64,000 bases of DNA from contig NZ_JAANYY010000003.1 of assembly GCF_012274265.1 (NCBI RefSeq), positions 556,975-620,974 of the forward strand, written 5' to 3'. This DNA is from Sphingopyxis microcysteis. Lineage in GTDB: Bacteria; Pseudomonadota; Alphaproteobacteria; Sphingomonadales; Sphingomonadaceae. Positions 1-64,000 of this stretch are shown here, one piece after another. The stretch's first letter is position 1. Every line of letters begins with the position of its first letter. The position numbers and the translations under genes are program-made. Under the pieces are notes generated by a model. The model saw only the letters and a list, made by a program, of their open reading frames with translations. It was not told the DNA's origin and did not search any database.

Positions 1-330
1 GCGACCTTTCCCGAAAAATACGCGCGCTATGTCCGCGAACGCCGGGTCATCGACGTGGCGACCTTCATCCGTCAATCGACCGGCCGCACCGCCGACATCT
101 ACAAGCTCGACCGGCGCGGCTATCTGCGTCCCGGCTTTTTCGCCGACATCGTCGTGCTGGATCCTGCGGGATATGCGCCGCGCGCCGATTATGTCCGCCC
201 GCGCGAATTGAGCGTCGGCGTGCAAAGCCTGTTCGTCAACGGCGCGCTGGCGCTCGACGAGGGCCGCACCACCGGCGTTACCGCAGGCCGCGCGCTGCTC
301 CGGCCCCGCCCGCCGGGCTGCCCCGGCTAG
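1..330 (+). CDS. C-terminal end of an N-acyl-D-amino-acid deacylase-like amidohydrolase (partial)
   Basis: The reading frame is open from the first base and ends at TAG 328-330, so only about the last 109 residues are present. The segment GFFADIVVLDP followed by SVGVQSLFVNGALALDEG and TGVTAGRALLR is the usual C-terminal beta-sandwich closure of the D-aminoacylase/dihydroorotase-like amidohydrolases, where a 'PG..ADIVVFDP' turn precedes 'VNG..V..GG..TG..PGR.LR'. The metal-binding barrel lies outside the window, so substrate cannot be judged. The downstream genes are on the opposite strand. Confidence 0.75.
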   Translation, partial: ATFPEKYARYVRERRVIDVATFIRQSTGRTADIYKLDRRGYLRPGFFADIVVLDPAGYAPRADYVRPRELSVGVQSLFVNGALALDEGRTTGVTAGRALLRPRPPGCPG

Positions 331-380
331 TTGAAGCGGAAATCCGTCTCGCGCCAAGCCTCTTGCGAAGTCGGCGTGCG

Positions 381-1775
381 CTAGCCGCCCAGTGCCAGCC
401 ACAACAGCAGGCGCGCGCGCCGCGCCGCGCCCACCGCGACCGCGGCGCGTTCCGCCGCGCCGTCGGCTTGCCGCCGCGTTTCCAGCGCCGCCGACAAGTC
501 GGCCAGCCCGGCGCGAAAGCGGCTTGCGGTCAGGGCGTCGCTGCGCGCCAACAGCGCCGCCTCCTGCGCCGCCGCCGCCGCGCGCGCGTCGGCGGCGGCA
601 ATCAATCGATAAGCCGACTCGGCATCGCCCAAGGCGGTGAATACCGTCGCACGATATTGCTGAAAGGCGAGCTTCTTGTCCGCCGCCGCACCATCGATCT
701 CCGCGGAAATCCGGCCAAAATCAATAAGCGGCCCCGCGATTGCAGCGGCGAGCGACCCGATGATCGAATCATCGTCGAACAACTGGCCCGGGCTGAATGC
801 CAACAGGCCCAGCGTGCCCGACAGCGTCAGGCGCGGAAACCGCCGCGCGGCGGTCGCCGCCAGATCGGCGTCGGCCGCGGCGAGCCGCGCGGCTGCGGCC
901 ACGACATCGGGACGGCGGACGAGCAGGTCGGACGGCAGCGCGGCGGGCGCCGATGGCAACGCCTGCTCACCATGCGACGCATCCAGCTGCGCCTCAACCC
1001 ATGCGGCATCGCGCCCGGTGAGCGTTACCAGGCGCCCGACGATGGTGCCCCGTTCGGTATCGAGCCCCGCCAGACGGCTCCGCGATGCGCTCGCCACGCT
1101 TTCGGCGCGCACGCGGTCGGCGCCCGGCGCAAGGCCGGCGGTCGATCGTGCGGTGGCCAGCGCAATCAGACGCTCGGCCGATGTCAGGTCGCGCTGAAGC
1201 GATGCCGCACGCGCGTCAAGGCTTCGCCAATCGACCACCAGCGACGCGATATCGGCGATCAGCGCGATCCGGACCGCGTCGGCGTCGGCGGTCGCCGCAT
1301 CGAGCCGCAACGATGCGGCGCGCTGTTCGGACCGCAAGCGACCGAAGATGTCCGGATCCCAGCGCGCGCTGAGCGAAGCGCCATAAGCCGTCTGATCGGG
1401 ATCGATCGAAATGCCGGGCGGCAGGCTGGCGCCGAAGCTCCCCGGATTGCTGCGGCTCGTCTCGATCGACGCCGACGCGTCCAATTGCGGCGCGCGTTCG
1501 GCGCGGGCGCGGCGCGCGGCGGCGCGGGCGCGTTCGATCCGCGCCGCCGCCTCACCGAGCGAGGGTGCTTCGGCGATCGCCGCGGCCTGTAGCGCCAAAA
1601 AAGCAGGATCGTCACTCGGCAACAAAGCCGCCAAAGACCCGGCGCGAGCAGCATCGGGCGCGCCGGAAAAGGTCGCAGGAATCGGCGGCGTCGGCGTCTC
1701 CACCGTCGGCGGTGACCCGGCGGCGCACCCTGCCAGCAGCGCCGCGGCGAAGAACAGGGGCGCGCTGCGCGTCAC
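381..1775 (-). CDS. NodT/TolC-family outer membrane lipoprotein of an efflux system
   Basis: A 464-residue protein with a lipoprotein signal (hydrophobic stretch 6-16, lipobox LLAGC, Cys17) followed by two long alanine- and arginine-rich helical halves typical of the outer membrane factor fold. Family features include DLLVRRPDVVAAAARLAAA near the second repeat and ARRFPRLTLSGTLGL. It is expected to form the trimeric outer membrane duct of a tripartite exporter. The start overlaps the stop of the upstream adaptor gene by 4 nt (ATGA), so the two are translationally coupled. It is the last gene of the permease-ATPase-adaptor-duct operon. Confidence 0.9.
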   Translation of the reverse strand: MTRSAPLFFAAALLAGCAAGSPPTVETPTPPIPATFSGAPDAARAGSLAALLPSDDPAFLALQAAAIAEAPSLGEAAARIERARAAARRARAERAPQLDASASIETSRSNPGSFGASLPPGISIDPDQTAYGASLSARWDPDIFGRLRSEQRAASLRLDAATADADAVRIALIADIASLVVDWRSLDARAASLQRDLTSAERLIALATARSTAGLAPGADRVRAESVASASRSRLAGLDTERGTIVGRLVTLTGRDAAWVEAQLDASHGEQALPSAPAALPSDLLVRRPDVVAAAARLAAADADLAATAARRFPRLTLSGTLGLLAFSPGQLFDDDSIIGSLAAAIAGPLIDFGRISAEIDGAAADKKLAFQQYRATVFTALGDAESAYRLIAAADARAAAAAQEAALLARSDALTASRFRAGLADLSAALETRRQADGAAERAAVAVGAARRARLLLWLALGG

Positions 1776-2770
1776 TTCCTGGCTCCGGAGGGGGCTTTCG
1801 CCGGGATGAAAGCATCGACCTGCTGCCCGACGCGGAAGAGGTCGCTGCCCGCCGGAAGCGCATAGATGATCTGCATCACGCGCACATCGACGCGTTCGGC
1901 GGCGCTGTTGGTCAGCGAGCGTTTCGGCACCACCAGCGGTTCGGCGCGAACGAAGCGCGCGGCGACCTGGCGCTCGGCGGCGCCGCGCGGCGACACGATG
2001 GCATTGGCCCCCAACGCGACATCGGCCGCCTGATCCTCGTCGATATCGATGCGGACATGCAGCGGGCGCGTTTCGCCCATGCGGATATAGGGTTCGGCAT
2101 TGCCGCCCTGCGGCCCGCCTGCCTGCACATATTCGCCCGGGCGGATATTCACCGCCAGGATCTCGCCAGCGATCGGCGCGCGCACCGCCAACCGGGCCAG
2201 TTCGGTGCGCGCGCTGCCGGCCGCCGCGCTCGCCGCGGCAAGGCGCGCCCGCGCCAGCGCGAGCCTGCTCGTTGCTGCCGCGGCTTCGCCTTCGGCCCGC
2301 ACCACTTCGGTCCGGCTGACCGCTTCGGCATCGTCAACCTGGCGATACAGTGCGAGCTGGCGCTGCGCAGTGATGCGCGCCGCATCGGCCTCCCCGATCG
2401 CCGCGCGCGCTTCGCCGATCGCGGCCTCCGCTTCCGCCAAACGTGCGCGCACGGCGCGATCGTCGACGGTGAACAGCAAGTCACCCTTGGCGACATAGGC
2501 GCCCGGCTGCACGTTCAACTGCATCACCAGCCCCGACAAGGCCGTGCCGACATCGACGATCTCGCTCGACGGCTCGACAACCCCCGCCCCCGCCACGCGC
2601 GCGCTGTTGGCGAGCGCCCCGGTCGCCCGCGGCGGCGTCTGCTGCGGCGGTTCGAGCTGCCGGTCGGGGAGCCCGCTCGCGATGAAGATCACCGCGATCA
2701 CCAGCCCCAGCAAGGCGATCGCCGGCAGGATCTGGCGGGCGAAGTTCAGATTGGCAAAGCGTCGGGTCAT
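1772..2770 (-). CDS. HlyD/MacA-type periplasmic adaptor (membrane fusion protein)
   Basis: A 332-residue protein with one N-terminal membrane segment (about 14-33), a first lipoyl half (VQPGAYVAKGDLLFTVDD), an alanine-rich helical hairpin (about 110-195) and the returning lipoyl half (VRAPIAGEILAVNIRPGEYV). This order is characteristic of adaptors that bridge an inner-membrane ABC transporter and an outer membrane duct. It lies between the ATPase gene (4 nt upstream) and the NodT-like gene (4-nt overlap). The DevB subgroup is a likely assignment because the partner permease is DevC/MacB-like; the substrate is unknown. Confidence 0.88.
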   Translation of the reverse strand: MTRRFANLNFARQILPAIALLGLVIAVIFIASGLPDRQLEPPQQTPPRATGALANSARVAGAGVVEPSSEIVDVGTALSGLVMQLNVQPGAYVAKGDLLFTVDDRAVRARLAEAEAAIGEARAAIGEADAARITAQRQLALYRQVDDAEAVSRTEVVRAEGEAAAATSRLALARARLAAASAAAGSARTELARLAVRAPIAGEILAVNIRPGEYVQAGGPQGGNAEPYIRMGETRPLHVRIDIDEDQAADVALGANAIVSPRGAAERQVAARFVRAEPLVVPKRSLTNSAAERVDVRVMQIIYALPAGSDLFRVGQQVDAFIPAKAPSGARK

Positions 2771-2774
2771 GGCG

Positions 2775-3503
2775 TCAATGGTCCTTCGGCATGTCGCGGC
2801 CGTCGTGGGTGATCCGGCCGTCCTCGAGCACGAGGATGCGATCGGCGAGGTCGAAAATGCGGTTGTCGTGGGTGACGATGATCACCGATCGGTCGTCGGC
2901 GAGCGCCACCTCGCGCAGCAAGTCCATCACGCGCCGCCCGGACCGCGCGTCGAGCGCCGCGGTCGGTTCGTCGCAGACGATCAGGCGCGGCTGGTGGACC
3001 AATGCGCGCGCGATCGCGACGCGTTGCTGCTGACCGCCCGACAATTGGTTGGGCAGCTTGTCGGCCTGAGCGGCGATGTTCAGCGCGGCGAGCAATTCGA
3101 TCGCCCGCTCGCGGGCCTCAAGCCGGTCCATTCCCTGCGCGATCAGCGGCACGGCGGCATTCGACGCCGCGTCGATCGCCGGGATCAGATTATATTGCTG
3201 GAAAATGAAACCGACGTTGCGCAGCCGGAAATCGACCAGATCGCTGTCGCTGAGGCGATAGATGTCGGTACCGAACAGTCGCACTTCGCCCTCGGTCGGC
3301 CACAGGATGCCGCACATGATCGAAATCAGCGTCGTCTTGCCCGATCCCGACTCCCCGACCAGATAGGTGAGCTCGCCGGCGCGCACGTCGAGGTCGATGC
3401 CGTGCAGCACCCGGATCGTCTGCTGCCCCGCGGTGAAGTCGCGCGCGACACCGCGCGTCGAAATCGCGGCGATCGCCGTCGCTGTGTCGGCGGCGGCGCT
3501 CAC
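2775..3503 (-). CDS. ABC transporter ATP-binding protein, MacB/DevA/LolD type
   Basis: A 242-residue ATPase with Walker A GESGSGKT (50-57), Q-loop FQQYNL (about 102-107), signature LSGGQQQR (155-162), Walker B LIVCDEP (175-181) and a switch His in IIVTHDN. The LolD/MacB-like Q-loop context and the stand-alone nucleotide-binding domain fit a mechanotransmission-type exporter with an FtsX-like permease. The start overlaps the permease stop by 4 nt, and the HlyD gene follows after 4 nt, so all four transporter genes form one tight operon. Confidence 0.93.
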   Translation of the reverse strand: MSAAADTATAIAAISTRGVARDFTAGQQTIRVLHGIDLDVRAGELTYLVGESGSGKTTLISIMCGILWPTEGEVRLFGTDIYRLSDSDLVDFRLRNVGFIFQQYNLIPAIDAASNAAVPLIAQGMDRLEARERAIELLAALNIAAQADKLPNQLSGGQQQRVAIARALVHQPRLIVCDEPTAALDARSGRRVMDLLREVALADDRSVIIVTHDNRIFDLADRILVLEDGRITHDGRDMPKDH

Positions 3504-4636
3504 CGGAACACCGCCGCGGGTTCGGTCTTGAGCACCCGGCGCAGCGCAATCCAGCCGGTCAGCGCTAGGATCAGGGCGACCGCGACCAAGCTGATCAGCG
3601 GCACTTGCCAGGGGATATAAAAGCCCTTGAAGGTCGGATTGCTGGAAAAGCCCCAGATAAAGCCGACGGTGCCGAGAACGCCAAGCCCATAGCCGATCAG
3701 GCCGACCATCGCCGCCTGCGCCGCGACCATGCGGCGGATCTTGGCATTATTCACCCCGATCGCCTTCAGCGCCCCGAATTGTTTGATATTGTCGCGGATG
3801 AACAGGCTGAAGGTCAGGCCGACGATCGCCACCCCGACGACAAAGCCGAGCAGCACCGTAATCCCGAAATTCAGCGGAATGCCGGTGTTCTCGATGATGA
3901 AATCGACCCCATCGCGTGCGAATTCGTCGCGGGTGCGGGCGCGCAGCCCCGTATCTTGGGTGATCCGCGTCGCGAGCGCCTTCGCGTCCACCCCGGGCGC
4001 GGCGCCGACCAGCACAAAGCTCAATCGGTTGCGCGTACCGGGCACGAAATTGAGCGCGCGGCTATAGCGGGTGTAGAGCGTGACCTGGCTGGTAAAGCTG
4101 GGGATCGCATCGGCGACCCCCATGATCACCGCGCGCTGGTCGTTCAGTTCCAGCCGCTCGCCGACGGGGTCATATCCTTCCGGGAAAAAGCGCGTCGTCC
4201 CGACATCGTCGATCACCACCGCATCGGGCCGCTCGAGCACATCGGCGGCCCCCGACGCCATCCGGCGCGGCAAGCCGATCAGCGTCGCGTCATCGACCCC
4301 GATGACCGACACGCCTTCAAGGTCGCCTTCCTTCGTCCGCACCGACGCCGCGGCGCGCAGGTGCGGCACCGCCCATTCGACCCCCGCCACCGACCGCACC
4401 CGATCGAGCGCCGTTGACGGCATCGGCAGATTGACGTCGGTCGTGCGGCTGACCGGGTCCATCACCCAGACATCGGCCGACGGGACGTTGTAAACGCCGC
4501 TGGCGCCGCGCTCGATCAGGTTGACGAAAATCGTCAGCTGCTGGGTGATCAGCAGGGTGGAAAATGCGATGCCGAACAGCAGACCATAAAATTTGGTCGC
4601 GTCGCCGGTCAGCATTCGGATTGCGATCCAGACCAT
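3500..4636 (-). CDS. FtsX/MacB-like ABC transporter permease (DevC type)
   Basis: A 378-residue permease with one membrane helix near the N-terminus (about 15-35), a periplasmic domain of roughly 200 residues (MacB_PCD-like, containing SVIGVDDATLIGLP), and three C-terminal helices beginning at NFGITVLLGFVVGVAIVGLTF and ending with a RRVLKTEPAAVFR tail, the usual end of FtsX-fold permeases. It is the first gene of the exporter operon and is divergent from a TetR gene across 93 bp. Homology to heterocyst DevC is likely, but no cyanobacterial role is implied. Confidence 0.88.
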   Translation of the reverse strand: MVWIAIRMLTGDATKFYGLLFGIAFSTLLITQQLTIFVNLIERGASGVYNVPSADVWVMDPVSRTTDVNLPMPSTALDRVRSVAGVEWAVPHLRAAASVRTKEGDLEGVSVIGVDDATLIGLPRRMASGAADVLERPDAVVIDDVGTTRFFPEGYDPVGERLELNDQRAVIMGVADAIPSFTSQVTLYTRYSRALNFVPGTRNRLSFVLVGAAPGVDAKALATRITQDTGLRARTRDEFARDGVDFIIENTGIPLNFGITVLLGFVVGVAIVGLTFSLFIRDNIKQFGALKAIGVNNAKIRRMVAAQAAMVGLIGYGLGVLGTVGFIWGFSSNPTFKGFYIPWQVPLISLVAVALILALTGWIALRRVLKTEPAAVFR

Positions 4637-4693
4637 CGGGGGAGAGCCCTTTTTTCCTCACCGCTTGCAACCGCTCCGCTTTGTGAACATTAT

Positions 4694-4729
4694 TGAACGG
4701 TCGCGTATAAGTGAACGGAAGCGTACAGT
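4694..4729. promoter_or_regulatory. 18-bp tandem direct repeat in the exporter/TetR divergent promoter
   Basis: Two head-to-tail 18-bp units begin TGAACGG-NN-GCGTA (4694-4711 and 4712-4729). A partial TGTGAACAT lies just upstream at 4684. The array fills the space between the TetR start (4730) and the exporter operon start (4636). TetR proteins normally bind dyads, so direct repeats suggest either two side-by-side operators or overlapping half sites. The TGA at 4712-4714 is in frame with the TetR gene and fixes its start downstream. Confidence 0.6.
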
Positions 4730-5359
4730 TTGTCAATCGCCCCCAAAACGAATCTTGGCCGCCCGGCCGATCTCGCCAAGCGCGAGGCCATTCTGGTCGC
4801 AGCCAGGGATGCGTTTTTTGAACATGGCTATGGCGCCGCTGCGATCGAACAAATTGCCGCGGCCGCGGGCGTGTCCAAGGTGACGGTCTATAATCATTTC
4901 TCGGACAAGCAGGGGCTGTTTACCGCGGCGATCGAACGCGAATGCGAACGGATGCGCAGTCATTTTTCGATCGAGCGTGACGGGACGACCTCGCTGCGCG
5001 ATCGCCTGCTCCATATCGGCCACGCCATGGTGGCCTTTTTGTCGCGGCCCGAGATGGTTCAGTTCGAACGCCGCATCGCCGCCGAAACCGAGCGCAACCC
5101 GGAAATCGGCCTCGCGTTCCTGAACGCCGGTCCGCGGCGGATGAAAGCGACGATGGCGGCATTTCTGACCGCCATTTCCCAAAGCGGAGCCCTTGCCATT
5201 CCCGACCCCGCCCTCGCCGCCGAGCAATTTGCGGCCATGTGCAAGGGCTTCGGCGACGTCGAACTCCGCTTCGGCGCGCCGCCGAGCGCCCAATCAACCC
5301 AACGCCGGGTCGAGGCTGCGGTCGATGCCTTTTTGAATATCTACGGCGGGGGTCGGTAG
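4730..5359 (+). CDS. TetR/AcrR-family transcriptional regulator
   Basis: A 209-residue regulator with an N-terminal helix-turn-helix (about residues 30-58; IEQIAAAAGVSKVTVYNHF) and a C-terminal ligand domain resembling the AcrR-like TetR_C group (residues RRIAAETERNPEIG). The start is TTG at 4730: the in-frame TGA at 4712 excludes longer forms and there is no ATG before the DNA-binding domain. GGAAG at 4717-4721 may be the ribosome binding site. It probably represses the divergent ABC exporter. Confidence 0.88.
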   Translation: MSIAPKTNLGRPADLAKREAILVAARDAFFEHGYGAAAIEQIAAAAGVSKVTVYNHFSDKQGLFTAAIERECERMRSHFSIERDGTTSLRDRLLHIGHAMVAFLSRPEMVQFERRIAAETERNPEIGLAFLNAGPRRMKATMAAFLTAISQSGALAIPDPALAAEQFAAMCKGFGDVELRFGAPPSAQSTQRRVEAAVDAFLNIYGGGR

Positions 5360-5424
5360 GCTAGTCTGCTTCGTGGATGCCCGTATATCTGGCGGCGCGG
5401 CGCGCTGTGCTGTAGCGACATTCC

Positions 5425-5895
5425 ATGGATCTCTATTCGCTCGTCAAAACGCTGCACATCTTGAGTGCGACGATCGTGTTCGGGACGGGGATCGGGATCG
5501 CCAATTTCATGTTCTTCGGAAGTCGTAGCCGCGTTCCGGTCGAGCGCGCCTTTGCCGCACGCCTGACGGTGAAGGCGGATTTTCTGTTCACCCTGCCTGC
5601 GGTCATCATCCAGCCGCTGAGCGGTGCGTGGCTGGTGTGGCACGGCGGCTTCCGGTGGGACGATTATTGGCTGGTCGTCACCTATGGCCTCTATTTGCTG
5701 GCGGCGCTGTGCTGGGTGCCGGTCGTGTTCATTCAGATTCGCATGAAACGGCTGCTGGAAGCGTCCGCACGGGGCGAGGCAATCGATGAAGCGGCCTATG
5801 ATCGGCTGTTTCGCAAATGGTTCATCCTGGGCTGGCCGGCGTTCGGCGGGCTGGTCGTCATTTTTTGGCTGATGGTCACCAAACCGACATGGTAG
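5425..5895 (+). CDS. DUF2269-family integral membrane protein
   Basis: A 156-residue protein with four predicted membrane helices (about 8-30, 50-70, 82-105 and 134-152). The opening LYSLVKTLHILSATIVFGTGIG and the central tryptophan/tyrosine-rich region match the DUF2269 family of predicted membrane proteins. No catalytic function is established for the family. The gene begins a three-gene operon: its stop codon overlaps the next start by 7 nt. Confidence 0.8.
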   Translation: MDLYSLVKTLHILSATIVFGTGIGIANFMFFGSRSRVPVERAFAARLTVKADFLFTLPAVIIQPLSGAWLVWHGGFRWDDYWLVVTYGLYLLAALCWVPVVFIQIRMKRLLEASARGEAIDEAAYDRLFRKWFILGWPAFGGLVVIFWLMVTKPTW

Positions 5896-7004
5896 CCCGC
5901 GTCCTGATCATCGGTGGCTATGGCAATTTCGGCAGCTATATCGCGCGCAGCCTTGCCAGTGACGCGAGCATCCGCCTGCTGATCGGGGGACGCTCGGCGG
6001 CCAAGGCAAAGGCGTTTTCGGCGTCGCTCGAACCCGCTCATGTCGCCGAGGGTCATGCGATCGACATCGATGGCGACCTCACCGAAGCGCTGGGGCGAAT
6101 CGCGCCAGACATCGTCATCCACACCACCGGGCCTTTCCAGACCCAGGATCACCGCGTCGCGCGGGCGTGCATCGCACAGCGCTGTCATTATATCGACCTC
6201 GCCGATGCGCGGGCGTTCGTGGCGACGATCGGCCGGCTCGATGCCGAAGCACGAGCGAAAAATCTGCTGGTGGTCAGTGGAGCCAGCTCGGTCCCCTGTC
6301 TGACGGCAGCGGTAATCGATGCCTATCTCCCGTCGTTCGCACGGCTCGAGGCGGTCGATTACGGCATCAGCGCGGCGCAGCACACCAATCGCGGTCTGGC
6401 AACAACCTCGGCGGTGCTCAGCTATGTGGGCAAACCGATCGAGATGCTGCGCGATGGCGCGATGAAAACCGTCCATGGCTGGGAAGACACGCATGTCGTC
6501 CGCTATCCCGGGCTTGGCACCCGTCTTTTCGGCAATTGCGATATTCCGGACCTGGCATTGTTTCCCGAACGCTATCCCACGCTCCGGTCGATGCGCTTTT
6601 GCGCCGGGCATGAGCTGAAAACGCTCCATATCGGCACGCGCATGCTGGGCGCGCTGGTCCGGTTGGGGCTGATCGGATCGCTCAGCAACCATGCCGGATC
6701 GCTGCTCAAGCTCGCTTTCGCATTCGATCGCTTCGGCTCGGGACAAAGCGGCTTTCATATGTTCCTGCGCGGCATAGGTCATGGCGGCGATCCGCAGCAG
6801 CAACGCTTCTGGATCGTCGCGCGGTCGGGCCATGGGCCCTACATCCCGTGCATGCCGGCAATCCTGCTGGCCAGGCGGCTGGCAAGGGGTTGGGCGATAA
6901 GACCCGGCGCAACGCCCTGCGTCGATCTGATCGATCTCGACAGCTACCTCGGCGCGCTGTCAGATCTCGATATCGAGGTCATTCGGGATGAGATCAATGC
7001 CTGA
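5889..7004 (+). CDS. Saccharopine dehydrogenase-like NAD(P)-binding protein
   Basis: A 371-residue protein starting MVARVLIIGGYGNFGS, a Rossmann GxGxxG-type nucleotide-binding turn, followed by VIHTTGPFQTQDHRVARACI and HYIDLADAR, which are typical of saccharopine dehydrogenase-like and trans-acting enoyl reductase-like proteins. The ATG at 5889 is preferred over an upstream in-frame start because it places the Rossmann strand at the N-terminus and gives a 7-nt overlap with the DUF2269 gene. The next gene starts inside its last codons. The substrate is unknown. Confidence 0.8.
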   Translation: MVARVLIIGGYGNFGSYIARSLASDASIRLLIGGRSAAKAKAFSASLEPAHVAEGHAIDIDGDLTEALGRIAPDIVIHTTGPFQTQDHRVARACIAQRCHYIDLADARAFVATIGRLDAEARAKNLLVVSGASSVPCLTAAVIDAYLPSFARLEAVDYGISAAQHTNRGLATTSAVLSYVGKPIEMLRDGAMKTVHGWEDTHVVRYPGLGTRLFGNCDIPDLALFPERYPTLRSMRFCAGHELKTLHIGTRMLGALVRLGLIGSLSNHAGSLLKLAFAFDRFGSGQSGFHMFLRGIGHGGDPQQQRFWIVARSGHGPYIPCMPAILLARRLARGWAIRPGATPCVDLIDLDSYLGALSDLDIEVIRDEINA

Positions 7005-7449
7005 CGTCTCAAAACAGCCGTTCAGCTATCGCCATGATCCGGCGGTTCCCGATTTCGATGATCGCAAAGCGCTGTTCGTGTTCGATGGCATCTGCGTGCT
7101 GTGCTCGGGCGGCGCGAGCTGGATCATGCGAAATGACGGCAGGGGGCTCGTCAATTTCACGCCCGCGCAGGAAGCGCTGGGCCAGGCGCTCTATGCCCAT
7201 TACGGCATTGATATGGACGAGAGTTATCTGCTGATTGCAGATGGGTCCGCCTATACCGCGTCGCGCGGCTATCTGGAGCTCTGCCGGATATTGGGGCGCT
7301 GGTGGCACGCCCTCCGCATGTCCGCCGTCATCCCTGAACCCCTGCGCGACTGGCTCTACGCCCTGGTCGCCCGCAACCGATATCGCTGGTTCGGCAAGGC
7401 CGACTATTGCGCGCTTTTGACCAAAGAGCAGCGCGAGCGATTGCTTTAG
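6988..7449 (+). CDS. DCC1-like thiol-disulfide oxidoreductase family protein (DUF393)
   Basis: A 153-residue protein with the DxxCxxC signature FDGICVLCSGGASWIM near residues 31-46, the hallmark of the DCC family (thioredoxin-like, function poorly known). The C-terminal part (LRDWLYALVARNRYRWFGK) is also family-typical. An ATG at 6997 in the same frame is an alternative start. The 17-nt overlap with the dehydrogenase gene indicates a single operon with DUF2269. Confidence 0.85.
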   Translation: MRSMPDVSKQPFSYRHDPAVPDFDDRKALFVFDGICVLCSGGASWIMRNDGRGLVNFTPAQEALGQALYAHYGIDMDESYLLIADGSAYTASRGYLELCRILGRWWHALRMSAVIPEPLRDWLYALVARNRYRWFGKADYCALLTKEQRERLL

Positions 7450-8002
7450 GAAGCGCGATCCCACCTCTATCGTCGTCTGATAGCAGATTGCAGGCTTTTG
7501 GCTGCGTCACACCAAAAATGCACACAAGCTCATCCCCGGGCGCGACAAGCAAAGCGATTGCCGAAAAGGTCAGCCGCGACCCGACGATCCGCAATAATCA
7601 TCTCGCTGCCAGCGTCACGGCCATGGATGCATATCCCGACCGCCGGATCCCGGCTCAAATTCCTTGACGCATCCTAGCCTCTTGAGCCGGATCCCGCGAT
7701 CCCGGACAAAACTTCGATATTTTGCCCGAAATGCCGCTTCATAGCCTCGTCGGCTTCGACCGGGTTTCGCTCGAGAATTGCCTGCGCAATGCGCGCGGGC
7801 GGTCGCTGAGCATATAGAGACCGCATGATGGACGCACTCCAGATCAATGACCCACCCCGCGCAACTTGCGCTCTTGCCGTTTGCTCGCTGAAAGCTGCCG
7901 AGCTGCAATCGGTCAAAGGTAGCCCCATTTTCAGTTACGTAGCTGCCGATCCCCGCCGAGAGACTCTGGCCATTGTCGCGCCCGGTCGAGCAAGCAGTAT
8001 CG
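7450..8002. other. 553-bp stretch without an intact gene
   Basis: Short open frames exist on both strands but none has a convincing start, ribosome binding site or full-length match. The only recognisable coding trace is the GntR-like tail described separately. Codon-scale quality is lower than in neighbouring genes, and the GATC/CCGGATCC-rich composition at 7640-7720 stands out. This looks like decayed sequence on the border of the Rtc locus. Confidence 0.5.
7674..7850 (-). pseudogene. Possible remnant of a GntR/FCD-domain regulator C-terminus
   Basis: The minus frame ending at 7674 contains ARIAQAILERNPVEADEAMKRHFG, which resembles the last helices of FCD-domain GntR regulators (typically 'AIRARDPEAAEAAMRRHL'). 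The upstream part of the frame shows no helix-turn-helix or ligand-domain sequence, so if the match is real only a fragment survives. The resemblance is short and could be chance. Confidence 0.35.
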
Positions 8003-9025
8003 CTACGAGCCTGCCCACTCGACCATGATTGCCCCGTCAGGTCGTTCGACGAAGCGAAAGCCCGCTCCCAGAAAGCGCTCGACGAGCGCTGCCGCCGTTA
8101 GCGTATGCTGACTCAGTTTTACCGTTGAAAAGGACCCGCCCCTCGCCATCGCGAAGGGAAGCAGCAATTGGTCTTGCAGGTAAGGGCCGGCGAAAGCCTC
8201 ACACGCCAAATATCCCGCTATCCGCCGCGCCGCAGTTTTGGCTAGGCGTTCGGCGGGAATTCCGATTTTGCCAAAAGCCGACATTACCTCGGTCACATGA
8301 TCGAATTCGGCTTCGAGCAATAGCGCATTGCCCGGCCCCTGATCAGCGGGAAGCTGGCGGATGCCGAAGGCATCGGCGGGCCAGTCGGCAAGCGTCTTCG
8401 CCGCGGTCTTGAGCTCGCGATCGCCGACGTCGAAAGGAACCCCCGCTATGATCGCGGTCGCGGAGACGCGGCGCAGGGCACCGCGCTCGACGCATTCGAT
8501 CGCGCGCAGCGGCGCCGGCGCGATGTCGATCTCGACGCGCCCGCCGCCGCGCGGGAAGAAGCCGTGGCGCACCAGCCGCGCGGTAACGGTCGGTCCCATG
8601 CGGTTGATGACGGACAGCAGCGTACGCTCGATGAACTCGAAGGGCGGCGCGGCCATCGCATGCGTCCCGCCCTCGAGTACGAGCCGCGACGGCGCATCGG
8701 CCAGCATCAGCGGCACCATGACCGTCTGCAGGACGAGCGCGGTGCTGCCCGCGGTACCGACCGCGAAATGATAGTCGCCGGGCGTGATCCGCCCCGGCCG
8801 GAACGAGATGCTGTTCGACCCCACCGCGAGCCCCGAGCATTCGGCGCCACCGATGACGCACGCAGCCTCGATCGCGGTCACATGCTGGCGCATCAGCCCC
8901 GGCTTCTCGCGTCCCCCGCGAATATTCTCGATCGTGAAGGGCTCGCCGGTCAGCAGCGACAGGGCGCACGCATAACGCAGCACCTGCCCCCCACCTTCGC
9001 CTTCCGATCCGTCGATTGTGATCAT
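8003..9025 (-). CDS. rtcA: RNA 3'-terminal phosphate cyclase RtcA
   Basis: A 340-residue protein of usual family length. It opens with IDGSEGEGGGQVLRYA, the family N-terminus, and carries the nucleotidylation histidine in SQHTLTA (His307, equivalent to His309 of E. coli RtcA). The enzyme converts RNA 3'-phosphate ends to 2',3'-cyclic phosphate through an adenylated intermediate, and so feeds RtcB-type ligation. It is the last gene of the rtcB - unknown - rtcA operon; the preceding gene ends 9 nt upstream. Confidence 0.96.
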   Translation of the reverse strand: MITIDGSEGEGGGQVLRYACALSLLTGEPFTIENIRGGREKPGLMRQHVTAIEAACVIGGAECSGLAVGSNSISFRPGRITPGDYHFAVGTAGSTALVLQTVMVPLMLADAPSRLVLEGGTHAMAAPPFEFIERTLLSVINRMGPTVTARLVRHGFFPRGGGRVEIDIAPAPLRAIECVERGALRRVSATAIIAGVPFDVGDRELKTAAKTLADWPADAFGIRQLPADQGPGNALLLEAEFDHVTEVMSAFGKIGIPAERLAKTAARRIAGYLACEAFAGPYLQDQLLLPFAMARGGSFSTVKLSQHTLTAAALVERFLGAGFRFVERPDGAIMVEWAGS

Positions 9026-9034
9026 GTTCTTTGC

Positions 9035-9505
9035 TTACCTGTAAAATCCTGCCGACCAAGGCATCGGCCAAAACATCCAAATGTCGGGCTTGCGGCGGTC
9101 CGATGTTCCGATCCCGAAGTCCCCTCGGCCCACTTCGATGTCGCTGAACGCGGCGCGGAGATGGCGCAGCTGCGCATTGCCCAACGACATGACCAGCCGC
9201 GCTTCGGTGACCTCCATGGTCAAATCGCGCTTATCGGGATCGAAGACAATTCGCATGGACGTGAAGCCATCGTGCCGAGGTTCACCATAGTTGGGAACCG
9301 CCCAAATCGCGTCAGTCATCCGTCCGAGCGTCCAGGTCCGATGACAAGTCTCGCCGCCCGCCATCCGGTCGATGAGATTGCGGAACGAACGGCATCCGGC
9401 GGGATCGCCGGTGAAATGCCATTCGCCCGCATGCTTGCTGTTTTTCGGATAGCGCCAGACGAATATCTGACCCTCCTGCCGCCACTCGGCCACCCAATCG
9501 CGCAT
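9035..9505 (-). CDS. Unrecognised 156-residue protein within the rtc operon
   Basis: I do not recognise a domain. The protein is rich in Trp, Arg and His (WVAEWRQEGQIFVWRYPKN near the N-terminus, PDIWMFWPMPWSAGFYR at the C-terminus) and has a central stretch reading MRIVFDPDKRDLTMEVTEARLVMSLG. There is no signal peptide or membrane helix, so it should be cytoplasmic. It starts 33 nt after the rtcB stop and ends 9 nt before rtcA, so it is co-transcribed with both RNA-repair enzymes and probably acts with them. GGGGG lies before its ATG. Confidence 0.8.
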   Translation of the reverse strand: MRDWVAEWRQEGQIFVWRYPKNSKHAGEWHFTGDPAGCRSFRNLIDRMAGGETCHRTWTLGRMTDAIWAVPNYGEPRHDGFTSMRIVFDPDKRDLTMEVTEARLVMSLGNAQLRHLRAAFSDIEVGRGDFGIGTSDRRKPDIWMFWPMPWSAGFYR

Positions 9506-9538
9506 GTCAGCCCCCGACGATAGCGGCGTGAAGGGGGA

Positions 9539-10765
9539 TCACCCTTTCACGCACACCACCTGCTTCAGCGTATGGACGATCTCGACGAGGTCGGCTTGCG
9601 CCGCCATCACCGCCTCGATCGGCTTGTACGCCTTGGGCGTCTCGTCGATGACGCCTTCGTCCTTGCGGCATTCGACGCCCGCGGTGTCGGCGATATGCTC
9701 GTCGAGGGTGACGAGCTTTTTCGCCGCGGTGCGGCTCATGACGCGGCCCGCGCCATGGCTGCAGCTGTCGAAGCTTTCGGCGTTGCCCAGCCCGCGCACG
9801 ATGAACGATTTCGCGCCCATCGAACCCGGGATGATCCCCATCGTGCCCTTCGCCGCGCGCACCGCCCCTTTTCGGGTGACGAGCACATTTTCGCCGAAGT
9901 GATTCTCGCGCGTCACATAATTGTGATGGCAGTTCACCGCCTCGGCCTCGGCCTCGAAAGGCTTGGCGATCTGGAGTCGGAGCGCGGCGATGACATTCGC
10001 CATCATCATGCGCCGGTTCAGCGCCGCAAAGTCCTGCGCCCAGCCGACCGCCTCGACATAATCGTCGAAATGGTCGGTCCCTTCCGGGAAATAGGCGAGG
10101 TCTTCGTCGGGCAGGTTGATGAACCACCTGCGCATCTCCTTCTTCGCCAGTTCGATGAAGTAGGTGCCGATCGCATTGCCGACGCCGCGTGACCCCGAAT
10201 GCAGCATCACCCACACCCGCCCCTCGGTATCGAGGCACAGCTCGATGAAATGGTTTCCCGTTCCGAGCGTCCCCAGATGCGTCAGGTTGTTGGTGTTCTT
10301 CAGCCGCGGATGCTTGGCGACGATACGGCCGAAGCGTTCGGCCAGCGTCGCCCAGGCGTCGACGATTGCTCGCGGGGGATCGCCCCACGAGCCCGTGTCG
10401 CGCTTGCCGCGTCCGACCGACCGGCCGTGCGGCACCGCCGCCTCGATCGCGCTGCGAATACCCTCCAGATTGTCGGGCAGGTCGTGCCCCATCAGCGTCG
10501 TGCGCGCCGCCATCATGCCGCAGCCGATGTCGACTCCGACCGCGGCCGGGATCACCGCGCCTTTGGTCGGGATCACCGATCCGACCGTGGCGCCGATCCC
10601 GACATGGACGTCGGGCATCGCGGCGACATGCTTGAACACGAACGGCATCTGCGCCGCCTTGCGAAGCTGCGCGCGCGCCATGTCCTCGACCGGAACCCCG
10701 CGGGTCCACATCTTGACCGGGCGTCCGCCCTCGACGTTCAGCACTTCATAGCTCGTCTGGGTCAT
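9539..10765 (-). CDS. rtcB: RNA-splicing ligase RtcB
   Basis: A 408-residue ligase joining 2',3'-cyclic phosphate or 3'-phosphate RNA ends to 5'-OH ends with GTP and Mn. Metal ligands are visible: Cys82 in VDIGCGMM, His172 in GTGNHFIEL, His189 in LHSGSRG and His281. The guanylylated histidine is His337 in SCSHGAG, the same number as in E. coli. The frame stays open far upstream, but ATG 10765 has a strong AGGAGG site and gives the family N-terminus. The extra upstream frame is the structured leader, not protein. Confidence 0.97.
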   Translation of the reverse strand: MTQTSYEVLNVEGGRPVKMWTRGVPVEDMARAQLRKAAQMPFVFKHVAAMPDVHVGIGATVGSVIPTKGAVIPAAVGVDIGCGMMAARTTLMGHDLPDNLEGIRSAIEAAVPHGRSVGRGKRDTGSWGDPPRAIVDAWATLAERFGRIVAKHPRLKNTNNLTHLGTLGTGNHFIELCLDTEGRVWVMLHSGSRGVGNAIGTYFIELAKKEMRRWFINLPDEDLAYFPEGTDHFDDYVEAVGWAQDFAALNRRMMMANVIAALRLQIAKPFEAEAEAVNCHHNYVTRENHFGENVLVTRKGAVRAAKGTMGIIPGSMGAKSFIVRGLGNAESFDSCSHGAGRVMSRTAAKKLVTLDEHIADTAGVECRKDEGVIDETPKAYKPIEAVMAAQADLVEIVHTLKQVVCVKG

Positions 10766-10913
10766 GGCTGACCTCCTCTTCGCTTCCTTGGGGCAGCGCC
10801 GTAGCAATGGCGAGCCCTTGAATCCTTCCACGTCGTTTGGGCGCTTGGGGGCGACCGGCCCATTCCGGCCACCCCTCTTCCCGCGTCGTACCGGGGGACG
10901 TGAACCCCGGCAC
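10766..10913 (-). promoter_or_regulatory. Structured 5' leader of the rtcB operon (three hairpins)
   Basis: From the predicted sigma-54 start (about 10912) to the rtcB ATG the transcript has about 147 nt. Three hairpins follow one another. H1 (10888-10913) has arms GTGCCGGGG and CCCCCGGTAC around a short TTCACGT-type loop and resembles a T-arm. H2 (10848-10875) has two 11-nt arms, GGGGTGGCCGG and CCGGTCGCCCC, around AATGGG. H3 (10791-10817) has GGGC/GCCC and CGCC/GGCG arms with an internal loop. H1 begins essentially at +1. The AGGAGG of rtcB follows H3 unpaired. Regulatory or processing roles are inferred. Confidence 0.55.
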
Positions 10914-10922
10914 CGAACATAA

Positions 10923-10938
10923 TGCAGAAGCCGTGCCA
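10923..10938 (-). promoter_or_regulatory. Sigma-54 promoter of the rtcB operon
   Basis: Read on the minus strand the site is TGGCACGGCTTCTGCA. It matches the sigma-54 consensus TGGCAC-N5-TTGCA with GG at -24 and GC at -12 separated by exactly 10 bp. The predicted start is near 10912. RtcR, encoded divergently, is a sigma-54 activator with an intact GAFTGA loop, so promoter and regulator agree. Confidence 0.85.
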
Positions 10939-10946
10939 AACGGCTT
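10928..10946. promoter_or_regulatory. Perfect 7+5+7 inverted repeat over the -24 element
   Basis: AAGCCGT (10928-10934) and ACGGCTT (10940-10946) are perfect inverted copies around GCCAA, and the right half reaches upstream of the -24 GG. Its position suggests a site for a protein that would compete with or modulate sigma-54 RNA polymerase. No regulator can be named. Confidence 0.5.
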
Positions 10947-10953
10947 GCCGATA

Positions 10954-10964
10954 CCAAAATTTGG
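10954..10964. promoter_or_regulatory. CCAAAATTTGG palindrome upstream of the sigma-54 promoter
   Basis: An 11-bp palindrome lies about 45 bp upstream of the predicted rtcB start, in the AT-rich region between the two promoters. It is a candidate part of an RtcR upstream activating sequence, although it is nearer to the promoter than many enhancers. Confidence 0.35.
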
Positions 10965-11032
10965 ATCATCATTTTGATAAATTGCAATATTTTCTGAAAC
11001 GAAAAAATCAGTCCCGCGAAACAAACTGAATT

Positions 11033-11062
11033 TTGAGATATGATTGTATCGTTCATTATAAA
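11033..11062 (+). promoter_or_regulatory. Sigma-70-like promoter of rtcR
   Basis: TTGAGA (11033-11038) and TATAAA (11057-11062) are separated by 18 bp. Transcription would begin near 11069, ten bases before the ATG at 11079. This supports that ATG over the in-frame start at 11040, which would lie inside the promoter. Confidence 0.5.
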
Positions 11063-11078
11063 TTTATATAAGAATGAC

Positions 11079-12683
11079 ATGAAGCCGCTGACCGTTCTTG
11101 GATTTCTGGGTTCGACCCTCGACGCGGGCAAGTTCGACGCCGGACGCTGGAACAAGTGGCGGCCGAGCGTGAGCATCTGCATGCAGGAGGATCTGCGCGT
11201 CGATCGCTTCATCCTGCTCCACGGCAGCCATCACCGCCGGCTGGCCGAAATCGTCGCGAAGGACATCGCCGACGTATCGCCTGAGACCGCGGTCGTCCCG
11301 CATACCCTCGACTTCGACGACGCATGGGATTTCGAGGAGGTCTACGGCAAGCTGCTCGACTTCGCGCGCGGCTTTCCCTTCGATCCCGACGCGGAAGATT
11401 ATCTGATCCACATCACGACGGGCACCCACGTCGCGCAAATATGCCTCTTCCTCCTGACCGAGGCGCGCTACCTGCCGGGACGTCTCCTGCAGACGCAGCC
11501 ACAGCGCGGCGCACCGCAACCGGTGGGCATCTGGAACAGCATCGATCTCGACCTCTCGCGCTACGACAGTATCGCGACGCGCTTCGCCGAGGCCAGCGCG
11601 GAGAGCGCGAGCTTTCTGAAAAGCGGGATCGAAACGCGCAACCCCGCCTTCAACCGCATGATCGAGGAGATCGAACAGGTAGCAGTCCGTAGCCGCGCGC
11701 CGATCTTGCTCATGGGACCGACCGGTGCGGGCAAGAGCCAGCTGGCGCGGAAGGTCTATGAACTGAAGAAGCTTCGTCACCAGCTCGGCGGCCCGTTCGT
11801 CGAGGTCAATTGCGCGACGCTGAAAGGCGACAGCGCAACCTCGGCGCTGTTCGGCCATCGCAAGGGCGCCTTTACCGGCGCCGCGCAGGACCGTCCCGGG
11901 CTTCTCAAGAGCGCCGACAAGGGCTTGCTGTTCCTCGACGAGATCGGCGAGCTCGGGCTCGACGAACAGGCGATGATCCTGCGCGCGATCGAGGAAGGGC
12001 GGTTTCTGCCGGTCGGATCCGACAGCGAGACCCGAAGCGATTTCCAGCTGATCGCGGGCACCAACCGCGATCTCGTCGAACAGGTGCGCAAAGGCCGCTT
12101 TCGCGACGACCTGTTCGCGAGGCTGAACCTCTGGACCTTTTCGCTTCCCGGCCTCGCCGAACGCCGCGAAGACATCGCACCCAATCTCGATTACGAGCTC
12201 GAACGCTTCGCCGAGCGTGAAGGGTCGCGGGTCACCTTCAACAAGGAAGCGCGCGAACGATATCTGGCCTTCGCGGAGGGCCACGACGCGAAGTGGCAGG
12301 GAAATTTTCGCGATCTCGCCGCCAGCGTCACGCGAATGGCGACGCTCAACACGACCGGGCGGATCGACGTCGGCGCCGTCGATCTTGAGATCAAGCGCTT
12401 GGGCACTACTTGGCACACCGACAAATCTGAAGCTGATGTTTTCGACCGGATTCTCGGCAGAGACCAGCTGGCCGAGATAGATCCATTTGACCGAGTGCAA
12501 CTGGCCTTCGTCGTTAAAACCTGTCGTGCATGCCGATCGCTGTCGGAAGCAGGGCGGCAACTGTTCGCGGCGTCTCGCGAGCTGCGTACGAGCACGAATG
12601 ACGCGGATCGCCTTCGCAAGTATCTGGCTCGCTTTAATCTGACGTGGACCGATCTTCAGCAACCGGTCGGCGGGTACCGATAG
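11079..12683 (+). CDS. rtcR: RtcR, sigma-54-dependent activator of the rtc operon
   Basis: A 534-residue enhancer-binding protein. The N-terminal RtcR domain (about 1-185; starts MKPLTVLGFLGSTLD, with HITTGTHVAQICLFLL) is a CARF-like sensory fold known to control RtcR. The AAA+ domain follows, with Walker A GPTGAGKS near 212, the sigma-54 contact loop GAFTGA near 262 and Walker B LLFLDEIGEL. The C-terminus (KTCRACRSLSEAGRQLF) holds the helix-turn-helix. It is divergent from rtcB, whose promoter is sigma-54 type, so it should activate RNA repair on sensing an RNA-end signal. Confidence 0.96.
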   Translation: MKPLTVLGFLGSTLDAGKFDAGRWNKWRPSVSICMQEDLRVDRFILLHGSHHRRLAEIVAKDIADVSPETAVVPHTLDFDDAWDFEEVYGKLLDFARGFPFDPDAEDYLIHITTGTHVAQICLFLLTEARYLPGRLLQTQPQRGAPQPVGIWNSIDLDLSRYDSIATRFAEASAESASFLKSGIETRNPAFNRMIEEIEQVAVRSRAPILLMGPTGAGKSQLARKVYELKKLRHQLGGPFVEVNCATLKGDSATSALFGHRKGAFTGAAQDRPGLLKSADKGLLFLDEIGELGLDEQAMILRAIEEGRFLPVGSDSETRSDFQLIAGTNRDLVEQVRKGRFRDDLFARLNLWTFSLPGLAERREDIAPNLDYELERFAEREGSRVTFNKEARERYLAFAEGHDAKWQGNFRDLAASVTRMATLNTTGRIDVGAVDLEIKRLGTTWHTDKSEADVFDRILGRDQLAEIDPFDRVQLAFVVKTCRACRSLSEAGRQLFAASRELRTSTNDADRLRKYLARFNLTWTDLQQPVGGYR

Positions 12684-12893
12684 TCCCCGTCGAGCGCGGC
12701 TTTCAGAAATCAAAACCCTACATGCACTTTCGGCGGCAGAGACTCTGCTCTTTCGGAGCCTAATTCGCGGCAAATTTCCCTTGTAATTTCAGTCTCTCGG
12801 GCGCGCAATCAGGACGCCAGATCCCTGTAACCTGCGGGAATGTGGGGAAGAAATTTCCCGTTCTAAGTTGCTGTTTTTAAATGATAAACTTGG

Positions 12894-12967
12894 TGGAGGC
12901 CCGAGCCGGAATCGAACCGGCGTGCACGGATTTGCAATCCGCTGCGTCACCACTCCGCCATCGGGCC
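12894..12967 (-). tRNA. tRNA-Cys (anticodon GCA)
   Basis: The minus strand folds as a complete 74-nt cloverleaf: acceptor GGCCCGA paired with TCGGGCC, discriminator U73 (an identity element for cysteine), encoded CCA, anticodon arm CGGATTGCAAATCCG with GCA, and a T-arm GCCGGTTCGATTCCGGC. No duplicate of its 3' end was noticed in the window, so there is no evidence that it served as an attachment site. Confidence 0.95.
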
Positions 12968-13134
12968 TCATGCCAGATACCGCATCCGTCGGGGATGGGC
13001 CGGGGGTTGGACGGCGCCGCTAGTGAGGGGGTTTCGCCGCCTTGTCAAGGATTCGCCCGCGCGGCCGTCCCGATGCGATGATGCAGGCTTGGCGGCACCG
13101 GCGTTGCCAGCTATGCGCGTCTATGCGGGCACAG

Positions 13135-13175
13135 GCTGTATTACTATTGCAATACAGCGTCGGTTGGGCTAGAGC
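13135..13175 (+). promoter_or_regulatory. Promoter with inverted repeat upstream of the PCMT-like/tolC genes
   Basis: GCTGTATT (13135-13142) and AATACAGC (13151-13158) form a perfect 8-bp inverted repeat with 8-bp spacing, and the right side contains the palindrome TATTGCAATA (13145-13154). TTGCAA (13147-13152) and TAGAGC (13170-13175), 17 bp apart, form a plausible promoter overlapping the dyad, which would suit a repressor. Confidence 0.5.
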
Positions 13176-13218
13176 TGCCCCGCACAGGTTCATGGCCCCA
13201 GGGAATCGGAAAAGGCTG

Positions 13219-13884
13219 ATGGCGACGAAGTTTAGCGAATTCACCGCGGCGGACATGCGCGCTGCCATGATCGACAGCCAGCTGCGCACCAACGACGTCA
13301 TCGATGCGGCGGTGGTTGGCGCGATGGCGGCGGTGCCGCGCGAGGCGCATGTTCCCGCGCATCTGGCGAGCGTCGCCTATACCGACCGCGCGCTTGCGCT
13401 GGGGCATGGCCGCGCACTCAACGCGCCGCTGGTCACCGGCCGGATGCTGGTCGCCGCCGCAATCCGTCCCGGCATGCGCGTGCTGCTGATCGGCAGTGCG
13501 ACGGGCTATACCGCCGCGGTGCTGGCGCGCCTTGGCGCCGAGGTTCATGCGGTCGAGGATCAGGCGGAACTGATGGCGATGGCCGCAGCTGCGACGCCTG
13601 CCGAGGCGAACATCCATTGGGTCAAAGGGCCGCTTAACGGCGGCGCGCCGGATGCCGCTCCGTTCGATCGCATCATCATCGACGGCGCGATCGAAACGCT
13701 GCCCGACGCGCTCACCGCGCAATTGGCCGAGGGCGGCAGGCTGGTCGCGGCGCGCCGCGAAGGCGCGGTGACGCGGCTCGTCCAGGGGGTCAAGGCCGGC
13801 GGCGCCATGCCGCTCCGCAGCTTTGCCGACATGGACGCCGCGCCGCTGCCGGGCTTTGCCGCCGCGGCCGGATTCACATTCTAA
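13219..13884 (+). CDS. Protein-L-isoaspartate O-methyltransferase family protein (degenerate), tolC partner
   Basis: A 221-residue protein aligned by eye to PCMT: MRAAMIDSQLRTNDVIDAAVVGAMAAVPRE at the N-terminus and a Rossmann-like core. Motif I, normally 'VLEIGTGSGY', reads VLLIGSATGY, and the substrate loop 'GHGQTISQP' reads GHGRALNAP, so the classical activity is doubtful. The start at 13219 has a GGAAAAGG ribosome site; longer frames cross the promoter. The gene is 30 nt upstream of tolC, an arrangement seen in alphaproteobacteria. Its function is probably linked to export rather than protein repair. Confidence 0.8.
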   Translation: MATKFSEFTAADMRAAMIDSQLRTNDVIDAAVVGAMAAVPREAHVPAHLASVAYTDRALALGHGRALNAPLVTGRMLVAAAIRPGMRVLLIGSATGYTAAVLARLGAEVHAVEDQAELMAMAAAATPAEANIHWVKGPLNGGAPDAAPFDRIIIDGAIETLPDALTAQLAEGGRLVAARREGAVTRLVQGVKAGGAMPLRSFADMDAAPLPGFAAAAGFTF

Positions 13885-13914
13885 AAGCCAATCCCCTCCT
13901 CGTTTCAGGCTGAC

Positions 13915-15402
13915 ATGATGATGTTCGATACCGATAAGAAACGGCCTCTCCCCCGCGCCCGCTGGCTTGCCGGCCTCGCCGTCGGCGCCCTGCTGCTGCC
14001 GAGCGCAGCGCACGCCGAAACGCTGCAGGATGCGCTGGCAAAAGCCTATGAAAACAACCCGACGCTGACCGCCGCGCGTGCCGGGCAGCGCGCGAACGAC
14101 GAAAATGTCCCGATCCAGAAATCGGGCGGACTGCCGAACGTCGGGGTGGGGGTGGATTACCAGGAAAATCTGGTGCTGCCCGGCAACAGCTTTTTCTCGC
14201 CCAAGCGGTTCATCAGCGTCGGCGGTCAGGTGTCGGTGCCGATCTATCAGGGCGGCGCGGTGCGCAATGCGGTAAAGGCCGCCAAATTTCGCGTCGAGGC
14301 GGGCCAGGCCGATCTGCGCGCGACCGAAGCGAGCATTTTTGCGCAGGTCGTCGGCGCTTACATGGACGTGATTCGCGATCAGGCGATCGTGCAGCTCAAC
14401 CAGAAGAATGTCGCGGTGCTGCGCACCAATTTACAGGCGACGAGCGACCGTTTTGAGATCGGCGACCTGACGCGCACCGACGTCGCGCAATCGGAAGCGC
14501 GGCTTGCGCTGGCCGAGGGTGATTTGCGCACCGCCGAAGCGAATCTGATCGCCAGCCGCGAATCCTATGTCCGTCTGGTCGGCGATGCGCCGGTCGACCT
14601 GGAACAGCCGCCGCAGCTGCCGAACCTGCCCGCCTCGCCCGATGAAGCGGTCGCGATCGCGCTGACCAGCAATCCCGACATCGAAGCGGCGAATCAGGTG
14701 GTCAACGCCAGCCGCGCCGACATCGGCGTCGCGCGCGCCGGACGCTTGCCCAAATTGTCGGCGACGACGAGCGGCGGCTATAACAACAACCTGAATTCGG
14801 TGAATGATCCGGCGTCGGAGAATACGACCAAGAGCGCTTCGGCGGGATTGTCGCTGACGGTGCCGATCTTTCAGGGCGGGCGCCCCTCGGCGCAGGTGCG
14901 TCAGGCGCAATCGCGGACCAGCCAGGCGATCGAAAATTACGTCGAGGTCGAACGCAGCGTCATCGCACAGACGCGCGGCGCCTATGCCGCATGGCGCGCG
15001 AACGAGCAGATCATCGCCGCGACGCAGCAGGCGGTGAGCGCCAACGGCCTGTCGCTGGAGGGCGTGCGCGCCGAAAACAGCGTCGGCACGCGGTCGATCC
15101 TCGACATTTTGAATGCCGAGCAGGAATATCTGAACACCCAGGTCCAGCTCGTGTCGGCGCAGCGCAACTCCTATGTCGCCGCCTTCTCGGTCCTCGCCGC
15201 GATGGGCAAGGCCGAAGCGCGCGATCTGGGGATCGAGGGCGGCGCGCTCTATGACCCCGAGGTCAATTATAACCGCGTCAAGGGCCAGATTTTCGACTGG
15301 GCCGACGATCCGGCGCCCCAGCAGCAGGCGACCGACACGCGCGCGATTCCCGCGACAACCGCCAGCGTTCCGGTCGGACCGCCCGCGCCGCCGCGACAAT
15401 AA
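13915..15402 (+). CDS. tolC: TolC-family outer membrane channel protein
   Basis: A 495-residue protein with a signal peptide (cleavage after SAAHA near residue 35), then the duplicated TolC barrel-and-helix architecture: TLQDALAKAYENNPTL opens repeat one, SPDEAVAIALTSNPDIEAA opens repeat two, and VSVPIYQGG and LTVPIFQGG mark the beta-barrel strands of each half. The C-terminus is a short proline-rich tail. It forms the trimeric outer membrane duct for type I secretion and RND export. It follows the PCMT-like gene by 30 nt. Confidence 0.94.
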   Translation: MMMFDTDKKRPLPRARWLAGLAVGALLLPSAAHAETLQDALAKAYENNPTLTAARAGQRANDENVPIQKSGGLPNVGVGVDYQENLVLPGNSFFSPKRFISVGGQVSVPIYQGGAVRNAVKAAKFRVEAGQADLRATEASIFAQVVGAYMDVIRDQAIVQLNQKNVAVLRTNLQATSDRFEIGDLTRTDVAQSEARLALAEGDLRTAEANLIASRESYVRLVGDAPVDLEQPPQLPNLPASPDEAVAIALTSNPDIEAANQVVNASRADIGVARAGRLPKLSATTSGGYNNNLNSVNDPASENTTKSASAGLSLTVPIFQGGRPSAQVRQAQSRTSQAIENYVEVERSVIAQTRGAYAAWRANEQIIAATQQAVSANGLSLEGVRAENSVGTRSILDILNAEQEYLNTQVQLVSAQRNSYVAAFSVLAAMGKAEARDLGIEGGALYDPEVNYNRVKGQIFDWADDPAPQQQATDTRAIPATTASVPVGPPAPPRQ

Positions 15403-15479
15403 GGCTTGGCAAAACACGCCCCAAATCGGTAAGAGGATAGTTAACCATCCGGTAATCGCGATGGTTTAGGGGGTTGGTT

Positions 15480-15902
15480 ATGGGCGATATGTCGCGGGAA
15501 CCGTCGATGGAAGATATCTTGTCGTCGATCAGGCGCGTCATCGCACGCGATGAAGCCCCCGGCACGGCGCGCGAAATCACGCCCGCCATCGCCGAAGATA
15601 TTCTCGATCTGCACGACGAGGAAGAGGATGAGGCCGATGCCGCACCCGCGGCCGACGAGCTCGTTTCCGAAGCCAGCGCCGATGCGGCGCGCCAATCGCT
15701 CGATGCGCTGACCGCCGCGATCGCCCCCGCGGTTGCCGCCGCGACGGTCGCCGCGCCCGCCGCGGCCGGCCGCACGATGGAGGATGTCGTGCTCGACGCG
15801 CTCCGCCCGATGCTGAAGGACTGGCTCGACGCCAACCTGCCGGGCATGGTCGAGGCCATGGTGGCCAAGGAAATCAGCCGGATTACCGGACGGCGGATCT
15901 AG
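15480..15902 (+). CDS. popZ: PopZ-like polar organising protein (DUF2497)
   Basis: A 140-residue protein with the two conserved PopZ regions: an N-terminal helix EPSMEDILSSIRRVIARDE that binds client proteins, and a C-terminal oligomerisation region LDALRPMLKDWLDANLPGM followed by VEAMVAKEISRI. The middle is acidic (DLHDEEEDEADAAPAADE) and alanine-rich, as in intrinsically disordered PopZ linkers. PopZ forms polymeric matrices that anchor chromosome origins at cell poles. ATG 15480 is used; ATG 15489 is an alternative. It lies 77 nt after tolC. Confidence 0.88.
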   Translation: MGDMSREPSMEDILSSIRRVIARDEAPGTAREITPAIAEDILDLHDEEEDEADAAPAADELVSEASADAARQSLDALTAAIAPAVAAATVAAPAAAGRTMEDVVLDALRPMLKDWLDANLPGMVEAMVAKEISRITGRRI

Positions 15903-16363
15903 GCCGCATCTCTGGCAATGCCGGGTGCGCAGCGACGCGCCGCGCCCTCGAACCCGGACTTTCCTTTATCGTCCGACATCCATTCGCAACAGTCGCCCGT
16001 CGCAAATGAGCCTTTCCTACATTTTGTGGCTGTGTCAGCCTGTGTTGCGGGGGTTTGACGTCGCGAGCTATGCGGCGGCGATTGCCTGCGTCCGGCACGG
16101 CATCGGATCGCGAACGCGACGCCATTGGGCTGACTTTTACTGAACTTTGCAATATCTGCGCGGACGTTGCCAAGAGCCAGCCCCTCCCCTTCAGGGGAGG
16201 GGCAACGAAGACTTGGCAGCTTGCTGCCTAGTCGTAGTGGGGTGGGGGCTAGCGGCGTAGCGCAAGGCCGCTGCCCCCCACCCGCTTCGACTAACGAACA
16301 AGTTCGTAAGTCTCGCCGCCCTCCCCTGAAGGGGAGAGCGTGTCTTTGCCGCCAAATCCGTAG
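15903..16363. other. 461-bp intergenic region downstream of popZ
   Basis: No supported gene is present. The left part (15903-16180) shows no recognised signal; the right part holds dispersed repeat copy A (16181-16336). valS, which commonly follows popZ in relatives, is not here. Confidence 0.6.
16181..16336. repeat. Dispersed palindromic repeat element, copy A
   Basis: It begins with the palindrome CCCCTCCCCTTCAGGGGAGG and ends with CCCTCCCCTGAAGGGGAG. Inside are the motif ACTTGGCAGCTTGCTGCC, a GTGGGGTGGGGGC run, AAGGCCGC and its inverse, and CTAACGAACAAGTTCGTAAG. Related copies are at 19539-19662, 21813-21938 and 59695-59826. The short size, palindromic ends and lack of coding potential resemble a MITE or REP-type element. 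Confidence 0.8.
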
Positions 16364-17233
16364 CTATCCCGCCCAATCCTCCAGCAAGTAACGCGCGATC
16401 GCCAGTGGCGGCGGCGCCAGGAACGGCGCGCCCATGTCGCCCGCGAGCGCGGCGCGCACCTCGGCGCGGTCGACCCACATCGCCGCCTCGATCTCGGTCG
16501 TGTCGAGCGTCAGCGCCGGGTCGCTAGCGACCGCGCGGCAACCGATCATCAGCGATGACGGAAAGGGCCAGGGCTGGCTCGCAACATAGGTCACATCCGT
16601 TACGCGAATGCCCGCTTCCTCAAACAATTCGCGCGCCACCGCCTCCTCCAGCGACTCGCCGGGTTCGACGAACCCCGCCAGCGCCGAGAAAAAGCCCGGG
16701 GGAAAACCGCCTTGCCGCCCGACCAGCACGCGCCCGTCGCATTCGGCGAGCATGATGACGACCGGGTCGACGCGCGGGAAATGTTCGGCTTGGCAGCTGC
16801 CGCAGCGCCGCCCCCAACCGCCGCGGAACACCGCCGTCTGCGAACCGCACACCGCACAAAAGCGATGCCGCGCGTGCCAGTCGACCAGGCTGCGCGCGCC
16901 GCCATATAATGCTGCCTCCGGCCCCGACAGCAGCGGCAGCAACCGCATCACGGTGCGCGAACGCGCGTCGATGCGCACCCCCGCGGGCGCTTCGCGAACG
17001 AAATGCGGCACGCCCAAGTCGTCCAAACCGAGCAGCAACAGCGGGCGATCGTCGGCGGGGTCGAGCGCCTCCCAGCGCAGCCCGCCCCGTTCGCCGGGGA
17101 CGAAATCGATCCCGTCGAGCGTCAGGCAGCGCGCGCGCGGGTCGGCGAGGGCGGCCGCAAAACCATCGGCATCGACCCGCAGCTGGTCGGCGCGGTCAAG
17201 CCACGCCCCGGTGAATCCCAACGGCAGGGGCAT
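16364..17233 (-). CDS. nudC: NADH pyrophosphatase NudC (Nudix hydrolase)
   Basis: A 289-residue protein with the NudC zinc ribbon (CAVCG and CGSCQ), the Nudix box GFVEPGESLEEAVARELFEE followed by AGI, and the NADH-specific SQPWPFPSSLM motif. The enzyme hydrolyses NADH and can remove NAD caps from RNA 5' ends. It is the last gene of a three-gene minus-strand operon with the esterase and mutY; its ATG overlaps the previous stop by one base (TGATG). Confidence 0.95.
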   Translation of the reverse strand: MPLPLGFTGAWLDRADQLRVDADGFAAALADPRARCLTLDGIDFVPGERGGLRWEALDPADDRPLLLLGLDDLGVPHFVREAPAGVRIDARSRTVMRLLPLLSGPEAALYGGARSLVDWHARHRFCAVCGSQTAVFRGGWGRRCGSCQAEHFPRVDPVVIMLAECDGRVLVGRQGGFPPGFFSALAGFVEPGESLEEAVARELFEEAGIRVTDVTYVASQPWPFPSSLMIGCRAVASDPALTLDTTEIEAAMWVDRAEVRAALAGDMGAPFLAPPPLAIARYLLEDWAG

Positions 17234-18519
17234 CAGGCCAGCACGTCCTTGATCACCGTTTCGCCGAACTTCGCCTGGAACGACACGGTTTCGGGCGGCA
17301 TGATCTGCGTGTAGCCGGCGATGCGGTAGCCGAGCTTGCGGTGGACGAAACCGATCGTGCCCGCGGCGCCCGCCCAGCCGAACAGGCCTTCGCCGCCCGG
17401 CGAGGTCGGCAACGAAACCCGCCCGCCAGCGCCGAAGCCCTGGCCATCGACGAACGTGCCTTTACGATCGACGGCATCATCCAGCATGTTCGACATCGCG
17501 AGCCGCGCCGTTTCGACCTTCATGATCCGCTTGCCGCCTGTCTCGCCCTCGCCGAGCAGCATGGCGAGGAAACGGTCATAATCACGCGCGCTCGACACCA
17601 GCCCGCCGCCGCCGAAGGGGTAAGGCGGCGCATCGAGATAGATCGAGCTGGTCGCCGGGTCGAAGGGCAGCAACGCGCCGCCGAGAGCCGCATAATTGCT
17701 GGTGAAGCGCCCGACATCCTTTGCGCCCACCATGAAACCGGTGCTCTTCATGCCGAGCGGATCGAACAATCGCGCCTTCAGAAAGGCGTCGAACGGCTGC
17801 CCCGATGCGACCTCGATCACCCGCCCCAGCAGATCGAGGCTGATCGAATAGCTCCATTTGGTGCCGGGTTCATAAACCAGCGGCAGCGCCGCGAGACGGT
17901 CGGCCATGGCCGCCAGACTGGGCGCGGCCTTCACATCGGCAAAGCCCGGCAGCTTCATCCGGCTCGCCTGACCGCCGACGATGCCATTGTCGTCATAGGC
18001 CTTTTTGATCGGGCCTTTCTGAATGATATTATAGCCGAGCCCGGCGGTGTGGGTGAGCAGGTGGCGCACCGTAATCTGCGTTTTCGCGGGGCGCAGGTCG
18101 GTGATCGACCCGTCGGGGGTGGTCTGCACCTGCATTTTCGCAAAGGCGGGCAGGAAGTCGGCGATCGGCTGGTCGAGCTTCATCTTGCCGTCTTCGATCA
18201 GCAGCATCGCGGCGATGCCGGTGACCGGCTTGGTCATCGAATAGAGCCGCCACAGGGTATCGGGGCCGACGGGTACCGCATCGCTGATCGATTGCACCCC
18301 GGCGCCGAAAAAGTCGGCGGGCGCCTGACCCTTGCCGATCGCAGCAAGCGTGCCCGCGAGTTCGCGGCGATCGACGAAGCCTTTGATGAAGGCGTGGGTT
18401 GCGGGGTAGAGCTGCGCACCGCTTTCTCTCCACGCGAATGCGGCGCGCGGCAGCAGCGCGGCACCGCCGCCCAGCGCCAGCCCGCCGAGCAGCGTGCGGC
18501 GCGAAACCATCATGTTCAT
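17233..18519 (-). CDS. Tat-exported serine beta-lactamase-like protein / family VIII esterase
   Basis: A 428-residue protein with a twin-arginine signal (SRRTLLGGLALGGGAALLPRAAFA, residues 6-29). The catalytic S-x-x-K is Ser94-Met-Thr-Lys97, the second motif is the tyrosine in KWSYSISLD, and GWAGAAGT sits where class C enzymes have KTG and where family VIII esterases have a W/G-rich variant. It is therefore more likely an esterase or peptidase than a true cephalosporinase. It overlaps mutY by 4 nt (ATGA) and nudC by 1 nt. Confidence 0.88.
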   Translation of the reverse strand: MNMMVSRRTLLGGLALGGGAALLPRAAFAWRESGAQLYPATHAFIKGFVDRRELAGTLAAIGKGQAPADFFGAGVQSISDAVPVGPDTLWRLYSMTKPVTGIAAMLLIEDGKMKLDQPIADFLPAFAKMQVQTTPDGSITDLRPAKTQITVRHLLTHTAGLGYNIIQKGPIKKAYDDNGIVGGQASRMKLPGFADVKAAPSLAAMADRLAALPLVYEPGTKWSYSISLDLLGRVIEVASGQPFDAFLKARLFDPLGMKSTGFMVGAKDVGRFTSNYAALGGALLPFDPATSSIYLDAPPYPFGGGGLVSSARDYDRFLAMLLGEGETGGKRIMKVETARLAMSNMLDDAVDRKGTFVDGQGFGAGGRVSLPTSPGGEGLFGWAGAAGTIGFVHRKLGYRIAGYTQIMPPETVSFQAKFGETVIKDVLA

Positions 18520-19535
18520 GCGTCTCTCTCCAGCATCTTGTCGATCAGCTTGCGATAGAGCGTCGGCAGCCCCGCCGCGTCAAGGTCAGAGATCGGCCAC
18601 CATTCGCCTTCCGCTGCGGCATCGCCGCTTTCGGGAAGCGCGTCACGCCGCACCAGTTTCAGCGTCAGGTCGAAATGGGTGAAACCATGATCGACTTCAG
18701 CAACCGCCGACTCGATCGGACGCGTATCGGTCCAGTCACCGCCGGGCAGCGCGCGCATCCCGCCAAGCATCCCTTTGCCCGGACGGCGGACGAGCCAGAC
18801 CCGCGCGTCGCGTTCGATCCAATGCGCCAGTCCGTGGCGGTGCGGCTTGGCCTTTTTGGGCGGCTTGACGGGCAGCCTTTCGAGGTCGGGGCGCCCGCGC
18901 GCGCGGCAATCCGCCATCAGCGGACAGGCCGCGCAGGTGGGAGCGCGCGGGGTACAGATGGTCGCACCCAGGTCCATCAGCGCCTGCGCGAAATCGCCCG
19001 GGCGGTCGGCGGGGACGATCGGCGCCAGCGCGGCGCGAATCTCGCGCTTCGCCAGCGGCAGCGGGGTTTCGATCAGGCGGTGGCGCGCGATCACGCGTTC
19101 AATATTCGCATCGACCACGACCGCCGCACGGCCAAAGGCAATCGCCGCGACCGACGCCGCGGTATAATCGCCAATCCCCGGCAGCGCGCGCAAGGCCGCC
19201 TCGCTGTCGGGAAAACGCCCGCCATGATCGCGCACGACCGCGCGCGCGCAGGCGAGCAGGTTGCGCGCGCGGGCATAATAGCCGAGCCCCGCCCAAGCGG
19301 CCATGACGTCGGCATCGTCCGCCGCCGCCAGGTCGGCGACCGTCGGCCAGCGGGCGGTGAAACGCTGAAAATAGCCCGCAACCGCGGCGACCGTCGTCTG
19401 CTGCAGCATCACCTCGGCGAGCCAGATGCGATAGGGATCGGGGACGGCGTCGCTGCCCGGCGCGATCCGCCACGGCAGCACGCGCGCGGCGCGGTCGTAC
19501 CAGTCTAGGATGCGAGCAGGAAAGCTCACGCTCAT
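18516..19535 (-). CDS. mutY: A/G-specific adenine DNA glycosylase MutY
   Basis: A 339-residue protein. It has the helix-hairpin-helix LPGIGDYTAASV, the catalytic Asp in VVDANIERV, and the 4Fe-4S cluster pattern C-x6-C-x2-C-x5-C in ICTPRAPTCAACPLMADC, followed by a C-terminal Nudix-like domain for 8-oxoguanine recognition. It removes adenine mispaired with 8-oxo-dG. ATG 19535 begins a family-typical MSVSFPARILDWYDRA; a longer frame runs into repeat copy B and is rejected. First gene of the mutY-esterase-nudC operon, which groups oxidative-damage functions. Confidence 0.95.
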   Translation of the reverse strand: MSVSFPARILDWYDRAARVLPWRIAPGSDAVPDPYRIWLAEVMLQQTTVAAVAGYFQRFTARWPTVADLAAADDADVMAAWAGLGYYARARNLLACARAVVRDHGGRFPDSEAALRALPGIGDYTAASVAAIAFGRAAVVVDANIERVIARHRLIETPLPLAKREIRAALAPIVPADRPGDFAQALMDLGATICTPRAPTCAACPLMADCRARGRPDLERLPVKPPKKAKPHRHGLAHWIERDARVWLVRRPGKGMLGGMRALPGGDWTDTRPIESAVAEVDHGFTHFDLTLKLVRRDALPESGDAAAEGEWWPISDLDAAGLPTLYRKLIDKMLERDA

Positions 19536-19538
19536 AAG

Positions 19539-19662
19539 CCCCTCCCCTTCAGGGGAGGGGTTGGGGTGGGGTCCATCGGCCTTGCGCAAGGCCGATGGAC
19601 CCCACCCGCTGCGACTAACGAACAAGTTCGTAAGTCTCGCTGCCCTCCCCTGAAGGGGAGGG
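19539..19662. repeat. Dispersed palindromic repeat element, copy B
   Basis: It has CCCCTCCCCTTCAGGGGAGG at the left, an internal perfect dyad CATCGGCCTTGCGCAAGGCCGATG, the shared CTAACGAACAAGTTCGTAAG block, and CCCTCCCCTGAAGGGGAGGG at the right. It occupies the mutY-dciA divergent intergenic region, so both genes must be transcribed from or through it. Confidence 0.85.
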
Positions 19663-19707
19663 CTGATTCAGTGTCGATAGTCTGGACGCTCACCCCCCGC
19701 CTATGGC

Positions 19708-20292
19708 ATGGCACCCGCGATGACGAAAGACAGCGGCGACGGCCCGCCCGCCCAAAAGGCGGCAGCGAAGGCAGGGGCGAAAAAGCCAAAGGCGCCGGTG
19801 CGCGCTTACGAACGGCCGCGTGGCGGCGAAGCGCGGATGATTTCCGACCTTGTCCCTGAAATCGGCCGCGCCGCCTTTCGCAAGTTCGGTTTCATCCAAA
19901 GCTCGGTGGTGAGCCGCTGGCGCGAGATCGTCGGCGACCGGCTCGCCGACGTCACCCAGCCGGCGATGATCCGCTTTCCGGTCGGGGCGAAGGCGGGCGG
20001 GACGCTGCACCTGACGATCAGCGGCGCGCACGCGCCGATGCTGCAACATGTCGCCCCCGACATCATCACCGCGGTCAATCGCTTCTTTGGTTACGCTGCG
20101 GTCGCGCACGTCCGCATGACGCACGGCCATGTGACGCGCGCCGCGCCCGTTCAGCCGCCAGCCATGCTGAAACCCGTACCCGCCGAGCTGGGGGACAGTT
20201 TGCGCGACATCGGCGACCCGGAACTGCGTACCGTGCTCGAACGCATGGCATCGGGACTGGCCGCCGCGCCCAAACTTCCCCGGATCAGTTGA
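19708..20292 (+). CDS. dciA: DciA-type DUF721 protein (replicative helicase loader/regulator)
   Basis: A 194-residue protein with a Lys/Ala-rich basic N-terminus (about 1-40) and a DUF721 core (ISDLVPEIGRAAFRKFGF, VVSRWREIVGDRLADVTQPAMIRFP, GGTLHLTISGAHAPMLQHV). DciA is the ancestral bacterial helicase operator that acts with DnaB. MTKDSGDG (five codons in) is an alternative start. It heads a plus-strand cluster with two DsbA-like proteins and smc, an arrangement frequent in sphingomonads. Confidence 0.85.
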   Translation: MAPAMTKDSGDGPPAQKAAAKAGAKKPKAPVRAYERPRGGEARMISDLVPEIGRAAFRKFGFIQSSVVSRWREIVGDRLADVTQPAMIRFPVGAKAGGTLHLTISGAHAPMLQHVAPDIITAVNRFFGYAAVAHVRMTHGHVTRAAPVQPPAMLKPVPAELGDSLRDIGDPELRTVLERMASGLAAAPKLPRIS

Positions 20293-20309
20293 AGAGAGAC
20301 CCGCTGCAG

Positions 20310-21026
20310 ATGGCCGCATTTGACGATTCCCCGCTCGATCGCCGTACCGCGGTGCTGGCGCTGTCGGGCGCCGCGCTGACCCTGATCGCCGCGACCCCTG
20401 CCAAACCGGCGCCCTGGTCATCGAAGGTGACCACCAGTTCGATCGGCGCGCACGTCGTCGGCAACCCCGCCGCCAAGGTTCGGCTGGTCGAATATTTCAG
20501 CTACACCTGCCACGTCTGCGCCGATTTCGCGAAGCTCGGTTCGGCGCCGCTCAAGACGCAATATATCGACCGCGGGCTGGTGCTGTTCGAATATCGCAAT
20601 CTGGTCCGCGATCCCGTTGACATGACCGCAGCGCTGCTCGCACGCTGCGGCGGCCCCACCGCGTTCGCGCGCAATCATCAGGCAATTTTTGCCGCTTTCG
20701 ATACGTGGATGGCCAAGGTGAAGAACGCGAGCGAGGCACAGCAAACCAGCTGGTTCGAAGGCACCACCGCTCAGCGGGCGCGCAAGATCGCCGCCGATAC
20801 CGGGCTCGCCGCGCTGATGCGCGCGCGCGGCTACACCCAGGCGCAGCTCGACGCCGCGCTCGACAGCGAAGTCGCGCAGGCCGAACTGACCGGGATGACC
20901 AATATCGGGCGCAGCGCGGACCGCGTCGGCGGCACTCCGACCTTTTTCGTCAACGGCCGCAACGCCGAAGTCACCGCCTGGCCCGCGCTCAAATCGAAAC
21001 TCGACCTCGCGATCAAGGGATCGTAA
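20310..21026 (+). CDS. DsbA-family thiol:disulfide oxidoreductase (CHVC active site)
   Basis: A 238-residue thioredoxin-fold protein with an N-terminal hydrophobic export segment (RRTAVLALSGAALTLIAATPA, with an RR pair), active site C-H-V-C in SYTCHVCADF and cis-proline loop VGGTPTFFVNG. It belongs to the DsbA/DsbG-like thioredoxin_4 group. ATG 20310 with GAGAG upstream is preferred over the in-frame TTG at 20289. It is 17 nt after dciA and 36 nt before a second DsbA-like gene, suggesting a paralogous pair for periplasmic disulfide chemistry. Confidence 0.9.
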   Translation: MAAFDDSPLDRRTAVLALSGAALTLIAATPAKPAPWSSKVTTSSIGAHVVGNPAAKVRLVEYFSYTCHVCADFAKLGSAPLKTQYIDRGLVLFEYRNLVRDPVDMTAALLARCGGPTAFARNHQAIFAAFDTWMAKVKNASEAQQTSWFEGTTAQRARKIAADTGLAALMRARGYTQAQLDAALDSEVAQAELTGMTNIGRSADRVGGTPTFFVNGRNAEVTAWPALKSKLDLAIKGS

Positions 21027-21062
21027 AAGCCTGCCCATCTTGTTTCCGGAGAACAGCACATC

Positions 21063-21803
21063 ATGACCGCATCGCTTCGTATCGCCCTTCTGTCTTCGCT
21101 TGGCGCGCTCGCGCTTGCCGGTTGTGGCGGCGGCGCCAGCGACCCCGCCAAGGAACAGGAAGTGGTCGCCAAGGTCGCGGCGCCCGCGGGCAAAAGCTGG
21201 TCGCAGGTCGTCAGATTCGATGGCGACGGCGTGGTGATGGGCAACCCCGACGCCCCGATCAAACTCGAAGAATTTGGTGCCTTCACCTGCGGCCATTGCG
21301 CACAGTTCACCAAGGATTCGCACGAAGAATTGAAACGGGATTTCGTCGATACGGGCCGCGTGTCGTACAAGCTGACCCCGTTCATGCTGCACCCGGTCGA
21401 CGCGATCGCGGGCGCGATCGCGAAGTGCGCTGGCCCCGACCGCTTCTTCCCGCTCGCCGACGCAACCTTCCTCGAGCATGAGGCCTTCATCGCCGGGGCG
21501 CAGAAGCCGCAGCCGGGGATCGAGGCCGCGATGCAGCTGCCGCCCGAACAGCGCTTCACCGCGCTCGCCAAAGGCTGGGGCATCGATCAATTCTACCAGC
21601 AGCGCGGCGTCCCCGCCGCGACGATCCAGGCGTGCCTGAGCAAGGTCGACAATGTTTCGGCGATCGAAAAGGGCACCAACGCCGGGGTCGAAAAATATCA
21701 GATCACCGGCACCCCGACCTTCGTGCTCAACGGCCAGGTCGTCGAAGGCATCAACACCTGGGGTCCGCTGCGCGACCGCCTGCGCACGATGGGCGCGCGC
21801 TGA
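21063..21803 (+). CDS. DsbA-family lipoprotein (CGHC active site)
   Basis: A 246-residue protein with a lipoprotein signal (lipobox LALAGC, Cys21), a thioredoxin_4 domain, active site C-G-H-C in FTCGHCAQF and cis-proline loop ITGTPTFVLNG. It is likely anchored to a membrane in the periplasm and promotes disulfide formation or isomerisation. It is a divergent paralogue of the gene immediately upstream; the lipid anchor and different CxxC dipeptide suggest separate substrates. Confidence 0.9.
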   Translation: MTASLRIALLSSLGALALAGCGGGASDPAKEQEVVAKVAAPAGKSWSQVVRFDGDGVVMGNPDAPIKLEEFGAFTCGHCAQFTKDSHEELKRDFVDTGRVSYKLTPFMLHPVDAIAGAIAKCAGPDRFFPLADATFLEHEAFIAGAQKPQPGIEAAMQLPPEQRFTALAKGWGIDQFYQQRGVPAATIQACLSKVDNVSAIEKGTNAGVEKYQITGTPTFVLNGQVVEGINTWGPLRDRLRTMGAR

Positions 21804-21812
21804 GCTCACAAC

Positions 21813-21938
21813 GCCCTCCCCTTCAGGGGAGGGCAGCGAGACTTGGCAGCTTGCTGCCTTAGTCGCAGCGGGTGGGGGCCATCGGCCTTGCGCTACCTGG
21901 CGAGCCCCCACCCCAACCCCTCCCCTGAAGGGGAGGGG
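21813..21938. repeat. Dispersed palindromic repeat element, copy C
   Basis: It starts GCCCTCCCCTTCAGGGGAGG and ends with CCCCTCCCCTGAAGGGGAGG and a further GG. Internally it shares GACTTGGCAGCTTGCTGCC with copy A and CATCGGCCTTGCGC with copy B. It lies between the DsbA lipoprotein gene and smc, inside a probable transcription unit. Confidence 0.85.
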
Positions 21939-22029
21939 CTAAAGCCCTTGCGACTCCCCCGCCCGCGCGGCATGACGGCTGGCAGGGGGATATGTGACAC
22001 CAGCGTTGCAACATCCGCGATTCGCTGAC

Positions 22030-22052
22030 CTGCACGGGACGTCCCCGTGCAG
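22030..22052 (+). promoter_or_regulatory. Inverted repeat enclosing the smc start codon
   Basis: CTGCACGGG (22030-22038) and CCCGTGCAG (22044-22052) are perfect 9-nt inverted copies around ACGTC. In the mRNA this 9-bp GC-rich hairpin would contain the GTG start (22047-22049) in its right arm, hiding it from ribosomes unless melted. Confidence 0.6.
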
Positions 22053-25000
22053 ATAAAACGCCTGCGCCTGACCGGTTTCAAAAGCTTCGTCGAACCCACT
22101 GAACTGCGCATCGAGCCCGGGCTGACCGGCGTCGTCGGCCCCAATGGCTGCGGCAAGTCCAACCTGCTCGAGGCGATCCGCTGGGTGATGGGCGAATCCA
22201 GCCCCAAGTCGATGCGCGGCGGCGGGATGGAGGATGTCATCTTCGCCGGGACGGCATCGCGACCGGCACGCGATTTTGCCGAGGTCGCGCTGCATTGCGA
22301 CACCGAAGGCGCGCTTGTCGCGGGCCTGTCCGACGGCGAGGATGGCGATGATCTGGAGGTGATCCGCCGCATCGAGCGCGGGGCGGGCAGCGCCTATCGC
22401 GCCAACGGCCGCGACGTGCGCGCCAAGGACGTGGCGCTGATCTTTGCCGACGCCGCGACCGGCGCGCACAGCCCGGCGCTGGTCAGTCAGGGCAAGATCG
22501 CCAATGTCATCGCGGCAAAACCCACCGACCGCCGCGCGATGCTCGAGGAAGCCGCCGGGATCGCCGGGCTGCATGTGCGCCGCAAGGACGCCGAGCAGAA
22601 ATTGCGCGCGACCGAAACCAACCTCGCCCGCCTGTCCGAAATCACCGCCGACATGGAAGTGCGCGCCAATGCCCTGCGGCGGCAGGCGCGTGCGGCGGAG
22701 AAATACAAGAAGCTGAGCGACGAGATCCGCATTGCCGAGGGGCGGCTGATCTACGCGCGCTGGCGCAACGCCGCCGAGGCCGCCGACCAGGCGCGCCGCG
22801 ACAGCGATGCCGCCGAAGCGGCGGTCAAGACCGCGCAGACCGAGCTGGAAACCGTGTCCGCCGCGCAGACCGAGGTTGCTACCCGCGTCGCCACCGCGCG
22901 GCACGACGCGCAGGCACAGCGCGACGCGCTGGCCCAGGCGACCGCGACGCAGGTCCGCTTGCAGGGCGAAGAGCGCGCCGCGCGCCAGCGGCTCGAAGAC
23001 CTGGCGGCGCAGCAGCGACGCATCGCCGACGACCGGGCGCATGAGGGCGAACTGGCGCGCGAAGCGCATGGCGCGCTGACCGCGCTCGATAGCGAAACCA
23101 AAGCGTTGGCAACGGAAATGGCAACGCACGATGCCGGCAAGGCAGCGCTTGCCGAGGCCAATCTGGCGGCGCAGGCGCGGCTGCGCGATGCCGAGGTTGC
23201 GCTGGCGCAGGCGCGCGCCAAGGCCGCGAGCGAAGCCGCCGACCGGCGCATCGCAGTGTCGGCGCGCGACAGCGCCGCGGCCGCGGTGCGACGGATCGAC
23301 AACGACCGCGCCCGCGTCGATGCCGACATTGCCGCGCTCGGCGACAGCGCCGCGCTGACGGCGCGGCATGCCGACAGCGTGGAAGCCGCCGAAGCCGCCG
23401 AAGTCGCGATCGCCGCCGCCGAAACCGCACTGCAAACGTCGGAAGCCGACCGCGAAGCGATCGCCGCAGAGCTTGCGGAAATCGAAGCAGGCTTGGCCGA
23501 AGCGCGCACCGCGCTCGCAGCGCTCGACGGCGAGGCGGCAACGCTCGAACGCGCACTCGCTGCTGGACGCCGCGACGAGGCACGCATCCTCGACCAGCTG
23601 CGCGTCGCGCCCGGCTATGAAGCCGCGCTCGCTGCCGCACTGGGGGACGATCTCGACGCCGGGACCGCCAAGGAGGCCGCGCGCAGCTGGGGCGGCGCCG
23701 AACCCGGGAAGGATGACCCTGCCCTGCCCACCGGCACCCGGCCGCTCGCCGAATTTGTGACGGCACCCGCCGCGCTGGCGCGCCGCCTGGCGCAGGTCGC
23801 AGTGGTCGATGCCGACAGCGGCCAGCCGCTCGCGGTCGGCCAGCGACTGGTCACAACCGACGGCGTGATGCGCCGTTGGGACGGCTTTGTTGCGCGCGGC
23901 GACGGCGCCACCGCGACCGAGCGGCTGCAACGCCAGAACCGTCTCGACGCGCTGGCGGCGCAGCGCCCGCAGGTCGAGCTGGGGGTGCAGGAACTCCGCG
24001 ACCGCCGCGATGCCGCCGCCGCCAGGGCCGCCGAACTGACTGAAGCCACGGTCGCCGCGCGCAAGGCGCTGGCACAGGCGGACGAGACCCGCCGCACCGC
24101 GCTGCGTGCCGCCGATCAGGCGCAAGCTGCGCTCGACCGTCATCGCGACGCTGCGGCGCTGTTCGACCGGCGGCTCGGCGAGATTGCCGCCGCGGCAAAG
24201 GAAGCGGCCGAGGCGCTGGCGGTGCAGGAAACCGCGCTCGCGGCGCTCCCCGACGACAGCATCGCGCGCGCCGCGCTCGACGCTGAGGAACAGACCGCGG
24301 AGCGCGCGCGCAGCGACGCCAATAGCGCTCGCGAAACCCTCACCGCGCATGAGCGCCGCCTTGCGACCTTGAGCGAGCGGCAGGCGGTCGTCAGCGCCGA
24401 GATCAAGAGCTGGAAAGCGCGCGCGGGCGAAGCCGCGCGGCGCGTCACCGAAATGGACAAGCGCGCCGACGCGCTGGCCGCCGAGGCGGCGAAGCTGGCC
24501 GATGCGCCCGAAAAACTCGCCGAGCAGCGCGCCGCGGCGGAAAAACAACAGGCGACGCTCCGTGACAAAGTCGCCGCCGCCGAAGCGCAGGAACGCGCCG
24601 CCGAAGCGGCGCTGCGCGAGGCCGAAACCGCGCTGAACGCGATCCGCGAGCGCGTCGCCGCGGCGCGCGAAACGCGCGCCGGGGCGATCGCCCGCTCCGA
24701 AAATGCCGAGCTGCGCCGCATCGAGATGGGCCGTCTGTCGGGCGAGCGCTTCGAATGCCCGCCGCCGCTGCTGCCCCAGAAGGCGGGTTTCGAAGGCGAA
24801 AGCGTCCGCGACGCAGGCGCGGAATCGGCGCAGCACGACCGGCTGATCGCCGACCGCGAGCGGCTCGGCCCGGTCAATCTGGTTGCCGCCGACGAACTGA
24901 TCGAACTCGACAGCGAACGCGAAAAAAGCGCGGCCGAGATCGAGGAGCTGACGCAGGCGGTCCACCGGCTGCGCGGATCGATCGGAAATCTCAACCGCGA

Positions 25001-25490
25001 AGGCCGCGTTCGTCTGCTCGCGGCGTTCGAAACGGTGAACGGCCATTTCCAGCGATTGTTCACGACGTTGTTCGATGGCGGCCAGGCGCATCTTGAGCTT
25101 GTCGATTCGGACGATCCGCTCGAGGCCGGACTCGAGATCATGGCGCAGCCGCCGGGCAAACGCCTCGGCACGCTCACCCTGCTGTCGGGGGGCGAGCAGG
25201 CGCTGACCGCGGTCGCGTTGATATTCGGCCTGTTCCTCACCAACCCGGCGCCGATCTGCGTCCTCGACGAAGTCGATGCGCCATTGGACGACGCCAATAT
25301 CGAACGCTTCTGCGACCTGCTCGACCGCATGACGCGCGAAACCAACACCCGCTATCTGATCGTCACCCACAATGCGGTGACGATGGCGCGCATGCACCGC
25401 CTGTTCGGGGTGACGATGGTCGAAAAGGGTGTCAGCCGCCTGGTATCGGTCGACCTCGGCGGGGCGGAGGAACTGCTCGCGGCCGAGTGA
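22047..25490 (+). CDS. smc: Chromosome segregation protein SMC
   Basis: A 1147-residue SMC ATPase. The N-terminal head has Walker A GPNGCGKS (31-38), followed by an alanine/glutamate-rich coiled coil, a hinge at about 510-640 (LRVAPGYEAALAAALGDD, VTTDGVMRRWDGFVARG), a returning coiled coil, then the C-terminal head with signature LLSGGEQALTAVAL near 1044 and Walker B CVLDEVDAPLDD near 1071. It compacts and segregates the chromosome. Start is GTG, since MQIKRLRLTGFKSF is the family N-terminus. No scpA or scpB is nearby. Confidence 0.97.
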   Translation: MQIKRLRLTGFKSFVEPTELRIEPGLTGVVGPNGCGKSNLLEAIRWVMGESSPKSMRGGGMEDVIFAGTASRPARDFAEVALHCDTEGALVAGLSDGEDGDDLEVIRRIERGAGSAYRANGRDVRAKDVALIFADAATGAHSPALVSQGKIANVIAAKPTDRRAMLEEAAGIAGLHVRRKDAEQKLRATETNLARLSEITADMEVRANALRRQARAAEKYKKLSDEIRIAEGRLIYARWRNAAEAADQARRDSDAAEAAVKTAQTELETVSAAQTEVATRVATARHDAQAQRDALAQATATQVRLQGEERAARQRLEDLAAQQRRIADDRAHEGELAREAHGALTALDSETKALATEMATHDAGKAALAEANLAAQARLRDAEVALAQARAKAASEAADRRIAVSARDSAAAAVRRIDNDRARVDADIAALGDSAALTARHADSVEAAEAAEVAIAAAETALQTSEADREAIAAELAEIEAGLAEARTALAALDGEAATLERALAAGRRDEARILDQLRVAPGYEAALAAALGDDLDAGTAKEAARSWGGAEPGKDDPALPTGTRPLAEFVTAPAALARRLAQVAVVDADSGQPLAVGQRLVTTDGVMRRWDGFVARGDGATATERLQRQNRLDALAAQRPQVELGVQELRDRRDAAAARAAELTEATVAARKALAQADETRRTALRAADQAQAALDRHRDAAALFDRRLGEIAAAAKEAAEALAVQETALAALPDDSIARAALDAEEQTAERARSDANSARETLTAHERRLATLSERQAVVSAEIKSWKARAGEAARRVTEMDKRADALAAEAAKLADAPEKLAEQRAAAEKQQATLRDKVAAAEAQERAAEAALREAETALNAIRERVAAARETRAGAIARSENAELRRIEMGRLSGERFECPPPLLPQKAGFEGESVRDAGAESAQHDRLIADRERLGPVNLVAADELIELDSEREKSAAEIEELTQAVHRLRGSIGNLNREGRVRLLAAFETVNGHFQRLFTTLFDGGQAHLELVDSDDPLEAGLEIMAQPPGKRLGTLTLLSGGEQALTAVALIFGLFLTNPAPICVLDEVDAPLDDANIERFCDLLDRMTRETNTRYLIVTHNAVTMARMHRLFGVTMVEKGVSRLVSVDLGGAEELLAAE

Positions 25491-25491
25491 G

Positions 25492-26400
25492 TTAAGGCGC
25501 CATTCCGACCACCAGCATCGCCGCGAATACCAGCAAACCGGCAAAGCGGTTGCTGCGGAACTTCGCCAGCGCATCCTCGCCATTGTCGGGCTCCAGCGTC
25601 ACCACCTGCCCGGTGAAATGCACGGCCGCGGGAACCAGCGCGACCAGCACCAGCGGATCGGGGCGCACCGCCCACAGCGCACCGGCCCAGCCAGCGAGCG
25701 CAAATCCGTAACAAAGCGCAACGCCGCCTTTGACATGGCGTCCCATCGCGCGCGCGCTGGATTTCACGCCGACCAGCATGTCGTCCTCGATGTCTTGCAG
25801 GGCGTAGATCGTGTCATATCCGATCACCCACGCGACGCACCCGGCATAGAGCAGCGGCAGCGCGATCCCCTCGCCGCCGCCGACCGCAATCCAGGCGACG
25901 AGCACCCCCCAGCTGAACACCAGCCCCAGCCACGCCTGCGGCCACCAGGTGATGCGCTTCATGAACGGATAGCCCGCGACCAGGATCAGGCTGGCGAGCG
26001 CGACGATCTGCGCGGGCCAGGGCAACTGGAGCAGCACGAACAGGCCGACGAGCGACAGCAGCACGGCCCACAGCGCGGCATTGCGCACCGACACCGCACC
26101 GCTCGCGATCGGGCGCGACGCGGTGCGCGCCACCTGCGCGTCAAGGTCGCGGTCGACGATGTCATTATAGACGCAGCCCGCGCCGCGCATCGCGATCGCG
26201 CCGATGAGCAGCCACAGGAACAACGGCCAATCCCCGACCGCACCGCCGCCGAGCGCGACGCCCCACGCACAGGGCCAGTAGAGCAGCCACCAGCCGATCG
26301 GGCGATCGAACCGCGCCAACAGCGCATAAGGGCGCGCGGCGGCGGGTAGCAGCGCCACAAAACCACGCAACTGGCTGTCGGGAGGATGGGTCGTGGTCAT
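25492..26400 (-). CDS. ubiA: 4-hydroxybenzoate polyprenyltransferase UbiA
   Basis: A 302-residue integral membrane prenyltransferase with the two aspartate-rich motifs NDIVDRDLDAQV (N-D-x-x-D) and YDTIYALQDIEDD, plus the family opening RPYALLARFDRPIGWWLLYWP and around eight or nine membrane segments. It attaches the polyprenyl tail to 4-hydroxybenzoate in ubiquinone synthesis. It converges on smc with stops one base apart. rsmE and gshA lie on the far side of the surface-protein module. Confidence 0.95.
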   Translation of the reverse strand: MTTTHPPDSQLRGFVALLPAAARPYALLARFDRPIGWWLLYWPCAWGVALGGGAVGDWPLFLWLLIGAIAMRGAGCVYNDIVDRDLDAQVARTASRPIASGAVSVRNAALWAVLLSLVGLFVLLQLPWPAQIVALASLILVAGYPFMKRITWWPQAWLGLVFSWGVLVAWIAVGGGEGIALPLLYAGCVAWVIGYDTIYALQDIEDDMLVGVKSSARAMGRHVKGGVALCYGFALAGWAGALWAVRPDPLVLVALVPAAVHFTGQVVTLEPDNGEDALAKFRSNRFAGLLVFAAMLVVGMAP

Positions 26401-26463
26401 CGGCAGCGGCGCATGTAGCAGCCGCTGCCCGCGTGATAAACGGTTATCGGATGCAGCGCGCGA

Positions 26464-27144
26464 TCAGGTACAGAGCGCGGGCGTCACCGCAGGCGCCGGA
26501 TTGAACACGCCGGTGCCATTGTCGCCATGGAGGTCGCGCGCCTCGCGGATCAGGAAGGCGGAGGTTTCCCGAATCCGCTTCGTCTGGAACCATTTGCCCC
26601 ACAACAGGGATTTATAGTCGTAGGTGACCTCGACCAGCATAATCGCGGTCCCCGCCGAGGCGGTGGCGCCGACACCCGCAAAGCTTGTGCCCGTCGCCCC
26701 CGTCCCTTGCGGACCGAAGGCGGAACTGACCGGCAGATCACCATAGCAGCGCTGCCAGTGAATCCATTGCCCGCCGTCGGCATTGCGTTCGATGCTCGAC
26801 AGAATGACCCGGCCATTGGCCTTGAAATTCATGCCCTTCGCCTGTTCCTCGACCCCGGCAAACACTTCGTTGATGTCGACTTCCCGCACACGCGGCTGCG
26901 ACAGGTTGCTGCCAAAGGCGATGCGGGCGGCGTTGTCGGCGGCACTGAGGCCGATCTGGTTCACGCGCGTCGTCGACAGGAGCAAGTTGGCATATTCGAT
27001 GCCGCCAAAGCCGATCATCGCAAGGATGGGGACGCAAAAGGCAACTTCGATCATCGCCACCGCGCTGACGTCGCGCGCCAGACGGCCGAGCATCTTTGAT
27101 CGCCGCGCAAGCCGCGCCTGCGCACGTTTGAGTAGGCTGGTCAT
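26464..27144 (-). CDS. TadE-like pilus assembly / minor pilin protein
   Basis: A 226-residue protein with a basic N-terminus and the TadE-type hydrophobic segment AVAMIEVAFCVPILAMIGFGGIEYANLLL (about 28-56), in which the conserved glutamate E33 is present. The remainder is periplasmic and contains two or three cysteines. It begins with a 4-nt overlap (ATGA) with the upstream TadE-like gene; a longer frame running through that gene is an artefact. No tad ATPase or secretin is in the window, so assembly components must be encoded elsewhere. Confidence 0.8.
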   Translation of the reverse strand: MTSLLKRAQARLARRSKMLGRLARDVSAVAMIEVAFCVPILAMIGFGGIEYANLLLSTTRVNQIGLSAADNAARIAFGSNLSQPRVREVDINEVFAGVEEQAKGMNFKANGRVILSSIERNADGGQWIHWQRCYGDLPVSSAFGPQGTGATGTSFAGVGATASAGTAIMLVEVTYDYKSLLWGKWFQTKRIRETSAFLIREARDLHGDNGTGVFNPAPAVTPALCT

Positions 27145-27734
27145 GAACAGATCACCTGTTTCGTGGACGTCGCGGCGTTGTACGGCTGGTTGCGAAGCAC
27201 CGTGGACGCAACGAGCGTACTCTGCTGCGACTGCCCCAGGAATTTCCACACCGGCAACACGCGATTGATCCGCAGCGAGGCGGTGTAGAGTACAACGTCT
27301 TCGGCACCACCATTGCCGGTCTGGCCGCGATCGGAATCCCAGCTGGCGTTGCCATTGACGTCCTCGAAACACTCGCCGCTATCGTAGCTCCCATTGTTGT
27401 TGGCGTCGGTGAACGCTTCGGGGTCGCCGACTTCGCTGAAACTGTCATAGGATTTCCGGGAAAAGGTCACGGTGCCTTGGGGAAAGACGTTCAACACCTT
27501 GCGGCGCACTTCATTGTCGAGCGCGGTCTGGCTGAGCGCATTGCCCTCGAGCGTCGCGGCGCGCGCCGCATCGTTGACCACGCCTTGGAGTGCCGTTTTG
27601 GCATAATATTGCCAGGAAAAGTCGAGGATCCCGAACACCACGATCAGGAACAGCGGCGCCGTCAGCGCGAACTCGACGATCGCGTTGCCCCGCTGGTCGC
27701 GGCGCAGGCGGCGGAAGAACGTCGCGCGTGTCAT
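27141..27734 (-). CDS. TadE-like protein with calcium-loop-like inserts
   Basis: A 197-residue protein with the TadE segment RRDQRGNAIVEFALTAPLFLIVVFGILDFSW (E21) and a periplasmic body. Unusually, it carries two Asp/Asn-rich loops, DANNNGSYDSGE and DVNGNASWDSD, that look like dockerin or thrombospondin type 3 calcium-binding loops, and it ends with a cysteine (QVICS). It overlaps both neighbours by 4 nt. Role as a minor pilin or adhesin subunit is inferred. Confidence 0.8.
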   Translation of the reverse strand: MTRATFFRRLRRDQRGNAIVEFALTAPLFLIVVFGILDFSWQYYAKTALQGVVNDAARAATLEGNALSQTALDNEVRRKVLNVFPQGTVTFSRKSYDSFSEVGDPEAFTDANNNGSYDSGECFEDVNGNASWDSDRGQTGNGGAEDVVLYTASLRINRVLPVWKFLGQSQQSTLVASTVLRNQPYNAATSTKQVICS

Positions 27735-29713
27735 TGCGACAGCCGCAGTTTCGAGATTTGCCGGGCGATCGCCTGGAAATTCTCGTTAAGCTGCGCCGCA
27801 TTATTCGCCTGATAGGCCTTGCCCGGGCTGGCGCAGCTGGTGAGCGAGCTGTTCAGCGACACGCCGAAGCTGACCACCCAGACGGTGATATTCTTCGCCT
27901 TCGCCTTTGAGCACAATTGCGCGAAGCGATTGTTGTGGCGCGTCGTCAGGTTGGCGTCGCTGGTGCCGCCAACGCGCTTCATCAACCACTCATAGCCCTG
28001 GAACGACAGGTTGCCCATGTTCGGCGCCATTTCGCCGTCGGTCATGAAAACGATGTGGCGGCTGATCGGGCGATTGTTCGGCGCCGTCGCATTCTCGTCC
28101 GAGAACATGCCGTCGGGCGACAGCAAGCGCACGCCCCACACCATGCCGGCGTCGTGATAGGTGCCGCCAACCGGCTGAAGCGATTGAATATAGCTGTTGA
28201 ACGTCGACCGGTCGCTGGCCGTCTGCGTCGTCAGCTTCATCGCCGCGACCGGACAGACGCCCCAGCCGTTGGACCAGTAGCGCGAATAATTCTGCCAGCT
28301 ACCGTTGGTGCTGCTGTTGCTCGACACGCTGCTGCTGTTGACGGTGATCGATCCCGTCGTCGAAGGCGTGCCGCCCGGGCTGCTCGCCCGCGGGAACGCA
28401 ATCTCGGGAATCAGCACTTTCCACTTGGTATCGTCGTCGCTGGTCGGCGCGGTATCGACATCCATGTCGTGCGCGTCCGCTGGCGCGGTCTCGGTTGGAC
28501 CGAAAGGCTCGGTACCGCGTTCCATCACGCAGCCACCCCAAGTGTTCGACACGGTCGCGCCCGAATCGCCGGTGTCGGTCTGGATCGCGGTACCGGCCTT
28601 GGCCTGGCTCACGTCGAACACGCGGTCCTGATAGGTATATTTATTGTCGAACGACTGGGTCGGCGTTTCGGTCACCGTCGTCGTATAGGTGCGCGTAAAG
28701 GTCGCGACACGGCGTTGCAGGCGGCATCGGCTGCTCGACCATGTGTAACGATAGTTGTAATAGGTGTAGGTCTGGTTGGTGTCGTAGGTCGTGATACGAT
28801 TGCCATTGCCATCGACATATTGCGCCGTCTGGTTCGAATTGGGCGAACCGCTCGGTGTCGGCGTCGTATCCGACGGCGGCTCAAGATCGCCGCAAGTCGA
28901 GCTTGTCTGGCCGTTCACGGTGCTGACGTTCGAAAAACTGCCATACGTCGTGTTGCCGTCGGTATATTCCTCCGACTGCTCGGTCGTGGCATTGCCCCAA
29001 ACCACTTTGAACACGGGCGTGCGCGACGGCAACAGCACATTGTCCGACAGCCAGGCCGGATTTTTGGCGTAGAGGATGCTGCCGACATTTGCGGTCGAGC
29101 TGTATGGCACGACGCCGAACCGCAGGCGGCCATCGCCGACGTCCGCGGTGGTCAGCGTATCGAAAAAGTCCATCGTCGCCGATTTGAGCGCGGTGATGCG
29201 GTTGACCGAGTCGCCCGAATTGGTCTGTGCCATCGACCCGGTGACGTCGAGCACCATCATCACGTCGGCGTTCGAAATCTCCAGCTTCGCGGTGCAATTC
29301 ACCGCAAGGTCGAATTTCTGATAATTGAAGATCTGCATCAGGACCGTCGGCAGCCGCGCGGAGGCGGTTCCCCTGACGTTCGACGTCCCGTCGGCCTGCG
29401 ACGCAAAGGTTACGTTGCTGCTGCCATAGGCAGTCTGGCTGTAGTTGAAGTTGAACATCTTGTTCGCTTCGGCCTGCGCCGCCGAGGTGTAGGTGCCGCC
29501 CGCCATCGCGCGGCGTCCGGCGAGGACGCCCGCGTCGCACGCCTGTTGCAGGCGCAGCTGCGCCATATAGGCGCGGCCGATGTCGATGCCCGATCCGAGC
29601 ATACCGATGATCGGCAGAATCGCCGCCGCGGTCAGGAACATTGCGTTGCCGCGATTGTCGCGCAACAGGCTGTTGGTGCCCAGCCGCATGCGGCTGAAAA
29701 CGGTCCCTCGCAT
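27731..29713 (-). CDS. TadG-like protein with von Willebrand factor A domain
   Basis: A 660-residue protein. The N-terminal TadG/TadE-like part (RDNRGNAMFLTAAAILPIIGM, about 19-39) is followed by a vWA domain whose MIDAS motif reads VLDVTGSMAQT near residue 155, a long Thr/Ser/Asn/Tyr-rich insert (about 240-470, including TYTYYNYRYTWSSSR) and the rest of the vWA fold (RHIVFMTDGEMAPN). It is predicted to be anchored in the inner membrane and to expose a metal-dependent adhesion domain. It is first in the three-gene operon; ATG at codon 9 is an alternative start. Confidence 0.85.
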   Translation of the reverse strand: MRGTVFSRMRLGTNSLLRDNRGNAMFLTAAAILPIIGMLGSGIDIGRAYMAQLRLQQACDAGVLAGRRAMAGGTYTSAAQAEANKMFNFNYSQTAYGSSNVTFASQADGTSNVRGTASARLPTVLMQIFNYQKFDLAVNCTAKLEISNADVMMVLDVTGSMAQTNSGDSVNRITALKSATMDFFDTLTTADVGDGRLRFGVVPYSSTANVGSILYAKNPAWLSDNVLLPSRTPVFKVVWGNATTEQSEEYTDGNTTYGSFSNVSTVNGQTSSTCGDLEPPSDTTPTPSGSPNSNQTAQYVDGNGNRITTYDTNQTYTYYNYRYTWSSSRCRLQRRVATFTRTYTTTVTETPTQSFDNKYTYQDRVFDVSQAKAGTAIQTDTGDSGATVSNTWGGCVMERGTEPFGPTETAPADAHDMDVDTAPTSDDDTKWKVLIPEIAFPRASSPGGTPSTTGSITVNSSSVSSNSSTNGSWQNYSRYWSNGWGVCPVAAMKLTTQTASDRSTFNSYIQSLQPVGGTYHDAGMVWGVRLLSPDGMFSDENATAPNNRPISRHIVFMTDGEMAPNMGNLSFQGYEWLMKRVGGTSDANLTTRHNNRFAQLCSKAKAKNITVWVVSFGVSLNSSLTSCASPGKAYQANNAAQLNENFQAIARQISKLRLSQ

Positions 29714-29919
29714 GGTCTAACCCCTCTTGGTCCAGACACGCGGCCCACTACAGATGCGTGGCTGGTATCCTCGCACTAGGGCGAAACTGCTTACCAAACT
29801 GCTAATTGGCCGGTGACGGATTGGGCGCAAAAAGCCCCGATCTGCCCCGGATCGGGACAATATGCTGGGGCGGGACAGCATAGGTGCGCAGGTTCCTTTG
29901 CTCTGCTATCGCACACCCC

Positions 29920-30669
29920 ATGCCCGCAACGCCCGCCTGGCCGCCTGCCAGCACCCCCCGCCTGTTTGTCGATCTGCCGCTGGCGCCCGGCACGGCGCCG
30001 ATGATCGACGGCCCCGCCGCCCATTATCTGCTGAACGTCATGCGGCTGAAGGTCGGTGCGCCGATCCTGCTGTTCGACAATCGCAGCGGCGAATGGCTGG
30101 CCAACATCACGGAGGCAGGAAAACGCTCGCTCACCGTTTGCATCGAGCGCCAGACGCGCGCGATCGAGACGGTACCCGACCTCTGGCTATGCTTTGCCCC
30201 TGTGAAAAAGGCCCGGCTCGACTGGATCATCGAAAAGGCAACCGAGCTTGGCGTCCGGCGTCTGCAGCCGGTGATCACCGAACGCACGATCGTCGAGCGC
30301 GTCAAGCGCGAGCGGCTGGAAGCGCAAGTGATCGAAGCGTGCGAGCAATGTGGCCGCACCGCGCTGCCCGAGCTTGGCGAGCCGACCAAATTGACCCAGC
30401 TGCTGGCGGACTGGCCCGCCGAGCGCGCCTTGCTGTTCGCCGACGAAGCGGGCGGCGCGCCGCTGTCCACCCTCGCTGCCCCCGCCCCCGCCGCGATCCT
30501 GGTCGGTCCCGAGGGCGGCTTTACGCCGCGCGAGCGCGCCCTGCTGCTTGAAAACGCCGCGGTGCGGCGTATCGCGCTCGGTCCGCGCATCCTGCGCGCC
30601 GAGACCGCGGCGATTGCAGCGATCAGCCTGTGGATGGCGCAGCATGGCGACTGGACGACGAGCGGCTGA
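29920..30669 (+). CDS. rsmE: 16S rRNA (uracil-1498-N3)-methyltransferase RsmE
   Basis: A 249-residue SPOUT methyltransferase. An N-terminal PUA-like part (RLFVDLPLAPGT, HYLLNVMRLKVGAPILLFD) is followed by the SPOUT core with KKARLDWIIEKATELGV, the cofactor knot ILVGPEGGFTPRE and LGPRILRAETAAIAA. It methylates U1498 of 16S rRNA. ATG 29920 is chosen because the PUA domain starts soon after; an in-frame GTG at 29884 is possible. In related genomes rsmE usually sits between ubiA and gshA. Confidence 0.93.
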   Translation: MPATPAWPPASTPRLFVDLPLAPGTAPMIDGPAAHYLLNVMRLKVGAPILLFDNRSGEWLANITEAGKRSLTVCIERQTRAIETVPDLWLCFAPVKKARLDWIIEKATELGVRRLQPVITERTIVERVKRERLEAQVIEACEQCGRTALPELGEPTKLTQLLADWPAERALLFADEAGGAPLSTLAAPAPAAILVGPEGGFTPRERALLLENAAVRRIALGPRILRAETAAIAAISLWMAQHGDWTTSG

Positions 30670-30674
30670 ATCCG

Positions 30675-30703
30675 ACATTCTGTTCCGTTCCCGGACAGAA
30701 TGT
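30675..30703. promoter_or_regulatory. 9-bp inverted repeat between rsmE and a surface-protein gene
   Basis: ACATTCTGT (30675-30683) and ACAGAATGT (30695-30703) are perfect inverted copies with an 11-nt centre. No T-run follows, so it is more likely an operator or a weak transcript-end hairpin than an intrinsic terminator. Confidence 0.45.
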
Positions 30704-30737
30704 GCACCAAGCGCCCGATTTTAACCGCATATTAGCT

Positions 30738-32741
30738 ATGCATGGGCATAGCGGCCCGATGCAACGGCAGGACCAGAGCCGATATTGCTGGCGTGGGGGC
30801 CAGCACGCACAGTTTATACGAGCCCTTACGGTACTCGTTGGGCTGGCGCTGTCGCTCGTCGCCAATCCGGCGGCGGCGCAGACCAGCACGACCTATAGCA
30901 ACACGACAACCGGGACGATCAGCGAGACCGCTACCACCTGTACCAGCCCGATGGTGCGCAACTTCACCGTCTCCGCCAACGCCCAGGTCACCGATGTCAA
31001 CATCGGGGTCCAGTTCAGCCACAGCTATCGCGGCGATATTCGCGCCACTTTGGTGTCGCCGACCGGCACCGTGGTCAATCTGATCACCAACCTCGGGGCG
31101 GGGGCGGACAATCTGAACGTGCTGTTCGACGACAGCGCCGCGACCAGCATCACCACCCACAGCGCGAACGACAACACCGCCGCCGCGCCGCCCTATCAGC
31201 GGACCTTCAGCCCCGAAGGCTCGCTCGCGTCGTTCAATGGCCAGGGTTCGGCGGGAACCTGGCAGCTCACCATCTGCGACTCGCTGAACGGCGATACGGG
31301 CAATTTCACGCGCGCCGACCTGACGCTGACGACGGTGCCGATGGCGCCCTCGGCCGATTTGTCGCTGACCAAGTCGGTGAGCAACGCCGCTCCGGCTGTC
31401 GGTGCCAGCATCAATTATGTGCTCAGCGTTACCAACGCCAGCGGCTCGGCGCTGACCGCCACCGGGGTGACGGTACAGGATATGCTGCCCGCGGGCTTCG
31501 CCTTCACCGGCGCATCGGGTTTCGGCAGCTACAACAGCAGCACGGGGGTGTGGACGGTCGGCAGCATTCCGCCGGGGACGACGCGGACGCTCACGATAAC
31601 CGGCACCGTCACCGCGACCGCCGGCGCAACGATCACCAATATTGCCGAAGTCAGCGCCTCGTCGGCATTCGATTTCGATTCGACTCCCGGCAATGGCGCG
31701 GCGGGCGAGGATGATTATGACACGGCCAGCTTCACCGTGTCCGGCACCCGCGTCGCGGGGACACCGCCGACGCTGGTCTGCCCGGTTGGCAGCACGGTGC
31801 ACGACTGGGACAGCGTCAGCTGGACCGCGGGGACGACCAGTGGCAGCTATGCGCTGGCCGCGATCGGGACGATGAATTTCAACATTTCGATCAGCGGCGG
31901 GGTGTTCCTGAACAACGCCACCTATGGCGGCCAGTCGCCGACGCGGCAGAATGTGGTCACCGGCGGATTTTCCCCCGCGCAATTTTCGATCTTTGAGATC
32001 GTCGACATGACCAGCCAGGCGGGCAGCGTGTCGAGTGTCTTCACGCTCCCGACCGCGGTGCCGGGGGTGCAGTTCCGGTTGTTCGACATCGACTATGCCG
32101 CCGGGCAGTTCGCCGACCGGGTGACCGTCACGGGCAGTTTCAACGGATCGCCGGTAACCCCGGTGCTGACCAATGGCGTCAGCAACTATGTCATCGGCAA
32201 CAGCGCCTATGGCGACGGCACCTCCGCCGACGCCAGCGCGAACGGCAATGTCGTGGTGACCTTTACCGCGCCCGTCGACACGATCACCGTCGAGTATGGC
32301 AACCACAGCCTTGCCCCCGCCAATCCGGGGCAGCAGGCGATCGCGATCCACGACGTCACCTTCTGCCGCCCGACCGCCAACCTGACGATCGCCAAGACCA
32401 GCAGCGTCGTCAGCGACCCGACGAATGGTACGACCGATCCCAAGGCGATTCCGGGCGCCGCGATGCGCTATTGCATCCTGGTGACCAACAACGGCAGCGG
32501 AACCGCAACGTCGGTCAACGTCGCCGACGCGTTGCCCGCCGCGACGACCTTTGTCCCCGGTTCGCTGCGCAGCGGCACCAGCTGCGCCGGGGCGACGACG
32601 ATCGAGGACGACAACGCCAGCGGCGGCGACGAAAGCGACCCCTTCGGCGCGTCGATTACCGGTACCACTGTCACCGCAACCGCACCGACGCTTGCTCCCG
32701 GAACCGCCTTGGCGATTGCTTTTGACGTGACAATCAATTGA
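30738..32741 (+). CDS. Secreted P-domain and DUF11-repeat surface protein
   Basis: A 667-residue exported protein. The signal peptide ends near residue 47 (VGLALSLVANPAAAQ). Next come a proprotein-convertase P-like domain (about 75-200; HSYRGDIRATLVSPTGTVV, SAGTWQLTICDSLNGDTG), a DUF11 conserved-repeat domain (about 205-335; DLSLTKSVSNAAPAVG), a middle beta-rich region and a C-terminal DUF11 domain (NLTIAKTSSVVSDPTNG). Such proteins are cell-surface or matrix components. ATG at 30759 is another possible start. The neighbouring gene is a partial structural paralogue. No catalytic motif is visible. Confidence 0.8.
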   Translation: MHGHSGPMQRQDQSRYCWRGGQHAQFIRALTVLVGLALSLVANPAAAQTSTTYSNTTTGTISETATTCTSPMVRNFTVSANAQVTDVNIGVQFSHSYRGDIRATLVSPTGTVVNLITNLGAGADNLNVLFDDSAATSITTHSANDNTAAAPPYQRTFSPEGSLASFNGQGSAGTWQLTICDSLNGDTGNFTRADLTLTTVPMAPSADLSLTKSVSNAAPAVGASINYVLSVTNASGSALTATGVTVQDMLPAGFAFTGASGFGSYNSSTGVWTVGSIPPGTTRTLTITGTVTATAGATITNIAEVSASSAFDFDSTPGNGAAGEDDYDTASFTVSGTRVAGTPPTLVCPVGSTVHDWDSVSWTAGTTSGSYALAAIGTMNFNISISGGVFLNNATYGGQSPTRQNVVTGGFSPAQFSIFEIVDMTSQAGSVSSVFTLPTAVPGVQFRLFDIDYAAGQFADRVTVTGSFNGSPVTPVLTNGVSNYVIGNSAYGDGTSADASANGNVVVTFTAPVDTITVEYGNHSLAPANPGQQAIAIHDVTFCRPTANLTIAKTSSVVSDPTNGTTDPKAIPGAAMRYCILVTNNGSGTATSVNVADALPAATTFVPGSLRSGTSCAGATTIEDDNASGGDESDPFGASITGTTVTATAPTLAPGTALAIAFDVTIN

Positions 32742-32786
32742 TTTTCATTAACTTTAATCGCTCAGCCGGCATTTGAGCGAACCCAA

Positions 32787-34844
32787 ATGACCCACCAGGA
32801 TTGCCCTCTTCGCACGCTGGCCCGCTTTGGCGGGTTGACGGTCGTCGCGGCGGCGCTGGTTCTGGTACCCCCGGCCTCGGCCCAGCGCGTCATCGTGAAC
32901 CCGTCGTTCGAAGCGAACGATCCGCAGGGGCCGGGCGCCGCCAATTTCCAGATTTATGCCAATGGGTCGGTGATCGGCTGGGACTCGGCATCGGGCGAGA
33001 TCGAGCTTTGGGACAGCAATTTTCAGGGTGTGCCTGCCTATGCCGGGTCGGTGTTCGCCGAAATGAACGCCAATGTGCCGGGCGCGCTGTACCAGAATAT
33101 CTGCATGGTGACCGGCGAGACAATCGGCTGGACCTTTGCTCATCGCGCCCGGTCGGGCGGCCCAGCGACGCAGACCGCGCGCTTTCAGGTGGCGAGCACG
33201 GGCGGCACCCTGATCCAGGCGCTCGCGACACAGTCGTCGACGATCAACAATGTGTGGAACGTCAACACCGGGTCGACGACCTATACGGGCGCATCGGGGA
33301 TCCAGCGGGTCCAGTTCATCACCACCGATCCGGGCAGTTACGGAAATTTCCTCGACGACATCCGGATCACGCTCAACCCCTTTGTCGAGCTGTCGACGGC
33401 CTCGGCCTCGGGCGTCGAATCGCTGGCGAGTGCGAACCTCCCGACGCTGATCGTCAACGGGACCTTGTTCACCGCGCAGACGGTCAATGTCAGCATCACC
33501 GGCGGCACCGCGGTGCGCGGCACCGACTATACGACACCGGGCGGCGGCGCGAACTTCAACGTGACAATCCCTGCGGGCACTTATCAAAACACCGCCGTCC
33601 CGCTTGGCATCCAGATCGTCGACGACACGGCGACCGAAGGCAGCGAGACGATCCAGATCGCGCTGAACCCCGGCACCGGCTACACCGTATCGAGCACATC
33701 GAGCTGCGGCGGCGCGGCGCGCACCACGAGCAGCTATACGATCACCGACAATGATTCGCCGGTGGTGCTGACCAAAAACTGGGTCACCGGGATCGCGGGC
33801 GACGCCGTGAGCCTTGCGATCAGCGGCGGTTTCGCCGCCAGCGCAGGAACGTCGACCGTCGGCGGGGCGGCGACAAACGCCACCGCCGTGGCGATCCCCG
33901 GCAGCACGCTCACCCTGACCGAAGCCTATACGTCGGGCGCCGCGGCCAATTACAACAGCAGCATTGAGTGCCGCCGCAACAGCGACAATGTCGTCGTCGC
34001 GACCGCCGGCAGCGGGCTCAGTCGCACCGTCGTCATGCCGTCGGGCACGTCGCTCACCTGCACCTGGACCAACAGCCGCCGGTCGGCCAGCCTGGTCGTG
34101 GGCAAAAGCTGGGTCAATGCGGTGCTGGCCAATGCGGTTACGGTGGCGACCAGCGGCCTCATCAACAACGCCAGCCTGTCGTCGGTCGCCAACAGCGCGA
34201 ATGAAACCGACACCAACGCCGCTGTGACGGTCTATGCCGGGGAAAGCGCGACGCTCAGCGAGACATTCACCGTCGGCAATGGCGCGAATTATGGGCAGCT
34301 GCTTGCCTGCACCGGCAATGGCACCGCGCTCGCGGGCAACGTCCTGACGGTGAACGCCGCCGACACCGCGATCGTCTGCACCTTTACCAACAGCTATGTC
34401 GCGCCCTTGTCGATCGCCAAGACGTCGGTTGCCTATAGTGATCCGATCAACGGGCTGACCAACCCGAAACTGATCCCCGGCGGCTTTGCCAATTACACGC
34501 TTACCGTCACCGCGCCGGCCAGCACCAGCCCGACCAACAACAGCGTCATCGTCACCGACGCGCTCCCCGCGAACCTCAGCCTGTTCGTCGCGACCTACGC
34601 GCCCGGACCCGGCCCGGTACGTTTTACCGCTGGCAGCAGCGGGCTGACCTACAGCTTCACCAGCCTGACCAGCACGGCCGACGATCTGGAATTTTCGAAC
34701 AATGGCGGCGCCAGCTGGAGCTATGCGCCGACCGCCGATGCCGATGGCGTCGATGCCAATGTCACCCATGTCCGCATCCGTCCGAAGGGGTCGATGGTGC
34801 CGGGTTCGAGCTTCACGATCAACCTCCGCGGGCTCGTCAAATAG
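32787..34844 (+). CDS. Secreted Calx-beta/DUF11 surface protein
   Basis: A 685-residue exported protein with a signal peptide (cleaved after PPASA, about residue 32). Domains in order: an N-terminal VNPSFEAND-type carbohydrate-binding-like region (about 35-195), a Calx-beta-like domain (about 200-325, TATEGSETIQIALNPG), two tandem ~100-residue repeats each ending CTWTNS or CTFTNS, and a DUF11-like C-terminal domain (LSIAKTSVAYSDPINGLTNP). It is 45 nt after the preceding surface gene and probably co-expressed. An adhesin or matrix role is inferred. Confidence 0.8.
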   Translation: MTHQDCPLRTLARFGGLTVVAAALVLVPPASAQRVIVNPSFEANDPQGPGAANFQIYANGSVIGWDSASGEIELWDSNFQGVPAYAGSVFAEMNANVPGALYQNICMVTGETIGWTFAHRARSGGPATQTARFQVASTGGTLIQALATQSSTINNVWNVNTGSTTYTGASGIQRVQFITTDPGSYGNFLDDIRITLNPFVELSTASASGVESLASANLPTLIVNGTLFTAQTVNVSITGGTAVRGTDYTTPGGGANFNVTIPAGTYQNTAVPLGIQIVDDTATEGSETIQIALNPGTGYTVSSTSSCGGAARTTSSYTITDNDSPVVLTKNWVTGIAGDAVSLAISGGFAASAGTSTVGGAATNATAVAIPGSTLTLTEAYTSGAAANYNSSIECRRNSDNVVVATAGSGLSRTVVMPSGTSLTCTWTNSRRSASLVVGKSWVNAVLANAVTVATSGLINNASLSSVANSANETDTNAAVTVYAGESATLSETFTVGNGANYGQLLACTGNGTALAGNVLTVNAADTAIVCTFTNSYVAPLSIAKTSVAYSDPINGLTNPKLIPGGFANYTLTVTAPASTSPTNNSVIVTDALPANLSLFVATYAPGPGPVRFTAGSSGLTYSFTSLTSTADDLEFSNNGGASWSYAPTADADGVDANVTHVRIRPKGSMVPGSSFTINLRGLVK

Positions 34845-34887
34845 CGCCTGCTCAACAGTCGATTGCATTCTGTACTGAACAGTCTAA

Positions 34888-36270
34888 ATGCGCGATATGA
34901 GCACGCGCACCGCTTCGGACAGCAACGATCCCATCGTCGAACATCGCGACGAACTGGCCATCCCGATGATCAAGGGCGAGAAGCCCAAGGACCGCTGGCG
35001 GATCGGCACCGAGCATGAAAAATTCGTCTATCGCACCGCCGATCACCGCGCGCCGAGCTATGACGAACCCGGCGGCATCCACGACCTGTTGATGGCGCTC
35101 ACCCGCTTTGGTTGGGAGCCGGTCATCGAGGGCGGCAAGGTCATCGCGCTTGCGGGAAGCGACGGCACCGTCAGCCTCGAACCCGCGGGACAACTCGAAC
35201 TTTCCGGCGCGCCGCTCGAAAACCTGCATCAGACCTGCGCCGAAACCGGCCGTCACCTCAAGCAGGTCAAGGAAGTCGGCGCCGAACTCGGGCTCGGTTT
35301 CCTCGGGCTTGGCATGTGGCCCGACAAGACCCGCGCCGAATTGCCGATCATGCCCAAGGGCCGCTACAAGATCATGCTCGACCATATGCCGCGCGTTGGC
35401 AGCATGGGGCTCGACATGATGCTGCGCACCTGCACGATCCAGACCAACCTCGACTATTCCTCCGAAGCCGACATGGTGCAGAAATTTCGCGTGAGCCTGG
35501 CGCTGCAACCGCTCGCGACCGCGCTGTTCGCCAGCTCGCCCTTCACCGAGGGCAAGCCCAACGGCTATATGTCGTACCGCAGCCATATCTGGACCGACAC
35601 CGACCCCGCGCGCACCGGCATGCTGCCCTTCGTGTTCGAGCAGGGCTTCGGATACGAACGCTATGTCGACTATATGCTCGACGTGCCGATGTATTTCGTC
35701 TTCCGCGACGGCAAATATATCGACGCCGCGGGGCAGAGCTTCCGCGATTTCCTGAAGGGCGAGCTGCCCGCGCTGCCCGGCGAAAAGCCGCGCCTCAGCG
35801 ACTGGAACGACCATCTGTCGACCGCCTTCCCCGAGGTGCGCCTGAAAAGCTTCCTCGAAATGCGCGGCGCCGACGGCGGCCCGTGGAACCGCATCTGCGC
35901 GCTTCCCGCACTCTGGGTCGGGCTGCTCTACGATCAGGGCGCGCTCGATGCGGCGTGGGATCTGGTCAAGGGCTGGAGCATCGCGGAGCAGCAGACGCTG
36001 CGCGATGCGGTACCCAGCGAAGGGCTCGACGCGCCTGCCCCCGGCGGCGGCACCGTCGGCGAGCTGGCGCACCGCGTACTCGACATTGCCGCCGCAGGGC
36101 TCGCAGCGCGCGGCGAGGTCAATTCGATGGGCGACAATGAAGTCGGCTTCCTCGAACCGCTCCGCCGCATTGCCAAAAGCGGCAAATCCCCGGCGCACGA
36201 CCTGCTCGACCGCTACGAAGGGCCGTGGCACCGCGACCTGTCGAAAATCTACGACGAGCTCAGTTTTTAG
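34888..36270 (+). CDS. gshA: Glutamate-cysteine ligase GshA (plant/alphaproteobacterial type)
   Basis: A 460-residue enzyme with the active-site motif RIGTEHEKFVY near residue 40, FGWEPVIEGGKVIAL, and SLEPAGQLELSGAPLENLH, all diagnostic of the GCS2/EgtA-like glutamate-cysteine ligase group found in plants and alphaproteobacteria. It makes gamma-glutamylcysteine, the first step of glutathione synthesis, which fits the three glutathione S-transferase genes in this window. ATG 34897 (MSTRTASD) is an alternative start. Its TAG overlaps the stop of the convergent gene. Confidence 0.94.
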   Translation: MRDMSTRTASDSNDPIVEHRDELAIPMIKGEKPKDRWRIGTEHEKFVYRTADHRAPSYDEPGGIHDLLMALTRFGWEPVIEGGKVIALAGSDGTVSLEPAGQLELSGAPLENLHQTCAETGRHLKQVKEVGAELGLGFLGLGMWPDKTRAELPIMPKGRYKIMLDHMPRVGSMGLDMMLRTCTIQTNLDYSSEADMVQKFRVSLALQPLATALFASSPFTEGKPNGYMSYRSHIWTDTDPARTGMLPFVFEQGFGYERYVDYMLDVPMYFVFRDGKYIDAAGQSFRDFLKGELPALPGEKPRLSDWNDHLSTAFPEVRLKSFLEMRGADGGPWNRICALPALWVGLLYDQGALDAAWDLVKGWSIAEQQTLRDAVPSEGLDAPAPGGGTVGELAHRVLDIAAAGLAARGEVNSMGDNEVGFLEPLRRIAKSGKSPAHDLLDRYEGPWHRDLSKIYDELSF

Positions 36271-37673
36271 GCGACGGGGCCAACCCGCTCGTCGGGTTCG
36301 AGGCGGATCAGGGGGCGCTTCCGCCCGGTCAGCCGCGCGCACAGCCGCGGGACCAGCGCATTGTCCTGCGCCCAATTCCAATAGGCGACATAGGCGGGAT
36401 CGGCGAGGAGATGCTTTTCCTCTGTCTTGGCGCGCCAATAATAGACCGAGCTCACCAGTCCGAGCAGCACGACGTTGCGCGCACCTTCGACCCAGCCGCC
36501 GGTGGTGGCGAGAAACGGCATCGCCGCAAACCACCAGCTCAGATTTTTCGACACATAGGCGGGGTGCCGGGTGAATTTATAGGGTCCGTGGGTGATGATG
36601 CCGCGGTGGGTCAGGTTCGAAAAGCGGATGCCGAACGCCATCGTTGCCCAGCTGTAGATCATCGTGAGCAGCGCCAGCACCGCGGCCCAGACGATCAGCA
36701 GCGTCTCCTGCCCCGCCAGCCAATGCCCCCAGTCGGCGCCATGCACCTGATAGTCGAGCGGCCCGCCGCTCATCAGGATGAAGGGCGGATAGCAGACCAG
36801 CGCCGCGACCCACGCCATGCCATAGGGGTTGGCGGTGCGAATATGCGCGTCGAGCGGTTTCAGCGTCAGGATGTAGCCAACCGTCGCGATATGGACGTCG
36901 ATCAGATACAGGAAATTGAGCGTCCAGATGCCGGTCATGTACGGATTGGCCAGCACATCGGTCATCGGCACGGTGACCAGCGCCGAAAAATTGCCCGGCA
37001 CGATCGACAGCATGAAGGCGGTGAAAAACCCCTTCACCGCCCAGGCGCGCAGGTGGTGGCCAATTGCGCGGCGATCGACGGGCTGTCCGGGGGCAATCAG
37101 CCAGCGGCCGAATTGATAACATCCGTCGCGCGGTTCGATCATCCTTCGGTCGAGCCACAGCATATAGGGCACCGACACCAGCAGCAGCCACGGCGCCACC
37201 CGTTCGAGCAAATCCATCGAAAAGGCGTAATTGCCGGTCCAATAATAGCGCATCGTCGCATAGATCAGCGCGATCAGCCCCCATGTCGCCCACAGTCCGG
37301 CGAGCTTGGTCAGGCTGATGTCGATCGTCTCGCGCCAGGGGCGGCGCTGCGCCCAGTCGATCCCGGTCGACGGGTTGCGGTGCACCTTGTCGACAAAGAT
37401 CGACCACAACACCATCGGGATGCCGCAGGCGAGCACACTGGCGACCGCCGAATTGGGACCGCTCATCGGTCCGCGCGTCCCCCAGTCGATGCCGAGCATG
37501 GCGGCGATGTCGGGCGCATAGCGCGCCAGCACCAGATAGGTGACGAGCCCCGCCAGACCGACAAACCCCACACCAGCGCTCACCGCCGAGCGGGGGCGCG
37601 GCGCCGCGGTCGGCGGCAGGTCGTCGGCAGCCGTCAGCGAGCCGGCGGAAGGGAGTTTGGCGACGTCGTTCAC
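36267..37673 (-). CDS. Multi-pass membrane protein with an isoprenylcysteine methyltransferase-like C-terminus
   Basis: A 468-residue protein with about ten membrane helices. The C-terminal part contains GIITHGPYKFTRHPAYVSKNLSWW and EEKHLLADPAYVAYW, the signature of the ICMT/PEMT-like phospholipid or isoprenylcysteine methyltransferase fold (RHP and E-x-x-L motifs). The N-terminal 250 residues are an unassigned membrane domain. The start is uncertain: GTG 37673 follows a candidate promoter closely, and an upstream in-frame ATG (37775) would lie within the promoter. Substrate unknown. Confidence 0.75.
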   Translation of the reverse strand: MNDVAKLPSAGSLTAADDLPPTAAPRPRSAVSAGVGFVGLAGLVTYLVLARYAPDIAAMLGIDWGTRGPMSGPNSAVASVLACGIPMVLWSIFVDKVHRNPSTGIDWAQRRPWRETIDISLTKLAGLWATWGLIALIYATMRYYWTGNYAFSMDLLERVAPWLLLVSVPYMLWLDRRMIEPRDGCYQFGRWLIAPGQPVDRRAIGHHLRAWAVKGFFTAFMLSIVPGNFSALVTVPMTDVLANPYMTGIWTLNFLYLIDVHIATVGYILTLKPLDAHIRTANPYGMAWVAALVCYPPFILMSGGPLDYQVHGADWGHWLAGQETLLIVWAAVLALLTMIYSWATMAFGIRFSNLTHRGIITHGPYKFTRHPAYVSKNLSWWFAAMPFLATTGGWVEGARNVVLLGLVSSVYYWRAKTEEKHLLADPAYVAYWNWAQDNALVPRLCARLTGRKRPLIRLEPDERVGPVA

Positions 37674-37683
37674 CGGCTTGGCC

Positions 37684-37712
37684 CTAGCAAAATTTGGTAA
37701 GCAAGCCGTCAA
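37684..37712 (-). promoter_or_regulatory. Candidate sigma-70 promoter of the methyltransferase-like gene
   Basis: Read on the minus strand, TTGACG (37712-37707) and TGCTAG (37689-37684) are 17 bp apart. The predicted start is about 37677, only a few bases before the proposed GTG start, so the transcript may be leaderless or nearly so. An ATTCGC-A-GCGAAT palindrome lies at 37725-37737. Confidence 0.45.
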
Positions 37713-37905
37713 TATTATTTGCCGATTCGCAGCGAATTTTCCCGCCAAAATGGCAGTGTTCCCGCCGTTTGACACCGTTCACCGCATGCCCGGTTCGACT
37801 CGGCGCGAGTCGCCCCGCAAAGATTCGCCGCGCCGCAAACGGCCTGTTAAGGCGCGCATCAATCGGGGCGGAGGGCTCCACAGAACAACAAGATGGGGTC
37901 GCCAC

Positions 37906-39105
37906 TTGTCATCGAAATCCACGGGCCTGCGCCACTGGCGCCAGCGCTTCAACGCGCTGTTTCAGGACCATGAAATCTTCGTTCGCACGCATGGTCATGT
38001 TCGATTCCTGCGGATCAGCGCCGTTTGGCAAAAGCGCGTCGCGCTGATCGCCGCGGTCGTGCTGATCGCGTGGGCGGGCGCCACGCTCGCGGTACTGGTC
38101 AACCAGCTGCTCACCGCCGACGAACGCGCCGCCGTGGCGCAGCAATCGGCGGCGGCGGCCGCGTCCGAAAAGCGCATTGCGCAATATCGCGATCGCGTCG
38201 CCGAAACCGCCGCCGATCTCGAGGAGCGGCAGGATCAGCTGGAAGAGTGGCAGAAAACCTATTTCGGGTCCGAACCCGCGGCGATAGCCGAAGGCGTGAA
38301 CGACACAAAGGGTGGAACGGCCCAGCCGGCCCTGAAAACCAGCGCCATCGACCCCAGCCTGCCTCCCGAAGCGCAGGCGCTCGCGCGCGTCGCCGCGCGT
38401 CAGGAGGCGCTCTCCACGCGCCTGCTCGCGGCGGTCAATGAACGCGCCGCCAATGCCGAAACGGCGGTGGCGCAGCTTGGGCTCAATCCCACCGCGATCA
38501 TTCGCGGCGCCGCAACCGGCCGCGGTGGTCCGTTCATCCCGTACAAGGGCCGGATGGGCAAGGCGAAAGCGCTCGGTCCTTCGTTTGCCGCGCTCGAAGG
38601 CGCCCTGTTCCGCATGGAAGTGCTGGAACGCACGCTCGTCGCCGTCCCTTCGGGCAACCCCGCCGACGTGCTGATGATGTCGTCGGGCTTCGGCTATCGC
38701 AGCGATCCGTTCACCGGCGGCGCCGCAATGCATTCGGGGCTCGATTTCCGCGGCCCGATCGGCACCCCGATCCTCGCCGCCGCGCCCGGCCGCGTCAGCT
38801 TTGTCGGGGTCAAGTCGGGCTATGGCAATGTCGTCGAGATCGACCATGGCCAGGGCATCATGACCCGCTACGCCCACTTGTCGGGCTTTACGTCCAAGGT
38901 CGGGGCGCAGGTCGCCGCCGGCCAGCAAATCGCCAAAATGGGCTCGACCGGCCGTTCGACCGGCAGCCACCTGCATTTCGAAGTCCGTTTGAACGGCGTC
39001 GCGGTCAACCCGCGCCGCTTCCTGGAGGCCAAAGCCGATGTTCTCGAAGTCAAAGACGACGCAAGGCAGCGAGTCGGTGCCATCGCTGCCCGCGGTGCCC
39101 GCTAA
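37906..39105 (+). CDS. M23-family peptidoglycan endopeptidase (membrane-anchored)
   Basis: A 399-residue protein with a cytoplasmic basic segment, one membrane helix (VALIAAVVLIAWAGATLAVLV), a coiled coil (about 65-110, rich in Glu/Gln/Ala) and a LytM/M23 domain. The Zn ligands are present in MHSGLDF (H and D) and HLHFEV (final H). It should cut peptide cross-links in peptidoglycan. The start is uncertain; TTG 37906 has GGGG 8 nt upstream, while ATG 37786 would add a basic tail. Its end overlaps the bactofilin gene by 68 nt. Confidence 0.88.
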   Translation: MSSKSTGLRHWRQRFNALFQDHEIFVRTHGHVRFLRISAVWQKRVALIAAVVLIAWAGATLAVLVNQLLTADERAAVAQQSAAAAASEKRIAQYRDRVAETAADLEERQDQLEEWQKTYFGSEPAAIAEGVNDTKGGTAQPALKTSAIDPSLPPEAQALARVAARQEALSTRLLAAVNERAANAETAVAQLGLNPTAIIRGAATGRGGPFIPYKGRMGKAKALGPSFAALEGALFRMEVLERTLVAVPSGNPADVLMMSSGFGYRSDPFTGGAAMHSGLDFRGPIGTPILAAAPGRVSFVGVKSGYGNVVEIDHGQGIMTRYAHLSGFTSKVGAQVAAGQQIAKMGSTGRSTGSHLHFEVRLNGVAVNPRRFLEAKADVLEVKDDARQRVGAIAARGAR

Positions 39106-39517
39106 GATGGCGACCGGCGCGCGTCACACGACCTTTTCGATCCTGGGATCGGACGTCGTCGTCACCGGAAATGTCTCCGCCAGTGTCGACCTGCACGTCG
39201 ATGGCAAGATCGACGGCGACCTGAAATGCGCCAATCTGGTGCAGGGCGAAGCGAGCGAGATCAAGGGCGCGGTCACCGCCGAAACCGCCAAGATCGCGGG
39301 CCTGCTCGACGGGTCGATCGAGGCCAGGACGTTGATCGTCCACGCCACCGCGCGGATCACCGGCGACGTGACGTACGAAACGATCACGATCGAAAACGGC
39401 GGCAAGGTCGACGGCAAGCTGTCGCACCGCCGCCACGGCGCGGGCGCGGGCGCGGGCGCGGCCAAAGCACCGCCGCCGCTCGAAGTCGTCGAGAACAAAT
39501 CGGCGCTGGGCATCTGA
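39038..39517 (+). CDS. Bactofilin family cytoskeletal protein
   Basis: A 159-residue bactofilin. It starts MFSKSK and the core has the right-handed beta-helix repeat with periodic glycine and valine/isoleucine (VVVTGNVSASVDLHVDGKIDG, ASEIKGAVTAETAKIAGLLDG, ITGDVTYETITIENGGKVDG), flanked by Gly/Ala-rich and Pro-rich tails. Bactofilins polymerise without nucleotides and recruit peptidoglycan enzymes. ATG 39038 has GGAGG 9 nt upstream, better than ATG 39107 just after the peptidase stop. Its 68-nt overlap with the M23 gene fits the known M23-bactofilin partnership. Confidence 0.93.
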   Translation: MFSKSKTTQGSESVPSLPAVPAKMATGARHTTFSILGSDVVVTGNVSASVDLHVDGKIDGDLKCANLVQGEASEIKGAVTAETAKIAGLLDGSIEARTLIVHATARITGDVTYETITIENGGKVDGKLSHRRHGAGAGAGAAKAPPPLEVVENKSALGI

Positions 39518-39539
39518 TTCGGCGCTGCGCCGCGATGCG

Positions 39540-39761
39540 ATGACCGCGCATCAATTCGACATCGACGCCCATGTCCATTGGGCGTGGGGCCGCGGCGAAG
39601 GCCATGGCCGGATTGTCCAGCGCTTCGAGACGCGCGTCGAGCGCACCATCAAGGGCACGCGCATCGTCCGCAACGGATCGCCCGCCAACCCCGCCTATCT
39701 GATCGAAATGATCGACGGGCGCGAGGTGCTGAAGCTGGGCAGCGAACTCAGCGGCGACTGA
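39540..39761 (+). CDS. DUF2945 (HVA1 TUDOR-like) small protein
   Basis: A 73-residue protein: VHWAWGRGEGHGRIVQRF, TIKGTRIVRNGSPANPAYLIE and GREVLKLGSEL match the DUF2945/HVA1 TUDOR domain, a small barrel also found in plant stress-related proteins ('GKVSWNSSQGKVHGKVV...IKGHKV..S.DNPEYLVE'). It probably binds nucleic acid or peptides, but no function is known. It is 23 nt after the bactofilin gene and converges on the DUF1905 gene with a 14-nt overlap. Confidence 0.8.
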   Translation: MTAHQFDIDAHVHWAWGRGEGHGRIVQRFETRVERTIKGTRIVRNGSPANPAYLIEMIDGREVLKLGSELSGD

Positions 39762-40047
39762 CGTTGCCGATCTCGACGATCACCGCAATGCGGTCGCCGA
39801 ACCCGACGCCCTCGGCGCGTTGCACCGCGACCTTGATCGGCAGCATATACGTGTCCCCGCGCCGGAACAGCGCGGTGGTAAAGTCGGTGCGCCCGATGCG
39901 CACCGTCGCCGGCACCATCCCCCAACCATAGCTGACTTCGCGCGCCGCATAGGCCACTTCACCGACCAGATGCTCGGGGACGGCAACGAACAGATAGGGC
40001 GGCGGGCCGCGCCATTCGATGATCGGGGCTTCGAACGCGAGCTTCAA
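39748..40047 (-). CDS. DUF1905-domain protein
   Basis: A 99-residue single-domain protein with WRGPPPYLFVAVPEHLVGEV, ATVRIGRTDFTTALFRRGDTYMLPIK and VQRAEGVGFGDRIAVIVEI, a compact beta-barrel family of unknown role (DUF1905), often fused to a YdeI-like domain. The start is TTG at 40047, sharing bases with the TGA stop of comM (TTGA), so it is translationally coupled to comM. Confidence 0.78.
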   Translation of the reverse strand: MKLAFEAPIIEWRGPPPYLFVAVPEHLVGEVAYAAREVSYGWGMVPATVRIGRTDFTTALFRRGDTYMLPIKVAVQRAEGVGFGDRIAVIVEIGNVSRR

Positions 40048-41552
40048 TTACGCGGCGCCTGCCGCCGATAGCTCAGCGCTTCGGCAATGTGGATGCGCCC
40101 GACGGCATCGGCGCCCGCGAGGTCGGCGATCGTCCGCGCCACCCGCAATATCCGCGTATAGCCGCGCGCCGACAGCCGCATCGCCTCCGCCGCCTGCGCC
40201 AGCAATTTGCGTCCGGCGTCGTCGGGGGTCGCGACCGCCTCCATCAGCTCGCCATCGATTTCGGCGTTGGTGCGCGCCCGGTGATCGGCGTAGCGCACGG
40301 ACTGGCGCGCCCGCGCTGCGGCGACGCGGCCCGCGACCTCGGCGCTGCCCTCGGCAGGCGGCGGCAACACAAGGTCGGCGGCGCTGACCGCCTGCACCTC
40401 GACATGCAGGTCGATGCGGTCGAGCAATGGCCCCGACACCTTTGCCTGATAATCGGCGGCGCAGCGCGGGGCGCGGCTGCACGCGAGCGCGGGATCGCCG
40501 AGATGCCCGCAGCGGCACGGGTTCATCGCCGCGACCATCTGCACCCGCGCCGGAAAGGTTACATGCGCATTGGCACGCGCAACGCTGACCTCGCCCGTCT
40601 CGAGCGGCTGGCGCAGGCTGTCGAGGACGGTGCGCTGAAATTCGGGGAGTTCGTCGAGGAACAGGACGCCCAGATGCGCAAGGCTGACCTCGCCCGGGCG
40701 TACGCGCAAACCGCCGCCCACCAGCGCGGGCATCGACGCGCTGTGGTGCGGGCTGCGGAACGGCCGCGCGCGGATCAGCCGCCCGCCCTCGAGCCCGCCT
40801 GCGACCGAGGCGATCATCGACACTTCCAGCGCTTCGCCGGGGTCGAGATCGGGCAGGATGCCCGGCAGGCAGGCCGCCATCAGCGACTTGCCCGCCCCCG
40901 GCGGCCCGACCATCAACAGATTATGCCCGCCCGCCGCCGCGATTTCGAGCGCGCGCTTGGCGACCTCCTGTCCCTTCACCTGCGCGAGGTCGGCCATGCG
41001 CCGCGGCGGTTCGGCTTCGCCCGGGCGCGGCGGCGGGAGCAGCGCGTTGCCCTTGAAATGATTGAGCAGCGAGAGGAGGTCGGGCGCCGCCAGCACCTCG
41101 ACATTGCCCGCCCACGCCGCCTCTGGTCCCTGCGCCACCGGGCAAATCAGCCCGCGATCCTGGCTGCCCGCGTGCAGCGCCGCGAGCAGGACGCCGGGCG
41201 AGGCAGCCACCCGCCCGTCGAGGCCGAGTTCGCCGACTACGACATAGGAGGACAGCGTTTCGGGATCGACGACCCCCATCGCGCCGAGCAGCGCCAGCGC
41301 GATCGGCAGGTCGTAATGCGAGCCTTCCTTGGGCAGGTCGGCGGGCGACAGATTGACCGTGATGACCTTGGGCGGCAGCGCGAGGCCGATCGCGGCGATC
41401 GCGGCGCGGACGCGCTCGCGGCTTTCGCCGACCGCCTTGTCGGGCAGGCCGACGACGACGAAGCGCGGCAAGCCGGGGGTGATCTGGCACTGCACTTCGA
41501 CCCCGCGCGCCTCGAGCCCCAGATAGGCGACGGTGGAAACGATCGCGACCAT
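40044..41552 (-). CDS. comM: ComM/YifB-type Mg-chelatase-like AAA+ ATPase
   Basis: A 502-residue protein of usual length. An N-terminal lon-like S5 fold (VSTVAYLGLEARGVEVQCQI, FVVVGLPDKAVGESRERVR) precedes the AAA+ domain with Walker A GPPGAGKS and Walker B LGVLFLDELPEF, and the C-terminal Mg-chelatase part with PLLDRIDLHVEV and AARGYTRILRVARTIADL-type motif (SARGYTRILRVA). ComM is a hexameric branch-migration helicase in natural transformation. ATG 41552 follows AGGGGAC; the longer frame is discarded. Confidence 0.95.
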   Translation of the reverse strand: MVAIVSTVAYLGLEARGVEVQCQITPGLPRFVVVGLPDKAVGESRERVRAAIAAIGLALPPKVITVNLSPADLPKEGSHYDLPIALALLGAMGVVDPETLSSYVVVGELGLDGRVAASPGVLLAALHAGSQDRGLICPVAQGPEAAWAGNVEVLAAPDLLSLLNHFKGNALLPPPRPGEAEPPRRMADLAQVKGQEVAKRALEIAAAGGHNLLMVGPPGAGKSLMAACLPGILPDLDPGEALEVSMIASVAGGLEGGRLIRARPFRSPHHSASMPALVGGGLRVRPGEVSLAHLGVLFLDELPEFQRTVLDSLRQPLETGEVSVARANAHVTFPARVQMVAAMNPCRCGHLGDPALACSRAPRCAADYQAKVSGPLLDRIDLHVEVQAVSAADLVLPPPAEGSAEVAGRVAAARARQSVRYADHRARTNAEIDGELMEAVATPDDAGRKLLAQAAEAMRLSARGYTRILRVARTIADLAGADAVGRIHIAEALSYRRQAPRN

Positions 41553-41692
41553 GTTGTCCCCTGTTTGTTCCTCCCCGTTGTGCGGGCAAAGCGGCGCGGC
41601 GTCGAGTCGTTTTTCGCACCGGTTCGGATGGTGGCGAAAGGCCCGCCCAAGCGAAGGCGGGGGCACCGCGCGGCGGCGAGTCGCCTCGCGAT

Positions 41693-41721
41693 TTGACAAC
41701 ATACCAACCAGTCGGTATGTA
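41693..41721 (+). promoter_or_regulatory. Promoter and TetR operator of the VOC/GST cassette
   Basis: TTGACA (41693-41698) and TATGTA (41716-41721) are separated by exactly 17 bp. Between and overlapping them lies the dyad ACATACC-N8-GGTATGT (41699-41720), a perfect inverted repeat of the type recognised by TetR proteins. A repressor bound here would block RNA polymerase. The predicted transcript start is about 41728, one base before the regulator's ATG. Confidence 0.8.
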
Positions 41722-41728
41722 GATTCGC

Positions 41729-42415
41729 ATGAGCCCGAATCATCCCCCTGCCTCCGGCGCCGACGGCCAGGCCGTCAGCGGCGTCGGCGCCGCTATCGCG
41801 GCGACGCGCGCGCCGCGTGGCCAAGCACGCGCGGCCTTGATCGCGGCGGCGCACAGCATGGTGCGCAAGCAGGGCTATGCCGCGACCACGGTCGATCAGA
41901 TCTGCGCCGCCGCCGGGGTTACCAAGGGCGCCTTTTTCCACCATTTCGCGTCGAAGGAGGCACTGGCGGTCGCCGCGGCCGAGGCGTGGACCGAACGCGC
42001 GCGGCCGATGTTCGAAATGCCGCCGCACACCCAGTTGGACGATCCGCTCGCGCGGCTCATCGGCCATATCGATTTCCGCTTTGCGATGCTCGACGGCCCG
42101 GTCGAGGAATTCACCTGTTTCGTCGGCACGATGGTGCAGGAAGCCTTTGCGACGAGCGACGCGATCCGCGCCGCGTGCGAGGCGAGCATCACCGCCTATT
42201 GCGAGGCGCTGGTCCCCGATATTGCCGCCGCGATCGACGTTTACGATGCGCCCGAAGATGTCACCGCGCTCGGCCTCGCGCAGCACATCCAGGCGGTGCT
42301 GCAGGGCAGCTTCATCCTGGCCAAGACGACGAACGACCCGGCGATTGCGCGCGAGAGCGTCACGCATCTGAAGCGCTATATCCGCATGTTATTTGCACCG
42401 CCCGGCGCGCCCTGA
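41729..42415 (+). CDS. TetR-family repressor of the adjoining cassette
   Basis: A 228-residue regulator with an N-terminal disordered stretch (1-30), a helix-turn-helix (DQICAAAGVTKGAFFHHFASKEAL, about 51-74) and a C-terminal ligand domain with a conserved FVGTMVQEAFATS. The ATG lies about one base after the predicted transcript start, so the mRNA is probably leaderless. With its own operator at the promoter it should be autoregulated and, by co-transcription, control the nine genes downstream. Confidence 0.9.
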   Translation: MSPNHPPASGADGQAVSGVGAAIAATRAPRGQARAALIAAAHSMVRKQGYAATTVDQICAAAGVTKGAFFHHFASKEALAVAAAEAWTERARPMFEMPPHTQLDDPLARLIGHIDFRFAMLDGPVEEFTCFVGTMVQEAFATSDAIRAACEASITAYCEALVPDIAAAIDVYDAPEDVTALGLAQHIQAVLQGSFILAKTTNDPAIARESVTHLKRYIRMLFAPPGAP

Positions 42416-42484
42416 CGCGGCAGGTAATTGCCCATCCGCGCCGCGGCGCTGACTACCCCGATCCCATCCCCAAGGAGAGAGACG

Positions 42485-42922
42485 ATGCCCCAGATGATTT
42501 TCGTGAACCTGCCGGTGACCGACCTTGCCCGGTCGCAGGCCTTTTATGAAGCGGTCGGCGCGGTCAACAACCCCGCCTTCACCGACGAGACTGCCGCGTG
42601 CATGGTCGTGCAGGAAGGCTCGATCCACGTCATGCTGCTGACCCACAAAAAATGGGCGACCTTCACGTCGAAGGCGATCCCCGACGCGCATACGAGCGCG
42701 CAGGTGCTGCTCTGCGTATCCGCCGACAGCCGCGCCGATGTGGACGCGCAAGTTGCCAAGGCGACCGCCGCGGGCGGCAAGGCCGACCCGACCCCGACCC
42801 AGGAATATGGCGATTTCATGTACGGGCGCAGCTTCGAGGATCCCGACGGCCATATCTGGGAAGTGATGTGGATGGACCCCGCTGCCATCCCCGCTGGTGA
42901 GCCCGCCGAAGCCGCTGCCTGA
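42485..42922 (+). CDS. VOC-family (glyoxalase-like) protein
   Basis: A 145-residue single VOC domain: NLPVTDLARSQAFYEAVG, GSIHVMLLTHKKW, GRSFEDPDGHIWEVMWMD. The likely metal ligands His52-type (IHVML) and the final Glu (WEVMW) are in family position. VOC proteins include lyases, dioxygenases and antibiotic-binding proteins, so no substrate is inferred. The AAGGAGAGA site lies 6 nt before ATG 42485. Confidence 0.85.
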   Translation: MPQMIFVNLPVTDLARSQAFYEAVGAVNNPAFTDETAACMVVQEGSIHVMLLTHKKWATFTSKAIPDAHTSAQVLLCVSADSRADVDAQVAKATAAGGKADPTPTQEYGDFMYGRSFEDPDGHIWEVMWMDPAAIPAGEPAEAAA

Positions 42923-42993
42923 CCGAGCCGCGGAGGGGAACGGACGGCCACCCTTGTGCCGGCCGCCGTTCTCCTCCCGACGGGAGACCGACG

Positions 42994-43212
42994 ATGAGTT
43001 TCCAGGCCTATCTCGACAATGTCGAGGCCAAGACCGGCAAGTCCGCCGAAGCACTGAAAGCGATCGCGATCGCCAAGGGGCTGGCCGACGAGCGCGGCCT
43101 CGCCCCCGGGGTCAAGCCCGGTGCGGTGATCGACTGGCTGAAGGGCGATTTCGACCTGGGCCATGGCCACGCGATGTCGATCTTCGCCTTTATCAAAGGG
43201 AAGCGGACCTAG
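42994..43212 (+). CDS. DUF4287 small protein
   Basis: A 72-residue protein: SFQAYLDNVEAKTGKSAEAL and WLKGDFDLGHGHAMSIFAFI match DUF4287, a family of small alpha-helical proteins often beside SRPBCC or VOC proteins. Function unknown. GGGAG precedes ATG 42994. It is part of the same run of genes as the TetR-controlled cassette. Confidence 0.8.
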   Translation: MSFQAYLDNVEAKTGKSAEALKAIAIAKGLADERGLAPGVKPGAVIDWLKGDFDLGHGHAMSIFAFIKGKRT

Positions 43213-43240
43213 AGGCCGCGCCGATCCAAGAGGACATATC

Positions 43241-44218
43241 ATGACAGCCTTTCCTCCCCTCCAAATTCTCCGCCGCCGCCATCCGGGGATTGCCGCCGCG
43301 CTCGCCCTGCTCGCCAGCGCCGCCGTCGTCGCGGCACAGCCCCAGCCCGCATATGCTCAGCAGCCCGCACCCGCGGCCGCGAGCGCCGCGAAAACGGGCC
43401 ATGCCACGGTCAACGGCGTCCGCATCGCTTATGCGGTGCATGGCGACCTGGCGTCGAAACAGACACCGTTGCTGGTGCTGCACGGCGCCTTCATGTCGGG
43501 CGAGGCGATGGCGCCGTTCGTCAACCTGTTCGCCGCCTCGCGCCCCGTCATCACCATCGACGCGCGCGGCCACGGGCGCACCGGCAAGGTCGGCGGTGCT
43601 TTCAGTTATGAACAGATGGCCGACGATGCGGTCGCGGTGCTGGCATCGCTGCGTGTCGAGCGCGCCGATGTCCTCGGCTATTCGATGGGCGGCAGCACGG
43701 CGATCGCGATGGCGGTGCGCCACCCGGAACGCGTCGGCAAACAGGTGGTGATTTCGGGCGCCGCCAGCCTCGACGGCTGGGTTCCCGAAGTTCTGGAGGG
43801 CATCGCCAAAATGACCCCCGAAATGTTCGCGGGGACGCCGATGGAGACCGAATATAAGCGGCTGTCGCCCACCCCCGACGCCTTTCCCGACCTGGTCGCG
43901 GCGATCAAGCATATCGACGGCACGCCCTTTGCCTATAGCGACGCACAGCTGCGCGCGATTCCGGGCAAGACGATGGTCGTGCTGGGCGACGCCGATGGCA
44001 TGACGCTCGAACATGCGATCAAATTGTTCAAGCTGCGCGGGGGCGGCGACATCGCGACCGCGACGCAGGGTTTCATGACCGCCGCTCCCAAGGCGCGGCT
44101 GTCGGTCCTGCCCGCGACATCGCACATCGGCGTCATGGCCGAAGCCGCGACGATCGCGGCGCAGGTCATCCCCTTTCTGGACGATGCCACCCCGCCGATG
44201 CCCGCCGGATTTTTCTGA
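43241..44218 (+). CDS. Secreted alpha/beta hydrolase
   Basis: A 325-residue hydrolase with an N-terminal signal peptide (basic RRRH, hydrophobic IAAALALLASAAVVAA, cleavage near AYA-Q). The catalytic triad is Ser in GYSMGG, Asp in VLGDADGM and His in TSHIGV; ITIDARGHGRTGK is the usual strand-5 loop. Esterase or epoxide-hydrolase-type activity is possible. It is 28 nt after the DUF4287 gene. Confidence 0.88.
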   Translation: MTAFPPLQILRRRHPGIAAALALLASAAVVAAQPQPAYAQQPAPAAASAAKTGHATVNGVRIAYAVHGDLASKQTPLLVLHGAFMSGEAMAPFVNLFAASRPVITIDARGHGRTGKVGGAFSYEQMADDAVAVLASLRVERADVLGYSMGGSTAIAMAVRHPERVGKQVVISGAASLDGWVPEVLEGIAKMTPEMFAGTPMETEYKRLSPTPDAFPDLVAAIKHIDGTPFAYSDAQLRAIPGKTMVVLGDADGMTLEHAIKLFKLRGGGDIATATQGFMTAAPKARLSVLPATSHIGVMAEAATIAAQVIPFLDDATPPMPAGFF

Positions 44219-44247
44219 ACCCCTGCCCCCCCCCAAGGAGAGAGACT

Positions 44248-44916
44248 ATGCCCGTCAACCCGAACGCCGATATCGAAATCATCGCCTTTGAGTGGGTACC
44301 CGACTTCGCGCGCGGCTTCGTCCGCGACCTGCGTCCGCGCTGGGCGTGCGAGGAGCTGGGGGTCGATTATGCCGAAAAACTGATCAGCGCGGTCGACCGA
44401 CCGGCCGATCATTACCAGCTGCAACCCTGGGGGCAGGTGCCGGTGCTGCGCGACGGCGACATCACCCTGTTCGAAAGCGGCGCGATCATGCTGTATCTGG
44501 CGGCAAAAGATGCGCGGTTGCTGCCCACCGATGCACAAGGCCGCGCCGACGCCACCGCCTGGGTGTTCGCGGCGCTGAACAGCGTCGAACCGATGATGTT
44601 CGAGCTCGGCAATGTCGATATTTTTTCGAAGGATGAGGAATGGGCGAAGCTGCGCCGCCCCGGCCTGATCGAATTTATCCGCGGCCGGTTTGGCCGCCTG
44701 TCCGATGCGCTGGGCGACAAACCCTATCTGCTCGGCGATTTCAGCATTGCCGACATCGCGATGGCGACGGTGCTGCGCGAGGGTGTCGAGGCGGGATTGG
44801 TCGCCGAATATCCGCGCCTCGCCGCCTATCTCGATCGCTGCACGGCGCGTCCCGCCTTCACGCGCGCGATGGACGCGCAGCTGGCATCCTTCACAAAAGA
44901 GCCGGTCACGGCCTGA
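44248..44916 (+). CDS. Glutathione S-transferase-like protein
   Basis: A 222-residue GST with the thioredoxin-like N-terminal domain (QLQPWGQVPVLRDGDITLFESGAIMLYLA, with the cis-Pro and ES glutathione-contact pair) and a helical C-terminal domain (FSIADIAMATVL). The N-terminus is atypical (IEIIAFEWVPDFARGFVRDLR), lacking an obvious catalytic Ser/Tyr/Cys after strand 1. Ribosome site AAGGAGAGA upstream. Part of the TetR cassette. Confidence 0.88.
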   Translation: MPVNPNADIEIIAFEWVPDFARGFVRDLRPRWACEELGVDYAEKLISAVDRPADHYQLQPWGQVPVLRDGDITLFESGAIMLYLAAKDARLLPTDAQGRADATAWVFAALNSVEPMMFELGNVDIFSKDEEWAKLRRPGLIEFIRGRFGRLSDALGDKPYLLGDFSIADIAMATVLREGVEAGLVAEYPRLAAYLDRCTARPAFTRAMDAQLASFTKEPVTA

Positions 44917-44945
44917 ATTTCCCACCCCCCTAAAGGAGAGACAAG

Positions 44946-45665
44946 ATGACCTATGTAGAAGGATTTGTGGTCGCGGTGCCGACCGCCAACAAGGAAGCCT
45001 ATCGCAAACACGCCGCCGACGCGGCCCATCTGTTCAAGGAATTCGGCGTCGCGCGGATGGTCGAATGCTGGGGCGACGACGTCCCCGACGGGAAGGTCAA
45101 TGATTTCAAGGGCGCCGTACAGGCCAAGCCCGACGAAACCGTCGTGTTCAGCTGGTTCGAATATCCCGACAAGGCAACTCGCGACGCCGCCAACGAAAAG
45201 ATGATGAGCGACCCGCGCATGGCGTCGATGGGCGGCGAGATGCCGTTCGACGGCAAGCGCATGATCATCGGCGGCTTCGATTCGATCGTCGACGATCGCG
45301 CAGAGGGCGAAACCGCCTATGTCGACGGCTATCTCGTGCCCGTCCCCGACGGCAACAAGGAAGCCTATCGCGCGATGGCGAAGAAGGCGTCCGAAGTGTT
45401 CCGCGACTATGGCGCGACGCGCGTCGTCGAAGCGTGGGCCGACGACGTCCCCGACGGCAAGGTCACCGACTATGCGCGCGCCGCGCACAAGAAGGACGGC
45501 GAAAGCGTCGTGTACAGCTGGGTCGAATGGCCGAGCAAGGAAGCGCGCGTCGCGGGCTGGGAAAAGATGATGACCGACGAGCGGATGAAACATGATCCCG
45601 ACAACACCCCGTTCGACGGTGCGCGGATGATCTACGGCGGCTTTGCCCCGATCGTCGAGGCGTGA
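44946..45665 (+). CDS. Tandem DUF1428 fusion protein
   Basis: A 239-residue protein built of two DUF1428 domains (about 1-115 and 121-239) that resemble each other strongly: YVEGFVVAVPTANKEAYRKHA versus YVDGYLVPVPDGNKEAYRAMA, then VARMVECWGDDVPDGKVNDF versus ATRVVEAWADDVPDGKVTDY, then MPFDGKRMIIGGF versus TPFDGARMIYGGF. DUF1428 is a ferredoxin-like dimeric alpha/beta barrel family, usually a stand-alone domain of about 115 residues, so this fusion would form the dimer in one chain. Function unknown. Confidence 0.9.
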   Translation: MTYVEGFVVAVPTANKEAYRKHAADAAHLFKEFGVARMVECWGDDVPDGKVNDFKGAVQAKPDETVVFSWFEYPDKATRDAANEKMMSDPRMASMGGEMPFDGKRMIIGGFDSIVDDRAEGETAYVDGYLVPVPDGNKEAYRAMAKKASEVFRDYGATRVVEAWADDVPDGKVTDYARAAHKKDGESVVYSWVEWPSKEARVAGWEKMMTDERMKHDPDNTPFDGARMIYGGFAPIVEA

Positions 45666-45672
45666 CGCCATG

Positions 45673-45785
45673 CTCCTCCCTGTGGCGAAGCCATGGGGAG
45701 GTGGCAGCCCGCAGGGCTGACGGAGGGGCCATGACACTACCGCCGCAGCCCCTCCACCCCTCCCCATCGCTACGCGTCAGGGAGG
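45673..45785. repeat. Inverted GGGGAGG/CCTCCCC repeat element (class 2)
   Basis: It begins CTCCTCCCTGTGGCGAAGCC, contains GTGGCAGCCCGCAGGGCTGA with an internal CAGCCC-GCA-GGGCTG hairpin, and ends with CCCTCCACCCCTCCCCATCG and CGTCAGGGAGGA, so left and right ends are roughly inverted. It sits between two genes of the cassette. The palindromic core and lack of coding resemble REP-type elements seen widely in sphingomonads. Confidence 0.7.
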
Positions 45786-45803
45786 ATCGAGAGGAGAAGA
45801 ACG

Positions 45804-46601
45804 ATGAGCAAGCCAGCGCATTTCATCTGGTATGAACTGATGACCAGCGATCCCGCCGGCGCCGCCGCCTTTTATGGCGCGGTGGTCGGATGGACGATCG
45901 CCAGCCACGCCGACCCCGCGGCGGGCGACATGGATTATCGCATGATTGGCCGCAGCGATGGCGGCAATGCGGGCGGCGTACTGGCGCTGAATGCCGACAT
46001 GCTCGCCGGTGGCGCCCGGCCGATCTGGATGGGCTATCTTGAAGTCGAGGATGTCGATGCCGCGATCGACGCGATCAAGGCCGATGGCGGCGCGGTACAG
46101 ATGGCCGCGATGGACATCCCGGTCGGACGGATCGCGATGGTGACCGACCCGCAGGGCGCGCCCATTTACATCATGGACCCGATCCCGCCCGAAGGCGTCC
46201 CGGAGGGGGCCAGCGATGTGTTTTCGGTGACCGAGCCGCAGCGCATCCGGTGGAACGAGCTGGCTACGTCGCACCCGGATGCCGCGGTGCGTTTCTACAC
46301 CGGGCATTTCGGCTGGCGACAGGAGGGCGAGATGCCGATGGGCGAACTCGGCGCCTACCGCTTCATCCAGAGCGGCGACGACACAATCGGCGCGGTGATG
46401 CCGTTGATGGCGGGCTATCCGGCGCCGGTGTGGAATTTCTATATCGGCGTCGACGACATCGATCGCGCCCATGCCGCGGTGACCGCGAACGGCGGCACCG
46501 TGACCAACGCACCGATGGAAATTCCCGGCGGCGAATATGCGATGAACGCGATCGACCCGCAGGGCGCCGCCGTCGGCTTTGTCGGGCCACGCAAAGCCTG
46601 A
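45804..46601 (+). CDS. Two-domain VOC-family protein
   Basis: A 265-residue protein with two glyoxalase/VOC domains: HFIWYELMTSDPAGAAAFYGAV with IAMVTDPQGAPIYIM, and IRWNELATSHPDAAVRFYTGHF with YAMNAIDPQGAAVGFVG. The tandem arrangement lets one polypeptide form the paired-barrel active site. Similar proteins are annotated as glyoxalase or hydroxylase-like with no proven substrate. GAGGAGAAG precedes the ATG. Confidence 0.88.
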   Translation: MSKPAHFIWYELMTSDPAGAAAFYGAVVGWTIASHADPAAGDMDYRMIGRSDGGNAGGVLALNADMLAGGARPIWMGYLEVEDVDAAIDAIKADGGAVQMAAMDIPVGRIAMVTDPQGAPIYIMDPIPPEGVPEGASDVFSVTEPQRIRWNELATSHPDAAVRFYTGHFGWRQEGEMPMGELGAYRFIQSGDDTIGAVMPLMAGYPAPVWNFYIGVDDIDRAHAAVTANGGTVTNAPMEIPGGEYAMNAIDPQGAAVGFVGPRKA

Positions 46602-46625
46602 TCACCAATCCCCAGGAGAGAAACG

Positions 46626-47108
46626 ATGACCAAGACCCCTTTGACGCTCTGCCTCTGGTATGAAGGCGATGCCGAGGACGCCGCGAATTTCTATGCCAAG
46701 ACCTTTGCCAACAGCCATGTCGGCGCCATCCACCGCGCACCCGCCGATTCGCCCGGCAGCAAGGCGGGCGATGTGATGACGGTCGAATTTACGCTGCTCG
46801 GCACCCCCTGCCTTGGCCTCAACGGCCCGCCGATCTTCAAGCATAACGAAGCCTTTTCCTTCATCGTCCACACCGACACGCAGGACGAAACCGACCGGTT
46901 GTGGGACGCGATCACCGGCAATGGCGGCCAGGAAAGCGTGTGCGGATGGTGCAAGGACAAATGGGGCGTATCGTGGCAGATCACCCCGCGCGTCCTGCTC
47001 GAAGCGACCACCAACCCCGACAAGGCGGTCGCCAAGCGCGCGTTCGAGGCGATGATGACGATGAAAAAGATCGACATCGCGGCGATCGAAGCCGCTGTAA
47101 AAGGGTAA
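46626..47108 (+). CDS. PhnB-like VOC protein (3-demethylubiquinone methyltransferase-like fold)
   Basis: A 160-residue protein with LCLWYEGDAEDAANFYAKTF, VEFTLLGTPCLGLNGPPIFKHNEAFSFIV and CGWCKDKWGVSWQITPRVL, which is the PhnB/YjdN-type VOC pattern. Despite older names it is not a known methyltransferase. The N-x-A-F-S-F-x-V core is conserved. CAGGAGAGA precedes its ATG. Confidence 0.88.
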   Translation: MTKTPLTLCLWYEGDAEDAANFYAKTFANSHVGAIHRAPADSPGSKAGDVMTVEFTLLGTPCLGLNGPPIFKHNEAFSFIVHTDTQDETDRLWDAITGNGGQESVCGWCKDKWGVSWQITPRVLLEATTNPDKAVAKRAFEAMMTMKKIDIAAIEAAVKG

Positions 47109-47112
47109 GCCG

Positions 47113-47772
47113 ATGCTGATCCTCTACGCCCACCCCTTTTCGTCCTACGCGTGGAAGGCGCTGATCGCGCTTTATGAAAAGGGCATCGCGTTCGACTACC
47201 GCGCGCTCGAAACCGCGGAGCCGTTCACGCACTATGACGAACTGCGGTCGCATTGGCCGGTCGGGCAATTTCCGCTGATCGTCGACGATGGCGTGCCACA
47301 TTTCGAATCGTCGATCATCATCGAATATCTCGACCAGAAAATCGCGGAACCGCAATTGATCCCCGCCGACCCGCAGGTGGCACTCGACGTCCGCTTCCTC
47401 GACCGGATTTTCGACAATCATTTTCAGGCGCGTTTTCAGGCGGTGGTTGCCGAATATCTTCCTTTTATCACGGAGAAACCGGACCTTGCCCGCATAGCGC
47501 GCGCGCGTGACCTGCTCGAGAAGGCCTATGGCTGGCTCGAGACGAGGCTGCCTGATGACGGCTGGGCGACGCCGCACGGCTTTTCGCTGGCGGACTGTTC
47601 GGCGGCACCGGCCCTCTTCTACGCCGACTGGGTGCATCCGATCGATCCACGCCATGCGCGGGTGCGTGCCTATCGTGCCCGCCTGCTGGCGCGGCCGAGC
47701 GTGGCGCGGTGTATCGAGGAAGCCCGCCCCTATCGCAGCTTCTTCCCGTTAGAGGTGCCGGACCGCGACTGA
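47113..47772 (+). CDS. Glutathione S-transferase
   Basis: A 219-residue GST: LILYAHPFSSYAWKALIALYEKGI opens the thioredoxin-like domain with Ser residues in the activating position, QFPLIVDDGVPHFESSIIIEYLD holds the cis-Pro and ES contact, and FSLADCSAAPALFYADW is the C-terminal helical core. It is 4 nt after the PhnB-like gene and is the last gene of the cassette. Substrate unknown. Confidence 0.9.
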   Translation: MLILYAHPFSSYAWKALIALYEKGIAFDYRALETAEPFTHYDELRSHWPVGQFPLIVDDGVPHFESSIIIEYLDQKIAEPQLIPADPQVALDVRFLDRIFDNHFQARFQAVVAEYLPFITEKPDLARIARARDLLEKAYGWLETRLPDDGWATPHGFSLADCSAAPALFYADWVHPIDPRHARVRAYRARLLARPSVARCIEEARPYRSFFPLEVPDRD

Positions 47773-47859
47773 CAAAATGACCGTCCCGCAACGGGGTTAA
47801 CGGCGCGCTGACGCTGGCGCTTTGCGATTTGGTCATCGCACGTGCGCGAGGGCGGGGGC

Positions 47860-48654
47860 ATGGTTTTGCCGACCGCCTTGTTTCGCACGCTGTGCGTCGC
47901 GCTTTGCGCGGCGGTGCTCGCGTTCGCCCCGGCGCATGCGCAGCAGGGGATCACCGTCACCACGACCGTCAGCTGGACGTGGGAAGAGGTGGGCGGTGAC
48001 GACGAAAACGCCGCCTTTGACGACGAGGTCTTGGACGATGAGGCCGCACTGCTCGACGACGAAGCGCTGGCCGAAGACGCCGACCTGACGGCGACGCGGC
48101 GCTATGCGCCGAGCGCGACGCTCGCGACACTCGGCCGCGCCAAGGCGCATTATGGTCCCTTTGCGGTGATCGACGCTAGCACGGCGCGGATGGCTGGCGA
48201 CGTGACATCGGCGACCCCGCGCCAGTTCGCGGCGATGCTCGCCGCCTTCCCGGGGCTCAAGCGGCTCGAGATGATCGACTGTCCGGGCAGCCTCGACGAG
48301 GATGCAAACCTGATCCTGGCGCGCGCAATCCGCCGCGCGGGACTGGAAACCGTCGTGCCGAGTGGCGGTTCGGTGCGCTCGGGCGCGGTCGAGCTATGGC
48401 TCGCCGGCAGCACCCGCCGCGCCGCGCCCGACGCCGAATTCGGGGTGCATAGCTGGGCCGACGATAGCGGGCGCGAGGCAAACGACTATGCCGCGAACGA
48501 TCCGGTACATGCCGAATATCTCGGGCTTTATCGCGAGCTGGGGATGGATGACGCCAAGGCGCGCGCCTTTTACGCGCTGACCAACAGCACCCCGTTCGAC
48601 GAAGTGCGTTACCTGACCCGCGACGACATGGCGCGGTTCGTCACGCTGCACTGA
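47860..48654 (+). CDS. ClpP-like periplasmic protein (COG3904 type) with acidic linker
   Basis: A 264-residue exported protein. Signal peptide ends near AHA-Q (about residue 28). An acidic stretch follows (about 40-70, mostly D/E/A: DDENAAFDDEVLDDEAALLD), then a crotonase/ClpP-like domain (MLAAFPGLKRLEMIDCPGSLDED, PSGGSVRSGAVELWLAGSTR, FGVHSWADD). The family is 'predicted periplasmic protein' with a probable protease-like fold, but the catalytic dyad is not obvious. ATG 47860 has a GGGGG-rich ribosome site, better than GTG 47842. Confidence 0.7.
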   Translation: MVLPTALFRTLCVALCAAVLAFAPAHAQQGITVTTTVSWTWEEVGGDDENAAFDDEVLDDEAALLDDEALAEDADLTATRRYAPSATLATLGRAKAHYGPFAVIDASTARMAGDVTSATPRQFAAMLAAFPGLKRLEMIDCPGSLDEDANLILARAIRRAGLETVVPSGGSVRSGAVELWLAGSTRRAAPDAEFGVHSWADDSGREANDYAANDPVHAEYLGLYRELGMDDAKARAFYALTNSTPFDEVRYLTRDDMARFVTLH

Positions 48655-48696
48655 TCATCGGCGGTAGGGCGCTCGCAGCGGCCTAGGGTCAGGATC

Positions 48697-48831
48697 CTAG
48701 CAGTTGCCCTGGACACCATCGGCACAGTCGCCGACCGATTCAACATCCTTCGCTGCACCGTCAATGGTATTGCACGCCGACAGGAAAAACATCGACCCGC
48801 TGATCGCAAAAATCGTCAGAAGCTTTTTCAT
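48697..48831 (-). CDS. Entericidin-like small lipoprotein
   Basis: A 44-residue lipoprotein: MKKLLTIFAISGSMFFLSAC with the lipobox LSAC and an N-acylated Cys20, then GAAKDVESVGDCADGVQGNC. This matches the entericidin EcnA/B family of small envelope lipoproteins (stress-associated, sometimes toxin-antidote). AGAGAGAG immediately upstream is a purine-rich ribosome site. The long overlapping frame in the same phase is an artefact. Confidence 0.85.
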   Translation of the reverse strand: MKKLLTIFAISGSMFFLSACNTIDGAAKDVESVGDCADGVQGNC

Positions 48832-49040
48832 TCTCTCTCTCCGACAAAAGGGCCGACCGCCCTCTCGTTTCGATGCTTTCGGCAACGGTGGGGTGAAAGG
48901 ATCGTTCCTTGGTGTCGGTGGCGCGCTGGCCGAAGCGTTCCAAAAGACCGCTGGGCCGGGGTGAATAGGGGGTATGGCGCTGCCGCGCCCGAAAGCTTTT
49001 GGTCTTGCCGCGCGGCGCCCTCCTCCCCACATCGACCCCC

Positions 49041-49376
49041 ATGGCAAAGCGCAGCCTCTACCAGCGATTGCGGTCGACCGCGCAGGTGCGGCTGGCGCTG
49101 TTCGTGCTGGGCGTGTTGCTGATCCTGATTTCGCCGATCGTCGGCGTCCTGCCCGGTCCGGGCTTTCTGATCCTGTTCCCGATCGGATTGATGCTGTGTC
49201 TCCAGAACAGTGCCTGGGCAAAGCGCATCTATGTCCGGTTCAAGCGGCGCCACCCGCGCTATGCCGCGTGGACCGACCGGGTGATGCGGCGAACCAGCGC
49301 GGCCCGGCGGCGCGAACGCGAGGCGCTGGCGAAGGGCGCCCGCGAAACGCCGGAAATCCGTGCCAATGCCGATTGA
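49041..49376 (+). CDS. PGPGW-family small membrane protein
   Basis: A 111-residue protein with a basic N-terminus, one or two membrane helices (VRLALFVLGVLLILISPIVG and FLILFPIGLMLCL), the PGPGF turn that defines the PGPGW family, and a C-terminal Arg-rich tail (RHPRYAAWTDRVMRRTSAARRRERE). Function unknown. ATG 49041 is used. It ends at 49376 over the predicted rpmH promoter, so translation and rpmH transcription overlap. Confidence 0.8.
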   Translation: MAKRSLYQRLRSTAQVRLALFVLGVLLILISPIVGVLPGPGFLILFPIGLMLCLQNSAWAKRIYVRFKRRHPRYAAWTDRVMRRTSAARRREREALAKGARETPEIRANAD

Positions 49377-49401
49377 CTTTGCCTCGACTCTCGCCTATCC
49401 G
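49373..49401 (+). promoter_or_regulatory. Candidate rpmH operon promoter
   Basis: TTGACT (49373-49378) and TATCCG (49396-49401) are 17 bp apart and overlap the stop of the PGPGW gene. The predicted start near 49408 would give a leader of about 70 nt before rpmH. Confidence 0.5.
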
Positions 49402-49414
49402 CGCCTCCATCGGT

Positions 49415-49440
49415 GGCCGCCCACGTTTGGCGGCCCTTTT
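49415..49440 (+). terminator. Terminator-like hairpin in the rpmH leader
   Basis: GGCCGCC (49415-49421) and GGCGGCC (49429-49435) form a perfect 7-bp GC stem with a CACGTTT loop and are followed by CTTTT. It could end transcripts of the PGPGW gene or attenuate transcription into rpmH. No leader peptide was recognised. Confidence 0.6.
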
Positions 49441-49477
49441 CTGTTAAAGCCTTGCAAGAGATTTAGGGACAACCGCG

Positions 49478-49612
49478 ATGAAGCGCACCTTTCAACCCAG
49501 CAACCTCGTGCGTGCACGTCGCCACGGCTTCCGCGCCCGCAAGGCAACCGTTGGCGGCCGCAAGGTTCTGGCCAACCGCCGCGCCCAGGGCCGCAAGAAG
49601 CTGTCGGCCTGA
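49478..49612 (+). CDS. rpmH: 50S ribosomal protein L34
   Basis: A 44-residue protein beginning [18 protein letters not shown] and ending [10 protein letters not shown], the standard L34 sequence: highly basic, no acidic residues. It is the first gene of the rpmH-rnpA-yidD-yidC cluster. The start is fixed by the conserved MKRTFQPS N-terminus. Confidence 0.97.
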
Positions 49613-49632
49613 TCGCTGACGCTTAGGCGCCA

Positions 49633-49980
49633 GTGAAACTGGTGCGAACGCTTTCAAAACGCAGCGAATTTCTGGCCGCCAACCGCGGCCTTCGCTTTCC
49701 CATGCCCGGCTTTGTTCTGCTCGTCCGCGCCCGCGGCGACGACGATAGCGCGATGGGCATCGGTTACACCGTGAGCAAGAAAGTCGGCAACGCCGTCACC
49801 CGCAACCGGATGAAGCGCCGGCTGCGCGAGCTGAGCCGCGCCGCGCTGCCCGAATCGGGGATAGCGGGCGCCGACCATGTGCTGATCGGACGGCCCGGCG
49901 GCAACGACATCCTCTTTGCCGAGCTCGGCGAGCAGCTCGATTCGGCGCTCGCGCGCGCGGCGAAGAAATTGGCGCGATGA
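49633..49980 (+). CDS. rnpA: Ribonuclease P protein component
   Basis: A 115-residue basic protein with the RNR motif (KKVGNAVTRNRMKRRLRELSR), MGIGYTVSKKVGN, and an N-terminus LSKRSEFLAANRG. It assists the catalytic RNA in maturing tRNA 5' ends. The start is GTG at 49633, 20 nt after rpmH, as is usual for these overlapping or closely spaced genes. Confidence 0.96.
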   Translation: MKLVRTLSKRSEFLAANRGLRFPMPGFVLLVRARGDDDSAMGIGYTVSKKVGNAVTRNRMKRRLRELSRAALPESGIAGADHVLIGRPGGNDILFAELGEQLDSALARAAKKLAR

Positions 49981-49995
49981 GGCCGCCCCCCCTGC

Positions 49996-50072
49996 TTCGT
50001 CACCCCGGACTTGATCCGGGGTCCATTCCGGCCCCGACGTCATCGACCCCGGATCAAGTCCGGGGTGACGAA
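49996..50072. repeat. CCCCGGACTTGATCCGGGG inverted repeat pair, copy 1
   Basis: Two 28-nt arms (49996-50023 and 50045-50072) are perfect inverted copies of each other; each also contains the small palindrome CCCCGGACTTGATCCGGGG. The element lies between rnpA and yidD and forms a very stable hairpin. A relative of this element is at 63406-63485. Confidence 0.9.
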
Positions 50073-50119
50073 ACTGGCGAAATCGCGCGTAAAGTTACGC
50101 AGTTTTCCGGGCTTTTGCG

Positions 50120-50332
50120 ATGATCGCCAAACTGCTCATCCTGATCGCGCGCGGTTGGCAGCTTGGCCCGTCGCGGCTGCTGCCGCCGACATGCCGCTAT
50201 TCTCCCTCGTGCAGCGCCTATGCGATCACGGCGCTGTCACGCTATGGTGCGATCAAGGGTGGCTGGCTCGCGACAAAGCGGCTATTGCGCTGCCATCCTT
50301 GGGGCGGGCATGGCCATGATCCGGTGCCGTAG
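50120..50332 (+). CDS. yidD: Membrane protein insertion efficiency factor YidD
   Basis: A 70-residue protein with the full YidD signature: N-terminal hydrophobic part, PPTCRYSPSCSAYAITALSRYGAIKGGWLATKRLLRCHPWGGHGHDPVP, with three conserved cysteines and the HPWGGHG motif (segment broken here for reading: CRYSPSCSAYA and CHPWGGHGHDPVP). It assists YidC. It lies between rnpA and yidC as in most bacteria. Confidence 0.96.
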   Translation: MIAKLLILIARGWQLGPSRLLPPTCRYSPSCSAYAITALSRYGAIKGGWLATKRLLRCHPWGGHGHDPVP

Positions 50333-50379
50333 CTGCCGTTTTCCCCGACATTTTTTGAGACGAAGAGAGACCGTAGAGC

Positions 50380-52134
50380 GTGGACGACAAGCGTAATCTG
50401 ATCGCGGCAATTTTATTGTCGGTGGCCATCCTGATCGGCTGGAACTTCGTCTCGGCGCAGTTTTTCCCGACCCCCGCCAAGCCCGACGTGACGACCACGG
50501 TCGCGGGTGCCAACGGCACCCCGGCAACCACGCCCGCCGCGCGAGGCCAGCCGAGCGCGCTGCCGACCGCCACCGCCCCCGCTGCCCCCGCGACGCAGGC
50601 GATCCGCCCGGTCGAAGCGGCGCTGGCCGAGGGCAACCGGATACCGATCGCCACCCCGGCGCTGGCGGGTTCGATCAACCTGGTCGGCGCGCGCATCGAC
50701 GACATCACGCTGACCAAATATCGCCAGACGATCGCCAAGGATTCGCCGCCGGTGCGCCTGTTCGCCCCGGGCGGTACCAAGGCCGCCTATTTCGCCAGCA
50801 TCGGCTGGTCGGCGCAGGGCGTTCAGGTGCCGGGGCCGACGACGCTGTGGACCGCGAGCGGCAGCAAGCTGACCCCGACGACGCCGGTGACGCTCAGCTG
50901 GGCCAATGGCACCGGCCAGACGTTCCGCATCGAATATAGCATCGACGCCAATTACCTGATCACCGCCAAGCAGACGATCGCCAACACCGGCACCGCGCCG
51001 GTGAGCGCGAGCAGCTTTGCGCTGCTTGACAGGCTGGGCAAGCCGACCGACCCGCACGAGCAGGACAGCATCACGATCCATGTCGGCCCGACCGGCTATC
51101 TCGACGGCAAGTCGGTGTTCGACACCGATTATGAGGATCTGGAGGAGGCGCCGAACCGCACCGTGCGTTATAATTCGGCAGGCTGGCTCGGCTTTACCGA
51201 CAAATATTGGCTCGCGGCGGTCGTTCCGGCCAAGGGCGAACGCGTGACCGCAGCCATTAGCTCGCCGAGCGCCAACAATTACCAGACCCTGTTCGCGCGC
51301 GATTTCGCGCAGGTCGCCCCCGGCCAGCAGATCGCGACGACCAGCCGCATCTTTGCCGGTGCGAAGGAAGTCGATATCCTGGAAACCTATCAGGACAAGC
51401 TGGGCATCACCCGCCTGTCGAACGCGATCGATTGGGGCTGGTTCGAATTTTTCGCGGTACCGATTTTCAAGCTGCTGCACTGGCTGTTCCTGCAGGTCGG
51501 CAATTTCGGCGTCGCAATCATGGCGCTGACCCTGATCATCCGCCTGCTGATGTTCCCGATCGCCAACCGGCAATTCTCGTCGATGGCGCAGATGCGCGTC
51601 GTCCAGCCGAAGATGAAGGCGCTGCAGGAACGCTTCAAGGACGACAAGCCCAAGATGCAGCAGGAGCTGATGAAGCTCTACAAGGACGAAAAGATCAATC
51701 CGCTGGCCGGCTGTCTGCCGATCCTGATCCAGATCCCGATCTTTTACGCGCTGTACAAGGTGCTGATGCTGGCGATCGAAATGCGCCACCAGCCGTTCAT
51801 CCTGTGGATCAAGGATCTGTCGGCGCCCGATCCGCTGCACATCCTGAACCTGTTCGGCCTCTTGCCCTTTACCCCGCCGTCGATCCTGGCGATCGGTGTG
51901 CTGGCGGTGATCCTGGGTGTGACGATGTGGCTCCAGTTCCGCCTGAACCCCGCCCCGGCCGACCCGGTGCAGCAACAGGTGTTCAAGATCATGCCGTGGC
52001 TGTTCATGTTCATCATGGCGCCGTTCGCGGCGGGCCTGCTGCTGTACTGGATCACCAACAACATCCTGTCGATCGCGCAGCAGCAGTGGATGTACCAGAA
52101 GTTCCCGGCGCTGAAGGCGCAGGCGACGACGTGA
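50380..52134 (+). CDS. yidC: Membrane protein insertase YidC
   Basis: A 584-residue Oxa1/YidC insertase. An N-terminal membrane helix (NLIAAILLSVAILIGWNF), an Ala/Pro/Thr-rich linker, the periplasmic P1 beta domain (about 90-330), then the five-helix core beginning WFEFFAVPIFKLLHWLFLQ and with ADPVQQQVFKIMPWLFMFIMA. It inserts and folds inner-membrane proteins with and without Sec. Start is GTG 50380. Its stop overlaps the engB GTG by 3 bases (GTGA). Confidence 0.97.
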   Translation: MDDKRNLIAAILLSVAILIGWNFVSAQFFPTPAKPDVTTTVAGANGTPATTPAARGQPSALPTATAPAAPATQAIRPVEAALAEGNRIPIATPALAGSINLVGARIDDITLTKYRQTIAKDSPPVRLFAPGGTKAAYFASIGWSAQGVQVPGPTTLWTASGSKLTPTTPVTLSWANGTGQTFRIEYSIDANYLITAKQTIANTGTAPVSASSFALLDRLGKPTDPHEQDSITIHVGPTGYLDGKSVFDTDYEDLEEAPNRTVRYNSAGWLGFTDKYWLAAVVPAKGERVTAAISSPSANNYQTLFARDFAQVAPGQQIATTSRIFAGAKEVDILETYQDKLGITRLSNAIDWGWFEFFAVPIFKLLHWLFLQVGNFGVAIMALTLIIRLLMFPIANRQFSSMAQMRVVQPKMKALQERFKDDKPKMQQELMKLYKDEKINPLAGCLPILIQIPIFYALYKVLMLAIEMRHQPFILWIKDLSAPDPLHILNLFGLLPFTPPSILAIGVLAVILGVTMWLQFRLNPAPADPVQQQVFKIMPWLFMFIMAPFAAGLLLYWITNNILSIAQQQWMYQKFPALKAQATT

Positions 52135-52793
52135 GCGATCGCGACGACCTTGCGCCGGGAGCCGATCCCGAAAGGGCGGAACGCGCGCGCAAGCTGTTTT
52201 CGGGGCCGATCAATTTTCTGAAATCGGCCCCGGCGCTTCAGCATCTGCCGAACCCGACGATGCCCGAAATCGCCTTTGCGGGCCGTTCGAACGTCGGCAA
52301 ATCGTCGCTGCTCAACGCGCTGACCAACCGCAACGGGCTGGCGCGCACGTCGGTGACCCCGGGGCGGACGCAGGAGCTCAATTATTTCGACGTCGGCGAG
52401 CCATTGGTATTCCGGCTGGTCGACATGCCGGGTTACGGCTTTGCCAAGGCGCCGAAGGATGTCGTCAAGAAATGGCGTTTCCTGGTGAACGACTATCTGC
52501 GCGGGCGGCAGGTGCTGAAACGCACTTTGGTGCTGATCGACAGCCGCCACGGACTGAAGGATGTCGACCGCGAGTTCCTGGAAATGCTCGACACCGCGGC
52601 GGTGAGCTATCGCATCGTGCTGACCAAGGCCGACAAGGTCAAGGCGAGTGACCTCGCCGCGATCCATGCCGCGACCGAGGCCGAGGCGCGCAAGCACCCC
52701 GCGGCGCATCCGGAAGTGATTGTGACTTCGTCCGAGAAGGGCTTGGGGATCGCCGAGCTGCGCACCGCAGTGCTGGAGGCGGTGGAGGTATAA
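52131..52793 (+). CDS. engB: Ribosome biogenesis GTPase EngB/YsxC
   Basis: A 220-residue GTPase with G1 GRSNVGKSS, G2 region TSVTPGRTQELNYF, G3 DMPGYGFAKAPK and G4 TKAD. It participates in large-subunit assembly. The start is GTG 52131, which overlaps the yidC TGA, so it is translationally coupled to yidC. Repeat 52801-52897 follows immediately. Confidence 0.96.
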   Translation: MSDRDDLAPGADPERAERARKLFSGPINFLKSAPALQHLPNPTMPEIAFAGRSNVGKSSLLNALTNRNGLARTSVTPGRTQELNYFDVGEPLVFRLVDMPGYGFAKAPKDVVKKWRFLVNDYLRGRQVLKRTLVLIDSRHGLKDVDREFLEMLDTAAVSYRIVLTKADKVKASDLAAIHAATEAEARKHPAAHPEVIVTSSEKGLGIAELRTAVLEAVEV

Positions 52794-52800
52794 TCCTTCT

Positions 52801-52897
52801 CCCCTCCCGCTTGCGGGAGGGGTCGGGGGAGGGCATGTTGCGTCACCCATAGGGCCATACAGGCCCTCCCCTAGCCCCTCCCGCAAGCGGGAGGGGG
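52801..52897. repeat. CCCCTCCCGCTTGCGGGAGGGG inverted repeat element
   Basis: A perfect palindrome (CCCCTCCCGCTTGCGGGAGG extended by GG, 52801-52822) and an inverted counterpart with CCCGCAAGCGGGAGGGG (52875-52897) flank GGGGGAGGGC and CCCTCCCC runs. It occupies the space between engB and the next GST gene and would fold into stacked stable hairpins. Confidence 0.85.
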
Positions 52898-52910
52898 ACT
52901 TGGAGACCCC

Positions 52911-53582
52911 ATGAAACTGTTCATCGGCAACAAGGCCTACTCCAGCTGGAGCCTGCGCGGCTGGCTCGCCGCCAAGCATAGCGGCCTGCCGTTCGAGGAA
53001 ATCGCCGTCCCGCTCTACAATGAGGAATGGAACCAGCGCCGCGAGGGCGACGAGTTTGCGCCGTCGGGCGGCAAGGTGCCGATCCTGTGGGACGGCGACG
53101 ACATCGTCGTGTGGGATAGCCTGGCGATCATCGATTATCTCAACGAAAAGACCGGCGGCACCAAGGGCTATTGGCCCGACGATATGGCGGCGCGCGCGAT
53201 GGCGCGGTCGATGGCGGCCGAAATGCATTCGAGCTTCGCGGCGCTGCGCCGCGAGCACAGCATGAACATCCGCCGCATCTTTCCCGCCGCCCAACTGACC
53301 CCGGAAGTGCAGGCCGATGTCGTCCGCATCCTGCAAATCTGGGCCGAAGCGCGGGCGCGGTTCGGCGGCGCGGGCGATTATCTGTTCGGCGACTGGTCCG
53401 CCGCCGACATGATGTTCGCGCCGGTGGTCACCCGCTTCATCACCTACTCGATCCCGCTACCGCCCTTCGCGCTCGCCTATATGCAGGCGGTGATCAGCCA
53501 TAAGTGCATGCAGGACTGGATCGGCGGCGCGCAGGCCGAGGATTGGGTGATCGAGAAGTTCGAGGGGCCGGTCGAGAGCTAG
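52911..53582 (+). CDS. Glutathione S-transferase family protein
   Basis: A 223-residue GST: KLFIGNKAYSSWSLRGWLAA with Ser residues in the activating turn, GGKVPILWDGDDIVVWDSLAIIDYL with the cis-Pro and DS contact, and FGDWSAADMMFAPVV in the helical domain. The AYSSWSLR turn is typical of a bacterial GST subgroup of unknown substrate. TTGGAG precedes the ATG. Confidence 0.9.
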   Translation: MKLFIGNKAYSSWSLRGWLAAKHSGLPFEEIAVPLYNEEWNQRREGDEFAPSGGKVPILWDGDDIVVWDSLAIIDYLNEKTGGTKGYWPDDMAARAMARSMAAEMHSSFAALRREHSMNIRRIFPAAQLTPEVQADVVRILQIWAEARARFGGAGDYLFGDWSAADMMFAPVVTRFITYSIPLPPFALAYMQAVISHKCMQDWIGGAQAEDWVIEKFEGPVES

Positions 53583-53592
53583 GGTAAAGACC

Positions 53593-54219
53593 CTAGGATT
53601 GCGGCGCCGCGGTCATTGCGAACCAGACCGCCACAGCGACGATCATCAGGGCCAATATACGGCGAATCAGGCGGGTCCGCGCGGGATCAGCGAGCCATTC
53701 GCCGATCCGGCTGCCCGCCAGCACAAGGCCCACGTGAACCGCCGTCGCGATAGCGATGCTGGCCAAAGCCAGCGTGAAGGCAAGTCCGAAGCCCGGAATC
53801 TGGCCGCCGTTGAACCTGGGAATGACGACGACATAGAAGAGCATGGCCTTTGGATTGAGCAGGTTGACCACCAATCCCGAGAGGAAATGATGCCTTGCCC
53901 GTCCGGCATCGATGGCGCGCGCAGGCGAATTCTCACCGCCATCGCGCCAGCTTTCCCACGCCAGCCACAACAAAAATGCTGCACCGCCCCAGCGCAAAGC
54001 CTGCCAAAGCGTCGGGCTGGCCGCTACGACAAACGCAATCCCCAAAGCCGCCGCCAGCGCATTAATGAACAAGCCGATCGCGATCCCCGCGGTCGCCGCC
54101 AGCCCGGCGCGCCGACCGTCGCCCATCGATAGCGCCGCAAGCCACGCCATGTTCGGGCCCGGCGTCAATTCGATCAACAGCACCGCCAGCGCGAAACCAA
54201 CCCAGTCGGCGGCGCTCAC
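53593..54219 (-). CDS. LysE/RhtB-family amino-acid exporter
   Basis: A 208-residue protein with about six membrane helices. It opens with VGFALAVLLIELTPGPNMAWL, the LysE-family TPGPN signature, and continues with LAATAGIAIGLFINALAAALGI and LLNPKAMLFYVVVIPRF. It exports amino acids or derivatives. The start overlaps the cupin gene by 4 nt. Confidence 0.93.
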   Translation of the reverse strand: MSAADWVGFALAVLLIELTPGPNMAWLAALSMGDGRRAGLAATAGIAIGLFINALAAALGIAFVVAASPTLWQALRWGGAAFLLWLAWESWRDGGENSPARAIDAGRARHHFLSGLVVNLLNPKAMLFYVVVIPRFNGGQIPGFGLAFTLALASIAIATAVHVGLVLAGSRIGEWLADPARTRLIRRILALMIVAVAVWFAMTAAPQS

Positions 54220-54683
54220 GGAATCCGCTTCGTCGGATAGGGCGTGCCATCCTTGTGGAAATAGCCGTCGGGCGTAAACAGCATGTCAATGTCGGAATAG
54301 CCGCCGCCGGTGTCATATTTCTTGCCGCCGCCGAGCGCGACGAACACGCAGTCGGCGTCCGATTCATTGACCAGATGGTGGCCGTTGGTGCTGCCTTTCG
54401 GCCACACAGCGATATCGCCGGGGCGCATCGGCCAGCGGCCGTCGTCCTCGATCAGGGTCGCTTCACCCGAAATCATCACCAGCATCTCGTCCTCGCCGTC
54501 GTGCCAGTGGCGCTGCGACGACCAGGCGCCGGGTTTCAGCACGACATGGCTGGCGGCAAAATCGCTGAGGCCGGTGGCGGGCGCGAGGCGGCGGTACCAG
54601 CGGCCCTGCACCGCCGCATCATAGGGCGCGGGGTAGCCGGTGGCGTTGGTTTGCGGGATGGCGTCAAGGTCGAGTTTGGGCAT
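54216..54683 (-). CDS. Cupin-domain protein
   Basis: A 155-residue single cupin with motif 1 GAWSSQRHWHDGEDEMLVMISGEATL (metal ligands H-x-H and E) and motif 2 RPGDIAVWPKGSTNGHHLVNES (H). The downstream GGYSDIDMLFTPDGYFHKDGTPYP is typical of a cupin subgroup of unknown function. ATG 54683 begins MPKLDLDAIPQTN; a longer frame reads into repeat sequence. It probably forms an operon with the LysE exporter. Confidence 0.88.
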   Translation of the reverse strand: MPKLDLDAIPQTNATGYPAPYDAAVQGRWYRRLAPATGLSDFAASHVVLKPGAWSSQRHWHDGEDEMLVMISGEATLIEDDGRWPMRPGDIAVWPKGSTNGHHLVNESDADCVFVALGGGKKYDTGGGYSDIDMLFTPDGYFHKDGTPYPTKRIP

Positions 54684-54733
54684 GGCGTCTGTTCCTGTTG
54701 CGGCGCGCATGGGCGCGAACCAAGCTCCTTTGT

Positions 54734-54890
54734 TTCGCACAAAGACACAAAGACACGAAGAGGGCGGTCAATGATCGCTGATCGCGGTTTGCCGTCGCAG
54801 ACGACATACAGAAAGGCGCTGCGCACCAAAGAGAAAAGCGACAGCCGCGTTTCCGCTCGGCTTCTTCGTGTCTTCGTGTCTTTGTGCGAC
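54734..54890. repeat. CAAAGACACGAAG inverted repeat, copy 1
   Basis: A left arm TTCGCACAAAGACACAAAGA (54734-54763) and its near-perfect inverse (54861-54890) enclose about 97 bp. Each arm is made of a 7-9 bp unit (ACAAAGAC or ACGAAGAC) in tandem. It lies between the cupin and dapE genes. A related nested array follows dapE. Confidence 0.8.
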
Positions 54891-54943
54891 CCCCCATTTC
54901 TATCGGCTCGACTTGGCGCGGCGTCAGCGGGTAAGGGGCGGGC

Positions 54944-56080
54944 ATGCCCACGCACATCGACCCCGTCACCCTCGCCCAGGCGCTGATCGCCGCGCCCTCC
55001 GTCACACCCGCGACCGGCGCGGTGTTCGATGTGCTCGAGGCAGCGCTCACCCCGCTGGGCTTCACCGTCGAGCGCTTTATCGACGGGATCGAACCCGACG
55101 GGCCGGTCGAAAATCTGCTCGCGGTGCGGCGGGGTAGCGGCCCCGTCCATTTCGGCTTTGCCGGGCATCTCGACGTCGTGCCGCCGGGGGTTGGTTGGAC
55201 CGGCGACGCCTTTGCCCCCGAAATTCGCGGCGACCTGCTCTACGGGCGCGGCGCGGTCGACATGAAGGGGTCGATCGCGGCCTTTGTCGCCGCCGCCGCC
55301 GCGACCCCGGTCGATGCCGGAACGATCAGCCTGATCATCACCGGCGACGAGGAAGGCCCGGCGATTTTCGGCACCCGCGCGCTGATGGAGCATATGGCGG
55401 GGCGCGGCATCGCGCCCGACATGATCGTCGTCGGCGAACCGACGTCGGTGAACAGGCTCGGCGACATGGTAAAGATCGGACGGCGCGGGTCGGTCAATAT
55501 CTGGATCGACGTGCCGGGAACGCAAGGGCATGTCGCCTACCCCCACCTCGCCGACAATCCGATCCCCAAGCTGGTGCGGATCATGGCGGCGATCGACGCG
55601 GTGACGCTCGACAGCGGCAACGACTGGTTCCAGCCGTCGAATATCGAATTCACCGACATCGAGGTCGGCAATGGCGCGACCAATGTCATCCCGGCGTCGG
55701 CGCGCGCGCGACTGTCGATCCGCTTCAACGACCAGCACAAGGGCGCCGATCTGGTCGCGATGGTCGAACGCATCGCGCACGACGTCGAACCCGCCGCCAA
55801 GGTGCTCGGCAAGATTTCGGGCGAAGCATTCCTGACCCCGCCGGGCGAGCTGTCGGAGCTGGTCGCCGAGGCGATCCGTGCCGAGACCGATGTGGTGGCG
55901 GAAATGTCGACGACCGGCGGAACGTCGGACGCGCGCTTCCTGCATGCGCTGTGCCCGGTGGTCGAATTCGGGCTGACCAACGCGACAATGCACAAGCTGG
56001 ACGAGGCGGTGGCGGTCGCCGATCTGCACAAGCTGACCGCGATTTACCGCGGGATATTGATGCGGGCTTTGCTGGATTAA
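54944..56080 (+). CDS. dapE: Succinyl-diaminopimelate desuccinylase DapE
   Basis: A 378-residue M20 metalloenzyme: GFAGHLDVVPPG (metal ligands and catalytic Asp), YGRGAVDMKGSIAAF, ITGDEEGPAIFGT with the catalytic Glu pair, VGEPTS and GGTSDARFLHAL. It releases succinate from N-succinyl-LL-diaminopimelate in lysine and peptidoglycan synthesis. Length and motif order are typical. The gene is flanked by CAAAG repeats on both sides. Confidence 0.95.
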   Translation: MPTHIDPVTLAQALIAAPSVTPATGAVFDVLEAALTPLGFTVERFIDGIEPDGPVENLLAVRRGSGPVHFGFAGHLDVVPPGVGWTGDAFAPEIRGDLLYGRGAVDMKGSIAAFVAAAAATPVDAGTISLIITGDEEGPAIFGTRALMEHMAGRGIAPDMIVVGEPTSVNRLGDMVKIGRRGSVNIWIDVPGTQGHVAYPHLADNPIPKLVRIMAAIDAVTLDSGNDWFQPSNIEFTDIEVGNGATNVIPASARARLSIRFNDQHKGADLVAMVERIAHDVEPAAKVLGKISGEAFLTPPGELSELVAEAIRAETDVVAEMSTTGGTSDARFLHALCPVVEFGLTNATMHKLDEAVAVADLHKLTAIYRGILMRALLD

Positions 56081-56315
56081 ATTGATCTCACGCGAAGGCG
56101 CGAAGAAGATCAGAAAGAGATTTCTCACACAAAGACACAAAGGCGCAAAGACAACGGGTTATACCTAGGCCGCTGCGACGGATCACGCGTCGCGTCATTT
56201 GTGATTGCCTGCGACGATGGTCTTACCTCACGGACTTTCATCCCGCTTCGTGTCTTTGTGTCTTTGTGTGAGATTTTTCTTCTTCGCGCCTTTGCGCCTT
56301 TGCGTGAGATCAATC
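56081..56315. repeat. Nested CAAAG inverted repeats, copy 2
   Basis: The outer arms, ATTGATCTCACGCGAAGGCG (56081-56110 region) and its inverse CTTTGCGCCTTTGCGTGAGAT (ending 56311), enclose inner arms CTCACACAAAGACACAAAGG (56124-56143) and the inverse TGTGTCTTTGTGTGAG (56256-56272 region). Units are variants of ACAAAGAC and GCAAAGGC. The outer right arm supplies the stop codon region of the Smr gene. It forms the dapE-Smr convergent junction. Confidence 0.75.
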
Positions 56316-56885
56316 GTCCCTTGCGCGCCGCAGGATCACATAGACCGCGCCCGCGCCGCCATGACTGATATGCGCGGGGCGCAGCGCGACGATCTGGTCG
56401 GCGTGGGGCGAACAAGCGAGCCAATCGGGCAGCGAGGCGCGGATCGCGCCGCGCGGGCGCGGGTCGCCGTGCATTGTCGGCAGGCGGTCGGCGCCGGGGC
56501 GGAGGCGACCCGCCACGACGAGCAGCACGCGCGCGCCGCGCAGCAGCGCACGGCCGATCGCATCGTCGAGCAGCGTCTGCGCCGAGGCGAGGCTATGCCC
56601 ATGGAGGTCGATGCTGAGGTCGGGGCGGACCAGCCCCTTGCGCAGGCGGCGGTCCCAATGGCCGTCGAGCGTCGCGGCGCTGTGGGTGCGGCGCGGCGGC
56701 GGCAGTTTCGTGGCGGGACGGACGGGCGCCGCCGGGGCGGCGGGGCGGCGCGGGGTCGGCGCAGGCGGGCGGATCGTCGGCGGGGCTGCGGGCGCGAGCG
56801 GCACTTTCGCCTTCACCAGCGGCTTCACCGTCGCCGCGACCTTTTTCCACAGCGCGCTTTCGTCGGGATCGAGCCGCCGCGCCAT
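56310..56885 (-). CDS. Smr-domain DNA/RNA nuclease-like protein
   Basis: A 191-residue protein with a basic, Pro/Ala-rich N-terminal half and a C-terminal Smr domain: SIDLHGHSLASAQTLLDDAI (the L-D-x-H-x-x motif), RVLLVVAGRLRPGADRL in place of the usual 'V.GkGlHS', and HISHGGAGAVYVILRR. It is thought to act on nucleic acids in repair or recombination. The stop codon lies in the CAAAG repeat. mltA is 7 nt upstream, suggesting an operon. Confidence 0.85.
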   Translation of the reverse strand: MARRLDPDESALWKKVAATVKPLVKAKVPLAPAAPPTIRPPAPTPRRPAAPAAPVRPATKLPPPRRTHSAATLDGHWDRRLRKGLVRPDLSIDLHGHSLASAQTLLDDAIGRALLRGARVLLVVAGRLRPGADRLPTMHGDPRPRGAIRASLPDWLACSPHADQIVALRPAHISHGGAGAVYVILRRARDD

Positions 56886-56892
56886 CGCGGCG

Positions 56893-58227
56893 TCAGCGCG
56901 CCGGGATCAGCCGCGCGACGCTGGCGCGCGGGAGCAGCAGCAACGCCGAACCGCGCGCCGCCATGCCGCCAGCGATCGCGCGCGCATCCTCACCCGCGCC
57001 CCAGAAGCTGTCGAAGCGGTTGGCGCCCTTGATCGCGCCGCCGGTGTCCTGCGCCACCCACAGCCCGTTCGGTTCGGCACGGTCGAGCGAGAGGAAGACG
57101 GGGGCGCCGAGCGGCACATATTTGGGATCCGCAGCGACGCTGGCGCGACCGGTCACCGGCAGGCCCATGGCGCCGAGCGGGCCGGGGCCGGTGAGTTCGC
57201 GGAAGAACACCCAGCTGGGATTCTCGTTCATCACCGCGGCGCCGCGTTTCGGATCGGCGCGCAGATAATCGAGGATGCCCTGCATCGACGCCTGTCCGCG
57301 CTGCAATTCGCCGCGGTCGAGCAATAGCTTGCCGATGCCGACATAGCCGCGGCCATTCTGGCTGTCGTAACCGATCCGCATGACGCCGCCGTCGGGCAGG
57401 CGCAGGCGGCCCGAGCCCTGCACTTGCAGGAAGAAGAATTCGGCGGCGTCGGCGGCATAAGCGATTTCGAGCCCGCGCCCTTCGAGCGCGCCGCTTTCGA
57501 TCGCGGCGCGGTCGTAATATTGCACCAGCTTGCTGCCCTCGACGCGGCCGCGGATCGTCCGGCCCTTCAGCTCGTCGGAAAATTGCCCGAGGTCGACGTC
57601 GACCAGATCGGCGGGGCGGCGATAGATGGGGACGTCATAGCCCGGGCGCTTCGTGCGCGATCCGGCGATTTCGGGTTCGTAATAGCCAGTGACAAAGGCG
57701 GTTCCGGCGCCGATCTGCACCGTCCCGAAATAACGCGAAAAAAAGGAAGCGGCATCGCTGTCAGCCCAGTTTTTCGCGGCGTTGCAGCTTTCGGCCCAGT
57801 CGGCGCCCTGCGTCAGCCCGCTGACATCGGCGCGGCGCTGGACCGAAGGACAGCTGATGCGAAAGGCGGCAAGCGCGGCGCTTGCCTGTTCGGGAGCGAT
57901 GCCAAGTGACGCAAAATCGGGGCCGGCAATGACGCCGCTTGCCGCCGCCGTCGTCGCGTCGGCCGGGACCGCGGGGGCGGGCAGCGCCGGGCGCGGCGTG
58001 GCCGGGATCGGCCTCGCCGCAACGCCGCCACTTTCCGATGGCCGCGGCTGATAGGGGCGCGGCGTGGCGCCCGACGGCCTCGCTGCGGGTGCCGGTGTGG
58101 AGGCGGCGGGGCGGCTGCCTGCATCGGGGATCACCGACGCGCATCCCGCGAGAAGCGGTAATACCGCGACCAAGGACAATCCGAAAACCCGCATCCGGCG
58201 CTTCCCGGACGAACCAAGCGCGGGCAT
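56893..58227 (-). CDS. mltA: Membrane-bound lytic murein transglycosylase A
   Basis: A 444-residue lipoprotein (signal RVFGLSLVAVLPLLAGC, Cys28) with a disordered Pro/Ala-rich stretch and the MltA domain: FFSRYFGTVQIGAGTAFVTGYYEPEIAGS, GRGLEIAYAADAAEFFFLQVQGSGRL and FDSFWGAGEDARAIAG (the conserved Asp-rich 3D motif). It cleaves peptidoglycan glycan strands with 1,6-anhydro products. A shorter start at 58194 is possible. It is between Smr and Tim44-like genes with tight spacing, and opposite secB, as in sphingomonads. Confidence 0.92.
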   Translation of the reverse strand: MPALGSSGKRRMRVFGLSLVAVLPLLAGCASVIPDAGSRPAASTPAPAARPSGATPRPYQPRPSESGGVAARPIPATPRPALPAPAVPADATTAAASGVIAGPDFASLGIAPEQASAALAAFRISCPSVQRRADVSGLTQGADWAESCNAAKNWADSDAASFFSRYFGTVQIGAGTAFVTGYYEPEIAGSRTKRPGYDVPIYRRPADLVDVDLGQFSDELKGRTIRGRVEGSKLVQYYDRAAIESGALEGRGLEIAYAADAAEFFFLQVQGSGRLRLPDGGVMRIGYDSQNGRGYVGIGKLLLDRGELQRGQASMQGILDYLRADPKRGAAVMNENPSWVFFRELTGPGPLGAMGLPVTGRASVAADPKYVPLGAPVFLSLDRAEPNGLWVAQDTGGAIKGANRFDSFWGAGEDARAIAGGMAARGSALLLLPRASVARLIPAR

Positions 58228-58232
58228 CGCGG

Positions 58233-58898
58233 TCAGGCTGCTTCGATTTCGTCGAGCAGCCAGTTGGGATCGTCGCTGCCGATAGCGCGGCGGAACGTCC
58301 ACAGGTCGTCGGTGCGCGACGCATCGCTCATCGACCCGGCGATCATCTTGCCATCGGCGTCGCGCGTGACCGCGCTGATGTCGGCCTGATAGCGCACGGT
58401 GACGCGCGCTTCCTTGCGGTCCATCTCGACCGCGACAATCTTCGCCGACTCGATGCCAATCAGGCGATTCTCCAGCTTTTCGCCGCGCGCATCGCGCGCC
58501 TCGATCGCCTCGACAAAGGCTTCGTAACTGTCGTCGTCGCACAGGTCGCGCAGCGTATCGCGATCGCCCTTCCAATAGGCTTCGAGGATCATGCGGTACG
58601 CCGCCTCGGCGCCCTCCATGAAGCGGCCGGCATCGAAATTGCGGTCGGTCGCGAGCAATTGGCGCAGGCCGATTTCGGCGGCAGGTTCATAGACTAGGCC
58701 CGAGGTGTCGGGTGCACCGATCGGCGCCGACGGCGCGTCGCCATCGTCCAGCCGCACCGGCGCGGGCGGCGCACGCTCGTCGCGGCGCGGCAACACCGGC
58801 TCCTGCTCGTGCCCGGTGCGCTTGCCGAGTACAGAGTACAGCCGCATGCCGAGGAAGGCGGCAATCATGGCGAGCAGGACGATCGAAAAAGCAGTCAC
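58233..58898 (-). CDS. Tim44-domain (TimA-like) inner-membrane adaptor
   Basis: A 221-residue protein with one N-terminal membrane helix (FSIVLLAMIAAFLGMRLYSVLG), an acidic linker (DDGDAPSAP) and a Tim44-like domain: FMEGAEAAYRMILEAYWKGDRDTLRDLC, ENRLIGIESAKIVAVEMDRKEA, DDLWTFRRAIGSDDPNWLLDE. Tim44-like proteins in alphaproteobacteria are inner-membrane adaptors, probably of protein transport. GTG 58898 is chosen because it places the helix at the N-terminus. It precedes mltA by 5 nt. Confidence 0.9.
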   Translation of the reverse strand: MTAFSIVLLAMIAAFLGMRLYSVLGKRTGHEQEPVLPRRDERAPPAPVRLDDGDAPSAPIGAPDTSGLVYEPAAEIGLRQLLATDRNFDAGRFMEGAEAAYRMILEAYWKGDRDTLRDLCDDDSYEAFVEAIEARDARGEKLENRLIGIESAKIVAVEMDRKEARVTVRYQADISAVTRDADGKMIAGSMSDASRTDDLWTFRRAIGSDDPNWLLDEIEAA

Positions 58899-59144
58899 GG
58901 GCAAAAGTCCAATGCGGGCAATGGAAACATCAAGGCCGATACATAGGCGATGCACGGCCAAGTTTCAAACGCCATGGCCCCGCCGATGCGGCAGGTCAAC
59001 GATTCACCCCCAGCAAAGCGCCGCCGCGATCCCATTGTGCTGGCTGGCGCGCGCTGCTAAGCGCCGCCGCAACCGTCTGCCGCAGTCCCGACACGGCCTG
59101 CAGCGCGGATCCTGTTTCATCTTTTCGAGCGAAAGCAATGCACC

Positions 59145-59666
59145 ATGGCTGACGAGACCAGCGCCGACATCAACAACCCCGCCCTGCAGCCCAATGGCGA
59201 AGATACCAGCCCGGCGATCGGCCTGATCTCGCAATATGTCAAAGACCTGTCGTTCGAAAATCCGAACGCGCCCGCGGTTTACCAGTGGCAGGATGCGCCG
59301 CAGATCGACGTCCAGTTCAACATCGCCGCCGAAGGGGTCGGCGAGAACCTGTTCGAAGTAACCTTGAAGATCGACGTCACGTCGAAGGCCGATCAGGGCA
59401 CGATGTTCGTGATCGAGCTGAAATATGCCGGACTGTTCGGCGTCCGCAACGTCCCCGAAGACCAGTTGCAGCCGTTTTTCCTCGCCGAAGCGCCGCGCAT
59501 CCTGTTCCCCTTCGCGCGCCGCGTCGTCGCCGATGCCGTCCGCGACGGCGGTTTTGCGCCGCTGCTGCTGGAACCGATCGATTTCCACGGCCTGTTCATG
59601 CAGCAGGTCCAGGCGCAGACCGAAGCCGGGGAACTGGGCGACGCCGTTCCGGTCGGCCAGGCCTGA
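59145..59666 (+). CDS. secB: Protein export chaperone SecB
   Basis: A 173-residue SecB of usual length: SQYVKDLSFENPNAP is the signature opening, followed by FEVTLKIDV, EAPRILFPFARRVVADAVRDGGF and LLLEPIDFHGLFMQQ. It holds precursors unfolded and delivers them to SecA. It is divergent from the Tim44-like gene across about 245 bp and is followed by repeat copy D and murJ. Confidence 0.96.
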   Translation: MADETSADINNPALQPNGEDTSPAIGLISQYVKDLSFENPNAPAVYQWQDAPQIDVQFNIAAEGVGENLFEVTLKIDVTSKADQGTMFVIELKYAGLFGVRNVPEDQLQPFFLAEAPRILFPFARRVVADAVRDGGFAPLLLEPIDFHGLFMQQVQAQTEAGELGDAVPVGQA

Positions 59667-59694
59667 TCTGACGGCCTTGGCCCTCCTGACTAAA

Positions 59695-59826
59695 CCCCTC
59701 CCCTTCAGGGGAGGGGCAGCGAGACTTGGCTCGGCAAAGCCGGGCCTCGTCGCAGCGGGGTGGGGTCTTTCGGCCTTGCTCTACGCCGCGAAACCCCACC
59801 CCAACCCCTCCCCTGAAGGGAAGGGG
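59695..59826. repeat. Dispersed palindromic repeat element, copy D
   Basis: It begins CCCCTCCCCTTCAGGGGAGG and ends CCCCTCCCCTGAAGGGAAGG plus GG. The middle has GACTTGGCTCGGCAAAGCCG (a local hairpin, in place of the GGCAGCTTGCTGCC of copies A and C) and TTTCGGCCTTGC. Its right-hand GGGAAGGGG lies about 9 nt before the murJ GTG and can serve as its ribosome binding site. Confidence 0.85.
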
Positions 59827-59834
59827 CTTTACCG

Positions 59835-61412
59835 GTGAGCGGCCTGCTCAAAAGCGTCGGGACGATCGGCGGGCTGACGATGGTCAGCCGCATCTTCGGC
59901 TTTGCGCGCGACATGCTGCTCAGCCGCATCCTCGGCGCCGGCGGCGTGGCCGATGCGTGGCAGCTGGCGTTCCAGCTGCCCAATATCTTTCGCCGCCTGT
60001 TCGCCGAGGGTGCTTTTGCCGCCGCCTTTGTCCCGCTGTTCAACCAGCGGATGACCAAGGAAGGCGACCATAGCGAGGCGCGCGCCTTTGCCGATGCGGT
60101 GCTGGCGGTGCTGATCCCGATCCTGATCGTCTTTTCGGCGCTGCTGCTGATCGTCATGCCGTGGATCATGCACCTGTTCGCCAGCGAGGCGCTGCGCGCC
60201 GACAGCGAAAAATTCGACCTGACGGTCATGATGGCGCGCATCGCCTTTCCGTATCTGGCGTTCATGAGCGTCGCGACCTTGTTCGCGGCGATCCTCAACA
60301 GCCTGTCGCGCTTTGCCGCGGCGGCGGCGGCGCCGATTCTGCTCAACATCTGCCTAGTCGCAGCCTTGCTCCTCGGCATGGTCACCGGCGATGGCGGCGA
60401 AGCGGCCAAGGCGGCCACCGGCCTGTATCTGGCGATTTCGGTGTCGCTGGCCGGGCTGTTCCAGCTCGTCTGGCTCCTGTTCTGGGTGCGGCGCTCGGGC
60501 TTTCGGCCGGCGCTCCGCCGCCCGCAGCTGACCCCCGGCGTGCGCGAAATGGGGGTGCTGATCCTGCCCGCGGTGTTCGGCGCCGGGGTCTATCAGATCA
60601 GCCGCTTCGTCGATCTGTTCTTCATCGCCTCGCTGCCCGACAAGAGCATCACCTATCTGGCGATGGCCGATCGGCTCAACCAGCTGCCGCTCGGCATCAT
60701 CGGCATCGCGCTCGGGACCGCGATCCTGCCCGCGCTGTCGCGCTTCGTGGCGCTCGACGACCGCGACGGGGCGGCGCGCCTGCAAAGCAATGCGGTCGAA
60801 CTGGCGATGCTGCTGACCGTGCCCGCGGCAGTCGCGCTGTTCGTCGCCGGTCCTTCGATCACCAGCGCCTTTTACGTCGGCGGCCAGTATAGCGTCGCCG
60901 ACGGCCTCGCGACCGGCGCGGTGGTCGGCGGGCTCGTCGTCGGCCTGCCCGCCTATGTGCTGGTCAAGGTGCTGGTTCCCAATTTCTTCGCGCGCAAGGA
61001 CACCCGCACCCCGGTGTGGACCGCCGCGATCTCCTTGCTCATCAATATCGGCCTCAACCTGGCGCTGATCCCATCGCTCGGCATCGTCGGGCTGGCGCTC
61101 GCCGGATCGATCGCAGCGTGGTGCAATGTCGCGATGCTCTATGCCATCCTGCACCGCAAAGGCCTGTTCCGGCTGACCGGGCGGGTCGCCGGGCGGATCG
61201 CGCGCATCATCCTTGCCGCGGCGGCGATGGCGGCGGCGCTGATGGTGGCAATCCCGCTGGCGGGCGACGCCTTTGTCGGCGGGGTGTTCGAGCGGATCGT
61301 TGCGCTGAGCGCGATCGTGGCCCTGGGCGGGCTCATATTCTTTGGTTGCGCCATGCTGTTCGGCGTGGTCAATCGCGACACCATCGGCCAGCTGCGCCGA
61401 CGCAAACTCTAA
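59835..61412 (+). CDS. murJ: Lipid II flippase MurJ
   Basis: A 525-residue membrane protein with about 14 helices and the MurJ/MviN opening [48 protein letters not shown], and [20 protein letters not shown]. It flips lipid II across the inner membrane for peptidoglycan synthesis. The start is GTG 59835; the upstream repeat provides the purine-rich site. trpS follows after about 10 nt, so the two are probably co-transcribed. Confidence 0.96.
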
Positions 61413-61422
61413 TGGGACAGAT

Positions 61423-62424
61423 ATGATGCGGACGTTATCGGGCATTCAGCCCACCGGAAACTTGCACCTCGGCAATTATCTGGGCGCGATCCGCAACTGG
61501 GTGCGGATGCAGGACGAGATGCCGGGCGACAAGCTCTATTTCCTCGCCGACCTGCACGCGATCACCGTCCACAACGACCCCGCCGAGCTGACCGCGAACA
61601 CGCGCGAGATGGCGGCGGCGCTGATGGCCGCAGGGATCGACCCCGCCAAGGCGATCCTGTTCAACCAGGCGCGCGTCCCCGCCCATGCCGAGCTCGGCTG
61701 GCTGCTGTTCTGCACCGCCCGGATCGGCTGGCTGAACCGGATGACGCAATTCAAGGAAAAATCGGGCAAGAACCGCGAGGGCGCCAGCGTCGGGCTTTAC
61801 GCCTATCCGGTGCTGCAGGCCGCCGACGTCCTGCTCTATCAGACGACGCATGTTCCCGTCGGCGACGACCAGAAACAGCATCTGGAGCTTGCGCGCGACA
61901 TCGCGACAAAATTCAACCTCGATACGGGAACCGAGACGTTCACGCTCCCCGAACCGACGATTCCGAAGGCCGCGGCACGGATTATGAGCCTGCGCGACGG
62001 CAATGCCAAAATGTCGAAATCGGACCCGAGCGATGCGAGCCGCATCAACCTGGTCGATGATGCCGACACGATCATGGCCAAGATCCGCAAGGCCAAGACC
62101 GACGCCGAACCGCTGCCGTCGGAGGTCGCGGGGCTGGAAGGGCGCGCCGAGGCACGCAACCTCGTGTCGATCTATGCCGCGATGGCCGATGAAAGCGTCG
62201 ACGACGTGCTGGCGCGCTTCGCCGGACAGGGGTTCGGCGCGTTCAAACCTGCTTTGGGCGAACTGCTCGTCGAAAGCCTGCGCCCGATCGCCACGCGGCT
62301 GACCGAACTCAAGGCCGACCCGGCGGCGATCGATGCGGCGCTGGAGGATGGCGCGGCGCGCGCGGCGGCGCTCGCGCGGCCGACGATCGACGCCGCCTAT
62401 GCGGCGTTGGGGCTGTGCCGCTAA
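61423..62424 (+). CDS. trpS: Tryptophanyl-tRNA synthetase
   Basis: A 333-residue class I synthetase: HIGH-like motif in [69 protein letters not shown] (dissected motifs [11 protein letters not shown] and [13 protein letters not shown]), and KMSKS in NAKMSKSDP. It charges tRNA-Trp. A MM start (61423) gives the family N-terminus; GGGACAG precedes it. It is 10 nt after murJ. Confidence 0.96.
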
Positions 62425-62578
62425 TCGTCTGACCGGGCTTGCTTATTGGCAGCGGCACCCGATATCGGATAGGGAACCATGATGCGACGAGCCGGGTTCA
62501 ACCAAGGTTAAGTCGCATCGGCGCAGTCATGGTATAAAGCGCCAGAGATGTGCGCCCCCGAATCACGGAGCCAAGACG

Positions 62579-63295
62579 ATGAGCAATTCGACCCTTCGCC
62601 ACCTCGGCCTTCGCCGCTTGGGACTCGCCGCGATGACCGGCGCCGCGCTGGCGCTCGCCGGCTGCGCGACGCCGTTCAAGGCCGATGTCGCGCGTTTCCA
62701 GACCCAATTGCCCGCGCCGCAGGGCCAGAGCTTTGTCGTCGAGGCGAACAACCCGGCGCTCGCCGGCGGCATCGAATTTGGCCAATATGCCAATCTGGTC
62801 GCGGGCGAGCTGACGCGATACGGTTATCGCCCCGCCGCACCCGGCGAGCGCGCCGATCTGGTCGTGCGGATGGACTATGGCGTCGACAAGGGGCGCGAAC
62901 GCGTCGTGTCGAGCCCCGGTTTCGGCGACCCCTGGTATGGCGGCTATCGCGGCTATTATGGCGGCGGCTTCTATCGCCCGGTGATCGTCACCGGGCGCGG
63001 CGGGCGCCGCTACGTCTATGGCTATCGCGACCCCTTCCTGTGGGGCGGGTTCGGACCCGGCTTCGGCGGCTATAATGATGTCAGCAGCTATACGGTCTAT
63101 ACCAGCGGGCTGAACCTGCAGATCAACCGCGCCGCCGACGGATCGCGCCTGTTCGAAGGCCATGCCGAGGCGCAGTCGCGCGACAACAATTTGCAAACCA
63201 TCGTCCCCAATCTGGTCGAGGCGATGTTCACCGGCTTCCCCGGCAATTCGGGCGAGCGGGTGCGGATCACCGTGGCGCCGCCCGAAAAGGGGTGA
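62579..63295 (+). CDS. DUF4136-type lipoprotein
   Basis: A 238-residue lipoprotein with signal and lipobox (LALAGCAT, Cys29) and a DUF4136-like domain (VARFQTQLPAPQGQSFVVEA, ELTRYGYRPAAPGERADLVVRMDYG), interrupted by a Gly/Tyr/Phe-rich insert (GDPWYGGYRGYYGGGFYRPV, DPFLWGGFGPGFGGYND). The C-terminal part LNLQINRAADGSRLFEGHAEA is conserved. An envelope role is likely. CACGGAG precedes ATG 62579. Confidence 0.82.
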   Translation: MSNSTLRHLGLRRLGLAAMTGAALALAGCATPFKADVARFQTQLPAPQGQSFVVEANNPALAGGIEFGQYANLVAGELTRYGYRPAAPGERADLVVRMDYGVDKGRERVVSSPGFGDPWYGGYRGYYGGGFYRPVIVTGRGGRRYVYGYRDPFLWGGFGPGFGGYNDVSSYTVYTSGLNLQINRAADGSRLFEGHAEAQSRDNNLQTIVPNLVEAMFTGFPGNSGERVRITVAPPEKG

Positions 63296-63319
63296 GATTG
63301 CTGCACGGCTGAAAAAAAC

Positions 63320-63353
63320 GGCCCGCCTTTCGGATGAAAGGCGGGCCTTTTTT
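63320..63353 (+). terminator. Strong bidirectional intrinsic terminator
   Basis: GGCCCGCCTTTC (63320-63331) and GAAAGGCGGGCC (63336-63347) form a perfect 12-bp stem with a GGAT loop, followed by TTTTTT. An A-run lies on the left, so the structure can also terminate minus-strand transcripts from dnaA. Confidence 0.9.
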
Positions 63354-63405
63354 GTTTTGGCGTGTGGAGCAATGTCGGGTTGCGACCGGAAGTTGCCGCG
63401 CAATC

Positions 63406-63485
63406 ATCGTCATCCCGGACTTGATCCGGGATCCATTCACGCACCGTCGGAAGAATGGATCCCGGATCAAGTCCGGGATGACGAT
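63406..63485. repeat. CCCGGACTTGATCCGGG inverted repeat pair, copy 2
   Basis: Two 33-nt arms (63406-63438 and 63453-63485) are exact inverse copies separated by 14 nt. Each contains CCCGGACTTGATCCGGG, the same core as the element between rnpA and yidD. The hairpin would be extremely stable. Confidence 0.9.
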
Positions 63486-63607
63486 GGTGTGGAAACGACC
63501 GACGGAAGAAAGACGTCGCCCCCGCCTTCGCGGGGGCGACGGTATGGGTACGTCCGCTCCCTCCCCCCCAAAAAAAAGCCGTCGATACCCCGCGCCGCCT
63601 CCAGCGC

Positions 63608-63651
63608 TGTGGACAATCCCGGGGATAACCCCGGCATCACCCTGTGGATCA
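63608..63651. promoter_or_regulatory. Cluster of DnaA-box-like 9-mers at the 3' end of dnaA
   Basis: TGTGGACAA (63608-63616), GGGGATAAC (63621-63629) and TGTGGATCA (63643-63651) each match the DnaA box TGTGGATAA (or its inverse TTATCCACA) at seven or eight of nine positions on the plus strand, or partly in the second case. They are spaced 13-22 bp apart and the third overlaps the dnaA stop. Confidence 0.45.
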
Positions 63652-64000
63652 GCTGTTCAAACTGCGCCGGATCGCGGCGATTTCGGCGTCGAGTTCGCTG
63701 TCGGCGACGCGCAGCGCCTCGACCGTGCGCACCGCGTGGATCACCGTCGAATGATCGCGTCCGCCGAAACGGCGGCCGATCTCGGGATAGGAGCGCGGGG
63801 TGAGCTCCTTGGCCAGATACATCGCGACCTGCCGCGGGCGCGCGACCGCGCGGACGCGGCGTTTCGACGCCATCTCACTCTTGTCGAGCCGGTAATGCGC
63901 GCACACCGCGCGCTGGATCTCGTCGATCGTGATCCGCGGGCGCGCGCTGCGGACATTTTCGGCGAGCCGATCCTCGGCAAGCGCGAGGTCGATCGTCATG
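63649..64000 (-). CDS. dnaA: DnaA C-terminal region (partial; start beyond the window)
   Basis: The last 116 residues of the initiator are visible and the frame stays open to the window edge. The sequence contains [46 protein letters not shown]-like [16 protein letters not shown], and the domain IV signature [16 protein letters not shown], which binds DnaA boxes. The apparent ATG at 63999 is internal. The AAA+ domain lies upstream outside the window. Confidence 0.93.

Follow-up and report, generated by a model that had tools for sequence, protein, structure and literature searches.

A conserved two-hairpin leader RNA at the predicted start of the RtcR-controlled RNA-repair operon of Sphingomonadales

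Introduction

The bacterial regulator RtcR reads RNA damage; the nature of its on/off switch is debated, with tRNA fragments proposed in Salmonella and binding of RtcAB proposed in Escherichia coli. The closest described operons, rsr-yrlBA-rtcBA of Salmonella and rtcBA of E. coli, share the activator, the promoter type and the enzymes with the locus described here, but the leader of the E. coli operon is A-rich, spans about 40 nt and lacks the hairpins reported below. To our knowledge, the RtcR RNA-repair system has been thought to contain proteins and Y RNAs only. The Y RNA YrlA, which contains a tRNA-like module and is found together with Ro60, resembles the present leader in being structured, non-coding and part of the same operon under RtcR control; in relatives it lies between rsr and rtcB. 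Structured RNAs at the start of a transcript are also known from other systems. In the ompA leader, a 5′ hairpin protects the end of the mRNA, and such stabilizing hairpins share with the present leader the closure of a hairpin at the very 5′ end. Promoter-proximal tandem hairpins also make up the put RNA of phage HK022 and the EAR element of Bacillus, precedents for processive antitermination; like the present leader, they would be expected to work in cis whatever the downstream gene.

Here, we describe, at the head of the rtcBA operon, a two-hairpin RNA that compensating mutations have preserved across about 80 related species. It adds to the RtcR system an RNA element that is absent from Rfam 15, and an RNA that starts at the first predicted transcribed base of the operon offers a compact genetic handle on the RtcR loop.

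The operon and its promoter

The window, which is the whole stretch of 64,000 nucleotides that was analysed, comes from a Sphingopyxis-like genome whose near relatives are Sphingopyxis and contains an RNA-repair operon of the RtcR/sigma-54 type, with rtcB and rtcA behind a −24/−12 promoter and a divergent rtcR. On the minus strand, the gene order is rtcB, an ORF of 156 aa and rtcA, and rtcR lies opposite on the plus strand:

8003 to 9025, minus strand: rtcA, RNA 3′-phosphate cyclase (NCBIfam PRK04204.1-2, 383 bits)
9035 to 9505, minus strand: 156-aa ORF between rtcB and rtcA, read from the sequence and present in the operons of several relatives
9539 to 10765, minus strand: rtcB, RNA ligase (Pfam PF01139, E 5.5e-128)
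10772 to 10777, minus strand: AGGAGG, ribosome-binding site of rtcB, read from the sequence
11040 to 12683, plus strand: rtcR, CARF-domain sigma-54 activator (NCBIfam RNA_repair_RtcR, 808 bits)

The alignment of rtcR to the NCBIfam model begins at residue 15, and the true start is probably the ATG at 11079. The 156-aa ORF has no match in Pfam or NCBIfam; it is kept at the same position in, for example, L028, L155 and L170, and a nucleotidyltransferase-looking protein is found there instead in other relatives. The sole tRNA of the window is a tRNA-Cys (12894-12967), and a search of the window genome with the Rsr of a sister genome as the query found no Ro60 homologue.

Three features define the start of the operon:

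10923 to 10938, minus strand: sigma-54 (−24/−12) promoter TGGCACGGCTTCTGCA, the only match to the pattern in the window
10913, minus strand: predicted transcription start (+1), 12 nt past the −12 G by the sigma-54 spacing rule
11044 to 11051, minus strand: CGATACAA, a weak candidate for an RtcR upstream activating sequence, an 8-mer present upstream of the promoter in 20/69 relatives

The single promoter match compares with 0.16 expected in 64 kb, and TGGCAC/T-N5-NTGC stands at identical spacing in all 57 elements checked. A first-pass annotation had placed the transcript start near 10912, in agreement with the position of about 10913 that the spacing rule predicts. Upstream of the sigma-54 site, the 8-mer CGATACAA and a dyad, TATCG-N4-CGATA, both seen in the upstream regions of L136-L215, may constitute the RtcR activating sequence of the clade; the window holds one exact match to the 8-mer, as against 0.8 by chance.

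Architecture of the leader

The best explanation is that the rtcBA transcript begins with a conserved structured element of ~75 nt, in which a hairpin at the very 5′ end, P1, is followed by a second hairpin, P2, with an AAUNGG loop. Its parts in the window are as follows:

10840 to 10922, minus strand: whole leader element, match to covariance model R1 (85.2 bits, E 3e-16)
10888 to 10913, minus strand: hairpin 1 (P1), 9 bp here, loop UUCACGUC (fold, covariation on the rtcR tree, arm-swap test)
10848 to 10875, minus strand: hairpin 2 (P2a), an 11-bp G+C-rich stem with the hexaloop AAUGGG (pairing and covariation in relatives)
10859 to 10864, minus strand: loop AAUGGG of hairpin 2, consensus AAUNGG (100 distinct leaders)
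10880 to 10882, minus strand: GGG, 5′ strand of a weak basal helix, P2b (fold pairing with 10839-10841, flank-swap test)
10839 to 10841, minus strand: CCC, 3′ strand of P2b (fold pairing with 10880-10882, flank-swap test)
10766 to 10838, minus strand: remaining 5′-UTR, including the reported third hairpin, outside the conserved element (z +0.74, no common fold)

The predicted transcript opens with GUGCCGGGGUUCACGUCCCCCGGUAC, which is hairpin 1 (GUGCCGGGG-UUCACGUC-CCCCGGUAC) with its 5′ base on the predicted +1, and continues through a 12-nt linker into hairpin 2 (GGGGUGGCCGG-AAUGGG-CCGGUCGCCCC). In relatives too, P1 starts no more than about 2 nt from the predicted +1, and its consensus GYRUC lies at that point or about 1 nt from it at most. 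The 75 nt from 10839 to 10913 fold at −45.9 kcal/mol, compared with −35.9 ± 3.5 for shuffles (z −2.86; 3/200), and the whole leader taken together with the start of rtcB is unremarkable against shuffles (z −0.78).

The first-pass annotation had proposed three hairpins from the letters, one of them at the very 5′ end, one with an 11-bp stem and one just before AGGAGG, and had named conservation and covariation in relatives as the check. The fold recovers the first two at 10888-10913 and 10848-10875, and for these the check is positive across about 100 distinct sequences. The third is rejected: 159 of 200 shuffles of 10766-10838 fold at least as well, and no fold is shared in this stretch by the 12 Sphingopyxis relatives in which rtcB comes first.

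Covariation and constraint at the RNA level

Among 100 distinct leaders, pairs 1-10 of P2a are at least 99% paired, with exchanges of C-G for U-A and of G-C for A-U. The P2 stem is G+C-rich and 10-12 bp long across relatives, and its loop is AAUGGG in 79 and AAUAGG in 12 of these leaders. P1 keeps its pairing and drifts freely in stem and loop sequence between genera. Compensatory changes were compared with event-reshuffled nulls in which the same number of substitutions was replayed on an independent rtcR protein tree, our own approximation of R-scape. Five pairs covary beyond phylogeny at p≤0.008 by uncorrected per-pair values, namely pairs 4 (p=0.001) and 6 (p=0.008) of P1 and pairs 2, 6 and 8 of P2 (p 0.003-0.005), and several further pairs stay paired more often than the null expects. 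Exchanging the arms of P1 between species lowers the score from 18.2 to 14.8 ± 0.25, and exchanging the flanks that form P2b among 100 sequences lowers it from 10.6 to 9.4 ± 0.18, in swaps that leave the relatedness among the species in place. The signal became clear only after other genera were added; within the genus it was weak, with a single pair changed on both sides and shuffle controls that were not significant.

Read on the operon-sense strand, the cells of P2a pairs 1-10 contain 49 G-U and 1 A-C, and the constraint therefore acts on RNA in the direction of the operon. Counted as events, the changes (C>T 31, G>A 19) are less lopsided because this count includes halves of compensated changes. 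That the two-hairpin leader is a conserved structured RNA is thus well supported, and fold, conservation and covariation together bear out the earlier proposal of a structured RNA leader, which lies at the predicted +1 of an RtcR/sigma-54-driven operon.

Distribution and linkage to rtcR

The element follows rtcR closely in three overlapping sets of genomes, whose counts are not additive. Within the genus, rtcR is present in 20 of the 80 genomes scanned, and all 20 carry the element behind a sigma-54 site upstream of that gene. In 401 genomes of the Sphingomonadaceae, scanned with a covariance model that was trained on both hairpins in the genus sequences with the promoter left out, an RtcR census made independently of the element scan found rtcR in 39; an element match lies beside the gene in 39/39, and only two genomes lacking rtcR gave a match at E<1e-3. 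The same position, upstream of rtcR on the opposite strand, is occupied in 80/80 named rtcR loci, drawn from Sphingopyxis, Erythrobacter, Qipengyuania, Croceibacterium, Porphyrobacter, Sphingomonas, Novosphingobium, Sphingobium, Hwanghaeella and Minwuia. All fetched family matches adjoin rtcR except four (L114-L117), which have neither a sigma-54 site nor rtc genes and were counted as chance; nearly all matches away from rtcR look like chance. The element is single copy in the window genome, where the next best match has an E value of about 1.

Beyond the family, the element occurs at 4 of 11 alphaproteobacterial rtcR loci (L127, L128, L130 and L131). It is absent from the seven loci with a more distant RtcR and from the E. 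coli rtc operon, and control by RtcR therefore does not require it. An association with RtcR is not separable from one with RtcAB through single-gene genomes, since 39 of the 40 family genomes with rtcA also have rtcR. We regard the element as a part of the RtcR/sigma-54 RNA-repair operon that is ancestral in Sphingomonadales and in a small number of further Alphaproteobacteria.

Identity of the leader

Hairpin 1 had been likened to a T-arm and the leader as a whole to a tRNA. A T-loop requires the 7-nt TTCRANY closed by G53-C61, with an invariant A at position 58; the loop of hairpin 1, UUCACGUC, has 8 nt and a C at position 58 and differs in other genera, so the likeness is superficial. Neither the tRNA covariance model nor ARAGORN gave a match in the leader, and the loop and stem of hairpin 1 change freely between genera. 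Mimicry of a T-arm or of a tRNA by the leader itself is rejected, and the true tRNA-like RNAs of relatives sit behind it.

YrlA (RF02553) has no match in the window or at the leaders of relatives, in runs that did find YrlA elsewhere in the operons of those relatives. The leader differs from this RNA both in lacking a match to the model and in being kept in the window genome, where no Ro60 was found, and on these two grounds a Y RNA identity is rejected. Rfam 15 gave no match to the leader at the gathering score, nor any in the loci of relatives at E up to 0.5. No earlier description of the leader was found in the literature searched, although absence from that literature and from Rfam 15 is not the same as never having been described.

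What follows the leader

The gene after the leader varies: it is rtcB in the window and elsewhere rsr/Ro60 or a tRNA-Pro(UGG)-like gene. In several relatives of the genus it encodes a 515-aa Rsr with a Ro60 vWA domain (Pfam PF25045, E 1.5e-15), and these operons run from rsr through YrlA Y RNAs to rtcB. As it is kept before rtcB, rsr or a tRNA alike, the leader goes with the RtcR promoter, not with rtcB, and is not specific to the translation of one gene. The distance from P2 to the start codon ranges from ~20 to >100 nt across loci, and some rsr-first loci have their ribosome-binding site only ~10-30 nt after P2. In L024, L028, L033, L035, L036 and L037, tandem YrlA copies, up to about five, lie between rsr and rtcB within one operon, and some of these score below the Rfam gathering score.

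A tRNA-Pro(UGG) with an encoded CCA directly follows the leader in 9 of the 39 rtcR-bearing family genomes; this arrangement recurs at about ten of the 80 named loci, partly in the same genomes. The genomes tested also have an ordinary tRNA-Pro(UGG) elsewhere, and the operon copy is therefore extra. Its D-loop reads UGCG in nearly all copies, as opposed to UGGU in the ordinary ones (L221-L233); G19 of a tRNA normally pairs with C56, and the change of G19 to C would therefore break this contact. The operon copies of L044 and L054 keep GG. Altered or decayed copies occur in L168, L184, L199, L207 and L215, those of L199 and L215 having a rearranged anticodon arm, and strongly diverged tRNA-like sequences follow the leader in L180 and L212. 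The frequent presence of such a gene behind the leader suggests that these operons carry a tRNA of their own, which might serve as a substrate, as a decoy or as a spare made on induction. At the majority of loci, including that of the window, neither a tRNA nor YrlA directly adjoins the leader.

Possible roles

We propose that the leader is a new conserved regulatory RNA of the RtcR regulon that is probably bound by a protein and partly detached from its mRNA, a mechanism that we put forward tentatively and somewhat short of an even expectation. In this reading, the operon would yield both RNAs and proteins, with the leader as its first non-coding product, followed by a tRNA-Pro-like RNA in many species, Ro60 with YrlA RNAs, RtcB and RtcA. 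That the P2 loop is fixed suggests that a partner recognizes it, and a protein of the same regulon (RtcR through its RNA-binding CARF domain, RtcA or RtcB) might recognize this loop together with the closed 5′ end and so tune or shut off the RNA-repair response. The leader would also act, at least in part, as an RNA separate from the coding mRNA. A processed small RNA, one of the functions first suggested for the leader, becomes more plausible because many relatives have a tRNA gene directly behind it: at loci of the tRNA type, RNase P would cut the leader from the coding mRNA and release it as an RNA of ~95 nt. For loci of the other kind, the window included, such release would be an extrapolation. 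A more specific version, in which the leader, as the first RNA from the activated promoter, would bind the CARF sensor of RtcR (or RtcA/RtcB) as a ligand or decoy and so feed back on its own activator, with the tRNA-Pro-like RNA as a second mimic or decoy, appears quite unlikely. If the leader does feed back on RtcR, the response to RNA damage would be tuned by an RNA that it transcribes.

Release by RNase P, where it occurred, would weaken explanations based purely on translation or on protection of the mRNA end. In the latter, the hairpin at +1 would shield the transcript from RppH, from 5′-end sensing by RNase E and from RNase J while RNases are active; this fits a P1 whose position, about 2 nt at most from the predicted start, is kept while its stem sequence drifts, as well as the independence from the next gene. 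It leaves the nearly invariant AAUNGG loop of P2 unexplained, and RNase P would detach the shield in species of the tRNA type, which nevertheless keep the leader. The conserved second hairpin with its fixed loop, and this retention where a tRNA would separate leader from mRNA, set the element apart from hairpins of the ompA type, and we consider protection rather unlikely. Binding of RtcB, RtcA or Ro60 to P2 with blockage of the first ribosome-binding site would suit the rsr-first loci in which that site lies close behind P2, but the variable spacing to the start codon, the change of first gene and the tRNA that can intervene make translational control very unlikely.

The other main alternative, somewhat less to be expected than protection of the 5′ end, is an action on transcription, in which the nascent two-hairpin RNA would modify RNA polymerase, by processive antitermination as with put or EAR, so that it crosses long untranslated stable-RNA segments (the tRNA or several YrlA copies). 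The element is promoter-proximal, linked in cis and indifferent to the next gene, and the operons of relatives do carry several YrlA RNAs and tRNAs; however, no stable RNA would need to be crossed in the window operon, which keeps the element all the same, and related operons outside the clade manage without it. That the inverted repeats are instead operator sites in DNA, for RtcR or another protein, would accord with their place near a regulated promoter. A DNA palindrome, though, would not produce the asymmetry between G-U and A-C in P2a, on which this reading was rejected as highly improbable; moreover, the stem sequences change freely with their pairing kept, and sigma-54 activators usually bind upstream, in the region where the separate shared motif was found.

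Atypical loci

Two loci depart from the common arrangement. L118 (G419:C319:2000-6500) has a second divergent rtcR, of 48% identity, with its own rsr and without the leader element; the same genome bin also has a normal rtcR locus, and contamination or transfer is possible. At L127 (2040-2585), unlike at other loci, about 290 nt separate the leader from rtcB, and this stretch contains another inverted repeat, a long one (GGCGGGAC...GTCCCGCC) that encloses inner hairpins.
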